From NCBI RefSeq assembly GCF_902762735.1, contig NZ_CACWPP010000017.1, positions 1-39,810 on the forward strand: a stretch of DNA of 39,810 bases. Direction: 5' to 3'. The first letter of the stretch is position 1, and every line of letters begins with the position of its first letter. Below, piece by piece: positions 1 to 39,810 of the stretch. The stretch comes from an uncultured Ruminococcus sp. (GTDB taxonomy: Bacteria > Bacillota > Clostridia > Oscillospirales > Ruminococcaceae). Below the pieces are notes generated by a model. It had not been told where the DNA came from. It saw only the letters and a program-made list of their open reading frames with translations, and searched no databases. The translations under genes were made by a program, and so were the position numbers.

Positions 1-20
1 TTGGTTTTCTTTTCCAGCAT
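1..20 (-). CDS. Possible 5' end of a leftward gene (partial)
   Basis: Reading leftward, an ATG at 20-18 is preceded by a purine-rich GAGGGGTG (complement of 29-36) at a suitable distance for a ribosome binding site. It opens with Met-Leu-Glu-Lys-Lys-Thr before the window ends. A leftward TGGTATAAT (complement of 38-46) looks like an extended -10 box, but a start site about 7 nt downstream would fall inside the supposed ribosome binding site, so promoter and binding site do not fit together well. Only six codons are visible and no product can be named. Confidence 0.35.
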
Positions 21-57
21 CTTTTTCACCCCTCTTTATTATACCACACTTATTCAA

Positions 58-125
58 AAAAGCCTACCCTTTCGGGTAGACTTTTGCGACAGACTGAAAA
101 GTCCCGCAAAAGTGGGACTTTTTTA
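58..125. terminator. Two tandem bidirectional hairpins
   Basis: The first hairpin pairs 58-69 with 74-85 (core CTACCC/GGGTAG, loop TTTC, one internal mismatch). The second pairs 97-105 with 114-122 (AAAAGTCCC/GGGACTTTT). Both are flanked by A tracts on one side and T tracts on the other, so each could terminate transcription in either direction. They sit upstream of the lacI-type promoter and may insulate it from read-through. Confidence 0.6.
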
Positions 126-187
126 TTGTACAAAAAGGTCGTTTCATTTAGAATTTACATTTTTATAATTAAATTTGCAGAAAACTA

Positions 188-216
188 TTGACAAATTGAC
201 GAAAATTGTTTATAAT
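188..216 (+). promoter_or_regulatory. Sigma-A promoter of the LacI-type regulator
   Basis: A consensus -35 TTGACA (188-193) and a consensus -10 TATAAT (211-216) are separated by 17 bp. The ribosome binding site AAGGAG (247-252) and the ATG at 260 follow. Confidence 0.85.
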
Positions 217-226
217 AAAGTTAATA

Positions 227-244
227 TTAAGTTATAGAACTTAA
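227..244. promoter_or_regulatory. Candidate operator: perfect inverted repeat downstream of the -10 box
   Basis: TTAAGTT-ATAG-AACTTAA has perfect 7-bp arms. It lies between the expected transcription start and the ribosome binding site of the LacI-type gene, where an autoregulatory operator would block initiation. It lacks the central CG common in LacI-family operators, so it could instead be an RNA hairpin in the short leader. Confidence 0.45.
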
Positions 245-259
245 CAAGGAGTGATAACG

Positions 260-1261
260 ATGAAAAAACCTGTTACCCTGATCGACATCGCTAAAGCCTG
301 CAATACCAGTAATGTTACTGTATCAAAAGCTCTTGCAGACAAAAGCGGAGTCAGTGAGGAACTGAGAGCAAAGATAAAACAGGTGGCAGAGGAAATGGGC
401 TATGTGCCTTCAAAAACTGTGACCTCACGCAAGAAGAGCAATATCGGTGTTCTGATACCCGAAAAGTATGTGGGACTCAGCGGCTCGTTCTACTGGACGC
501 TTTATAACAGCCTTGTGCAGAGATTAAAGCGCGAAAACCTCTACTGCGTGATAGAAAATCTGGAGTATAAGGATGAGCAGAATCTTGTCCTGCCGAATAT
601 CGTCACCGACAGAAAGATCTCTGCGCTCATCTCTCTTGGCGAGATCTCGCACGTTTATGCGCAGAAGCTCTCTGAGAATGTTGAGCATCTTATCCTGCTT
701 GATTACTATGTGCCGGGTCTGAAAGTCGATTCTATCGTCACAAACGGTTATAACGGCGGCTATAAGCTGGCTAACTATCTTATCAGTCTGGGACACAGGC
801 GTATAGGCTTTATCGGTTCCAAAAAGGCGACATCAAGTATTTTTGACAGATATATGGGCTATCTGAAAGCTCTTATAGAGCATGATCTTGAGATACGCGA
901 TGACTGGATAATTGATGACAGAGATAAATACTCCGATCCTATCGACCTCGTTTTCCCTAAAGATATGCCGACAGCTTTTGTGTGCAACTGTGATGAGGCT
1001 GCTTTTCAGGCGATAAAGGCTCTGCGCGAACACGGCTATGCTGTGCCCGATGATGTTTCTGTGGTGGGCTATGATAACTACCTTATCTCTGAGGTCAGTG
1101 ACCCGACGATAACCACGATCAGCATTGATGCAGAGTATATGGCTGAGCTGACTGTCAATACTCTTATACAGAGGCTTAATGATCCCAGTACGGTCTACCG
1201 TATGCGTACCATTGAGGGTGAGCTGGTAATAAAAAATTCCGTCCTGCCGCTCAACAGGTAG
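260..1261 (+). CDS. LacI-family transcriptional regulator
   Basis: A 333-residue repressor of the LacI/GalR family. Residues about 3-50 form the helix-turn-helix and hinge (TLIDIAKACNTSNVTVSKAL, then GVSEELRAKI and GYVPS), followed by a periplasmic-binding-protein-like sugar-sensing domain with family segments such as SLGHRRIGFIG and VVGYDN. The ATG at 260 is preferred over the in-frame GTG at 251 because AAGGAG ends at 252, 7 nt before the ATG. It has a strong promoter of its own and a terminator after it. The effector is unknown. The GH5 gene about 600 bp downstream suggests control of cello-oligosaccharide or related glucan use, which is inference from context. Family assignment is firm. 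Confidence 0.93.
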   Translation: MKKPVTLIDIAKACNTSNVTVSKALADKSGVSEELRAKIKQVAEEMGYVPSKTVTSRKKSNIGVLIPEKYVGLSGSFYWTLYNSLVQRLKRENLYCVIENLEYKDEQNLVLPNIVTDRKISALISLGEISHVYAQKLSENVEHLILLDYYVPGLKVDSIVTNGYNGGYKLANYLISLGHRRIGFIGSKKATSSIFDRYMGYLKALIEHDLEIRDDWIIDDRDKYSDPIDLVFPKDMPTAFVCNCDEAAFQAIKALREHGYAVPDDVSVVGYDNYLISEVSDPTITTISIDAEYMAELTVNTLIQRLNDPSTVYRMRTIEGELVIKNSVLPLNR

Positions 1262-1338
1262 TTTCTTTACAGAATTCGGCTGACCCTCCGCTGAGGTGTA
1301 ATGCCTATCATGCAAGAACTTATTTGAACAGATCGCTT

Positions 1339-1367
1339 ACCGCAGTCGCTCCTGACTGCGGTTTTTG
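1339..1367 (+). terminator. Rho-independent terminator after the LacI-type gene
   Basis: Perfect 9-bp stem ACCGCAGTC (1339-1347) / GACTGCGGT (1354-1362) with a 6-nt loop, followed by a T run. It ends only about 15 bp before the next ATG, so it may also act as a leader attenuator for that gene. Confidence 0.8.
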
Positions 1368-1381
1368 ATAAGGAGAACTTT

Positions 1382-1750
1382 ATGTCAAATAAAACCGAAA
1401 AAGCAATAGAAAATCACAAGAGCGGCTATACCTGTTCGGGCGCTGTGATGTGTGCCTTTGCAGATGATGCAGGCATGTCGGAAGAACAGGCTTTTAATGT
1501 ATCAAGACCCTTTGCGGGCGGCAGAATGGTCAAGTGCGGCGCGGTATTGGCGGCTGAACAGGTGCTTAAAGAAAAGTACGGCGATGCCGCAGATGGTAAG
1601 ATAGCCGAACTTGAACGCCGCTTTATGGAAATGAACAGTTCTGTCATCTGCCGTGAGCTTAAAGGCTTCGGTACAGGTAAAGTACTGCGCCCTTGCCGCG
1701 GCTGTGTTACCGATGCGGCTTCTATTCTGGAAGAGATGTTGTCTGAATGA
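1382..1750 (+). CDS. C_GCAxxG_C_C family protein (putative redox-active)
   Basis: A 122-residue protein of the C-GCAxxG-C-C family, predicted to be redox active because of its conserved cysteines and often found near electron-transfer or metal-related genes. Visible features are an early Cys in GYTCSGAVMCAFAD, the central KCGAVLAAEQVL that corresponds to the C-GCAxxG motif, and C-terminal cysteines in VICRELKG and PCRGCVTDAASIL. There is no signal peptide or membrane segment, so it is cytoplasmic. GGAG lies just before the ATG. The biochemical role is not established for the family. It lies between a LacI regulator and a glucanase, but nothing in the sequence ties the three functionally. Confidence 0.8.
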   Translation: MSNKTEKAIENHKSGYTCSGAVMCAFADDAGMSEEQAFNVSRPFAGGRMVKCGAVLAAEQVLKEKYGDAADGKIAELERRFMEMNSSVICRELKGFGTGKVLRPCRGCVTDAASILEEMLSE

Positions 1751-1886
1751 CCGAATGATCTGCAATATATCATAACAGGGAGAATAGAATAACAAACTGA
1801 TATTTTTGTTTCAATTATGATATTATATTCATCAAATATGTGTTATCCTTAAATCATGGAAATATTAAATGAATGGAGGTCATTCA

Positions 1887-2912
1887 ATGAAAAAATTTGA
1901 AGGTTTTCAGAAAGGCGTTGATCTTGGCGGCTGGCTCTCTCAGGGCAGCTATGATAAGGCGCATCTTGATAGTTTTATCACCGAAGGAGACTTTGCGAGG
2001 ATCGCAGGCTGGGGTTGTGACCATGTGCGTCTGCCGATAGATTATAATATATTTGAAACTGATGAAGGCACACCGATAGACGACGGTTTTGAGCTGGTAG
2101 ACAGGGCTTTGACATGGTGTGAAAAACACAATTTGAACATGCTCATCGACGTTCACAAGGTATATGGCTACTCGTTCTATTCGGGCGACGGGGAAGATGG
2201 TTTCTTTGACAGTGATGAGCTTCAGAAGCGTTACTATAAGTGGTGGGAACGCCTTGCCGAACGCTATGGCAAGTTCCCTGAGAGAGTGGCTTTTGAGCTT
2301 CTGAATGAGGTGAATGACAAGGAACTCAGCGGGCGCTGGAACAGTATAGCTAAGCAGGCTGTCAAGCTCATCAGACCCCTTGCTCCAAAGACGAAGATAG
2401 TTCTCGGCAGTTACTGGAACAATTCTGTTGACGCGCTGGCAGATCTTGATATGCCTTATGATGAGAACATAGTCTACAACTTCCATTGTTATGACCCGTT
2501 TATGTTCACCCATCAGGGCGCGGGCTGGGTAGACGAAATGCCTGCCGACCTCAGACTTGATTATCCGGGCGATATTAATGAGTACCGCCTGAAAGCGAAG
2601 GAGACAGGTCTTACACGTATTCAGGATTATCTTGATGTACCTGACAGCGGCTTTGATGCAAGCTATTTTGAAAAGCGCTTCATAGGCGCTGTGAAGCTCT
2701 GTGAGGAAAGAAATGTTGCCCTTTATTGCGGCGAATACGGCGTTATCGACAGGGCTGATCCTACACAGATACTTGCGTGGTATAAAGATATTAACTCGGC
2801 TTTTGTAAAATTCGGTATAGGAAGAGCTGCCTGGAATTATAAGGAAATAGATTTCGGGCTTTCAGCTGACAGAATGCTGCCTGTTATTGATGAGCTTGTA
2901 AAGTACTTGTAA
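1887..2912 (+). CDS. Cytoplasmic GH5 family glycoside hydrolase (endoglucanase-like)
   Basis: A 341-residue single-domain glycoside hydrolase family 5 enzyme, a (beta/alpha)8-barrel retaining hydrolase expected to cleave beta-1,4-glucans or oligosaccharides. Family signatures in order: KGVDLGGWLS near the N-terminus, HVRLPIDY (47-54), the acid/base Glu141 in FELLNEV, the HCY motif at 200-202, the nucleophile Glu283 in YCGEYG, and Trp316 in AAWNYK. There is no signal peptide, carbohydrate-binding module or dockerin, so it probably works inside the cell on imported oligosaccharides. The ATG at 1887 is chosen because GGAGG lies at 1875-1879. It may be controlled by the LacI regulator upstream. 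GH5 is broad, so the exact substrate is uncertain. Confidence 0.9.
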   Translation: MKKFEGFQKGVDLGGWLSQGSYDKAHLDSFITEGDFARIAGWGCDHVRLPIDYNIFETDEGTPIDDGFELVDRALTWCEKHNLNMLIDVHKVYGYSFYSGDGEDGFFDSDELQKRYYKWWERLAERYGKFPERVAFELLNEVNDKELSGRWNSIAKQAVKLIRPLAPKTKIVLGSYWNNSVDALADLDMPYDENIVYNFHCYDPFMFTHQGAGWVDEMPADLRLDYPGDINEYRLKAKETGLTRIQDYLDVPDSGFDASYFEKRFIGAVKLCEERNVALYCGEYGVIDRADPTQILAWYKDINSAFVKFGIGRAAWNYKEIDFGLSADRMLPVIDELVKYL

Positions 2913-2985
2913 AAAAAATCCTTCCCTCCGCTTGGCAGAGGAAAGGTGTGACCAACGATAAGTTCAGATCATAATAAATTTCTCC

Positions 2986-3024
2986 CATTCCCCGCAGGAC
3001 TGATATGTTCTGCGGGGTTCTTTC
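2986..3024. terminator. Bidirectional terminator between GH5 gene and prsW-like gene
   Basis: An 8-bp inverted repeat CCCCGCAG ... CTGCGGGG with a loop of about 12 nt is followed by TTCTTTCT on the plus strand and preceded by an A-rich stretch. It separates the converging GH5 (plus) and PrsW-like (minus) genes. Confidence 0.65.
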
Positions 3025-3029
3025 TGTAT

Positions 3030-4241
3030 TCAGACTCTTGTTCCGCACACAGGGCAGATGTTCTCACCTGCTTCCATACGTGTGCCGCACTCGTTGCAGA
3101 AATGTACTTTCGGTGCTTCATCACGCGGCGGATAGGTCTCTGTCTGCACTGCTGTCTGCCCGTATGCCGCAGGCTGGTAAGCGTTTGCGAAGCCCCCGGG
3201 ATACCGATCCCCGCCGTACTGCATACCGCCGTATGTGGCATTTCTGACATGCTCAGAGACAGGTCTGCCGCCGAAGCGCATGGGGTCGCCGTTCGCACCG
3301 TCGAATGCGGGCGGCGTATATGCAGTCTGCCCGAAAGCGGGATGCTGATACAGCTGTCGGTTCATAACATCATGTCCGTAATACGGCTGTGCATATGATG
3401 GCATGCCGTTTTGCATCATCGGGACAGCCTCTCCGCCCTTCATCTTGTTGCTGGTCGTGCCGCGCATATCCTGATAAGCACCGTTGAGATGTTCATAGTA
3501 GTACTTGTTGTATATGGGCTGATCGTCGCGCCGTGCTTTTTTTATGGTGAATACCATCATCAGGTAGACAGCCACCATTATCAGCAGCACCGCGAGCAGT
3601 GACAGCAGAACAAAGTGTCTCGGCGCATCTTTTGCATCATTCGCCATCAGGAAAAAATCGTACAGCGCATGTATCACAACAGAGATCACATATGCTCTCC
3701 GCTGCGGATCTTTGTCTGAGTTGATGTCGTTATACTTCTTGTACTTTGAAATGCCGAAATAGTAGCCCATGAAAATGCCTGTGCATGCGTGAAGCGGTAC
3801 GGAAAGGACCGCTCTCAGTACACCCGTGCCGAAGCCGCCCTGAAATACGTACAGGATATTCTCCAGCGTCGCAAATCCCAGTGCCGCCGCCGCACCGTAG
3901 ATAACGCCGTCGTAGGTATTGTCGAACGCACGGTCGTGAAAGATCATCAGCTTGAACGAAAAGTACTTGCAGCCTTCTTCCACCAGCGCTATCACAAAGA
4001 TACACTGAAAAAGTATCCCGAATATGGACTTGTATTCATAGCCGAATGCTTTAAAAAGTGTTTCTGTCAGATTATCACCGATCAATTCCAAAACCATCGC
4101 TGCGATAGTTGAGGCAACGCTTATGAAAAATACTTTTGCTATTTTCCTGAACGGCTCTCTTGCCGCCCGTGCATTCATAATAACTATCGCAAATATCACA
4201 AATGTCGGCAGAACTGCGATGGTCAAAAGTGCTTTGCTCAT
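3030..4241 (-). CDS. PrsW-type intramembrane metalloprotease with C-terminal zinc ribbon
   Basis: A 403-residue polytopic membrane protein of the PrsW family, CAAX-protease-like glutamic/metallo-proteases that cleave membrane proteins such as anti-sigma factors in some firmicutes. Conserved motifs are visible: Glu88-Glu89 with Lys92 (VEEGCK), Glu127-Asn128 in FATLENILY, His151 in PLHACTG, and His191 with Asp195 in VIHALYDF. The N-terminal half and residues about 205-235 are membrane segments. A long Pro/Gly/Tyr-rich, low-complexity linker follows (about 245-375), ending in a zinc ribbon with C382-x2-C385 and C396-x2-C399. The start is supported by AAGGAGGAG 6 nt upstream. It is last in a three-gene minus-strand cluster. 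The substrate is unknown, and no anti-sigma gene is adjacent. Confidence 0.85.
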   Translation of the reverse strand: MSKALLTIAVLPTFVIFAIVIMNARAAREPFRKIAKVFFISVASTIAAMVLELIGDNLTETLFKAFGYEYKSIFGILFQCIFVIALVEEGCKYFSFKLMIFHDRAFDNTYDGVIYGAAAALGFATLENILYVFQGGFGTGVLRAVLSVPLHACTGIFMGYYFGISKYKKYNDINSDKDPQRRAYVISVVIHALYDFFLMANDAKDAPRHFVLLSLLAVLLIMVAVYLMMVFTIKKARRDDQPIYNKYYYEHLNGAYQDMRGTTSNKMKGGEAVPMMQNGMPSYAQPYYGHDVMNRQLYQHPAFGQTAYTPPAFDGANGDPMRFGGRPVSEHVRNATYGGMQYGGDRYPGGFANAYQPAAYGQTAVQTETYPPRDEAPKVHFCNECGTRMEAGENICPVCGTRV

Positions 4242-4285
4242 TTGTCTCCTCCTTCATCAAATAGAACACATCTGTTTATGCCTGT

Positions 4286-5101
4286 TCATATCTTTTCAAA
4301 TGCTCCCGAAGTCCTTATATAATGGAACAGATACTGCTGTGCTATCCCCTCAACGCCCTTCGTGCAATCAGGCAGACCGTTGGGGTACCAGTTTGCCATG
4401 ACCCGCTTCACCCATACGTCCACAGGAAATGCCTCAGTTCTGTAAAAGCCGAAAAGCAGTGCGCATTCCGCAACTTTCGGACCTACGCCTTTGATGGTCT
4501 GCAAAGTTTTACGCGCATCAGCGATGTCCATTTTTGCGATCTCATCAAGGTCGATCTCGCCGCCCGCGATCTTCGCGACAGCATCTACCAGATATTTCGC
4601 ACGAAAACCCGAACGGAGATACGCCAGGCTTTCCGCAGTTTCATCTTTCATATCCTGCCATGCGGGATAGCCGCTGTAATGCTCGCAAAGCCGCCCGATT
4701 ATGCCTTTTATTCTTGGTATATTGTTGTTCTGGCTTATGATGAATGATGACAGCGCTTCCCACCTGTCCTGCCTGAGGATTCGTATGCCGCCTGCGTAAG
4801 CGCAGGCTTTTGCTAGGGTCTCGTCCTCTGAAAAACGCCGTTTCAGCTCGCCGTAATCGGTGCTGAGGTCGAAATAATCAGCCCATATGTCCAGAAAATC
4901 AGACTCGTTAGTGTTGTGCAGTCTGAAAACGCCCTGTTCATCTTCACTGCTTATCACAAGTTCCTTGTTGAGAAAAGCACCCTTGTATGTATTCGCGGCG
5001 ATCTTCTCCCACCTGAAAGCCTGCCCGCAGTCGAGGGTCTCATCAAGCCCGAAATCGTCCTGTTTCAGCAGAATATCTCTGCCGTCTTTCCTGTATTCCA
5101 T
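4286..5101 (-). CDS. OGG1-type 8-oxoguanine DNA glycosylase / AP lyase
   Basis: A 271-residue base-excision-repair enzyme of the helix-hairpin-helix superfamily, OGG1 branch. It should remove oxidised guanine from DNA and nick the abasic site. Key features are CGQAFRW (25-31) in the N-terminal domain, FIISQNNNIPRI (120-131) typical of OGG1, and the HhH-GPD motif: IKGVGPKVAECALL with catalytic Lys209, followed by FPVDVWVKR with Asp228. The start at 5101 is chosen over upstream in-frame ATGs because GGAG precedes it and the longer version would run into the upstream gene. Only 5 bp separate it from the preceding gene, so the two are probably co-translated. Confidence 0.88.
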   Translation of the reverse strand: MEYRKDGRDILLKQDDFGLDETLDCGQAFRWEKIAANTYKGAFLNKELVISSEDEQGVFRLHNTNESDFLDIWADYFDLSTDYGELKRRFSEDETLAKACAYAGGIRILRQDRWEALSSFIISQNNNIPRIKGIIGRLCEHYSGYPAWQDMKDETAESLAYLRSGFRAKYLVDAVAKIAGGEIDLDEIAKMDIADARKTLQTIKGVGPKVAECALLFGFYRTEAFPVDVWVKRVMANWYPNGLPDCTKGVEGIAQQYLFHYIRTSGAFEKI

Positions 5102-5106
5102 TATAT

Positions 5107-5472
5107 TCACACTCCGTCCTGCCATGTGATGCAGGCAGGTAATTTTAAGTTTCGGAAAAATTCTTCCGCACACACAGCCGCTTCATCGAGGCTTATGACA
5201 GCGTTCGCGGGAGCGAGCCATTCTTCGCCGCCTGCTCTGAATAATACTTCCCGTGCGGAACTGCCAGAGCTCATCTTTATCTCGCCCTCATCTTCCCCGA
5301 AGAAAGTTACACAGGCATCTGTGCCGTTCAAAAGAAGTGCAGCAGCGGGGTACGGCGCATCACCGCTCAGCCATATCTCAGCTTTTCCGCACGCCGCAGA
5401 ATTTCTTATCAGAGCTTCGATCTCATCAAAACTGTCTGTTCTGAAAGTTCTGCCATCAGTGCTGACGAGCAT
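5107..5472 (-). CDS. Small cytoplasmic protein, Imm1-like (tentative)
   Basis: A 121-residue acidic protein without signal peptide or membrane segment, starting at an ATG with AAGGAGG just upstream. The layout resembles the Imm1 family of polymorphic-toxin immunity proteins: a middle YPAAALLLNG-type strand, a DAxVTFF segment, then a C-terminal block with GGEEWLAP and AVCAEEFFRNLKLPACITW, where Imm1 members carry an EFF...P...W pattern. This is recognition by eye, and no toxin gene is next to it. Its position directly before a DNA glycosylase gene (5 bp gap) is not explained by an immunity role. It could equally be an unrelated conserved protein. Confidence 0.6.
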   Translation of the reverse strand: MLVSTDGRTFRTDSFDEIEALIRNSAACGKAEIWLSGDAPYPAAALLLNGTDACVTFFGEDEGEIKMSSGSSAREVLFRAGGEEWLAPANAVISLDEAAVCAEEFFRNLKLPACITWQDGV

Positions 5473-5591
5473 GTTAATTCCTCCTTACTGTCAAACGGCA
5501 TCGCGCATGCTGACGTTCCTGCGAGTGCGTTAATATAGGAACAGCCGCCGATAAAACTTACGCTGTTATGCACAAAGCTCAATTTTGAAAT

Positions 5592-5755
5592 ATAACTATC
5601 CCTTTAGCACACCACTGAAAATACCCTTTATCAATGAGGAAAAACTGAGTTGATGTTATCATTCCCCCGCCGCAGACGGGGGAATGATAACCGCCAACTG
5701 TATTCAATTCCCGATATAACATCGTTTATTTTGGTGTATCAGCGTGATAATCACA
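5592..5755. mobile_element. MITE-like element, family 1, copy 3 (divergent, inverted)
   Basis: A 164-bp transposase-less element. Its left end ATAACTATCCC plus CTTTAGCACACCA matches the reverse complement of the right end of the copies at 18473 and 37026. Its right end GGTGTATCAGCGTGATAA then TCACA matches the reverse complement of their left end with several changes. It is flanked by TTTTGAAAT (5583-5591) and TCTTGAAAT (5756-5764), a 9-bp target duplication with one mismatch. The centre holds a 15-bp perfect stem GTTATCATTCCCCCG / CGGGGGAATGATAAC. The interior otherwise differs from the other copies, so this is an older insertion or another subfamily. Confidence 0.75.
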
Positions 5756-5858
5756 TCTTGAAATAATAACATTAACGCCATGCTCTGTCATCGCCGAGCA
5801 TGTGCGCATCTCTGAATATCACATGAAATGAATTCTGTGCGCTGTTATGATAAAGCAC

Positions 5859-5887
5859 TTGCAAAATCCATTAAAATACATTATACT
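5859..5887 (+). promoter_or_regulatory. Sigma-A promoter of the DUF6062 gene
   Basis: -35 TTGCAA (5859-5864) and -10 TATACT (5882-5887) with a 17-bp spacer, about 55 bp before the start codon at 5943. Confidence 0.7.
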
Positions 5888-5942
5888 ATATATTGAAACA
5901 TTTTTCAAGTATTTTTTTCTATTCCATGAAAGGACCGATACT

Positions 5943-6626
5943 ATGAGAGAGAGCATACTGACCATACCCGTCACCGAGATATTTGAGCCGAAATGCGGCT
6001 GTCCCATATGCCGCCTGCGCGATACGCTGGAACAGCGTACAGTTGACTACATAATGGGCGCTGCCATGATGGAACCGGATGTGCGCATAGAAACGAACAA
6101 GCAGGGCTTCTGCAAAGTGCATTTTGAGCAGATGCGCGCCTGCAAGAACCGATTATCCTTAGCGCTGATGCTGTCAACGCATTTGCAGTCGTTACAGAAA
6201 AACGTATTGAAGCGCCGGAGCATCTTTGAGGGCAAAAATGCCAGACAGAAGCGCGTATCAGCTGTTAATAACGACTGTTTCGTATGCAATAAGGTCGAGT
6301 GGGGCATGTCGCGCATCATGGTAACGCTTTTTGAGATGTACGAACAGCAGGGCGAGTTCCGCACGCTGTTTTCAGAGCAGGAGATGCTTTGTCTGCCGCA
6401 CTATGATATGCTTGTTTCCGCCTGTGAGGACAAGATGGATAAAAAATTGCAGGGCAGTTTCAAGGAGGCATGCGCCTCCCTGACAGAAAAGTACCTTGCC
6501 GAGCTTGAAAAAGATGTTACTCACTACTGTGATATGTATGATTATCGCAATAACGGCGCAGATGCTGACTGGGGCAACTCCAAAGATTCCATCGAGCGTG
6601 CCATAAGATTTCTTACCACGAGATGA
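5943..6626 (+). CDS. DUF6062 family protein (cysteine/histidine-rich)
   Basis: A 227-residue cytoplasmic protein that I recognise as DUF6062, a clostridial family of unknown function. Paired Cys/His motifs repeat along it: KCGCPICRLR (C18, C20, C23), GFCKVHFEQM, CFVCNKVE, LCLPHYDM and a late HYCDMYDYRN. This suggests metal binding by two related halves, each with a CxxC followed by a CxxH, although no such activity is established. MGAAMMEPDVRIETNKQGFC is a characteristic family stretch. The ATG at 5943 is preferred over an upstream in-frame ATG because GAAAGGA lies 8 nt before it and the promoter fits this start. It is monocistronic, with promoters and gaps on both sides. Confidence 0.8.
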   Translation: MRESILTIPVTEIFEPKCGCPICRLRDTLEQRTVDYIMGAAMMEPDVRIETNKQGFCKVHFEQMRACKNRLSLALMLSTHLQSLQKNVLKRRSIFEGKNARQKRVSAVNNDCFVCNKVEWGMSRIMVTLFEMYEQQGEFRTLFSEQEMLCLPHYDMLVSACEDKMDKKLQGSFKEACASLTEKYLAELEKDVTHYCDMYDYRNNGADADWGNSKDSIERAIRFLTTR

Positions 6627-6923
6627 CCTGTAACTATTTTGTAACATTTATAAATGCATAAAAATACATTAATTTGTACAGAATTTTACTGTTGACGTTT
6701 ATATGTCAGATAGGCTTGCAGTCGTACAAAAATCCGTACTGATACATTTTTTTACTCATAACAAATTAACAGTGCCTGCTTTTCCCGAGAACACAGTGAT
6801 GGTGAGATCTGCATGATCGGGAACAGCCATCGTTTACAATTTCGTCACACTTTTTGCGCCGAAATTTTTTCGCAGAATTTTCAGTTTTTCGACTTTGGTA
6901 CATATTTTTGTCCATATACAGAT
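6627..6923. other. Intergenic stretch, no gene seen
   Basis: An AT-rich gap between the DUF6062 gene and the motif cluster that follows. It contains a 7-bp inverted repeat TTCCCGA (6782-6788) / TCGGGAA (6817-6823) and a possible weak promoter (TTGCAG around 6716, TGATAC around 6740). An open frame on the minus strand at 6766-6966 has no ribosome binding site or recognisable product and is not called. Confidence 0.4.
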
Positions 6924-7069
6924 TTTTCAACAAAATTGACCATTGTTGAGAAAGCATAAAATACACCGCTTTTTCAACCGTTTCAACAGAGTTTTCAACA
7001 TTTTTGTTGATTGTTGGTGTTGAAAACTTGTACTTTTCAACTTTTCAACAGCCAATTGTTGAAAAGTAC
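6924..7069. repeat. Cluster of TTTTCAACA motifs in both orientations
   Basis: Exact copies of TTTTCAACA or its complement TGTTGAAAA lie at 6924, 6992, 7018, 7042 and 7057. One-mismatch copies lie at 6944, 6971, 6980 and 7034. The last two exact copies form a perfect 10-bp inverted repeat (7041-7050 / 7057-7066), nested in an alternative 12-bp pairing (7030-7041 / 7058-7069). The cluster ends about 50 bp before the start codon of a small membrane-protein gene. This resembles a multi-site protein-binding region (operator or iterons). The motif is not a good DnaA box (two differences from TTATCCACA). Confidence 0.7.
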
Positions 7070-7120
7070 ATTCAAATGGACTTGAATGTGAAAACCATGT
7101 TATGAAAAGAGGTAAAAACG

Positions 7121-7399
7121 TTGATAAAAGGCGTAAACAAGAAAATTGTTGACATTAAGTGTACAAATAATGAATATTTTGAACGCGCACTGCTGTTTGT
7201 AAATTCACGCTGTATGTTCTCCGATAACGAAAATGAAGAGCTTGCTAAAAAGTACATCGCCTGCCTTACCGATGAGATCTCCGATGATGGCGGGTACTTT
7301 CCCGCAAAGCGCAGTTTTCTGAAAAAGACATTGTTTGCAGCGATCCCCTGGCTGATAGCTGTCACTGCTCTGGCGGCGGCAATAAAATCTGCATTGTAA
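7121..7399 (+). CDS. Small protein with C-terminal membrane anchor, unknown
   Basis: A 92-residue protein of unrecognised family. Residues 1-65 are hydrophilic and mixed-charge (for example NEYFERALLFVNSR and NENEELAKKYIACL). Residues about 68-90 form one hydrophobic segment (TLFAAIPWLIAVTALAAA), so it is probably tail-anchored with its N-terminus in the cytoplasm. The start is a TTG with GAGG 8 nt upstream; no ATG in frame has a better site. The upstream TTTTCAACA cluster probably belongs to its control region. A cytoplasmic domain plus one membrane helix recalls small anti-sigma or regulatory proteins, but no sequence motif supports a specific role. Confidence 0.6.
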   Translation: MIKGVNKKIVDIKCTNNEYFERALLFVNSRCMFSDNENEELAKKYIACLTDEISDDGGYFPAKRSFLKKTLFAAIPWLIAVTALAAAIKSAL

Positions 7400-7462
7400 A
7401 TACAAAAATAAACGTTCTGATGTTCCATATTTGTAAAAATCGCAAAAAATCCTCATTGGCTA

Positions 7463-7491
7463 TTGGCTTTTGAGGATCTTTGTGTTATAAT
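7463..7491 (+). promoter_or_regulatory. Promoter of rlmB
   Basis: -35 TTGGCT (7463-7468), 17-bp spacer, -10 TATAAT (7486-7491). It overlaps a small inverted repeat (ATCCTCA ... TGAGGAT, about 7449-7477) that may terminate the upstream small gene. Confidence 0.65.
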
Positions 7492-7612
7492 AAACTATAT
7501 TTGTATTGTATTTTGAACATGCAGAAGATCCATAAGATCAAAAGCGTTTTGCGAATTAGAGTAGTTGTATCGCTAAAAATGGATCATCATTTTGTTTTTC
7601 AGAGGGATAATT

Positions 7613-8386
7613 ATGCGAGATAAAAACGAAAATAACAAGAATAACGAAAACAGACCCGAGGAAGAGCTTATACTGGGAAGAAACCCTGTTATCGAAGCGC
7701 TGAAAGCCGATAAGCTGATCGACATGATCTTTGTCAATCCCGATGCAAAAGGCTCAATATCGCTGATACTCAAGCTGGCACGCGAAAGGGATATTCCTGT
7801 TAAGCAGGTGCGTGAACAGAAGCTGGATCTCATGGCACACGGTGCTTCACATCAGGGTGTTATCGCAATAGGTGCTTGTGCTGAGTACGTCGAGGTCGAT
7901 GATATACTCAAGATCGCGGCTGACAAGGACGAAGATCCTTTTATCATCATTTGTGATGAGATTGAAGATCCACATAATCTGGGCGCTATCATAAGAACAG
8001 CCGAAGCCGCAGGCGCACATGGCATCATTATCCCGAAAAGGCGCAGTGCATCGTTAAATCACACTGTTTTCAAGACCTCTGCGGGCGCGGCGAGCTGGCT
8101 GCCCGTTGCAAGGGTGGCTAATCTGCCTGCGACGGTCGATGACCTGAAAAAGCAGGGTATCTGGATATATGGCACCGATGGCGCGGGTGAGAATTATTCG
8201 GGTGTCGATATGCGCGGCCCTGTGGGACTTGTGGTAGGTTCTGAGGGCTTCGGCATGGGCAGACTGATGAAGGAGAAATGCGACTTTCTGCTCAGCCTGC
8301 CGATGGCGGGCAAGATAACTTCGCTGAATGCTTCGGTAGCGGCAGGTATATTTATGTATGAGGTCGTGCGTCAGCGCACGAAATAG
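7613..8386 (+). CDS. rlmB: 23S rRNA/tRNA 2'-O-ribose methyltransferase, TrmH/RlmB type
   Basis: A 257-residue SPOUT-class RNA methyltransferase (SpoU/TrmH family, RlmB-like), which transfers a methyl group from SAM to a ribose 2'-OH, typically of 23S rRNA. After a charged Asn/Lys/Glu-rich leader comes the substrate-binding domain (LILGRNPVIEALKA to AHGASHQGVIA). The three SPOUT motifs follow: HNLGAIIRTAEAAG, GLVVGSEGFGMG, and the C-terminal LPMAGKITSLNASVAAG with its knot region. The ATG at 7613 follows AGAGGG and is better placed than the in-frame ATG at 7592. It precedes by 16 bp, and may be co-transcribed with, the large repeat-bearing membrane protein. The exact RNA target is inferred from the family. 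Confidence 0.9.
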   Translation: MRDKNENNKNNENRPEEELILGRNPVIEALKADKLIDMIFVNPDAKGSISLILKLARERDIPVKQVREQKLDLMAHGASHQGVIAIGACAEYVEVDDILKIAADKDEDPFIIICDEIEDPHNLGAIIRTAEAAGAHGIIIPKRRSASLNHTVFKTSAGAASWLPVARVANLPATVDDLKKQGIWIYGTDGAGENYSGVDMRGPVGLVVGSEGFGMGRLMKEKCDFLLSLPMAGKITSLNASVAAGIFMYEVVRQRTK

Positions 8387-8402
8387 ATCTGAGGTGATAT
8401 GA

Positions 8403-10913
8403 TTGGCTGATAAGCATGCCATTGATGACTTCATGTCAGAATATAAAAAAAGGCGTTCCGAGGACGATTTTGACATCAGCTTCGCACCTGCGGAAAATGC
8501 TGGTACTAAGCCAAAAGCGGCAAAAGCTGTCAAAGCGGTCAAAGAAACTGCTGATAAAGCTGAAACAGTTCTTGCAGACACAGCCCCTGTGATAGAGCAA
8601 AGCGTGCTTGATGATGCCAGGGCAGTCGATAATGCAAAACGTATAAGCAGACTTTCAAAAAGCATCATCAGAAAAAAGCGTAAGCAAGCTGATGATAACG
8701 CGAACAAAGCAGTTATCAAAAACACGAATGAAGCAGTTATCAAAAACGCGAATGAAGCAGTTATCAAAAACGCGAACGAAGCAGTTATCAAAAACGCGAA
8801 CGAAGCAGTTATCAAAAACGCGAACGAAGCAGTTATCAAAAACACGAATGAAGCAGTTATCAAAAACGCGAAAGAAGCAGTTATCAAAAACGCGAACGAA
8901 GCAGTTATCAAAAAAGCGAATGAAGCAGTTATCAAAAAAGCGAACGAAGCAGTTATCAAAGATACGGCTGCTGAGTTTCATAGCAGTAATTCCGATAACA
9001 CTTACATGAAGGATAAAGCTGAAAATGAAAAAAAGCCTGATGAAGGAGTGCTGTCCGCCGTAAAGGAACAGGTCACAGAACAGCGCCGTAAAAAGGTGGA
9101 AGATTTCACGCTTGATAATAAAAAGGCTGAAACAGATACTGCACCGAAAAAAGTCTCCTACGGACAGCGTGAGTTTGAAAATTATGACGATGCACCAAAG
9201 ATACTGAGTGATATTCTTCAGGTCAAAAGCAACCTGTTTTTAAGGCTTTGCGTACTGCTTTTCACAGGGCTGTCAAGTCTGCTCATAACAATAGCGAATG
9301 ATCTGGAACTGCCTGTGATAAAGGTTTTTGACCGCTCGGTGTCACCTTCGGCTTTCCTGTTTTCAAACACGATAATGGGACTGCTGGCGCTGGGCGTGTC
9401 TTATACGATAATGACTGCGGGACTGAAAAATATGTTCATGCGCAAGCCCGATAATGATTCCATCGCGGCTGTCGGCATTTTTGTTTCGGTCATAGCGGGC
9501 ATAGCCACTCTGTTTGAACCCGATTCGGTGCGCGAGGGCTACTACCACGTTTACATCTCTGCGGCGATAGTCGGGCTAATCTTCAACACGCTGGGCAAAA
9601 TGATGATAGTTCAGCGAACCGAGAAGAATTTTCGCTATATCGCAGGTGAGTTTGACAGATACGCAGTCAAAAGCGTTGACAGCAGTACAGCTGTGAATTT
9701 CGGAAGAGGTGCTGTTCCCATAAATGCGAACATGGCTTCTATGCGCAAGACAGGCTTTGTTGAGGACTTTATCAAGAACAGCTATGCGCCCGATGCGTCC
9801 GATGATTTTGCTAAATACTCCGCACCGATGATATTGCTTATCGGTCTTGTGACAGGTCTGCTGTCATTTGTTTTTGATAAACATGCGGGAACGAATACCG
9901 AAAAGATATTTGTGGCACTGGCGGCTTTTTCGGGAACTGTTACCATGTGTTCATCACTTTCGCTGATACTGGCGGTGAACCTTCCGATAAACCGTGCGGC
10001 AGGGAAGTACTTGCAGAATTCTGCCGTGATACTGGGTTACAGCGCTGTCAATGAAAATGCAGATGCGAATTCCGTTCTCGCAGAAGCGGCACAGCTATTC
10101 CCGAAAGAGAGCATCGAGCTGGCAAATATGAAGCTGCTTTCGACCGAACCTCTTGACGAATGTATCCTGATGGCATCGAGCCTTGTTTTCAAGGCGGACA
10201 GTGTGCTGAAAACATCGTTTTACAAGATATTGAAAGGTAAACTGGATATGCTTTACCCCGTTGAGAGCTATATTTTTGAGGACGAACTCGGTCTTTCGGG
10301 CTGGATCAAAAATAAGCGCGTCCTGCTGGGCACCCGCAGACACATGGAAAAACACTCCATCGACGGACTGCCGCCTGTCTCCAAAGAAACGGAGTACGGC
10401 AAGGACGCTCAGATACTCTACCTGTCAGTATCAGGTGTAGTTTCAGCGATGTTTGCTGTAAAAGTCACACCGTCTGCGGCGACAGCAAAGTCGCTGCATG
10501 TGCTTGAACGTGAGGGCATGGTGACAGTGATAAGAACTGCCGATGGTTTTCTCACGGAAGCATATCTGGAAAAATTGTTTGATCTGGAACATGGTTCTGT
10601 CAAGATACTGCCTTTCAGGTATCAGAAAGAATATGAGAATGAGGTGGAGTATAGAGAACGTGAGTCATCATCTATGCTATGCAGCGGCAGTTTCCCCGCA
10701 TTCGTCATGCTGATGACGGGCGTTAAGCGCATAAGATCAGCGTCACAGCTGGGCATAGCTTTGCAGGCAGGTTCTGTGATGCTTGGGGCGGCTATCTGCA
10801 TCATCTCAATGCTTCTGGGGACTTTCTCGCAGATAACACCAACGCTGGTAGTTATCTACCATCTGGTGTTTGCGGCGATGACCACGATACTGCTGAGCAG
10901 CAGAAAACTCTGA
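8403..10913 (+). CDS. Large membrane protein: octapeptide repeats plus degenerate P-type-ATPase-like body
   Basis: An 836-residue protein. Residues 1-98 are charged and Ala/Lys-rich. Residues 99-186 are 11 copies of an eight-residue repeat (NANEAVIK), and a further charged linker precedes the first membrane segment at about 277-300. The rest alternates hydrophobic pairs and soluble blocks in the order of a P1-type ATPase. A segment around 510-537 (TVTMCSSLSLILAVNLPINR) sits where CPC-A-L would be. GWIKNKRVLLGTRRHMEKHS (about 635-654) resembles the nucleotide-binding VLVGNRRLM strand, and VSGVVSAMFAVKVTPSAATA (about 677-696) resembles the region before TGD. The phosphorylated DKTGT motif is absent and TGD reads RTADG, so pump activity is unlikely. 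The start is TTG with GAGGTGA upstream; the nearby ATG at 8399 is out of frame. The homology is by eye. Confidence 0.65.
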   Translation: MADKHAIDDFMSEYKKRRSEDDFDISFAPAENAGTKPKAAKAVKAVKETADKAETVLADTAPVIEQSVLDDARAVDNAKRISRLSKSIIRKKRKQADDNANKAVIKNTNEAVIKNANEAVIKNANEAVIKNANEAVIKNANEAVIKNTNEAVIKNAKEAVIKNANEAVIKKANEAVIKKANEAVIKDTAAEFHSSNSDNTYMKDKAENEKKPDEGVLSAVKEQVTEQRRKKVEDFTLDNKKAETDTAPKKVSYGQREFENYDDAPKILSDILQVKSNLFLRLCVLLFTGLSSLLITIANDLELPVIKVFDRSVSPSAFLFSNTIMGLLALGVSYTIMTAGLKNMFMRKPDNDSIAAVGIFVSVIAGIATLFEPDSVREGYYHVYISAAIVGLIFNTLGKMMIVQRTEKNFRYIAGEFDRYAVKSVDSSTAVNFGRGAVPINANMASMRKTGFVEDFIKNSYAPDASDDFAKYSAPMILLIGLVTGLLSFVFDKHAGTNTEKIFVALAAFSGTVTMCSSLSLILAVNLPINRAAGKYLQNSAVILGYSAVNENADANSVLAEAAQLFPKESIELANMKLLSTEPLDECILMASSLVFKADSVLKTSFYKILKGKLDMLYPVESYIFEDELGLSGWIKNKRVLLGTRRHMEKHSIDGLPPVSKETEYGKDAQILYLSVSGVVSAMFAVKVTPSAATAKSLHVLEREGMVTVIRTADGFLTEAYLEKLFDLEHGSVKILPFRYQKEYENEVEYRERESSSMLCSGSFPAFVMLMTGVKRIRSASQLGIALQAGSVMLGAAICIISMLLGTFSQITPTLVVIYHLVFAAMTTILLSSRKL
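8697..8960 (+). repeat. 11 tandem 24-bp coding repeats
   Basis: Eleven head-to-tail 24-bp units (core GCAGTTATCAAA, phased exactly from 8709 every 24 bp to 8949) encode the octapeptide NANEAVIK with small changes (NT, KA, DT, KE variants). The near-identity of the units suggests recent slippage expansion. The reading frame is kept because 24 is a multiple of three. The units are contiguous without spacers, so this is not a CRISPR array. Confidence 0.95.
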
Positions 10914-10925
10914 TAAAAACTATAT

Positions 10926-10957
10926 GCAGTCCGCTTAAAATGCGGGCTGTTTTTTTA
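10926..10957 (+). terminator. Terminator of the repeat/P-type-like gene
   Basis: CAGTCCGC (10927-10934) pairs with GCGGGCTG (10942-10949), with one G-U pair, and is followed by seven T. Confidence 0.85.
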
Positions 10958-11019
10958 CACTGTTCTTCAGGAATAAAAGGCTTACAGCTAAAATATCATG
11001 GTAAAGAGGAGTTGATGCC

Positions 11020-12234
11020 ATGAAAAGGATATTTATAGCAGTTTTACTGCCGCTTATGCTGAACTCTTGCGGGACAAGCGGAGCTGTGACAAAAACAGAT
11101 GATATACGCCGTCCGTCGCCTGCGCCGCAGGAAGTCGTACACGAATTTGAAAAAAGCGATATTTCGGGGTATAGACCGCTCAACTATGAACGGCAGAAAG
11201 GTATCTGGCTCTCCTATATCGACCTGGCACCCATGCTGGAAGCTGTTACCGCAGAAGATTTTGAGGTGCGCTTCGATGAAGCCTGCAAGAATATCAAAGA
11301 ACTTGGCTGTAATACCATATATGTGCATCTGCGCCCGTTCGGTGATGCGGTCTATGAGTCTGAATTATACCCGAAGTCAGACTACATCTGCGGCGATTAT
11401 GACCCGCTCGCCGTCATCTGCGATAAAGCACATGAATATGACATATCGGTGCATGGCTGGATAAATCCTCTTCGTTTGCAGACAGCGGACAGGCTGGCGG
11501 AGATAAGCGGCTTTCAGACTGCGGAATGGTTCGCATCGTCAGACCCCGCCGTGCAGACAGTGGCAGGTGATGAACACCTCTGGCTCGACCCCGCTTACCC
11601 CGAAGTAAGGGCACTTATCGCGGAAGGGGCGGCTGAGATAGCCGAAAATTACGACGTTGACGGCATTCACTATGATGACTATTTCTACCCCACCACAGAC
11701 CCTGAATTTGATGCGCAGTGCTTTGCAGAACAGGGCGGCGGAAGTACCCTCGAAGAATGGCGCACAGAAAACATCTCACAGATGTGCCGTGAGATATATC
11801 AGCGCGTGAAAGCAGTAAATCCCGATATAGAGGTGAGCATATCTCCGCAGGGCAACATTGAAAATAACTATAACTATCTTTATGCAGACGTTGCACGCTG
11901 GTGCCGCGAGGACGGCTTCTGTGACAGGATGATCCCGCAGATATATTTTGGCTATGATAACACTGTCAAGCCTTTTCTCAGTACACTTTCCGACTGGCAG
12001 GAGATGACCTCCTGCGGTGATGTGAAAATGACCGTCGGACTGGCTGTCTATAAGATCGGAGAAGAGCAGGAGTTCACAGATACATCAGGCATAATTGCCC
12101 GACAAATAACCGATTGCGATGACTGTCAAGGTGTGTCGCTTTACACATATGACAGCTTGTTCGGAGAACGTTTCAGCACAGAACGCATGAAGCAGGAAAT
12201 CGCAGCGATAAGGTCTGCACTGGACGAATATTAA
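11020..12234 (+). CDS. GHL10-family (DUF187/YngK-like) lipoprotein glycoside hydrolase
   Basis: A 404-residue secreted lipoprotein. Residues 1-17 are a lipoprotein signal ending in LMLNSC, so Cys17 would be lipidated and the protein anchored to the outer face of the membrane. From about residue 62 a glycosidase-like TIM barrel of the GHL10 family (formerly DUF187, as in YngK) is recognisable: KGIWLSYIDLAP, CNTIYVHLRPFGDAVYES, HGWINPLR, HLWLDPAYPEVR, DVDGIHYDDYFYP and DRMIPQIYFGY. The acidic residues in DGIHYDDYFYP are the likely catalytic region. The family is thought to act on cell-wall or exported polysaccharides, but substrates are poorly defined. GAGGAG lies upstream of the ATG. It stands alone between terminators and promoters. 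Confidence 0.88.
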   Translation: MKRIFIAVLLPLMLNSCGTSGAVTKTDDIRRPSPAPQEVVHEFEKSDISGYRPLNYERQKGIWLSYIDLAPMLEAVTAEDFEVRFDEACKNIKELGCNTIYVHLRPFGDAVYESELYPKSDYICGDYDPLAVICDKAHEYDISVHGWINPLRLQTADRLAEISGFQTAEWFASSDPAVQTVAGDEHLWLDPAYPEVRALIAEGAAEIAENYDVDGIHYDDYFYPTTDPEFDAQCFAEQGGGSTLEEWRTENISQMCREIYQRVKAVNPDIEVSISPQGNIENNYNYLYADVARWCREDGFCDRMIPQIYFGYDNTVKPFLSTLSDWQEMTSCGDVKMTVGLAVYKIGEEQEFTDTSGIIARQITDCDDCQGVSLYTYDSLFGERFSTERMKQEIAAIRSALDEY

Positions 12235-12282
12235 CTTTTTCTAACTATATTGTTGCGTTAAAAAAATAACACTGATTTGTAC

Positions 12283-12311
12283 TTGTAATTTCAGCGGAAA
12301 TGATGTATAAT
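12283..12311 (+). promoter_or_regulatory. Promoter of nfnA-nfnB
   Basis: -35 TTGTAA (12283-12288), 17-bp spacer, perfect -10 TATAAT (12306-12311), followed by the ribosome binding site GGAGGG at 12332-12337. Confidence 0.75.
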
Positions 12312-12344
12312 GAAATGAAAATATGAAATTCGGAGGGATATGGA

Positions 12345-13184
12345 TTGTTTAAGATAATCAGAAAAAAACAGCTCAACGACAGTGTTGTGCTGATGGATAT
12401 TGATGCGCCCTTCATTGCCAGAAAGGCAGATGCAGGACAGTTCGTGATCGTCAGGGCTGATGAGTACAGTGAGCGTATCCCGCTTACTATCGCTGATTTT
12501 GATCGCGATAAAGGTACGGTCACAATTATTTTCCAGACTATCGGCGGCTCGACAATGACTTTGGCTTCACTTAATGAGGGCGAGGCTATTCTTGACGTGG
12601 TCGGTCCTCTCGGTATGGCTACCAAGTATGAGAGCGGTATAAAGAAAGTCGCAGTCATCGGCGGCGGCGTAGGCTGTGCTATCGCGTATCCGCAGGCGAA
12701 AAAGCTCCATAATATGGGCGTTGATGTTCAGCTCATCGCAGGTTTCAGAAACAAGGATATAATCATTCTCGAAGATGAGATGAAAGCTGCGTCCACCGCA
12801 CTGCACATCTGCACTGATGACGGTTCGTATGGTTATCACGGTTTTGTGACTGACAAGCTGAAAGAGTTGATAGATGCGGGCGCAGGCTTTGATGAGGTCG
12901 TTGCTATCGGTCCTGTCCCCATGATGAAGTTTGTATGTAAAGTAACTGAACCTTACAACATAAAGACTATCGTTTCGCTGAACCCGATAATGATAGACGG
13001 TACGGGCATGTGCGGCGGCTGTCGTGTAAGAGTGGGCGGAGAGATCAAGTACGCCTGTGTCGATGGCCCTGATTTTGATGGTCATAAGGTCGATTTCAAT
13101 GAGCTGGTGAGAAGAAATTCCACTTATAATGAGGTAGAGAAACAGCATGTATGCAGATTGATGGGAGGTGCTTCAAATGGCTGA
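12345..13184 (+). CDS. nfnA: FAD/NAD-binding ferredoxin reductase subunit, NfnA / PyrK-like
   Basis: A 279-residue flavoprotein of the ferredoxin-NADP reductase type, annotated in clostridia as sulfide/dihydroorotate-dehydrogenase-like FAD/NAD-binding protein and forming the small subunit of electron-bifurcating NfnAB. NfnAB couples NADPH, NADH and ferredoxin. The FAD domain includes ADAGQFVIVRA and the RIPLTIADFD stretch. The NAD domain includes VAVIGGGVGCAIAYPQAKKL. The C-terminal [2Fe-2S] ligands are seen as C223-x2-C226 (GTGMCGGCRV) and C238 (KYACVDGP). It starts at a TTG 7 nt after GGAGGG; an overlapping ATG at 12340 is out of frame. It overlaps nfnB by 8 nt, so translation is probably coupled. 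NfnAB rather than SudAB is inferred. Confidence 0.85.
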   Translation: MFKIIRKKQLNDSVVLMDIDAPFIARKADAGQFVIVRADEYSERIPLTIADFDRDKGTVTIIFQTIGGSTMTLASLNEGEAILDVVGPLGMATKYESGIKKVAVIGGGVGCAIAYPQAKKLHNMGVDVQLIAGFRNKDIIILEDEMKAASTALHICTDDGSYGYHGFVTDKLKELIDAGAGFDEVVAIGPVPMMKFVCKVTEPYNIKTIVSLNPIMIDGTGMCGGCRVRVGGEIKYACVDGPDFDGHKVDFNELVRRNSTYNEVEKQHVCRLMGGASNG

Positions 13185-14571
13185 TATGCGTCAGGATAAG
13201 ATACCTGTTGCCGAGCAGGAGCCGCTGGTAAGGGCTAAGAATTTTGATGAGGTCACACTGGGCTATTCCATTGAAAAAGCAGTCAGGGAAGCCAGGCGCT
13301 GTCTCAACTGCAAGGCGCGTCCCTGCATGAACGGCTGTCCCGTTGGTGTCCGCATACCCGAATTCATCGAAAAGGTGGCTGAGGGCGATCTTGAATCTGC
13401 TTATGCTATCATCAAGACCACTAATTCGCTTCCCGCTGTCTGCGGCAGAGTCTGTCCGCAGGAGAACCAGTGTGAGGGCAAGTGTGTTCGCGGCAAAAAG
13501 GGTGAGCCTGTTGCGATAGGCAGACTTGAACGCTTCGTTGCCGATTATATGCGCGATAAAGAACCCGAGGTAAAGATCCCCGCTCCAAACGGTCATAAGG
13601 TGGCTGTTGTCGGCGCAGGTCCCAGCGGTCTTACTGCGGCAGGCGATCTGGCGAAACAGGGCTACGAGGTCACTGTTTTCGAGGCTTTCCACACCGCAGG
13701 CGGTGTGCTGATGTACGGTATCCCCGAGTTCAGACTGCCTAAGACTATAGTTCAGCACGAGATAGATAATCTCACCAAGATGGGCGTTAATATAATGACC
13801 AATATGGTAATTGGCAAGGTACTGTCGGTGGACGAGCTGTTCGAGATGGGCTATGAAGCTGTTTTCGTCGGCTCGGGTGCGGGTCTGCCAAGATTTATGG
13901 GCATTGAGGGCGAAGGTCTTATAGGTGTTTATTCTGCCAACGAGTACCTCACCCGCATAAATCTGATGAAGGCTTATAAGAAAGAATACGCTACACCTAT
14001 CATGAAGTCTCAGAGGGTGGCTGTTGTCGGCGGCGGCAACGTTGCTATGGACGCTGCGCGTTCTGCACTGAGGATAGGTGCGAAGAAGGTATACGTGGTT
14101 TACAGACGCTCTATGGACGAATTGCCCGCACGTAAGGAAGAAGTCCACCACGCTATGGAAGAGGGCGTTGAGTTCCTGACTCTGAATAACCCTGTTGAAC
14201 TGAGGGGCGATGACAACGGCAGAGTGCGTGCTATGGTCTGCCGAAAGATGGAACTGGGTGAGCCTGATGAGAGCGGCAGAAGAAGCCCTGTTGCAGTTGA
14301 AGGCTCAGACTATGAACTTGATGTGGATACTGTCATAATGGCGATAGGCACTTCGCCCAACCCGCTGATACGCAACACAACTCCCGGTCTTGATGTCAAC
14401 AAGCGCGGCTGTCTGATAGTCGATGACACCGAAGCTACCACAAAAGAGGGCGTTTATGCAGGCGGTGATGCCGTAACAGGTGCGGCAACGGTAATACTCG
14501 CTATGGGTGCAGGAAAAAAAGCAGCTGCTGCCATTGATGCTTATATCAAAAATAAGTGCAGGGAAGAGTAA
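13177..14571 (+). CDS. nfnB: NADPH-dependent glutamate synthase-like flavoprotein, NfnB
   Basis: A 464-residue protein of the GltA/glutamate-synthase small-subunit family, often annotated gltA. Beside an NfnA-type subunit it is most likely NfnB, the NADPH- and FAD-binding part of the ferredoxin-dependent transhydrogenase. N-terminal [4Fe-4S] ligands appear in two groups: C42, C45, C50, C54 (RCLNCKARPCMNGCP) and C89, C93, C99, C103 (VCGRVCPQENQCEGKC). The first dinucleotide fold is VAVVGAGPSGLTAAG (142-156), and the second is VAVVGGGNVAMDAARSA near 280. The ATG at 13177 is used because GGAGGT lies 7-12 nt upstream. No large glutamate synthase subunit is nearby, which favours the Nfn role over true glutamate synthesis. 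Confidence 0.88.
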   Translation: MADMRQDKIPVAEQEPLVRAKNFDEVTLGYSIEKAVREARRCLNCKARPCMNGCPVGVRIPEFIEKVAEGDLESAYAIIKTTNSLPAVCGRVCPQENQCEGKCVRGKKGEPVAIGRLERFVADYMRDKEPEVKIPAPNGHKVAVVGAGPSGLTAAGDLAKQGYEVTVFEAFHTAGGVLMYGIPEFRLPKTIVQHEIDNLTKMGVNIMTNMVIGKVLSVDELFEMGYEAVFVGSGAGLPRFMGIEGEGLIGVYSANEYLTRINLMKAYKKEYATPIMKSQRVAVVGGGNVAMDAARSALRIGAKKVYVVYRRSMDELPARKEEVHHAMEEGVEFLTLNNPVELRGDDNGRVRAMVCRKMELGEPDESGRRSPVAVEGSDYELDVDTVIMAIGTSPNPLIRNTTPGLDVNKRGCLIVDDTEATTKEGVYAGGDAVTGAATVILAMGAGKKAAAAIDAYIKNKCREE

Positions 14572-14588
14572 ACAATTTGTTAACGCAC

Positions 14589-14617
14589 TTGAATAATTCT
14601 TTGATATATGCTATAAT
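14589..14617 (+). promoter_or_regulatory. Promoter of yajC
   Basis: -35 TTGAAT (14589-14594), 17-bp spacer, -10 TATAAT (14612-14617). Confidence 0.75.
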
Positions 14618-14651
14618 CGTAAGGTAATTGAATTTTCAAGGAGGCAGTAAA

Positions 14652-15002
14652 ATGAATTTATCACAGCTTTTGAGCATATTCGCCGCGTCCGGTTCAGCGC
14701 CTACTGTCAGCAGTTATGTTATGACATTCGTTCCGCTGGCACTGATACTGGTGTTCTTCTATTTCTTCATAATCAAGCCGCAGAAGAAGCAGGAAAAGCA
14801 GGACAGAGAAATGCGCGATAATCTCGACATCGGTGATGAGATCATCACTAACGGCGGCATCGTAGGTATCGTTACCCAGATAAAGGATGACACTGTTGTT
14901 GTGGAAACAGGCGGCGACAGAAGCAAGATACGCGTTATGAAGTGGGCTATCGCTAAGGTCGTTTCCGATAAGGAAGAGGATACCGAAAAAGACAAAGCAT
15001 AA
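14652..15002 (+). CDS. yajC: Preprotein translocase subunit YajC
   Basis: A 116-residue single-pass membrane protein of the Sec accessory complex (YajC with SecDF). Residues about 24-43 are the transmembrane helix (YVMTFVPLALILVFFYFFII), followed at once by the family signature KPQKKQEKQ. The cytoplasmic region contains LDIGDEIITNGGIVGIVTQI and ends in an acidic, Lys-rich tail. AAGGAGG precedes the ATG at 14652; the upstream in-frame ATG lacks one. Its position before the TIGR04086 gene and the SCIFF genes is the usual clostridial arrangement. Confidence 0.95.
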   Translation: MNLSQLLSIFAASGSAPTVSSYVMTFVPLALILVFFYFFIIKPQKKQEKQDREMRDNLDIGDEIITNGGIVGIVTQIKDDTVVVETGGDRSKIRVMKWAIAKVVSDKEEDTEKDKA

Positions 15003-15008
15003 TAATGT

Positions 15009-15036
15009 GAGCCTGCTTTTATGCAGGCTCTTGTCA
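15009..15036 (+). terminator. Hairpin after yajC
   Basis: Perfect 8-bp stem GAGCCTGC (15009-15016) / GCAGGCTC (15023-15030) followed by TTGTC. The short T tract suggests partial termination, allowing some read-through into the next gene. Confidence 0.6.
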
Positions 15037-15095
15037 TATTTGCACAGCAGTGCGAATATCATAGCAGTAAAGACTTTCTAGGGGGGGCGGCTGTT

Positions 15096-15497
15096 ATGAG
15101 AGCGCACAGAACAAACAGAAGCAGGGGAGTGAGTGTGGCGGCTGAACAGTTGATGGCACTTGCCGCAGCTGCCGGCATGACGATGCTGCTGCTATGCGCG
15201 ATGGCTTTTCTGCTGACAAGGATAGATGCGGGAAAGTCGGTATTTTCCGCTGTTTCTACGGGGGCACTGGCTATCGGTGCATACTTCGGCGGTTATGTCG
15301 GCGGAAGAAAGCGCAAAAGCAAAGGTCTTGCTATGGGTGCGCTTACAGGTCTGCTGATATTTGTGATAATTTTGGTGCTGGGCAGCATCTTCGTGAATAC
15401 TTCCGAGAATTTTTCGCCGTTTTCTAAACTGTTTATGACAGTTTTTGCGGCAGCAGTCGGCGGAGCTGTTGGCGTGAATACCAAAAGAACTCCGTAA
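15096..15497 (+). CDS. TIGR04086 family membrane protein
   Basis: A 133-residue, almost entirely hydrophobic protein with four predicted membrane helices (about 22-43, 50-70, 80-101, 108-127) and a basic loop GGRKRKSKG between helices two and three. It matches the small membrane family TIGR04086 (YrzE-like), which is typically encoded between yajC and the SCIFF genes in clostridia, as here. The function is not known. The association suggests a part in handling or exporting the SCIFF peptide, but that is inference. The ATG at 15096 has a run of G residues as ribosome binding site at about 15081-15087. Confidence 0.8.
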   Translation: MRAHRTNRSRGVSVAAEQLMALAAAAGMTMLLLCAMAFLLTRIDAGKSVFSAVSTGALAIGAYFGGYVGGRKRKSKGLAMGALTGLLIFVIILVLGSIFVNTSENFSPFSKLFMTVFAAAVGGAVGVNTKRTP

Positions 15498-15572
15498 AAT
15501 TAATATTTTGATTTATTATACTGAATATTTATTTATAGTTAATTGAAAGTTCATAAATTTAGCGGCGATATA

Positions 15573-15581
15573 TGGTATAAT
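15573..15581 (+). promoter_or_regulatory. Extended -10 promoter of the SCIFF gene
   Basis: TGGTATAAT forms an extended -10 element 33 bp before the SCIFF ATG. No good -35 lies 17 bp upstream, which is usual for extended -10 promoters. The same TGGTATAAT precedes the dnaD gene. Confidence 0.6.
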
Positions 15582-15613
15582 ATTCTAAAATCAGTATATG
15601 GAGGTATGACGTT

Positions 15614-15757
15614 ATGAAACATATCAAGACTATCAACAAGGCTAATCTGAAGCAGACTGCTGCTAAGGGCGGCTGCGGCAAGTGCCAGGCTTCATGTCAG
15701 TCAGCTTGCAAGACCTCTTGCACAGTTGCTAACCAGAAGTGCGAGAAGGAAGCATAA
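15614..15757 (+). CDS. scfA: SCIFF ranthipeptide precursor (six cysteines in forty-five residues)
   Basis: A 47-residue peptide of the SCIFF family, the nearly universal clostridial ribosomal peptide modified by a radical SAM maturase to carry thioether bridges. It starts MKHIKTINKANLKQT, followed by a core with six cysteines at 21, 24, 28, 32, 36 and 43 (GGCGKCQASC, ACKTSCTVAN, QKCE). Thr37 follows Cys36. A thioether between the Cys and Thr at these positions (32 and 37) is known for the Clostridium thermocellum homologue, so the same bridge is expected here. GGAGG lies about 10 nt upstream of the ATG. The maturase gene follows after a structured 165-bp gap. Biological role is unsettled; cell-signalling roles have been proposed for ranthipeptides. 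Confidence 0.96.
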   Translation: MKHIKTINKANLKQTAAKGGCGKCQASCQSACKTSCTVANQKCEKEA

Positions 15758-15775
15758 TCAAGTTACTGACCGTTT

Positions 15776-15870
15776 AAGGGGGCTGCAAAGCTCCCGAAAA
15801 AGCGGGCGAGCACAGGTCATCTCTATCAGTCGCGCTGACAGGTAGGGCTGGTCTTTGGTCGCCCGTTATC
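15776..15870 (+). ncRNA. Structured leader/attenuator between SCIFF and its maturase
   Basis: A hairpin GGGGGCT-GCAA-AGCTCCC (about 15778-15795, one wobble pair) is followed by a long-range stem CGGGCGA (15803-15809) / TCGCCCG (15859-15865). That stem encloses a smaller hairpin TCAG-TCGCG-CTGA. There is no T tract, so it is not a classical terminator. The likely role is mRNA processing or stabilisation that makes the peptide message more abundant than the maturase message. This is inference from base pairing only. Confidence 0.5.
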
Positions 15871-15922
15871 ATTTATGTGAGTTTAGATAATAACGAATAT
15901 AACGATAATGCGAGGGAATAAT

Positions 15923-17296
15923 ATGATCCATAAGTTCAAACTGGCAGGTTACAATATTCTGCTGGATGTTAACAGCGGCGGTGTACACATAGTTGATGAC
16001 CTGACTTACGACCTGCTAGACAGGGTAGAGCCGCCTTTTGACGAGTCATGTCCCAAAGATGTGATGGAAAGGCTTTCACGCACTTATCCCGCTGAAGATG
16101 TCGAGGAGTGCTATGAGGAGATAGTTTCGCTCTATAATGACAAGATACTCTTCTCTGAGGATGATTATGAGAAGTTCGCGCTGGCATCGGTGGCATCTCC
16201 CATAAAGGCTATGTGCCTGCATGTTTCGCATGACTGTAACCTCAGATGCAAGTACTGCTTCGCTTCAACAGGCGATTTCGGCGAAGGCAGAAAACTGATG
16301 GACTTTGAGACTGCCAAGCGTGCGATAGATTTTCTGATCGAAAAGTCTTATGGCAGAAAATTCCTTGAAGTTGATTTCTTCGGCGGCGAACCTTCGATGA
16401 ATTTCGATGTTGTGATGAAAACTGTTGAATACGCTCGTTCCCGCGAGAAAGAGTGCGACAAGGTATTTCGCTTTACAACAACCACAAACGGTATGCACCT
16501 GACTGATGATATGATAGATTTCATCAACCGCGAGATGTATAACGTTGTGCTTTCCATCGACGGCAGAAAAGAGGTCAATGACCGTATGAGAGTGCGCGTT
16601 GACGGCACAGGCTGCTATGACCTTATCACCAAGAATTTCAAGCGCCTTGTCGATAAGCGCGGCAACGATAAGGACTGGTACGTGCGCGGAACTTATACCA
16701 AGTACAATCTGGATTTCTCTGAGGACGTTATGCACCTCTATGACCTGGGCTTTGAACAGATCTCTGTTGAGCCTGTTATGGCTGATCCTAAAGAACCTTA
16801 TGCTATAACCGAAGCTGACCTGCCCCGCATTTTCAAGGAGTATGAAGTGCTTGCCGAAAAGATCGCCAAGATACGTGCTGACGGAAAGTTCATCAACTTC
16901 TTCCACTTTATGCTCGACCTCGATCAGGGTCCCTGCGCTATCAAGCGTCTGCGCGGCTGCGGCTGCGGCAACGAGTATGTTGCTGTCACACCTGACGGCG
17001 ACATTTATCCATGTCATCAGTTCGTAGGCGTTGAGGAATATAGGATGGGCAGCCTGTATGACGGCAGCTTCAACATGGAAATGAAGAACGATTTTGCAAG
17101 GGCGCACGTTTACACCAAGCCCGAATGCAAGAAATGCTGGGCGAAGTTCTATTGCAGCGGCGGCTGCAACGCCAATAACTATATCTATCAGCACGATATT
17201 CGTGCAGCTCACAAGCTGTCATGTCAGATACAGAAGAAGCGCCTTGAGGTGGCTATAATGATGAAGGCTGTACAGCTTCTGGGCGAGGCTGAGTGA
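15923..17296 (+). CDS. scfB: SCIFF radical SAM maturase (thioether-forming, SPASM domain)
   Basis: A 457-residue radical SAM enzyme that installs Cys-to-Thr thioether bridges in SCIFF. The N-terminal 90 residues resemble a peptide-recognition domain (MIHKFKLAGYNILLDVNSGG). The radical SAM cluster motif is C105-x3-C109-x2-C112 (SHDCNLRCKYCF), followed by FFGGEPSMNFD and SIDGRKEVND. The C-terminal SPASM domain supplies auxiliary-cluster cysteines: C338, C346, C348, C364 (IYPCHQF), C402, C405, C411 and C415 (ECKKCWAKFYCSGGC). The ATG at 15923 is chosen over that at 15908 because GAGGG lies at 15912-15916. It is immediately downstream of scfA and 1 bp before a SUKH-like gene. Confidence 0.96.
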   Translation: MIHKFKLAGYNILLDVNSGGVHIVDDLTYDLLDRVEPPFDESCPKDVMERLSRTYPAEDVEECYEEIVSLYNDKILFSEDDYEKFALASVASPIKAMCLHVSHDCNLRCKYCFASTGDFGEGRKLMDFETAKRAIDFLIEKSYGRKFLEVDFFGGEPSMNFDVVMKTVEYARSREKECDKVFRFTTTTNGMHLTDDMIDFINREMYNVVLSIDGRKEVNDRMRVRVDGTGCYDLITKNFKRLVDKRGNDKDWYVRGTYTKYNLDFSEDVMHLYDLGFEQISVEPVMADPKEPYAITEADLPRIFKEYEVLAEKIAKIRADGKFINFFHFMLDLDQGPCAIKRLRGCGCGNEYVAVTPDGDIYPCHQFVGVEEYRMGSLYDGSFNMEMKNDFARAHVYTKPECKKCWAKFYCSGGCNANNYIYQHDIRAAHKLSCQIQKKRLEVAIMMKAVQLLGEAE

Positions 17297-17297
17297 T

Positions 17298-17984
17298 ATG
17301 TTCGGCTACGAGGATATACGCAGTCTTTTCGGACTTGACGAGCCGTGCGGCTGGAGCGAGGAAGCTATTTCTTCCCTGAAAGCGGAGTATGGCAGTCTGC
17401 CAACTGCGCTAGAAGATTATTACAGGCTTTGCGCAGGCTGTGAAGAACTCACTCAAAACCCCGAGTGCGATTATCTTATGCCTGCCGATAAAGTCGGCAT
17501 GAAAAAGGCTGAGGGTTATTATGTTTTCTTTTCGGAAAATCAGAGCGTTTCTTTCTGGGGCATAAAGCTGAGCGATATGTCGCAGGACGACCCGCCCGTT
17601 TACGAAAATTACGGTGATAACAAGTGGTATCTTACAGGCGGCAGCCTTTCAAAGGTGCTGACGGCACATGCTTATCTGAACGCTGTCGGTGGCGTTCTTG
17701 AATATGCGCCCGATGACGGCTATCTCGAAGCTGATGCCAAACAGACTGAAAAACTGAAAAGCATGTTCACTCTTATTGAAACTGCTGACAGCGGCATTTA
17801 TATGGGTGCTCAGTTTTTCAAGGTCAATGATGACACTTTCATGGCAGTTATGCCGAATGGCGATAATTCCGTTATAATGCTCGCATCTGCTTCGGAAGAA
17901 GGCTTTGACTCTGCGGCTGAGGCTGTATATCCTGTTTTAGGTCTTGAATATGACGAGGAGAATGACGATGAAGAATATTGTTGA
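17298..17984 (+). CDS. SMI1/KNR4-like (SUKH) family protein
   Basis: A 228-residue acidic cytoplasmic protein. The N-terminal part follows the SMI1/KNR4 (SUKH) pattern: an acidic region, WSEEAISSLKAEYGSLPTAL, then LEDYYRLCAGCEEL, which matches the L-P-x-x-Y/L-x-x-F-Y entry of the fold. A middle block YYVFFSENQSVSFWGIKLSD and NKWYLTGGSLSKVLTAHAYL is also typical. SUKH proteins are commonly immunity or regulatory partners. No toxin gene is visible. The ATG starts 1 bp after the scfB stop, so it is read with the SCIFF maturase message. The last 17 nt overlap the next gene. Superfamily is fairly sure; function unknown. Confidence 0.72.
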   Translation: MFGYEDIRSLFGLDEPCGWSEEAISSLKAEYGSLPTALEDYYRLCAGCEELTQNPECDYLMPADKVGMKKAEGYYVFFSENQSVSFWGIKLSDMSQDDPPVYENYGDNKWYLTGGSLSKVLTAHAYLNAVGGVLEYAPDDGYLEADAKQTEKLKSMFTLIETADSGIYMGAQFFKVNDDTFMAVMPNGDNSVIMLASASEEGFDSAAEAVYPVLGLEYDEENDDEEYC

Positions 17985-18321
17985 TTATTATCCCGATAAA
18001 TACTGTGCCGATGGTGTGAACTGTGTTGCGGCAGGTGTGTACGAATTTGAGGGTCTGTATTTTACCAGCCTGTCCTTTGAGCAGGAACCTGAATTCGGTG
18101 AGCATGATGATGCAAGCGACATCTCGCAGCACCCGCTGGAAGATATACTCCACAAGTTCAATGTCTATGTGCAGGATTACTACGAGTATGATGTTTATTA
18201 CGGCTCTAAGGTCTGTCACCTTGAATTTGCTTCGCAGGAGATCGAGAATATCAAGGCTCTGCGTAGCATAATAGGCAAGCATGTTTACTGCAATAATGAC
18301 GGTGAACTGGTAATAGAATGA
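17968..18321 (+). CDS. Small acidic protein, unknown
   Basis: A 117-residue, strongly acidic and Tyr-rich protein (for example YVQDYYEYDVYYGS), without signal peptide or membrane segment. I do not recognise the family. GAGGAG at 17955-17960 is 7 nt before the ATG at 17968, inside the end of the SUKH-like gene, so translation is probably coupled. A short extension upstream (ATG 17944) lacks a ribosome binding site. The pairing with a SUKH-like protein hints that the two work together, for example as immunity-type partners, but there is no direct support. A terminator hairpin follows. Confidence 0.7.
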   Translation: MKNIVDYYPDKYCADGVNCVAAGVYEFEGLYFTSLSFEQEPEFGEHDDASDISQHPLEDILHKFNVYVQDYYEYDVYYGSKVCHLEFASQEIENIKALRSIIGKHVYCNNDGELVIE

Positions 18322-18328
18322 TATTGCA

Positions 18329-18359
18329 GATACCTCTGTCAGCGGCAGGGGTATCTTTT
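18329..18359 (+). terminator. Terminator after the scfB-SUKH-acidic protein genes
   Basis: GATACCTCTG (18329-18338) pairs with CAGGGGTATC (18346-18355) with one wobble, followed by TTTTG. Confidence 0.75.
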
Positions 18360-18472
18360 GTTATTCGGAGATCTTTTTTGATAAAACGTAAGTCTGCTTT
18401 TATTCTCCCTCGCCGTATGCGGCGGAGGATACACTGATCGAAATTTTTGCTTCATTTTGTAACATAGAAAAT
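18360..18472. other. Intergenic stretch with an unassigned C/G-rich hairpin
   Basis: No gene is seen. A hairpin CGCCG (18411-18415) / CGGCG (18420-18424), extended by CCT/AGG around one bulged G, has the same C-rich/G-rich centre style as the mobile elements in this window. I could not find matching ends, so it is not called an element. Confidence 0.35.
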
Positions 18473-18632
18473 TGTGGTTATCCCGCTGACACACCACAAA
18501 AACATCGGCTATACAGAACTTAAGGTTCTTGGCGTATATTTTTCCCCCGCCGCAGGCGGGGGAAAGATATGGGGCGCTCAATTATCCTTTTGTTTACCGC
18601 ATTTTTAGTTGGTGTGCTAAAGGGATAGTCAT
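18473..18632. mobile_element. MITE-like element, family 1, copy 1 (160 bp)
   Basis: A 160-bp non-coding element, differing by eye at only four positions from the copy at 37026. The ends are imperfect inverted repeats: TGTGGTTATCCC plus GCTGACACACCA on the left, and on the right the reverse complement ATGACTATCCC plus TTTAGCACACCA. It is flanked by a perfect 9-bp direct repeat ATAGAAAAT (18464-18472 and 18633-18641). The centre holds a hairpin TTCCCCCGCC / GGCGGGGGAA with a short loop. It has no coding capacity and so needs a transposase in trans. It ends 38 bp before the -35 box of the cysteine synthase promoter. Confidence 0.88.
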
Positions 18633-18670
18633 ATAGAAAATTGATTTCCGTGCTTTTGTTATGCCCGTAC

Positions 18671-18699
18671 TTGACAAAACTGCACATTTGTAGTAAAAT
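18671..18699 (+). promoter_or_regulatory. Promoter of the cysteine synthase gene
   Basis: -35 TTGACA (18671-18676), 17-bp spacer, -10 TAAAAT (18694-18699). It lies just downstream of the family 1 element. Confidence 0.75.
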
Positions 18700-18737
18700 A
18701 TATATGTTTTTTATAACATGGAACGGAGAAGATAACT

Positions 18738-19664
18738 ATGATCTATAATAACGTACTCGATGCTCTCGGTCATACGCCGATGATAAGACTTAACCGCATG
18801 AACAAGCCGGGAAACGCAGAAGTGCTGGTAAAGTTCGAGGGGCTGAACGTCGGCGGCTCTATCAAGACAAGAACTGCCTATAACATGATACTCAACGCTG
18901 AAAAAGAGGGGCTTATCAACGAAAATACCATTATAGTTGAGCCTACCAGCGGCAATCAGGGCATTGGTCTTGCACTTGTGGGCGCTGTGCGCGGCTATAA
19001 AGTGATAATCATAATGCCCGATTCTGTCAGTGAAGAAAGACGCAAGCTGGTGGAACATTACGGCGCTCAGGTCATGCTGATACACGATCACGGCGACATC
19101 GGCGCATGTATTCAGGAGTGCCTTGATACGGCACTGCGCATGGCTGAGGAAGACCCAAACGTTTTCGTGCCTCAGCAGTTTGCAAATCCAAATAATGTAT
19201 ATGCCCATAAGTATCACACTGCCCTTGAGATAATGGAGCAGACAGCAGGCAAGATAGACGGCTTCTGCTCAGGCATCGGCACGGGCGGAACTATCACAGG
19301 TATAGGCGAAGCTCTCCGCGCACAGTACCCCGACCTTGAAATATGGGCTGTCGAGCCGGAAAACGCGGCTATCCTCGCAGGCGGCACTATCGGCACACAT
19401 TTGCAGATGGGTATTGGCGACGGCATTATCCCCGATATACTTAATCAGAATATCTATGATGAGATCTATATAGTCAGCGATGAGGAAGCTATTCAGACAG
19501 CTAAAGACCTCGCTTCAAAAGAGGGCATAATGTGCGGCATATCCAGCGGCACAAACGTGGCTGCTGCTCTTAAACTGGCTGAAAAGCTGGGCGAGGGCAA
19601 AACTGTTGTCACTATACTGCCCGATACCGCCGAAAGGTATTTCTCAACTCCGCTTTTTGAATGA
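18738..19664 (+). CDS. cysK: PLP-dependent cysteine synthase family protein
   Basis: A 308-residue fold-type II pyridoxal-phosphate enzyme. The expected reaction is O-acetylserine plus sulfide to cysteine. The PLP lysine is Lys43 in GGSIKTRTA, where classical CysK has SVKDR. The substrate loop reads PTSGNQGIGLA instead of PTSGNTGIGLA, and the phosphate-binding loop is GIGTGGTITGIG. The C-terminal GIMCGISSGTNVAAAL is canonical. These two substitutions place it in a divergent clade, so the acceptor substrate (O-acetylserine, O-phosphoserine or another) is not certain. GGAG precedes the ATG. It has its own promoter, is monocistronic and is followed by the T-box unit. Confidence 0.85.
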   Translation: MIYNNVLDALGHTPMIRLNRMNKPGNAEVLVKFEGLNVGGSIKTRTAYNMILNAEKEGLINENTIIVEPTSGNQGIGLALVGAVRGYKVIIIMPDSVSEERRKLVEHYGAQVMLIHDHGDIGACIQECLDTALRMAEEDPNVFVPQQFANPNNVYAHKYHTALEIMEQTAGKIDGFCSGIGTGGTITGIGEALRAQYPDLEIWAVEPENAAILAGGTIGTHLQMGIGDGIIPDILNQNIYDEIYIVSDEEAIQTAKDLASKEGIMCGISSGTNVAAALKLAEKLGEGKTVVTILPDTAERYFSTPLFE

Positions 19665-19687
19665 TCTGAGAAAATTCTTAAAACCAC

Positions 19688-19716
19688 TTGACAAAAACTG
19701 CTTTTTCGTATATAAT
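19688..19716 (+). promoter_or_regulatory. Promoter of the T-box leader
   Basis: Consensus -35 TTGACA (19688-19693), 17-bp spacer, consensus -10 TATAAT (19711-19716). Confidence 0.88.
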
Positions 19717-19723
19717 AGTTGTA

Positions 19724-19962
19724 TATGTAAATGCTATGACGGAATTATCCGCATCGGGAGGACTCAGAGAGAGAGCGGTCGGTGAAAGCTCTTGTCCGAG
19801 CGGCGGTGGCTGACCTGAGCTTGCACTGTGAAAACAGTGACGTATTTCTGCGTTAAAGATGTTGAGCGGGTCATGTTCGGGTGTTTTGCGAACATGGTCA
19901 ATTTGGGTGGTATCACGGAGTTTTTCGGCTTCGTCCCATATTCTGGGGCGGGGCTGTTTTTA
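19724..19962 (+). promoter_or_regulatory. Alanine T-box riboswitch leader with terminator
   Basis: A T-box leader that reads the charging state of tRNA-Ala. The stem I base pairs CTCAG (19763-19767) with CTGAG (19815-19819). The specifier triplet is probably GCT (19809-19811, followed by GA), an alanine codon. The distal part contains the typical GGTCGGTG. Stem III is CACTGT-GAAA-ACAGTG (19824-19839). The T-box sequence is GGGTGGTATCACGGAG (19905-19920), whose TGGT can pair with the ACCA end of tRNA-Ala. The competing terminator pairs GGCTTCGTCCC (19927-19937) with the following G-rich stretch and ends in TTTTTAT (to about 19962). Uncharged tRNA-Ala should allow read-through into the vWA and alaS genes. 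The specifier call relies partly on alaS downstream. Confidence 0.92.
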
Positions 19963-19981
19963 TTTGCGGGAGGTGTATCTG

Positions 19982-20854
19982 TTGAGTGTGAGGCTTTCTA
20001 AGGAAGAGTCGGAGAAACGGCTTGACCTAAGAAAAGAAACTGTCAAAAAAGTCTGTCTGAAAAAGGCTGACATGTCCCATCTTATCAGCCGCGTTGCTGT
20101 TGTGCTTGATGTTTCGGGTTCTATGGCTGGGGCTTTCCGTTCCGGCATGGTGCAGGCAACTCTCGAAAGACTTCTGCCGCTGGCGATGGCATTTGACGAT
20201 GACGGTACGATGGAGGTCTGGACTTTCAGTCACGGTTTTAGAAGGCATAAGCCGCTGACCAGAGGAAATTTCTACAACTATATAAAGGATAATGGTCTGA
20301 CTTACGGCGGTGGTACTAACTACTCACCTGTAATGCGCGATGTAGGCAACTATTTCATAAAGGAAGAGCCTGCGTGTCTGCCGAATTATGTCATTTTCAT
20401 TACTGACGGCGAAAATTTTGATGAGCGTGAAACTGACCGTGTTATAAAGCATATCTCCCACTTTCCGATATTCTTCCAGTTTGTGGGGATAGGCAACACT
20501 TCTCCCAATGCATTCAAGTATCTGCGCCAGCTGGACGACATGGAGGACAGATACGTTGATAATGCGAACTTCTTCGCCATACAGACGCTTTCGGATATAA
20601 ATTTGATTGATGACACCGAACTTTATACAAAACTGCTTGACGAGTACCCGAAATGGCTTAGTTATCCGCAGGTCAAAGAAATGATAGCTGACGGTGACAA
20701 GCTGTTTGAAACCAAGGAAAAGCATCTTAAAAAGCTGAATAAAGTCAAGTACGGCTCACCCTTTGATGAAAAGCCGACTAAAGGCGGCAAAGGCTGGGAT
20801 ATAGCCCAAACTGTGATCGAGATACTTGGGGAGATCATTGACGCTTTTACCTGA
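19982..20854 (+). CDS. von Willebrand factor A domain protein (TerF-like)
   Basis: A 290-residue cytoplasmic protein with a vWA domain. The metal-ion-dependent adhesion site is complete: D43-x-S45-x-S47 (LDVSGSM), Thr112 in GGGTNYSP and Asp142 in FITDGE. The segments VQATLERLLPLAMAFDDDG and FQFVGIG are typical of the vWA-TerF group, associated in other bacteria with tellurite/stress (Ter) systems. No other ter gene is nearby. The start is a TTG 8 nt after GGGAGG; the longer frame upstream overlaps the T-box and is not used. It lies between the alanine T-box and alaS, so it is presumably induced on alanine-tRNA shortage. Role unknown. Confidence 0.85.
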   Translation: MSVRLSKEESEKRLDLRKETVKKVCLKKADMSHLISRVAVVLDVSGSMAGAFRSGMVQATLERLLPLAMAFDDDGTMEVWTFSHGFRRHKPLTRGNFYNYIKDNGLTYGGGTNYSPVMRDVGNYFIKEEPACLPNYVIFITDGENFDERETDRVIKHISHFPIFFQFVGIGNTSPNAFKYLRQLDDMEDRYVDNANFFAIQTLSDINLIDDTELYTKLLDEYPKWLSYPQVKEMIADGDKLFETKEKHLKKLNKVKYGSPFDEKPTKGGKGWDIAQTVIEILGEIIDAFT

Positions 20855-20887
20855 TATGAAACTTATTTTTGAAAGGAAAGATATATA

Positions 20888-23545
20888 ATGGAATGGACAA
20901 GTCTGAACGACCTCAGAGAGTCGTATCTGAAATTTTTTGAGAGCAAGGGCTGCCTCAGACACAAGAGCTACCCCCTCGTCCCTCAGAATGATAAGAGCCT
21001 GCTGCTGATAGTTGCAGGCATGGCACCGCTCAAGCCTTACTTCACAGGTCAGGAAGTTCCCCCGAGAGTGAGAATGACCACCTGCCAGAAGTGCATCAGA
21101 ACAGGCGATATTGAAAACGTCGGCAAGACCGCGCGTCACGGCACTTATTTCGAGATGCTGGGCAACTTCTCTTTCGGCGACTATTTCAAGAAAGAAGCTA
21201 TCGCATGGGCTTGGGAGTATGTTACCGATGTGCTGAAACTTCCCCTTGACAGACTGCATGTTTCGGTATACGAAGATGATGACGAGGCTGAGAAGATCTG
21301 GCATGAAGAGATCGGCGTGCCGATGGATCATATCGTTCGCATGGGCAAGGAAGATAACTTCTGGGAGGCCGGTACGGACGGTCCCTGCGGTCCATGTTCA
21401 GAGATATATTTCGATCGCGGCGAAAAGTACGGCTGCGGCAAGCCCACCTGCGGCGTAGGCTGTGACTGTGACAGATATATGGAGTTCTGGAATCTCGTTT
21501 TCACTCAGTTTGAAAGACATGAGGACGGCACTTACACACCTCTTGCACAGAAGAACATCGACACAGGCATGGGTCTTGAAAGACTGGCTGCACTGATGCA
21601 GGGTGTTGACTCCATATTCGATGTCGATACTGTAAAGGCTATACGCGACCACATCTGCAAGATAGCAGGCTGTGAGTATGGCAAGGAGTACAAGAAGGAC
21701 GTTTCTATCCGCGTTATCACCGACCATATCCGCGCAGTTACTTTCCTCGCTTCCGACGGCGTTCTGCCATCGAATGAGGGCAGAGGTTATGTTATGAGAA
21801 GACTTCTCAGACGCGCAGTCCGTCACGGCAAGCTGCTGGGTATCAACGGTCTGTTCCTGAAAGACCTGGTAAAGACTGTTGTTGACTGCAACAAGTGCGA
21901 ATATAACGAGCTGGAAGAAAAGTTCGACTACATCGTTAAGGTGCTGACCACCGAAGAGCAGAACTTCAACTCTACCATAGACAGAGGTATGAAGATACTG
22001 GACGAGTATATCGAGAAACTTCAGGCTGAGGGCAAGACCACTCTTGACGGCGAGAGCTGCTTCAAACTCAGTGATACCTACGGTTTCCCGCTTGACCTGA
22101 CCCGCGAGATACTGGAGGAAAAGGGTCTTGCCGCTGATGAAGAGGGCTACGCTGTCTGCATGGAAAAGCAGAGAGAAACTGCCCGCGGCGCAAGAGAGTC
22201 ACAGGGCTACATGGGCGCTGAGGAAACTGTTTTCCATAAGATAGACAAGAACGTTTCCACCAAGTTCACAGGTTACGACAAGACTGAGGACACAGGCGTT
22301 ATCTCCTACCTTGCTAACGATGAAGACCTTATCGAGAATGCAGGCGTTGAGGATATAGTTTACATCGTGCCTGATCAGACTTGCTTCTATGCTGAGAGCG
22401 GCGGACAGGCAGGCGACACAGGTGTTATCGAAACTGCAACAGGCAAGGCTGAGGTACTTGATACACAGAAGGCTGTCGGCGGCAAATTCGCACTGAAAGT
22501 CAAGGTGACTGAGGGTGCGCTGACTAAAGGTCAGGCTGTTACCTTTAAGGTCGATAAGGCTAAGCGCCTTGCGACCATGAGAAACCACAGCTGCGCACAT
22601 CTGCTCCAGTCCGCACTGAGAACTGTTCTGGGCGAGCATGTTCATCAGGCTGGTCAGCTGGTAGACAGCCAGAGACTGCGTTTCGACTTCTCTCACTTCG
22701 AGGCTATGACCGCTGATGAAAAGGCACAGGTCGAGGCTCTTGTAAATAAGTATATATTTGATGCTCTTGAAATTACAATGGAAGAAATGCCCATCGCTGA
22801 GGCTCAGAAGCTGGGCGCTATGGCGCTGTTCGGTGAGAAGTACGGCGAAACTGTAAGAGTCGTTACTATGGGCGACAGGGCAAACGCTGCTTCCATCGAG
22901 TTCTGCGGCGGTACACACCTTGATAACACATCGAAGATAGGTCTGTTCAAGATAATCTCCGAGAACTCCGTAGCATCGGGCGTAAGAAGAATTGAAGCTG
23001 TAACAGGCACAGGCGTTCTTGAACTGCTCAACAGCAATATCGAAACTATCAACAAGGCGGCTGAAACCCTGAAACTCAACAATCCTGCCGAACTTGTTTC
23101 CCGCTGCGGTGCTGTTATGCAGGAGATAAAGGGTCTTGAAAAGGAGAGGGATTCTCTCGAAACTGCTATGGCAAACATGCGCGCTAAGTCGGTGCTGGAA
23201 AATGCAGTCGATGTAAAGGGCGTATCTGTTGCCACCGCTCAGCTGAACGGCGTTAAGCCCGATGTACTGAGAAAGATGGCTGACGAACTCAAGGCTGCCA
23301 ACGACAATGTGATCGTGGTTATGACCACCGTAAACGGCGATAAGGGCAACATTGTAGTTGCCGCAGGCAAGGACGCTGTTGCTAAGGGCGCACACGCAGG
23401 CAAGATAGCAGGCAAGATCGCTGCACTGACAAACGGCAAGGGCGGCGGCAGACCTGATTCTGCTATGGCAGGTGTGGGCGATGTATCGCTGATAGCTTCT
23501 GCCCTTGAAAAGGGTGCTGAGGTAGCAGGCGAGTTCATAAAGTAA
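20888..23545 (+). CDS. alaS: Alanyl-tRNA synthetase
   Basis: A complete 885-residue class II alanyl-tRNA synthetase that charges tRNA-Ala and edits mischarged Ser/Gly. The N-terminal catalytic domain has RMTTCQKCIRTGDIENVGKT and GTYFEMLGNFSFGDYFKKEA (motifs 1-2), then NIDTGMGLERL (motif 3). The editing domain has the zinc-binding HSCAHLLQ and CGGTHLDNTSKIG. The C-terminal C-Ala domain ends GKGGGRPDSAMAGVGD. Length and order match the family. GAAAGG precedes the ATG, 33 bp after the vWA gene, and expression should be governed by the T-box at 19724-19962. A 7-bp hairpin GGGGCAT/ATGCCCC (23562-23587) follows without a T tract. Confidence 0.98.
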   Translation: MEWTSLNDLRESYLKFFESKGCLRHKSYPLVPQNDKSLLLIVAGMAPLKPYFTGQEVPPRVRMTTCQKCIRTGDIENVGKTARHGTYFEMLGNFSFGDYFKKEAIAWAWEYVTDVLKLPLDRLHVSVYEDDDEAEKIWHEEIGVPMDHIVRMGKEDNFWEAGTDGPCGPCSEIYFDRGEKYGCGKPTCGVGCDCDRYMEFWNLVFTQFERHEDGTYTPLAQKNIDTGMGLERLAALMQGVDSIFDVDTVKAIRDHICKIAGCEYGKEYKKDVSIRVITDHIRAVTFLASDGVLPSNEGRGYVMRRLLRRAVRHGKLLGINGLFLKDLVKTVVDCNKCEYNELEEKFDYIVKVLTTEEQNFNSTIDRGMKILDEYIEKLQAEGKTTLDGESCFKLSDTYGFPLDLTREILEEKGLAADEEGYAVCMEKQRETARGARESQGYMGAEETVFHKIDKNVSTKFTGYDKTEDTGVISYLANDEDLIENAGVEDIVYIVPDQTCFYAESGGQAGDTGVIETATGKAEVLDTQKAVGGKFALKVKVTEGALTKGQAVTFKVDKAKRLATMRNHSCAHLLQSALRTVLGEHVHQAGQLVDSQRLRFDFSHFEAMTADEKAQVEALVNKYIFDALEITMEEMPIAEAQKLGAMALFGEKYGETVRVVTMGDRANAASIEFCGGTHLDNTSKIGLFKIISENSVASGVRRIEAVTGTGVLELLNSNIETINKAAETLKLNNPAELVSRCGAVMQEIKGLEKERDSLETAMANMRAKSVLENAVDVKGVSVATAQLNGVKPDVLRKMADELKAANDNVIVVMTTVNGDKGNIVVAAGKDAVAKGAHAGKIAGKIAALTNGKGGGRPDSAMAGVGDVSLIASALEKGAEVAGEFIK

Positions 23546-23628
23546 TTATTCTTTCGGCTGAGGGGCATAAGGTCAAACTCATGCCCCCGATGCCGTGATT
23601 TATCATATATAGATCGCTTTTTATCGAC

Positions 23629-23727
23629 TCCCAATTTTGATATGTATTGCTGATGATACAAAATGGCTGTTATTTCGTATTGTTCCCACGCCTTCGGCGG
23701 GGGAACAATACACAACCAAATTGGGAT
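23629..23727. mobile_element. MITE-like element, family 2, copy A (99 bp)
   Basis: A 99-bp non-coding element with imperfect inverted ends (TCCCAATTTTG on the left; reverse complement ATCCCAATTTGG on the right) continuing into TGTATTG on both sides. A near-perfect 16-bp stem lies around GTTCCCACGCC / GGCGGGGGAAC, with one mismatch. It differs at four positions by eye from the 99-bp copy at 36762. Flanks TTTATCGAC and TATATCGAA agree at 7 of 9 positions, a decayed target duplication. It lies between alaS and the HIT gene. Confidence 0.82.
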
Positions 23728-23788
23728 TATATCGAAAAGATCTGCAAGAAGATCGGACTAAAAACTAACGAAAACGGAGGTAAGAAAA

Positions 23789-24133
23789 ATGGCTGATTGC
23801 TTATTCTGTAAGATCGTGGCAGGGGAGATACCCTCCAAGAAGATATATGAAGACGAAACAGTTTATGTGTTTGAGGACATCGTGCCCACAGCACCCGTTC
23901 ACTATCTCGTCATACCAAAGGCTCACATCTCTAAACTCAGCGATGTAACTGCCGAGAACAGCGCAGTGATCTCGCATATCTATGAGGTGATAGCAAAGCT
24001 CTCGAAAGAGAACGAGGCTATGAAGGACGGCTTCCGCGTGGTATCTAACTGCGGCGAGAGCGCAGGACAGAGCGTGTTCCACATACACTTCCACCTGCTT
24101 GCAGGCAGACCTCTGACCTGGCCCGCAGGTTAA
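23789..24133 (+). CDS. HIT family nucleotide-binding protein (HinT-like)
   Basis: A 114-residue histidine-triad protein, a nucleoside phosphoramidase-type purine nucleotide hydrolase. The triad is H98-x-H100-x-H102 in VFHIHFHLL, followed by the family C-terminal signature RPLTWPAG. The N-terminus has a C4-x2-C7 pair (CLFCKIVAGEIP), as in zinc-binding HinT members. It follows GGAGG upstream of the ATG. It is probably transcribed alone: the family 2 element lies upstream and a terminator downstream. Confidence 0.94.
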   Translation: MADCLFCKIVAGEIPSKKIYEDETVYVFEDIVPTAPVHYLVIPKAHISKLSDVTAENSAVISHIYEVIAKLSKENEAMKDGFRVVSNCGESAGQSVFHIHFHLLAGRPLTWPAG

Positions 24134-24147
24134 TACGAGCATTCTCA

Positions 24148-24184
24148 GGCTGCCGTAAAACTATTTGCGGCAGCCGTTTATTCT
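24148..24184 (+). terminator. Terminator after the HIT gene
   Basis: Perfect 8-bp stem GGCTGCCG (24148-24155) / CGGCAGCC (24168-24175) followed by GTTTATTCTT. Confidence 0.65.
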
Positions 24185-24208
24185 TACAAAGCAAAGCGGG
24201 GGAACGGT

Positions 24209-26170
24209 ATGACAAGAAAGGCGGCATGGGCAGGCTTTTCATTCTGTGCGGCGCTGATGCTTGCCGCTGCTTTCAGGAGCGAGCTTGATCCCACACTTTT
24301 GCTGACGGCTGTTGGGCTGTCTGTGGTGTGCTTTGCGGCATTCAGGAAATACCGCCGTCATGTGATCGTCTGCATTGTTTTCTTTGCACTTGGCATAGCG
24401 CTCAACAGTGCATATACGCATATGGTCTATGATAAAATTACCGCGCTTGACGGTCAGACTGTCACCATTAAGGGCTATATCAAAGACCGTTCACAGGTCG
24501 ATGGCTCATATGACCGCGTTACTGTCAGCGGGAAGATCGGCAGTCTGCCTGCCGAGATCAGTTTCGTTCTGCCGTATGACGATTTCCGCTATTATGATGA
24601 GATAACTGTCACCGATACAGTCAGCCTGATAGAAGACGGTGTGAAGTTTGACAGCGGCAGTTATAACTATTCAAAGTCTGTTTTCCTGCAAGGCGGCTAT
24701 GCAACGGGCAGCGCGGTACTTACAGGTAAGTCTGTGAACCCTGTTTTCAGGGAGATACGCGAGTACCGCGACAGACTTTTCAGCCTTATAATTGATACCT
24801 GTCCTCAGCGAGAGGGCGCATTCCTGGGTGCGATGCTGTGCGGCGATAAAAGCGAGCTTTCCCCTGCTTTAAAGACTGAGCTGTATCGCAGCGGGCTGGG
24901 GCATATCTTTGCAGTTTCGGGAATTCACCTTGTAATTGCGGTCACTTTTTTCAGTGCCATCGCAAGCAGGCTGATAAAGTCGCGCAGGGTAGTTACTTTT
25001 CTCACTTTCGCCGAAATATGGGGATTTGCTGTCTTTGCGGGACTATCTGTCAGCGTGGTGCGCGCAGCCGTAATGCTCACCCTGACAAAAAGCGGCAGAC
25101 TGTTCGGCAGAAAGACAGACGGACTGAATTCACTGGGGCTGTGCGCGATAATATTGACTGCCGCAAAGCCCTATACAGCTGTATCGCCGTCCTTTGTGCT
25201 GTCATTTCTCGCGGTGCTTGCGATCGAACTTGCCGCACTGCACAAACGTGATGACGAAAGTACTAAGGCAGAGGATACGCTAAGGCTCTCATCTTATGTG
25301 CTTTTTACGACTTCGCCCGCTTCTGCCATATTTTTCGGCGGGGTGTCAGTCATATCACTGCTGACTAATCTTCTGCTTGTCCCGTTGTGTACCGTTTCGC
25401 TGATGCTGTGCTTTGCAGTACTTCTGACAGGCGGCATACCGTTATTTGGCAGACCGCTCCTCCTGCTGGCGGCGATACCCGTCAGGTTCGTGCTGAGATG
25501 TGCTGATGATCTTGCTATGCTGGATCTCAGCTATATTTTCATAACAAATAATGTTCTGTTAGCCATAGTATCGCTTTTATCTGCCGCAATGATATTCATA
25601 CTTTCAAAGCAGAAAAACAGCAGGCGTTTTTTAGCGGCATCGCTGACAGTGATAGCCGTGTGGTGCGCGTCAGCTAATATCTCCCGTGTGCTTGACAGAG
25701 GGGTGAAGATAACAGTTTTGCCCTACGGCAGAAAGACTGCTTATGTGGTCTCGGAACAGGGAGATGCTGTCATTTTTGATGTGGGCGCTCGCGGCAGTCT
25801 TGACAGCGCAGTTGCCCGCCGCCTTGACCGACTGGGTGTCAGCAGAGTCTCCTGCGCCTTTATAAGCGAAAGGGCTTATATGACAGCATCTGAATATCCC
25901 GAAAACTTCTATTTTGAACCTCGCATGGTATTTGCCGCGAATGACCCGCTTGCAGAAGACAGTGACAGCATGACCATACTCAACAGCGGCGAAACTGCCG
26001 ATCTCGGCATGATGACCGTTACACCCGATGAAAAAGGCTACGCTGTCACTGTTGACGGAAATAGCTATGTTTTCGGAAAGGGCTTTATCATTATAGACGG
26101 CGAAAAGATCGACATTACAAATGAACGCACCGCACTGGTGCTTGAGGGAACGACTTTGAGGAGGCGATAA
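24209..26170 (+). CDS. comEC: ComEC/Rec2-family membrane channel with degenerate C-terminal domain
   Basis: A 653-residue polytopic membrane protein of the ComEC/Rec2 family, the DNA channel of natural transformation. An N-terminal pair of helices and a DUF4131-like soluble region (about 70-170) come first. The competence domain follows with the signature RSGLGHIFAVSGIHLVIAVT (about 228-247), WGFAVFAGLSVSVVRAAVML and further helices to about 480. The C-terminal part (about 500-650) occupies the place of the metallo-beta-lactamase domain but has no HxHxDH motif: the DVGARGSLDSAVARRL stretch is followed by FISERAYMTASEYPENF. The protein should form a pore but lack nuclease-type metal chemistry. 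It is followed by holA 2 bp later, the usual order. Confidence 0.9.
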   Translation: MTRKAAWAGFSFCAALMLAAAFRSELDPTLLLTAVGLSVVCFAAFRKYRRHVIVCIVFFALGIALNSAYTHMVYDKITALDGQTVTIKGYIKDRSQVDGSYDRVTVSGKIGSLPAEISFVLPYDDFRYYDEITVTDTVSLIEDGVKFDSGSYNYSKSVFLQGGYATGSAVLTGKSVNPVFREIREYRDRLFSLIIDTCPQREGAFLGAMLCGDKSELSPALKTELYRSGLGHIFAVSGIHLVIAVTFFSAIASRLIKSRRVVTFLTFAEIWGFAVFAGLSVSVVRAAVMLTLTKSGRLFGRKTDGLNSLGLCAIILTAAKPYTAVSPSFVLSFLAVLAIELAALHKRDDESTKAEDTLRLSSYVLFTTSPASAIFFGGVSVISLLTNLLLVPLCTVSLMLCFAVLLTGGIPLFGRPLLLLAAIPVRFVLRCADDLAMLDLSYIFITNNVLLAIVSLLSAAMIFILSKQKNSRRFLAASLTVIAVWCASANISRVLDRGVKITVLPYGRKTAYVVSEQGDAVIFDVGARGSLDSAVARRLDRLGVSRVSCAFISERAYMTASEYPENFYFEPRMVFAANDPLAEDSDSMTILNSGETADLGMMTVTPDEKGYAVTVDGNSYVFGKGFIIIDGEKIDITNERTALVLEGTTLRRR

Positions 26171-26172
26171 GC

Positions 26173-27237
26173 ATGCCCGTTACCAATTCTACCAATATCA
26201 CCAAAGATGTTAAAAACGGCGATATAGCAAATCTTTACTATTTTTACGGACACGATGCCGCCGCAGTTGAAAGCTATACACGCTGGCTGATAAACAAGCT
26301 GTGCCCAAAAGATGCGCAGTTTATGAACTTCCATAAATTTGAAGGCAAGTCGCTGAGCATACCCGCACTTTTAGATGCCTGTGAAGCTCTGCCGATGTTT
26401 GCTGAGCGTGTGGTAGTTGCGATAAATGATCTGAGAATGGAAGACCTGAATAAGGAAGACGGCGACGCACTGCGCAAGATGCTCTCAAAACTATCTGATA
26501 CTACTACTGTCATAATATATGCAACAGGCGTTGACCTGTATAAAAATAAGCGCAATCTCACCGACAAAAACAAGCGTTTCTGTGACCACTGTGCCAAATA
26601 CGGCGATGTATGTGATTTCGCTTATAAGTCCGCAGGGGAGCTTGGCAGATCCATAGTCGCCGCGCTCCAGAAAAAAGGCTGCGGCATTGACAGGCGCACA
26701 TCAGAGTATCTCGCTGAACTTTGCGGCTGTGATTCTGCTTTTATCAGGCAGGAGATAGAAAAGCTGTCCGCTTACGCAAACGGAAGGGCTGTCACCCGCG
26801 AGGATATTGATGCGCTGTGCATAAAGCATATCGAGTATGATGGCTATGAGCTTGCTGTCAATATCCTCAACAATAACGCAAAATACGTTTACAATCGCAT
26901 TTCCGAGCTTTCAGCACAGGACTTTGATGCCTACGAACTTGTCAGCATCATCAGCTTTTCACTGACTGACATCTATCGTGCAAAACTGGCTCGCTCATCG
27001 GGACTCAGCTATACTGATGCATGCAAGGATTTTGGGTATCCTAAAAACCGCGAATTCGCTATACGAAACGCATATCAGCTTTGCGGAAGCATCTCTGTGC
27101 ATAAGATCAGGGCTGTTATTAAGATCTTATCGGATACCGATCTTACGCTCAAGACGACATCACTTGATAATAAAGCGGCTATGCTGGTGCTTGAACAGCG
27201 TGTCGCAGAATGCTTTATGGCAGGAAACGGCAGGTAG
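26173..27237 (+). CDS. holA: DNA polymerase III delta subunit
   Basis: A 354-residue HolA-type clamp-loader subunit. The N-terminal part begins DIANLYYFYGHDAAAVESYT, where the family has a leading YLLxGxExxL stretch. The mid-region includes ALPMFAERVVVAINDLRM (the F-x-x-x-R-x-V-x-V-x-D/N motif) and TVIIYATG. The C-terminal AAA+ lid and collar helices follow (AELCGCDSAFIRQEIEKLSA). GAGGAGG in the end of comEC is its ribosome binding site. Delta opens the beta clamp during loading. ComEC-HolA adjacency is common in firmicutes and supports the call. Confidence 0.93.
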   Translation: MPVTNSTNITKDVKNGDIANLYYFYGHDAAAVESYTRWLINKLCPKDAQFMNFHKFEGKSLSIPALLDACEALPMFAERVVVAINDLRMEDLNKEDGDALRKMLSKLSDTTTVIIYATGVDLYKNKRNLTDKNKRFCDHCAKYGDVCDFAYKSAGELGRSIVAALQKKGCGIDRRTSEYLAELCGCDSAFIRQEIEKLSAYANGRAVTREDIDALCIKHIEYDGYELAVNILNNNAKYVYNRISELSAQDFDAYELVSIISFSLTDIYRAKLARSSGLSYTDACKDFGYPKNREFAIRNAYQLCGSISVHKIRAVIKILSDTDLTLKTTSLDNKAAMLVLEQRVAECFMAGNGR

Positions 27238-27240
27238 CAC

Positions 27241-27840
27241 ATGGATAAGATCAAGATAAAACAAGCAGTTGTGGTTGAGGGCAAATACGATAAGATAGCC
27301 CTCTCGAAGGTCATTGACGGTGTTATCATCACCACTGACGGTTTCGGTATATACCGAAACGAAGCTACCATCAAGCTGATACAGTTATATGCACATTCGG
27401 TGGGACTGGTCATTCTGACCGACTCGGATCAGGCAGGTCAGCAGATACGCGGGAGGATCAAAAGCATTGTCGGCGATGCTGAGATGATAAATGTCTATTG
27501 TCCCGTGATAGCAGGGAAGGAGCGCCGCAAGCTCCGCCCGTCCAAAGAGGGGACTCTGGGCGTGGAGGGCATGAGCGTGCAGATACTTCGCGAAGCCTTT
27601 GAAAAGGCAGGTCTGGCAGACGAAAAAGACATCAGGCGCGATCCTGTTACAAAACAGGATATGATAGCACTGGGACTGAACGGTTCACCCAACAGTTCTG
27701 CACTGCGCGAGCAGACTGCGCTTTCACTGGGGCTTCCGCCAAAACTCTCATCAAATGCGCTGCGTGATGCAGTAAGTACGCTGATGGGTCGCGAAGCGTT
27801 CATAGAGTATATCAAAAAACTGAAAGGGGAGGAAAAATGA
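27241..27840 (+). CDS. rnmV: Ribonuclease M5 (5S rRNA maturation)
   Basis: A 199-residue Toprim-domain endonuclease that trims the 5S rRNA precursor at the ends of its helix. Toprim residues are visible: Glu13 in VVVEGKYDK, and Asp61-x-Asp63 in LILTDSDQAGQQIRGRI. The C-terminal region SKEGTLGVEGMSVQILREAF (the GVE-xA-type motif) and its 5S-binding helices complete the family. It starts 3 bp after the holA stop without a strong ribosome binding site and overlaps the next gene by 4 nt (ATGA), so translation is probably coupled on both sides. Confidence 0.92.
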   Translation: MDKIKIKQAVVVEGKYDKIALSKVIDGVIITTDGFGIYRNEATIKLIQLYAHSVGLVILTDSDQAGQQIRGRIKSIVGDAEMINVYCPVIAGKERRKLRPSKEGTLGVEGMSVQILREAFEKAGLADEKDIRRDPVTKQDMIALGLNGSPNSSALREQTALSLGLPPKLSSNALRDAVSTLMGREAFIEYIKKLKGEEK

Positions 27841-29222
27841 TAGGACTCAGCTTTTTGTATTTTTTTCTCCCTGCTTTTGCGGCTGTTTACCTGCTTTCGC
27901 CCAAACCTTTCAAAAGCAGGTTCGTGCTGGTTACAAGTGCAGGCATGATATGCTGGGCAGATCCTATGGGGCTTATCGTTATGGCTGTGTGTATACTCAG
28001 CGGCTATCTGTTCGGCGTTTTCATTTTCAACTTTCGCGAAAAGCCCGTCAGCAAGTTACTGCTGGCGCTGGAGATCTTCATAAATATTGCTGTACTGCTG
28101 TTATTTCACCGCACAGCATATGATGGTGCAGATCTTCTTACCGTGCTGGGTCAGCGTTCACTTTTAAGGAAAGCAGCCACAGTCGGTGCGGCTGTCATGC
28201 CCCTGCATTCCATCGGCTATTGTGTTGATGTGTACAGGAAAAAGTACAGATGCGAACAGCGCTTCATAAAGATAGCGGAGTATATTGCATTTTTTCCCGT
28301 GTTTGCAGCGGGACCGATATTGAGGTATGATTATTTCAGTCCGCAGTTCGATGAACATAAAACAAACGTCAGCAGTATCGCTTCGGGGATAAGGCTGATA
28401 ATGCTCGGCATGTTTATGAAACTTTTCATATCAAATACCATGCTCGAACTGTGGGACGATGTGAGAGGCATACAGGTTTCATCACTGCCTGCACTGTCTG
28501 CTTGGATAGGCATAGCTGCATTTGCGTTTTTCGTCTACTTTGAGGTAAGCGCATTCTCAAACATCGGCTGCGGGATAGCGGCGATAATGGGGTTCAGACT
28601 GCCGCGATCTTTCCGCGAACCGTACAGGTCACACAGCTTCAGTGATTTCTGCCGCAAGTTCAACTGCACACTGTACCGCTGGTGCAAAGACTATATCTAC
28701 CGCAGCATAATACGCCGCGGCAGTCACGGTATATATAAGTTTCTGGCTATACTTATGTCAGTTCTGGCGGCATGCCTTTGGTATGGTACTTCTATGAGAT
28801 CGGTGTGCTTTGCACTCGCTATGGTGATAATGCTGTGCGCTGAGAAACTGCTGGAAGTCCCGCTAAAAAAACTGCCAAAGCCGATAAGGATACTTCTGTT
28901 TGTCGTGCTTTTGCTGACTATCCTGCCGTTTATGGCTTTATCCGATCCGTTTGAAGCACTGAAATATATCAAAGCTATGTACGGCGGCAATCAGATAGCG
29001 GCTGATATTACCTCAGAGTACCTTATCTCAACTTACTTCCTGTTCGTGGCACTCGGCATACTTATCTCGGGCGGAGTGTTCGGCTATTTTTTCAAAAAGA
29101 AGATATTCAATAACGAATACCTGAAAACTATCATTCAGCCTGTCTGGGTCATAGCGCTGCTCATTTTCTGTACATCTTTCCTTGTATCCGTCGGCAGCAG
29201 TCTGTTCAGGTATCTGTTATGA
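27837..29222 (+). CDS. MBOAT-family protein with catalytic histidines replaced (pseudo-acyltransferase)
   Basis: A 461-residue polytopic membrane protein with the architecture of AlgI/DltB-type MBOAT O-acyltransferases: VAGPI-like AAGPILRYDYF (about 160-170), FSNIGCGIAAIMGFRLPRSF (SDIAIG-like), FREPYRSHSFSDF (FNxPYxSxSxxDFW-like) and KDYIYRSIIRRGS. Two functional positions have changed. The FWRRWH site reads FCRKFN (Cys272, Asn276). The invariant catalytic His of LWHG is Tyr316 (LWYG, codon TAT at 28782). The frame is intact over all 461 codons, with about 10-12 hydrophobic segments, so the protein is made but is probably catalytically dead. The next gene encodes its usual DHHW partner, also altered. 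Confidence 0.85.
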   Translation: MIGLSFLYFFLPAFAAVYLLSPKPFKSRFVLVTSAGMICWADPMGLIVMAVCILSGYLFGVFIFNFREKPVSKLLLALEIFINIAVLLLFHRTAYDGADLLTVLGQRSLLRKAATVGAAVMPLHSIGYCVDVYRKKYRCEQRFIKIAEYIAFFPVFAAGPILRYDYFSPQFDEHKTNVSSIASGIRLIMLGMFMKLFISNTMLELWDDVRGIQVSSLPALSAWIGIAAFAFFVYFEVSAFSNIGCGIAAIMGFRLPRSFREPYRSHSFSDFCRKFNCTLYRWCKDYIYRSIIRRGSHGIYKFLAILMSVLAACLWYGTSMRSVCFALAMVIMLCAEKLLEVPLKKLPKPIRILLFVVLLLTILPFMALSDPFEALKYIKAMYGGNQIAADITSEYLISTYFLFVALGILISGGVFGYFFKKKIFNNEYLKTIIQPVWVIALLIFCTSFLVSVGSSLFRYLL

Positions 29223-29238
29223 GGGAGGTGACTGTGAA

Positions 29239-30342
29239 ATGAAAAAATTCTCCGATGCCATAACAGTTGCTGCATTTTTCGCGATCCTTCTCATGTTTGC
29301 GGTCAGCACTCTGTTTTTTCAGGATAAGATCCCTGTTTCAGAGCTTTTAAAGAAAAATGCAGATGTCGGTCAGACGATAAGCGAGTATGTTACTGACAGC
29401 TTCCCCATGAACAAGAACTGGCGCTCGATATACACAAATATCATGGTTTTTGCAGGGCGAAGCCGTTTCGATGATATTTACATCGCGGGGGACAGGCTGG
29501 TAAAGCTCGACAATCATCAGAAAGAAAACAGTATGATCGAAAATGTGGCGTATATAAATGAACTTGCCGCTAATACCGAGTGTCCTATATACATGATGCT
29601 CGCACCGACGGCGGCAGGGGTCTACAATGCGGATATTCCCGATATGTTCAATGACAAGTCTCAGCGCGAACGCATAAATGATGCTTATTTGCAGCTTGAC
29701 AGGCGTATCGCGTCGATAGATGCCTTTTACCCGCTGTATTCTGCAAGAGATGAATATGTATATTACCGTACCGAAAACCTGTGGACAGGCTTTGGCGCAT
29801 ACTATGCCTATTACGAATCCACAAAAAAGCTGGGTCTGCAGGCTGTTACACTGGATAATTACGATCAGGAGTTTGCAGAGTCGGGCTTTTTCGGGAGCCT
29901 TTACGATTCTGCTATGGTCAGCGGGATAAAACCAGACAGGATAAACATTTTCCGCTCAAAATACCAAAGCCCTGTAACTGAGGTAGATATGTACGACGGC
30001 GACAGCACTAAGCAGGCTGAGTCGGTCTACTTCCGTTCCGCACTGAAAGGCTCTAAAAGGACAGATATTTTTCTTCAGGGCGATAAGCATATCAAGACCG
30101 ATATTTATACCGATCTTGACAACGAAAGTGAACTGCTTATCATAAAGGGCAGTTTTGCCAATACCATCGTGCCTTTCTATACCGCTCATTACAGCCGTAT
30201 AACTATGGTCGATCCCATGAAACTCAAAGAAGCCGACCTGACACTTTCAGATGTTGTTTCGCTGGACGATTATGACCGTATACTTGTACTTTTTGATATT
30301 GAAAGTTTTTCAAATTTAAAGTGTTTTGATACGCTGAAATAA
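29239..30342 (+). CDS. DHHW-family (AlgX/DltD-like) protein with catalytic motif lost
   Basis: A 367-residue protein with one N-terminal membrane helix (about 7-25) and an extracellular SGNH-like domain, the partner normally encoded next to an MBOAT protein for O-acetylation of surface polymers. The family anchor reads YYRTENLWTGFGAYYAYYES, so the DHHW tetrad is E179-N180-L181-W182. Family members usually have DSYAN or DSFG at the serine motif; here it is K303-G304-S305-F306-A307-N308. Fold-forming segments (CPIYMMLAPTAAGVYNADIP, FANTIVPFYTAHYSRITMVD) are retained. The ATG at 29239 has GGGAGG 9-10 nt upstream; an upstream in-frame ATG lies inside the MBOAT gene. It is probably non-catalytic and may bind polymer or partner. 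Confidence 0.82.
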   Translation: MKKFSDAITVAAFFAILLMFAVSTLFFQDKIPVSELLKKNADVGQTISEYVTDSFPMNKNWRSIYTNIMVFAGRSRFDDIYIAGDRLVKLDNHQKENSMIENVAYINELAANTECPIYMMLAPTAAGVYNADIPDMFNDKSQRERINDAYLQLDRRIASIDAFYPLYSARDEYVYYRTENLWTGFGAYYAYYESTKKLGLQAVTLDNYDQEFAESGFFGSLYDSAMVSGIKPDRINIFRSKYQSPVTEVDMYDGDSTKQAESVYFRSALKGSKRTDIFLQGDKHIKTDIYTDLDNESELLIIKGSFANTIVPFYTAHYSRITMVDPMKLKEADLTLSDVVSLDDYDRILVLFDIESFSNLKCFDTLK

Positions 30343-30349
30343 TTTTCAA

Positions 30350-30381
30350 AAGCTCCTTCGCCGCAAGCGCGGGAGTTTTTT
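30350..30381 (+). terminator. Terminator of the comEC-to-DHHW operon
   Basis: GCTCC ... GGGAG stem with an inner GC-rich hairpin (CGC/GCG) is followed by TTTTTTGTTT. Confidence 0.75.
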
Positions 30382-30426
30382 GTTTACAAAATTCAAAAAT
30401 GATTTACATAATATGCGGTCAATGTA

Positions 30427-30455
30427 TTTACTTTTAATAGGAAATATGTTATAAT
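30427..30455 (+). promoter_or_regulatory. Promoter of pyrB
   Basis: -35 TTTACT (30427-30432), 17-bp spacer, perfect -10 TATAAT (30450-30455), about 50 bp before the pyrB ATG. No PyrR or T-box leader was recognised. Confidence 0.7.
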
Positions 30456-30506
30456 AAAGCAGTATGAAATTATTTTGTTTGACGATCAGCAGAAAGGAAG
30501 TTCTTT

Positions 30507-31595
30507 ATGGCAAATATCTACAATAACCTTAATTTGATCGACCTCAATGATTTTCCCGTGACATGGTGGACAGGTTTGCTTGACAAAGCACATGCTATCA
30601 TGGCAGATCCTGCTGCTTATGCTGAAAGCTGCAAGGGAAAAATAATGGGTACACTGTTCTATGAACCGTCCACCAGAACACAGATGTCTTTTCAGACCGC
30701 TATGCTGCGGCTCGGCGGCACTATAATCGGGTTTGATAACCCTGCCACATCTTCTGTTGCAAAGGGCGAGAACATCAAGGATACTACAAAGATCGTTTCA
30801 GGTTATGCGGATATAATGGTCATGCGTCACCCTGTTGCGGGTTCTGTCAAGGCGGCGGCACTTACGGCTGACTGCCCTGTTATCAACGCAGGTGATGGCG
30901 GTCATCTCCATCCCACACAGACACTTACCGACCTGCTGACACTCAAAGAAGAAAAAGGTACTCTTGAAGATCTCTGCATAGGTTTTTGCGGTGATCTTAA
31001 AAATGGCAGAACAGTGCATTCGCTGATAAAAGCCATGTCATGCTTTAAAGGAACAACATTTGTGCTGATCTCAACGCCTGAGCTATCGCTGCCTGCCTAT
31101 GTTAAGGCGTTTCTCTCAGCAAGCGGTCATACCTATAAAGAGGTATCAAGCCTTGACGATGCTGTCGGCATGCTAGATGTCCTTTATATGACGCGCATAC
31201 AGCGTGAGCGTTTCTCCAGTCCTGAGGAGTATGAGAAACAGAAGGGCTGCTATATACTCGATAATAAGAAAATGTCAAAGGCTAAGGACAGCATGATAGT
31301 CCTTCACCCGCTGCCAAGAGTTGATGAGATAGCTATCGAAGTAGATGACGATCCCCGCGCCATGTACTTTAAGCAGGCTAAATACGGCATGTTCGTCAGA
31401 ATGGCACTGATACTTACAATGCTTGAAAACAGCACCATGAAAGTCCCGCTGATAACAGGCAGGGTGCATAAGCATCAGACATGCTCCAACCCGCTCTGCA
31501 TCACTCATAAAGAGACTTATCTGCCACATTATTTCAGAGGAGACAGCACCATGCTGGAATGCGAATACTGCGACGAAAGGACGCTCGTAGAGTAA
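30507..31595 (+). CDS. pyrB: Aspartate carbamoyltransferase with fused C-terminal zinc module
   Basis: A 362-residue enzyme of pyrimidine synthesis (carbamoyl phosphate plus aspartate to carbamoyl aspartate). The carbamoyl-phosphate loop S55-T56-R57-T58 (EPSTRTQMSF), SSVAKGENIKDT, GDGGHLHPTQ and VLHPLPRVDE are intact. The catalytic domain ends near 320 and a zinc module follows: C326-x4-C331 (TCSNPLCIT) and C352-x2-C355 (LECEYCDE), the pattern of the PyrI zinc domain that binds PyrB. The catalytic and zinc-interface functions are therefore one chain, without the PyrI allosteric domain. AAAGGAAG precedes the ATG. The following amidase gene starts 18 bp later. Confidence 0.93.
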   Translation: MANIYNNLNLIDLNDFPVTWWTGLLDKAHAIMADPAAYAESCKGKIMGTLFYEPSTRTQMSFQTAMLRLGGTIIGFDNPATSSVAKGENIKDTTKIVSGYADIMVMRHPVAGSVKAAALTADCPVINAGDGGHLHPTQTLTDLLTLKEEKGTLEDLCIGFCGDLKNGRTVHSLIKAMSCFKGTTFVLISTPELSLPAYVKAFLSASGHTYKEVSSLDDAVGMLDVLYMTRIQRERFSSPEEYEKQKGCYILDNKKMSKAKDSMIVLHPLPRVDEIAIEVDDDPRAMYFKQAKYGMFVRMALILTMLENSTMKVPLITGRVHKHQTCSNPLCITHKETYLPHYFRGDSTMLECEYCDERTLVE

Positions 31596-31613
31596 TATAG
31601 TGGAGTTGTGCCG

Positions 31614-32738
31614 ATGTATAAAATGACAGATGAAGAATTTTACGAGGTATATGGGCGTATGCCTCGCCGCACAGACCCCAAAAAGAAAAAGAAGAAAGTT
31701 AAAGTCTACTGGCATAGAATAATAATTGCACTGATAATACTTGCACTTGTTATTTTCGGTATAGTCAAGCTGATCTCATTTATAGCAGGCAAGGTAAAAG
31801 GCGGTAAGGAAGAGGAAAGCAGCAGTTCAAAGGTATCTGCGGCTGAAAGTGGTGAAGATTATTATGCCGCTCCCGAAAACAAAGAGAAAGATGCTCAGTT
31901 CCACAATGTTGAACTGACTGTTTGTATTGATCCCGCACATGGCGGATTTGACAATGGAACATCTGATGACAGCGGCAGACTTGAAAAGACTGACACGCTG
32001 AATATCGCCCTTGCACTTAAACAGCATCTCGAAGGTCTCGGGGTCAAGGTTATTATGACCAGGACAGATGACACTTTCTTGTCAGTCGAAGAACGTGCAG
32101 CTGCCGCAAATAACGGCAGTGCAGACCTGTTCGTTTCTATCCACCGCAGCAGTACAGATATTGAAGGAAGCGATATTCATGGCTTTGAAGCATGGATAAA
32201 TAATGCCGAGCCTGAAAAGGACAAGGCTTTTGCACAGTACATAATGGCAAAGCTGGAGGAGATAGGTATCTCCGAGAACAAGGGCGTTCGTGCAGGGTAT
32301 GACAACGATAAGTCGGTAAATTACCCGATAACCGAGATCACGAAAATGCCCTGTGTACTGCTTGATATGGGATATGTTACCAGCAGTATAGACAATCAGC
32401 TGCTCGATGCAAATATTGAAGCATACGCCCGCGCGATCGGAAACGGTATTATCGAAAGTGCTGTCGAACAGGGCATCATAGATAAGAACGGCGCAAGACT
32501 TGTCTCGGGTCAGCTGACTTCTGAAAAAGCTGTTGCAGGTAAAAAGCCCGATGTATCCTCTGAAAATGATTCAGAGAGCAGACCTGATGAAAGCTCTGTA
32601 CCTGATGATGAAAGTCAGGCGGAAATAAATGAGTGGAGCAATTATGATGATCCGTCGCAGAATGAAAATGCTGCCGACGGATTTGAATACACCGATGATG
32701 GTGTCGGTTATTATACCGATCCCATGATGACTGAATAA
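31614..32738 (+). CDS. Membrane-anchored N-acetylmuramoyl-L-alanine amidase (Amidase_3)
   Basis: A 374-residue cell-wall enzyme. A basic cytoplasmic stretch and one membrane helix (about 35-58) anchor it. A Ser/Glu-rich linker leads to the Amidase_3 domain at about 98-280, with zinc ligands H109 (CIDPAHGG), E124 (RLEKTDTL) and H177 (FVSIHRSS). The last catalytic Glu, usually in an LLExGF-type motif, is Asp251 in VLLDMGYVTSS. After about residue 280 comes a long acidic, Ser/Asp/Glu-rich tail, probably unstructured. The ATG at 31614 has GGAG at 31602-31605. It may be co-transcribed with pyrB (18-bp gap). A strong terminator follows. Confidence 0.88.
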   Translation: MYKMTDEEFYEVYGRMPRRTDPKKKKKKVKVYWHRIIIALIILALVIFGIVKLISFIAGKVKGGKEEESSSSKVSAAESGEDYYAAPENKEKDAQFHNVELTVCIDPAHGGFDNGTSDDSGRLEKTDTLNIALALKQHLEGLGVKVIMTRTDDTFLSVEERAAAANNGSADLFVSIHRSSTDIEGSDIHGFEAWINNAEPEKDKAFAQYIMAKLEEIGISENKGVRAGYDNDKSVNYPITEITKMPCVLLDMGYVTSSIDNQLLDANIEAYARAIGNGIIESAVEQGIIDKNGARLVSGQLTSEKAVAGKKPDVSSENDSESRPDESSVPDDESQAEINEWSNYDDPSQNENAADGFEYTDDGVGYYTDPMMTE

Positions 32739-32744
32739 GCATAA

Positions 32745-32778
32745 AAAGGACTGAGAGTTTTTCTCAGTCCTTTATTTG
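32745..32778 (+). terminator. Terminator after the amidase gene
   Basis: Perfect 12-bp stem AAAGGACTGAGA (32745-32756) / TCTCAGTCCTTT (32762-32773), loop GTTTT, followed by ATTTG. Confidence 0.9.
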
Positions 32779-32835
32779 TATGAGCTGTATCGTGTTCAGC
32801 GTTTATCCCTATCATTATTGACATTTTTTACAGAC

Positions 32836-32892
32836 TCCCAATTTTGATATGTATTGCTGATGATACAAAATGGCTGTTCTTTTGTATTGTTC
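32836..32892. mobile_element. MITE-like element, family 2, copy B (left half only)
   Basis: A 57-bp stretch beginning TCCCAATTTTGATATG and ending TGTATTGTTC, matching copies A and C up to the exact start of the central C/G-rich hairpin, after which similarity stops. The right half is absent or decayed beyond recognition (a CCTAAATCTGAT about 10 bp on vaguely recalls the right end). It lies 100 bp upstream of the dnaD promoter region. Confidence 0.7.
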
Positions 32893-32955
32893 AATTTACC
32901 TAAATCTGATGGAGATATTATTAAAAATTTAAGTATGGAATTATGGGGCGAAATG

Positions 32956-32964
32956 TGGTATAAT
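32956..32964 (+). promoter_or_regulatory. Extended -10 promoter of the dnaD operon
   Basis: TGGTATAAT, an extended -10 element 31 bp before the dnaD ATG and identical to that of the SCIFF gene. Confidence 0.6.
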
Positions 32965-32995
32965 AAGATTTGATAATGTTAAAGAGGTGTACGAT

Positions 32996-34039
32996 ATGGA
33001 TTATTATTTTGAAGCTGACAGCTTTGGCGCTTCATTCAGCTTTCCGTGGGGGGCTGTCGGCGGTCATATAAAAGATTGTACTGAGGCTCAGATCAAGATA
33101 CTCATCTGCGTGCTTGCAGGTGCGAGCTTTACTGATTCAGCCGTTATCTCGGCGATGTCGGGTTACGGTGAAGCAGAAGTCGATGCCGCTGTTGAATACT
33201 GGTGTTCACTGGGTGTGCTGCACATCAGGGGCAGACAGAGCGGTCAAGGTGAGCCTGCCGCCGCACCTATCGCTGAGAAAACTCACACTTTCACAGGCAA
33301 GAATGAGCCTGTGTCGCTGGTGGAAGCTGTCAGACCTGCTGTGACAACGTCGGTCGATAGGAAAGTCACAGTCAGATACAGCCAGCGTGAGATGCACGAA
33401 AAGGCAGAGCAGGACAGTAATCTGAAATATCTGGTCAACGAGATACAGACTTTGCAGTTCTCCATCAATGGCAGTGAGTTTGCTAAGCTGATAGAACTCT
33501 ATGAGTATTACAAATTCGATGTGCCTTCGATACTGCTGGTGGCTGACTATTGCCGCCAGTCGGGCAAGTCAAATATATCGTATCTGTATACTGTGCTGAC
33601 AGACTGGTTCTCTAAGGACATAAATACATACAGCGAAGTCGAGCAGGCAATAATCCATGCAGGCGAGAGCAGAGCTTTTGAAAATAAGATACAAAAACTG
33701 TTCGGCATGGAAAACAAGCCTTCAAAGAAACAGCACGCATTCATAGAGGAATGGGAAAAGCAGGGCTTTAATACCGATCTTATCGGTATCGCTTACGATA
33801 AATGCCTTGATGCAAAGGGCAAACTCAGCTTCAATTATATAAACGGCATACTTAAAAAATGGGCGGAAAAAGGCATCTCAACTGTCGAACAGTCGGGCGA
33901 AGACGATATTCGTTTCAGAAATCAGCAGGCTGTTAAGCGAGAGACAGAAAAGCCTTCTTTTAACCTTGCCGAGTATGAAAATTATGCAAATAATATTGAC
34001 CTTAGCACTATAAATCTGGGAAGCAGAAAGGGTGACTGA
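32996..34039 (+). CDS. DnaD-domain replication initiation protein
   Basis: A 347-residue DnaD/DnaB-type replication protein, which in firmicutes helps remodel origin DNA and load the replicative helicase. An N-terminal winged-helix-like part (about 20-80: TEAQIKILICVLAGASFTDS) is followed by a Pro/Ala-rich linker. Two DnaD-like helical repeats follow, with FAKLIELYEYYKFDVPSILL near 160-180 and KKQHAFIEEWEKQGFNTDLI near 240-260; the second ends in the SFNYINGILKKWAEKGI signature. The ATG at 32996 has GAGG 8 nt upstream; a GTG at 32987 overlaps that site. The next gene (DnaI/DnaC-like ATPase) starts 2 bp after the stop, so the two act together in helicase loading. Confidence 0.9.
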   Translation: MDYYFEADSFGASFSFPWGAVGGHIKDCTEAQIKILICVLAGASFTDSAVISAMSGYGEAEVDAAVEYWCSLGVLHIRGRQSGQGEPAAAPIAEKTHTFTGKNEPVSLVEAVRPAVTTSVDRKVTVRYSQREMHEKAEQDSNLKYLVNEIQTLQFSINGSEFAKLIELYEYYKFDVPSILLVADYCRQSGKSNISYLYTVLTDWFSKDINTYSEVEQAIIHAGESRAFENKIQKLFGMENKPSKKQHAFIEEWEKQGFNTDLIGIAYDKCLDAKGKLSFNYINGILKKWAEKGISTVEQSGEDDIRFRNQQAVKRETEKPSFNLAEYENYANNIDLSTINLGSRKGD

Positions 34040-34041
34040 CA

Positions 34042-35043
34042 ATGAGATATACAAGATCCGCTTTTGAAAAGGCAGAACTTGTTTTGCAGGAACGACAGCA
34101 GACCGTCGAGAACGAATATCAGGAAAGACTGCATGAAATAGCCGAAAAAGCCCCCGAGATATACCGCCTCCACCTTGAGGCGCTGAGGCTGAACTATTCG
34201 CTGATAGGCAGTATAGGCAGACAGAACAGCGAGAAGTTTACTCTGTCACAGCAGATAGCCGCCATAAAGAATAAAAATCTCTCGGTAAGACAGACACTGC
34301 GCGGCATGCTTTCGGCAAGCGGCTATCCAGAAGATTATCTGCAATACCACTATTTCTGCAATATCTGCCGCGATACAGGCTACCATGAGGGCGTAAGGTG
34401 CAGATGCATGAAAGAACTGCTTGAGCGCTATACGATCGAAGAGCTTAATTCACACTGTTCGATAGCGATGCACGATTTCAGTGAGTTCAGGCTTGATTAT
34501 TATAATACCGCACCGATGGCTGACGGTGAGTCGCAGCGTGATAAGATGCGAAGGGTCTACGAGACCTGTCTGCGCTACACTTCCAGTTTCAATGAGAATG
34601 CCCCGCAGGATTCGCCGTCGCTGTATTTCTTTGGCAGAACGGGTCTTGGCAAGACATTTTTATCTTCATGTATCGCCAAGAACCTTATCGACCGCCACTG
34701 TATAGTGGTATACGGTTCGGCAACAAATCTCCTGCACCGCATCGAAGAGGAGAGATTTCGTAAAGCGGAGGGCGACACCACCAGCATATTGCTCGAGGCT
34801 GAATTGCTGATACTTGATGATCTGGGCGCTGAGTTCAAGACCACATTTACCGAATCAGTGGTCTATGAGGTCGTAAATGAGCGCATCAATAACCGTCGTC
34901 CCACTATTATTTCCACCAATAAATCAATGCAGGATATGTACCAGACCTATAATGAAAGGATAGCGTCCCGCCTTGTCGGCAACTATATCCCGATACAGTT
35001 CTTTGGCGGAGATATAAGGCAGATGAAGCCCAGCTATGTGTAG
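34042..35043 (+). CDS. DnaI/DnaC-type helicase-loader ATPase
   Basis: A 333-residue AAA+ ATPase of the DnaC/IstB/DnaI group that loads the replicative helicase. A coiled-coil-prone N-terminus (about 1-60) is followed by a zinc-binding motif C106-x2-C109 and C120-x-C122 (CNICRDTGYHEG, RCRCMKE), typical of DnaI. Walker A is G198-RTGLGKT, and Walker B is ILDD (D259-D260). A sensor region PTIISTNKS and an arginine-finger segment RIASRLVG come after. It overlaps no gene but sits 2 bp after dnaD and 13 bp before the lipase gene. An IstB-type transposon role is unlikely because no transposase is adjacent and DnaD precedes it. Confidence 0.9.
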   Translation: MRYTRSAFEKAELVLQERQQTVENEYQERLHEIAEKAPEIYRLHLEALRLNYSLIGSIGRQNSEKFTLSQQIAAIKNKNLSVRQTLRGMLSASGYPEDYLQYHYFCNICRDTGYHEGVRCRCMKELLERYTIEELNSHCSIAMHDFSEFRLDYYNTAPMADGESQRDKMRRVYETCLRYTSSFNENAPQDSPSLYFFGRTGLGKTFLSSCIAKNLIDRHCIVVYGSATNLLHRIEEERFRKAEGDTTSILLEAELLILDDLGAEFKTTFTESVVYEVVNERINNRRPTIISTNKSMQDMYQTYNERIASRLVGNYIPIQFFGGDIRQMKPSYV

Positions 35044-35056
35044 GGGGAACAGAACT

Positions 35057-36388
35057 ATGAGAAAGATCAGGTTATTGACAGATCAGCTGTTATTGCTCAC
35101 ACTTTGCAGTTCACCCGCCTTGTGGAAACTCGTTGACCTTTCAGCAGGCGCTAAGACAGCGGCGATAATCCTGCTTTCGCTGTTTTACATAGTGTATCTT
35201 ATTTCCGCAGGCGGCAGACAGGATAAAAACAGCAAACTCAACCGCATCGCTAAAGGAACTTTCCTGATCGACGGTTCGGTGCTGTCGCTGTTTCTGCATA
35301 CGGTCATAGTTATATTGCTGATAATACTCAGCGGTCTGAATGGCTGGCGGCAGGCCGCCAATGCACTGACAGGCTATGCGCTGATAGCATCTGCGGCTTT
35401 TGCGGGCATGATAAGGCTTGTGGTATCGTCAAGGCAGGTCAAGCCGGTGAAGTACATCGTGCTTCTGTTTACGTGGTATATACCGATAGTCAATATGATA
35501 GTCCTGCGGTCGATCTCACGCTCTGCAAAAAAAGAGTTCTATTTTGAACAGGCAAAGCAGGAACTTGATGATATGCGCAAAGAGAGTGAGGTCTGCAAGA
35601 CAAAATACCCGATACTTATGGTACACGGCATTTTCTTCCGCGACTGGCAGATGTTCAACTACTGGGGCAGGATACCAAAAGAACTCGTGCGAAACGGCGC
35701 TGAGGTCTACTACGGCAAACAGCAGTCAGCGAACCTTATATCAACCAGCGCAGGTGAACTCCGTGACCGCATAGAGGAAGTCATCAGGGAAACAGGCGCA
35801 CCTAAACTGAATATCATCGCACATTCAAAGGGAGGACTTGATTCGCGCTATGCTATCTCAAAGCTGGGCATGGATAAGTATGTTGCAAGCCTTGTTACGA
35901 TAAATACGCCGCATTACGGCTGCAATTTCGTTGATGACATCCTTTCAAAGGTGTCTGACGGTCTGCTTCAGTTTGTGGCAAAGCGCTATAACAAGCTGTT
36001 CACTGTGCTGGGCGATACCGCGCCGAATTTTGAGCTTGGCATAAGAGAACTGACACACTCCAACTGTGCAAAACTTGATGCTGAACTTCCCGATAAAGAG
36101 GGCATCTATTATCTGTCTGTAATGTCGGTGATGAAGAACATGTTTTCGGCAGGATTTCCGCTCAATCTGGGCTATTTTCTCAACCGCAAAGACGGTACGG
36201 GAAATGACGGTCTTGTGGTGAAAGAGTCGGCACTGCGCGGTGAGAATACGCTGATGATAGAACACAAGGGCAGACGCGGATTATCTCACGGCGATATGAT
36301 AGACCTTTTCCGCGAGAATATCGACGGCTTTGATGTACGTGAATTCTACGTGGGAATTGTAAAAGATCTTAAAGAAAGAGGATTGTAA
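35057..36388 (+). CDS. Membrane-bound alpha/beta-hydrolase, lipase-like
   Basis: A 443-residue protein. Residues about 5-150 contain four or five hydrophobic helices. The C-terminal half is an alpha/beta-hydrolase with the triacylglycerol-lipase pattern: oxyanion strand ILMVHGIFFRDW, nucleophile Ser257 in NIIAHSKGGLD, the NTPHYG lipase signature, a likely acid in DGTGNDGLVVKE, and His411 in GLSHGDMID. It should cleave esters at the inner membrane face; a lid or secretion signal is not evident. The ATG at 35057 follows a G-rich site. It lies in the dnaD-dnaC operon, which is functionally unexpected and suggests a convenience arrangement. Confidence 0.82.
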   Translation: MRKIRLLTDQLLLLTLCSSPALWKLVDLSAGAKTAAIILLSLFYIVYLISAGGRQDKNSKLNRIAKGTFLIDGSVLSLFLHTVIVILLIILSGLNGWRQAANALTGYALIASAAFAGMIRLVVSSRQVKPVKYIVLLFTWYIPIVNMIVLRSISRSAKKEFYFEQAKQELDDMRKESEVCKTKYPILMVHGIFFRDWQMFNYWGRIPKELVRNGAEVYYGKQQSANLISTSAGELRDRIEEVIRETGAPKLNIIAHSKGGLDSRYAISKLGMDKYVASLVTINTPHYGCNFVDDILSKVSDGLLQFVAKRYNKLFTVLGDTAPNFELGIRELTHSNCAKLDAELPDKEGIYYLSVMSVMKNMFSAGFPLNLGYFLNRKDGTGNDGLVVKESALRGENTLMIEHKGRRGLSHGDMIDLFRENIDGFDVREFYVGIVKDLKERGL

Positions 36389-36389
36389 T

Positions 36390-36626
36390 ATGAACCCGAT
36401 GGCAGTAATGAAGTTAAGACCGCTTATGGAGAAATTCCATGAAAATCACCCTGCGATACCGCAGTTTATGCACACCGCCGCAAGCGGACTCGAAGTTGAC
36501 GGTTTTATTGGTCTTAAAGTGACAAATGCAGCAGGTCAGAAGATCGAGGCTAATATAAAGCTCACCGAAGAGGATATTGAGCTTTTCAACTCATTCCGTG
36601 AACTGCTCGCAGAAGCAAACAAATAA
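36390..36626 (+). CDS. Small conserved protein, unknown
   Basis: A 78-residue soluble protein starting 1 bp after the lipase stop, with AAAGAGGA upstream. It begins MNPMAVMKLRPLMEKFHENH, has a beta-like middle (VDGFIGLKVTNAAGQKIEANI) and an amphipathic C-terminal helix (EEDIELFNSFRELLAEAN). Short proteins of this look are common in clostridia, but I cannot name the family. It is the last gene of the dnaD operon, before a strong terminator. Confidence 0.7.
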   Translation: MNPMAVMKLRPLMEKFHENHPAIPQFMHTAASGLEVDGFIGLKVTNAAGQKIEANIKLTEEDIELFNSFRELLAEANK

Positions 36627-36645
36627 GAGATAAACGTTCGACATA

Positions 36646-36684
36646 AAGATCAGCCTGTGCTATACGTGCAGGCTGATCTTTCTT
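36646..36684 (+). terminator. Terminator of the dnaD operon
   Basis: Perfect 12-bp stem AAGATCAGCCTG (36646-36657) / CAGGCTGATCTT (36669-36680), followed by TCTTG. Confidence 0.9.
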
Positions 36685-36761
36685 GTGTATACCTGTGATC
36701 GCCGAGATACACTTTTTTATATGGGCATATCACCCAAATCGCTGTCTGACAAAAAAATATC

Positions 36762-36860
36762 TCCCAATTTTGATGTGTATTGCTGATGATACAAAATGGC
36801 TGTTCTTTAGTATTGTTCCCCCGCCTTCGGCGGGGGAACAATACACAACCAAATTGGGAT
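36762..36860. mobile_element. MITE-like element, family 2, copy C (99 bp, intact)
   Basis: The best-preserved family 2 copy. It is flanked by a perfect 9-bp direct repeat AAAAATATC (36753-36761 and 36861-36869). Ends: TCCCAATTTTG left, CCAAATTGGGAT right. The centre is a perfect 16-bp palindromic stem (36810-36825 / 36829-36844) with a TTC loop and core TTCCCCCGCC / GGCGGGGGAA. It is non-coding. The element cannot move itself and needs a transposase in trans. Confidence 0.9.
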
Positions 36861-36869
36861 AAAAATATC

Positions 36870-37016
36870 TTGCTGATGTTGCCTATTCAGCCGCGAAACA
36901 CCGCTAAGAATAAGTACCGAATTGTTTACGTATTTCTTTCCCGCGCCTGCGGAGGGGCAAAGAAAAATGTCATCTATCGTTAATGCCCGCTCACAAGCTG
37001 TTTAGTACGGTGTTAT
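36870..37016. other. Intergenic stretch with an imperfect palindrome
   Basis: No gene is seen. An imperfect hairpin at about 36933-36965 (TTTCTTT/AAAGAAA around a CCGCGCC/GGAGGGG centre) has the same style as the family 1 and 2 centres, and may be a decayed third element. Its ends could not be defined. Confidence 0.35.
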
Positions 37017-37025
37017 ATTAAAAAA

Positions 37026-37185
37026 TGTGGTTATCCCGCTGACACACCACAAAAACAGCGGCTATACAGAACTTAAGGTTCTTGGCGTATATCTTTCCCC
37101 CGCCGCAGGCAGGGGAAAGATATGGGGCGCTCAATTATCCTTTTGTTCACCGCATTTTTAGTTGGTGTGCTAAAGGGATAGTCAT
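37026..37185. mobile_element. MITE-like element, family 1, copy 2 (160 bp)
   Basis: A 160-bp element, four differences by eye from the copy at 18473. It is flanked by a perfect 9-bp direct repeat ATTAAAAAA (37017-37025 and 37186-37194). The right-hand repeat is the A/T tract of the ackA terminator on the minus strand, so the insertion happened at the end of the ackA transcription unit. The central hairpin is CTTTCCCC / GGGGAAAG around GCCGCAGGC. Confidence 0.88.
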
Positions 37186-37241
37186 ATTAAAAAAATCCCC
37201 TGAGAGCTTTTTTCACCTTTGTGTGAAAGCTCTCAGGGGAT
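37186..37241 (-). terminator. Terminator of ackA
   Basis: Perfect 16-bp stem: the arms at 37195-37210 (ATCCCCTGAGAGCTTT) and 37226-37241 (AAAGCTCTCAGGGGAT) pair around a 15-nt loop. Read leftward it is followed by a run of T. That T tract coincides with the target duplication of the family 1 element. Confidence 0.92.
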
Positions 37242-37273
37242 CATATTATTATTTTAGTATAGCCGTTCTGTTA

Positions 37274-38473
37274 TTACTTGGAGAACAGTGCCAGAGTATC
37301 TCTTGCGATAAGCAGCTCCTCATTTGTAGGTACTACATATACCTTTACCTTGCTGTCATCGGTGGAGATCTCCTGCAGCTTGCCGCGGCAGTTGTTCTTC
37401 TCAGCATCTATCTTGATGCCCATGAACTCCAGACCTTCGCAGGAATCTGCTCTTACTTCGGGTGCATTCTCACCGATACCGCCTGTGAACAGAACTGCAT
37501 CAATGCCGCCCATAGCAGCAGCATAAGAACCTATGTACTTCTTGATCTGATAAGTCAGCATCTCATTTACAGCCTGTGCCTGCTCGTTGCCCTCAGCGGC
37601 AGCCTTCTGTATATCTCTGTTGTCGGAGCTGATGCCAGATACGCCCAGGAAGCCTGACTTCTTGTTCATGTAAGCAGTCATCTCGTCAGGTGTGAAGCCC
37701 TTCTTCTTAGCTACAAATTCAACAGCAGAAGGGTCAACAGCGCCGCAGCGTGTACCCATTACCAGACCGTCCAGAGGAGTGAAGCCCATGGAAGTATCAA
37801 CAGACTTGCCGCCGTCAACCGCAGTGATGGAAGAACCGTTGCCCAGGTGGCAGGAAACTATCTTCAGCTCTTCAGGCTTCTTGCCCAGCACTCTTGCCAG
37901 CTCGCCCGAAACAAATCTGTGTGAAGTACCGTGGAAACCGTACTTTCTTACATGCAGCTCGGTGTAGCAGTCATAAGGCAGACCGAACAGGAAAGCCTTT
38001 CTCGGCATAGTAGCGTGGAATGCTGTATCAAATACGACAGCCTGAGGTGTACCCTCGGGCAGAACAGCCTTACATGCTCTCAGTGCCAGTGCATGCGGGT
38101 GATTGTGAACAGGTGCCAGCTCAGCCAGAGCATCTATCTTGTCGATGACCTCATCAGTAACAGCACATGTCTCACGGAATACCTCAGCGCCCTGTACTAT
38201 TCTGTGACCAACAGCAGAGATCTCGTTCATCGAGTCGATGACCTTTGTTTCGCCGCTTGTCAGTACCTCTACCAGCTTCTCAAAAGCCTCTGTGTGTGTA
38301 GGAAAATCGCAGTCAGCCTCATAGCTCCTGCCGTCGCCTGTCTTTGCGCTTACATGACCGTCAATACCTATACGGTCGCAGTTACCCTTTGCTATAACGC
38401 TTTCGTCCTCCATGTTCAGCAGCTGATACTTCAGTGAGGAAGAACCCGCATTAACAACCAGTATGATCTTCAT
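37274..38473 (-). CDS. ackA: Acetate kinase
   Basis: A 399-residue ASKHA-fold kinase converting acetyl phosphate plus ADP to acetate plus ATP, the energy-yielding end of mixed-acid fermentation. Signatures: VVNAGSSSLKYQL at the N-terminus, GHRIVQGAEVF, AFHATMP, YGFHGTSHRFV, HLGNGSSITAVDGGKSVDTS, GLVMGTRCGAVDPS and FTGGIGENAPEVR near the C-terminus. The ATG at 38473 is preferred over the longer upstream frame because GAGGAG lies 11 nt before it. It is monocistronic on the minus strand with its own terminator. No phosphotransacetylase gene is in the window. It is divergent from tmcAL. Confidence 0.97.
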   Translation of the reverse strand: MKIILVVNAGSSSLKYQLLNMEDESVIAKGNCDRIGIDGHVSAKTGDGRSYEADCDFPTHTEAFEKLVEVLTSGETKVIDSMNEISAVGHRIVQGAEVFRETCAVTDEVIDKIDALAELAPVHNHPHALALRACKAVLPEGTPQAVVFDTAFHATMPRKAFLFGLPYDCYTELHVRKYGFHGTSHRFVSGELARVLGKKPEELKIVSCHLGNGSSITAVDGGKSVDTSMGFTPLDGLVMGTRCGAVDPSAVEFVAKKKGFTPDEMTAYMNKKSGFLGVSGISSDNRDIQKAAAEGNEQAQAVNEMLTYQIKKYIGSYAAAMGGIDAVLFTGGIGENAPEVRADSCEGLEFMGIKIDAEKNNCRGKLQEISTDDSKVKVYVVPTNEELLIARDTLALFSK

Positions 38474-38521
38474 AGGAAAAATGCTCCTCTCAATGTAAAT
38501 AATTGTAATATTATATCGGGC

Positions 38522-38550
38522 TTGACAATTGTGCCGCGATACCATATAAT
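38522..38550 (+). promoter_or_regulatory. Promoter of tmcAL
   Basis: Consensus -35 TTGACA (38522-38527), 17-bp spacer, consensus -10 TATAAT (38545-38550), about 105 bp before the tmcAL start. The ackA promoter on the opposite strand must overlap this region, but its elements are unclear. Confidence 0.8.
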
Positions 38551-38655
38551 ATTAGTATAACAATATTTGTGCTAAATTTCAAGTCTGTTTTGCTTAAATA
38601 TACATATTGCACAATATTTATTATGTGAATTTGTTAACAGCAAGGGAGGTAAGCT

Positions 38656-39810
38656 ATGAAGATCGCAGGAATAATAGCCGAATACAATCCTTTCCACAAC
38701 GGGCATAAGCATCAGCTTGCCGAAACAAGGCGGCTGGGTGCGACACATATCGTCGTTGTAATGAGCGGTGCGGCTGTTCAGCGCGGCGATGCGGCTGTGG
38801 CAGACAAATTCTTCCGCGCACAGACAGCACTTGAAAACGGCGCAGATCTTGTTATAGAACTGCCTTGCCCTTATTCCTGCTCAAGTGCGGAACGGTTTGC
38901 GAGGGGCGGTGTACAGCTGCTTGCAGGCTTCGGTGAGGGCGGCGTTTCGATGCTTTCGTTCGGGTGCGAGGATCAGGATCTGCCATTATTGAAAAAGGCG
39001 GCTGAAGTCTCGGCAGAACTTGATGACTCGGAATATGTGCGGAAAATGCTGGAAAACGGTGTGCCATATCCTGCGGCAGTCTCAGCCGCATCGGGGATAC
39101 CTGCGATACAGAAGGTATTCGATAAGCCGAACAATATGCTCGCTGTTGAATACATAAAAGCGATCAGTAAATTTGCCGAGTGGATCGAACCTTGCGCTGT
39201 TGCCAGAAAGGGCGCTGACCATGACAGCACTTCACCGACAGACGGCATAGCCAGTGCTTCTCATATCAGGGCGCTTATCAGGGAAGGGGAGGACTACTCT
39301 GCTTTTGTGCCGAAAACTTTGCAGGACGAGCCTTTTCTTATCGAAAACGCAGATAAGGTGCTGCTGCTGAAAATTATGACAGCATCTTCATCTGAGATAA
39401 TGCGGCTGCCAGATATGTCATCGCATCTTGCAAGGCGTTTCGTGAATACCCGCGAAACAAAGTGTGAGGTCATTCATTCGGCGGAGGATTTTGCTTTGCA
39501 GTTCAAACATAAGGCGGTGACACTTGCAAGGGTGCGGCGAATGATACTGTATCTGGCACTTGGGGTGACTTCGCACGACTTTTTTGATGTGCCCTACGGC
39601 AGAGTGCTGGCGTTAAATGAACGCGGTCGTGAGATATTCGCCGCATGCAGAAACAGCACTCTTGAATACGGCACTTCGCTGGCAGCACTTGAAAAACAGT
39701 CTGCAAGGGCAGCGAGAATATCCGAACTGGAGCGTAATGCTGTAACATTACAGCAGATGTGCGTCAGCGGCAGGGCAGAATTCAGGAATGAATACAGAAG
39801 AAAGATAGTG
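38656..39810 (+). CDS. tmcAL: tRNA(Met) cytidine acetate ligase (partial, runs off the window)
   Basis: The first 385 codons of a TmcAL/YlbM-family protein, which uses acetate and ATP to form N4-acetylcytidine at the wobble position of elongator tRNA-Met. The nucleotidyltransferase-type ATP motif H14-x-x-H17 (AEYNPFHNGHKHQL) opens the protein, followed by MSGAAVQRGD (family: SGNFVQRGEPA), ENGADLVIELP, ASASHIRALI (SA-T-IR motif) and KADHDS-like stretch KGADHDS. GGGAGGT lies 6-12 nt before the ATG. Family members are about 400 residues, so only a short C-terminal part is missing. The neighbouring divergent ackA makes acetate, the substrate of this enzyme. Confidence 0.92.
   Translation, partial: MKIAGIIAEYNPFHNGHKHQLAETRRLGATHIVVVMSGAAVQRGDAAVADKFFRAQTALENGADLVIELPCPYSCSSAERFARGGVQLLAGFGEGGVSMLSFGCEDQDLPLLKKAAEVSAELDDSEYVRKMLENGVPYPAAVSAASGIPAIQKVFDKPNNMLAVEYIKAISKFAEWIEPCAVARKGADHDSTSPTDGIASASHIRALIREGEDYSAFVPKTLQDEPFLIENADKVLLLKIMTASSSEIMRLPDMSSHLARRFVNTRETKCEVIHSAEDFALQFKHKAVTLARVRRMILYLALGVTSHDFFDVPYGRVLALNERGREIFAACRNSTLEYGTSLAALEKQSARAARISELERNAVTLQQMCVSGRAEFRNEYRRKIV

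Follow-up and report, generated by a model that had tools for sequence, protein, structure and literature searches.

A pair descended from a cell-surface acetylating machine of a gut bacterium has lost catalytic parts in both partners

MBOAT-SGNH pairs have so far been studied as enzymes. The first characterised pair with a DHHW-family partner is PatA1/PatB1 of Bacillus cereus; according to a review (PMC9487903), Arg359 of PatB1 acts as the oxyanion Arg, and activity is lost or reduced in PatB1 variants at residues of the TDHHW, KDS and DXRY motifs. On the MBOAT side, a C-terminal acyl-shuttle motif, FXYXXF, has been described (PMC12148441); the same paper used incubation of PatA with 14C-acetyl-CoA. 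According to PMC5831804, family members have His, Asn or Asp as the upstream MBOAT residue, and the mammalian MBOAT HHATL, with Leu for the catalytic His, is reported to bind Shh and lower its palmitoylation. Among the matches listed in a literature search on MBOAT, SGNH and O-acetyltransferase pseudoenzymes, dead bacterial MBOAT-SGNH pairs were not found; the papers listed for Ruminococcus together with MBOAT (20 of 50) dealt mostly with the liver and the gut microbiome.

Here, we describe a pair that descends from such a machine and in which both partners have lost catalytic parts. It lies in a window of 39,810 nucleotides, the whole stretch of DNA analysed, from a Ruminococcus near R. albus. 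The features of the locus are as follows.

24209..27840, + strand: comEC, holA and rnmV, conserved 5' neighbours that mark the locus
27837..29222, + strand: MBOAT-family membrane protein lacking both the catalytic His (Tyr316 instead) and the FXYXXF acyl shuttle at the C terminus (PF03062, motif columns, fold model)
28647..28664, + strand: FCRKFN (residues 271-276) where FWRRWH is expected (alignment with intact pairs)
28782..28784, + strand: codon of Tyr316 at the MBOAT catalytic His position, LWYG against LWHG (alignment)
29199..29219, + strand: SLFRYLL at the C terminus, in place of the acyl-shuttle FXYXXF, seen as FLYF[RNK]F at the end of most intact relatives (motif comparison)
29239..30342, + strand: PatB1-like SGNH protein of the DHHW family, with a helix at its N terminus and a degenerate triad (PF14286, AF2, Foldseek)
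29773..29784, + strand: ENLW (179-182) where DHHW is expected (alignment)
30145..30162, + strand: KGSFAN (303-308) where KDSYAN is expected, the Asp lost and the Ser retained (alignment)
30211..30222, + strand: DPMK (325-328) where DxRY is expected, the oxyanion Arg lost (Met327) (alignment)

The spacing of these genes confirms the tight run that the first-pass annotation called an operon: comEC ends at 26170, holA occupies 26173-27237, rnmV starts at 27241 and overlaps the MBOAT gene by 4 bp, and gaps of 16 bp and 164 bp separate the MBOAT gene from that of its partner and the latter from pyrB. Both frames are open, as had been claimed, and encode 461 aa (27837-29222) and 367 aa (29239-30342); the partner starts at the ATG at 29239, the listed open reading frame being longer, with a TTG start at 29182. 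The MBOAT protein matches the Pfam profile PF03062 with 72.4 bits against a cut-off of 27 (E 5.2e-20) and the partner matches PF14286 with 94.8 bits against 25 (E 8.8e-27), so that such models would annotate both dead proteins as acyltransferases. The cut-off of the NCBIfam DltB equivalog TIGR04091 is not reached by the MBOAT protein (78.8 bits against 375). In the AF2 model of the MBOAT protein (pLDDT 86.5) the top Foldseek match is DltB, 6bug (1.2e-10), and the predicted model of the partner (pLDDT 88.4) has a PatB1-like SGNH fold (4nzk, 9.0e-22; PatB1 5v8d, 5.5e-18), with a modelled helix at residues 2-26 that is likely to be a membrane anchor.

Judging by the aligned residues, every readable part of the known acyl relay is lost or damaged across the two partners: the MBOAT His, the shuttle peptide, the SGNH Asp and His, the Asp of KDS and the oxyanion Arg, with Ser305 remaining. 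The alignment bears out Tyr316 at the catalytic His position (W315-Y316-G317), a substitution that marks loss, and likewise the reported E179-N-L-W182 in place of DHHW and K303-G-S-F-A-N308 in place of a K-D-S-Y-A-N type motif. The claim concerning Cys272 and Asn276 holds only in part: the residues are as described (F271-C-R-K-F-N276), but Asn276 alone is no evidence of loss because the family residue at this position is His, Asn or Asp. Two further losses, of the C-terminal acyl-shuttle motif and of the oxyanion Arg (Met327), were missing from the earlier list.

These losses are more than a chance event and extend well beyond one genome. Orthologues with substitutions of this kind, which the first-pass annotation suggested looking for, occur in 20 of the 29 genomes available for the genus, a count that takes in the window's genome; the catalytic His is absent from all 20 orthologous MBOAT proteins (again counting the window's), and both His of DHHW are missing from 19 of 19 scorable partners. 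We thus reject a loss confined to the window's genome, as dead pairs occur across the genus and in other genera.

A pair that still catalyses with other residues would have to draw on what is left, and we regard this as improbable. Ser305 is present in the window's partner, next to Gly in place of Asp304, and 19 of the 78 dead partners likewise retain the nucleophile Ser; His317 does not vary across the 19 rows of the partner alignment; and the strong purifying selection reported below would suit an active enzyme. Yet the replacements vary within the genus (Y/F/L at MBOAT residue 316, S/G/T/H/D at partner residue 305), and shuttle, triad and oxyanion Arg have been lost together. No invariant His was found in the 19-row MBOAT alignment, so a displaced catalytic His was rejected. 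His317 is also the commonest residue (81%) at its site in intact orthologues; since it is common beside an intact DHHW, it was rejected by argument as a relocated catalytic His.

In nearly all pairs, the two partners share one state. Of 209 entries, 25 were duplicates, and 22 of the remaining 184 could not be scored on both sides; among the 162 related pairs left, a pooled set most, though not all, of which lie at the rnmV-linked locus, 87 are intact in both partners, 74 are dead in both and one is mixed. A search for related loci, based on patterns drawn from the alignment of the genus's dead pairs, kept 80 of 239 relatives. Taking His316 as the sole criterion for a dead MBOAT gives 87 intact, 73 dead and two mixed pairs. 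The single mixed pair, L188, has the D-H-S letters in its partner and has lost the oxyanion Arg; in L173, the MBOAT His is present, the shuttle Tyr is gone and the partner is dead. Loss in one partner alone was accordingly rejected. The shuttle motif, which played no part in defining the classes, is present in 90 of 91 MBOAT proteins with the His and in one of 78 without it, this one (L243) carrying it 17 residues before the end. Similarly, the oxyanion Arg of DXRY is found in 95 of 96 partners scored intact and in two of 78 dead ones.

In a survey of the rnmV locus covering 100 samples from 95 genera, hand-picked from 140 rnmV matches and mostly one per genus, 26 loci carry an intact pair, 37 a dead one, 33 are empty and four are incomplete; here a missing His316 or a dead partner sufficed for a dead call, which places both L173 and L188 in the group of 37. 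Doubly dead pairs occupy the locus in 36 of the 95 sampled genera.

An intact second pair, which had been proposed as a check, is present in the window's genome on another contig (C29), with FWQRWH and LWHG in the MBOAT protein and TDHHW and KDSYGN in its partner. This raises the possibility, which we regard as rather unlikely, that the dead pair regulates the intact one by competing for substrate or partner, as has been proposed for HHATL and HHAT. However, eight genomes of the genus (L031-L037, L039) have an intact pair without the dead pair, and therefore no simple dependence exists; nor was a second MBOAT match found on the window's contig. In these eight, out of 28 with a located rnmV, rnmV is followed directly by pyrB, and the dead pair is therefore dispensable there. 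Elsewhere in the genus, a second dead-MBOAT locus has a DHHW partner reduced to an anchor-like part.

Such absences might also suggest pseudogenes on their way out, as might the long tree branches and the broken MBOAT frames in one congeneric MAG (L025) and in L133 of another genus. In three genomes of the genus g71, the partner matches have one stop each, with open frames of 363-408 aa. Against decay, the four closest comparisons give dN/dS values well under 1, indicating purifying selection: 0.073-0.098 for the MBOAT gene and 0.052-0.078 for the partner by NG86, and 0.077-0.097 and 0.058-0.123 by YN00, distant comparisons being saturated. Active congener pairs give similar NG86 values, 0.041-0.102 for MBOAT (among the 12 of 27 comparisons listed) and 0.035-0.142 for DHHW (all 12 comparisons under the dS limit). 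Core columns are conserved as well: 27 partner positions, among them P123, Y173, R177, T178, W182, G186, Y318 and D325, are conserved both across the 67 rows of the intact set and across the 30 rows of dead clade 1. With dead pairs also widespread at the locus, frame decay was rejected on the low dN/dS, and decaying pseudogenes are close to refuted. Over long times, the MBOAT protein of clade 1 is loosely constrained, since 112 columns with conservation of 95% or more in the intact set drop below 90%.

How often the pair died is a matter on which the gene trees and the housekeeping (holA+rnmV) tree conflict, and either history is compatible with the functional readings. A tentative option is that a single ancient dead pair was passed on by gene replacement, rather than pairs dying repeatedly in place. 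In a set of 50 rows, the MBOAT tree groups all 16 dead ones (100*), and with 137 rows after thinning it requires two changes; in AU tests on the 50 rows, for a clade selected after inspection of the housekeeping tree, the MBOAT data tend to disfavour the housekeeping grouping (p-AU 0.0516), and a single dead clade is not rejected by the DHHW data (p-AU 0.526). The dead rows are, however, long-branched, and long branches attract each other; the DHHW tree (136 rows after thinning) requires five changes, with dead clades nested among intact ones, and the holA+rnmV tree requires nine. On the latter, both partners switch together in five of five supported independent contrasts (p 0.0625), the L188 partner having been coded dead, post hoc, for its lost Arg. 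A repeated and independent conversion of the acyltransferase pair into a non-catalytic glycan-binding or sensing complex is, in our estimate, similarly tentative; under repeated conversion, the relay was shed each time, and the active pair would therefore already have a second selectable function free of chemistry.

We consider it probable that this is a conserved pseudoenzyme pair, in which the relay has been lost from both partners and the complex retained, most likely as a glycan binder or holder. Despite the loss of the relay, the frames are still open, the modelled folds, the pairing of the genes and their locus have been kept, and purifying selection persists, and orthologues, dN/dS and the intact second pair support the original suggestion that parallel loss without frame damage reflects a retained non-catalytic function. 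Joint selection after the double loss suggests that such machines have a second job that is non-catalytic, which we infer to be glycan binding, scaffolding or regulation. An active MBOAT-DHHW envelope O-acetyltransferase pair may have settled 3' of rnmV in this family and afterwards died in place in both partners; the two proteins would still form a membrane complex with an extracellular SGNH-like domain, and this complex would now most likely act as a scaffold or in a lectin-like way, binding or holding an envelope glycan with no acetyl groups transferred. By their sequences, pairs unable to run the known acyl-Tyr relay have been retained in over a third of the genera sampled in one family. 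If both partners have indeed lost catalysis and yet are selected together, the complex does more than chemistry, and a locus that carries the pair intact in some genomes and dead in others offers a ready comparison for finding the non-catalytic job.

In gene pairing and folds, the window's pair resembles the MBOAT-SGNH polymer acyltransferases PatA/PatB, AlgI/AlgJ-AlgX and DltB/DltX/DltD, the models matching DltB and PatB1 and, more weakly, AlgJ/AlgX; unlike these, it has neither the His and the FXYXXF shuttle of the MBOAT protein nor the DHHW Asp and His and the oxyanion Arg of the partner. PatB1 belongs to the same DHHW family as the window's partner by HMM and fold, but its TDHHW, KDS and DXRY correspond to TENLW, KGS and DPMK. 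The rnmV-linked pairs of neighbouring genera (L060, L063, L069, L154) comprise the same two genes at the same comEC-holA-rnmV locus, with FWRRWH, LWHG, shuttle, DHHW, KDSYA and DxRY all intact. HHATL, as described in the available part of PMC5831804, has likewise lost the conserved His and been retained as a protein; it acts on Hedgehog palmitoylation, with no SGNH partner named in that part, whereas in the window's pair both partners are dead.

In the window, contig C17 of its genome, the pair lies within the gene order alaS-HIT-comEC-holA-rnmV-MBOAT-DHHW-pyrB, with close packing from comEC to the DHHW-family partner; the HIT label is our own reading of the sequence. The pair itself comprises:

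27837-29222, + strand: MBOAT protein, 461 aa, open frame, after rnmV
29239-30342, + strand: DHHW protein, 367 aa, open frame, after the MBOAT

PMC12148441 describes the MBOAT-SGNH relay as depending on the MBOAT His, on the Tyr of an FXYXXF shuttle at the C-terminus, and on the SGNH active site. In PatB1, a characterised enzyme of the DHHW branch, the catalytic residues given in PMC9487903 are the KDS Ser, the TDHHW Asp and His, and the DXRY Arg. The window MBOAT has Tyr316 at the catalytic His position and SLFRYLL at the shuttle position, and its partner has TENLW for TDHHW, KGS for KDS (Ser retained) and DPMK for DXRY. The motif loss in both partners that the first-pass annotation had noted is real. 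Tyr316 does replace the catalytic His, as stated there, but Asn276, also invoked, is not decisive because MBOATs carry His, Asn or Asp at this upstream site (PMC5831804).

Orthologues share the loss. Among the 29 genus genomes searched, 20, including the window's own, have an orthologue. The catalytic His is missing from all 20 MBOATs, which have Tyr, Phe or Leu there, and all 19 scorable partners lack both DHHW His; the twentieth partner is truncated by a contig end. The replacement residues differ among species, as does position 305 (Ser, Gly, Thr, His or Asp), and one orthologue, from a MAG, has a broken MBOAT frame. In eight further genomes, rnmV is directly followed by pyrB, both pair genes missing together; rnmV was not found in one of the 29.

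The loss is coordinated. Pooled loci, mostly linked to rnmV but including others, such as the unlinked active pairs L031-L040, amounted to 209 entries, 184 of them distinct and 162 scorable on both sides: 87 pairs are intact in both partners, 74 dead in both and 1 mixed (87, 73 and 2 with His316 as the sole MBOAT criterion). The shuttle motif, kept out of the class definition and sought in the last 40 residues, is present in 90 of 91 MBOATs with His316 versus 1 of 78 without it, the latter (L243) carrying it 17 residues from the end. Partners scored intact have KDS in 96/96 cases and the Arg in 95/96; dead partners retain the Ser in 19/78 and the Arg in 2/78. Two loci are possible intermediates: L173 (genus g14), with the MBOAT His present, the shuttle Tyr changed to Met and a dead partner, and L188 (genus g100), with a dead MBOAT and a partner that has D-H-S without the oxyanion Arg.

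General decay does not accompany this loss. Against Ruminococcus albus 8, the nearest named relative of this 4.06 Mb genome (protein identity 82% and 81% for the pair), NG86 dN/dS is 0.081 for the MBOAT and 0.078 for the partner (YN00 0.123 for the partner), and within a trio of close R. albus-type genomes it is 0.073-0.098 for the MBOAT and 0.052-0.075 for the partner, near the values of active congener pairs (0.041-0.102 and 0.035-0.142). In the same four comparisons, holA gives 0.021-0.031, rnmV 0.036-0.051 and comEC 0.093-0.166; dS exceeds 1 in several of these, and more distant comparisons are saturated or undefined, with defined NG86 values up to 0.120 (MBOAT) and 0.097 (partner). The main part of the original interpretation, a coordinated loss of catalysis by the two partners in the absence of general decay, is supported. 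The predicted models are confident (pLDDT 88.4 for the partner, 86.5 for the MBOAT) and match the E. siraeum DHHW protein 4nzk and PatB1, and DltB 6bug, respectively. Of the columns conserved in at least 95% of the 67 intact relatives, 112 MBOAT columns drop below 90% in dead clade 1 (30 rows) and 15 stay, versus 19 and 27 in the partner. The extracytoplasmic partner is therefore the better kept half, so that the function hypothesised for the dead pair would sooner be glycan binding than a purely membrane role.

A contig scan of genomes gave the best 80 of 239 relatives as named loci, and an rnmV search, which samples the locus regardless of the pair, matched 140 of 148 family genomes. The 100 rnmV loci fetched (95 genera) include 37 with a dead pair, 26 with an intact pair, 33 with none and 4 with an MBOAT alone or a cut locus; by genus, the counts are 36, 26, 30 and 3 incomplete. 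Profiles found no MBOAT or DHHW genes at the locus in 20 other families of the order, one locus each, of which the L265 and L280 stretches stop shortly after rnmV and are little informative. The pair thus probably entered the locus inside this family while still enzymatic and lost its activity there afterwards.

On the holA+rnmV tree, with 152 rows of which 120 are scored, 62 as dead, the pair state must change at least 9 times. Five contrasts fall on supported branches, each with a change in both partners (sign test p 0.0625, as low as five contrasts can go). Two dead clades lie inside well supported groups having intact members; one is Ruminococcus with relatives (23 rows, of which 1 lacks a pair), the other the L155/L097/L098 group (9 rows). 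The number of changes falls to 5 on the DHHW tree and to 2 on the MBOAT tree. With 50 rows tested, the MBOAT data grouped 16/16 dead rows (100*) and leaned against the housekeeping grouping (p-AU 0.0516). The DHHW tree already contained that grouping at low support (54), and a single dead clade was not rejected by the DHHW data either (p-AU 0.526). Dead rows form long branches, so the losses may have been one or many.

The genome also holds an intact pair, on contig C29 (MBOAT FWQRWH and LWHG; partner TDHHW and KDSYGN). C30 and C47 carry MBOATs with both His and no adjoining DHHW match; C5 and C58 carry DHHW proteins without an adjoining MBOAT, that on C58 close to the contig end. Another MBOAT, on C72 (19410-20759, equivalent to L293:9411-10760), is itself dead (KSYN, LWYQ). 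It belongs to a second dead MBOAT family of Ruminococcus (congeners L285-L292 and L294), in which all 10 fetched loci show [KR]S[YF]N together with [LIV]WY and the sequences inspected have no FXYXXF tail. At nine of these loci, the tenth being cut, there follows a short protein resembling only the N-terminal part of DHHW proteins, with a Thr/Pro-rich tail in place of the SGNH domain. Of four such proteins scanned, two match PF14286 with scores under the cut-off (E 0.003 and 0.01), and a radical-SAM gene comes next (4/4 scanned; 9 aligned).

Elsewhere in the window, PyrB (30507-31595) appears to be a PyrB-PyrI tail fusion, with a C-terminal match to the PyrI metal-binding domain (PF02748, 3e-07, residues 325-358). 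A [ST]HxDxDH-type metal motif is expected in the C-terminal beta-lactamase-like domain of ComEC. It is missing from the window ComEC (24209-26170) and found in 0/118 ComEC frames above 550 aa across the fetched loci, so degeneration of this part is possible throughout the genera sampled. R. bicirculans 80/3 has its alaS-to-cwlD block, dead pair included, on L053 (NZ_HF545617.1), a record titled chromosome II.

The titles, abstracts and passages found in our literature searches, in a library that omits most subscription papers and bioRxiv preprints, contain no account of dead bacterial MBOAT-SGNH pairs. The mammalian HHATL, as presented in PMC5831804, is a pseudo-MBOAT; here, by contrast, the relay has two proteins and both are dead.
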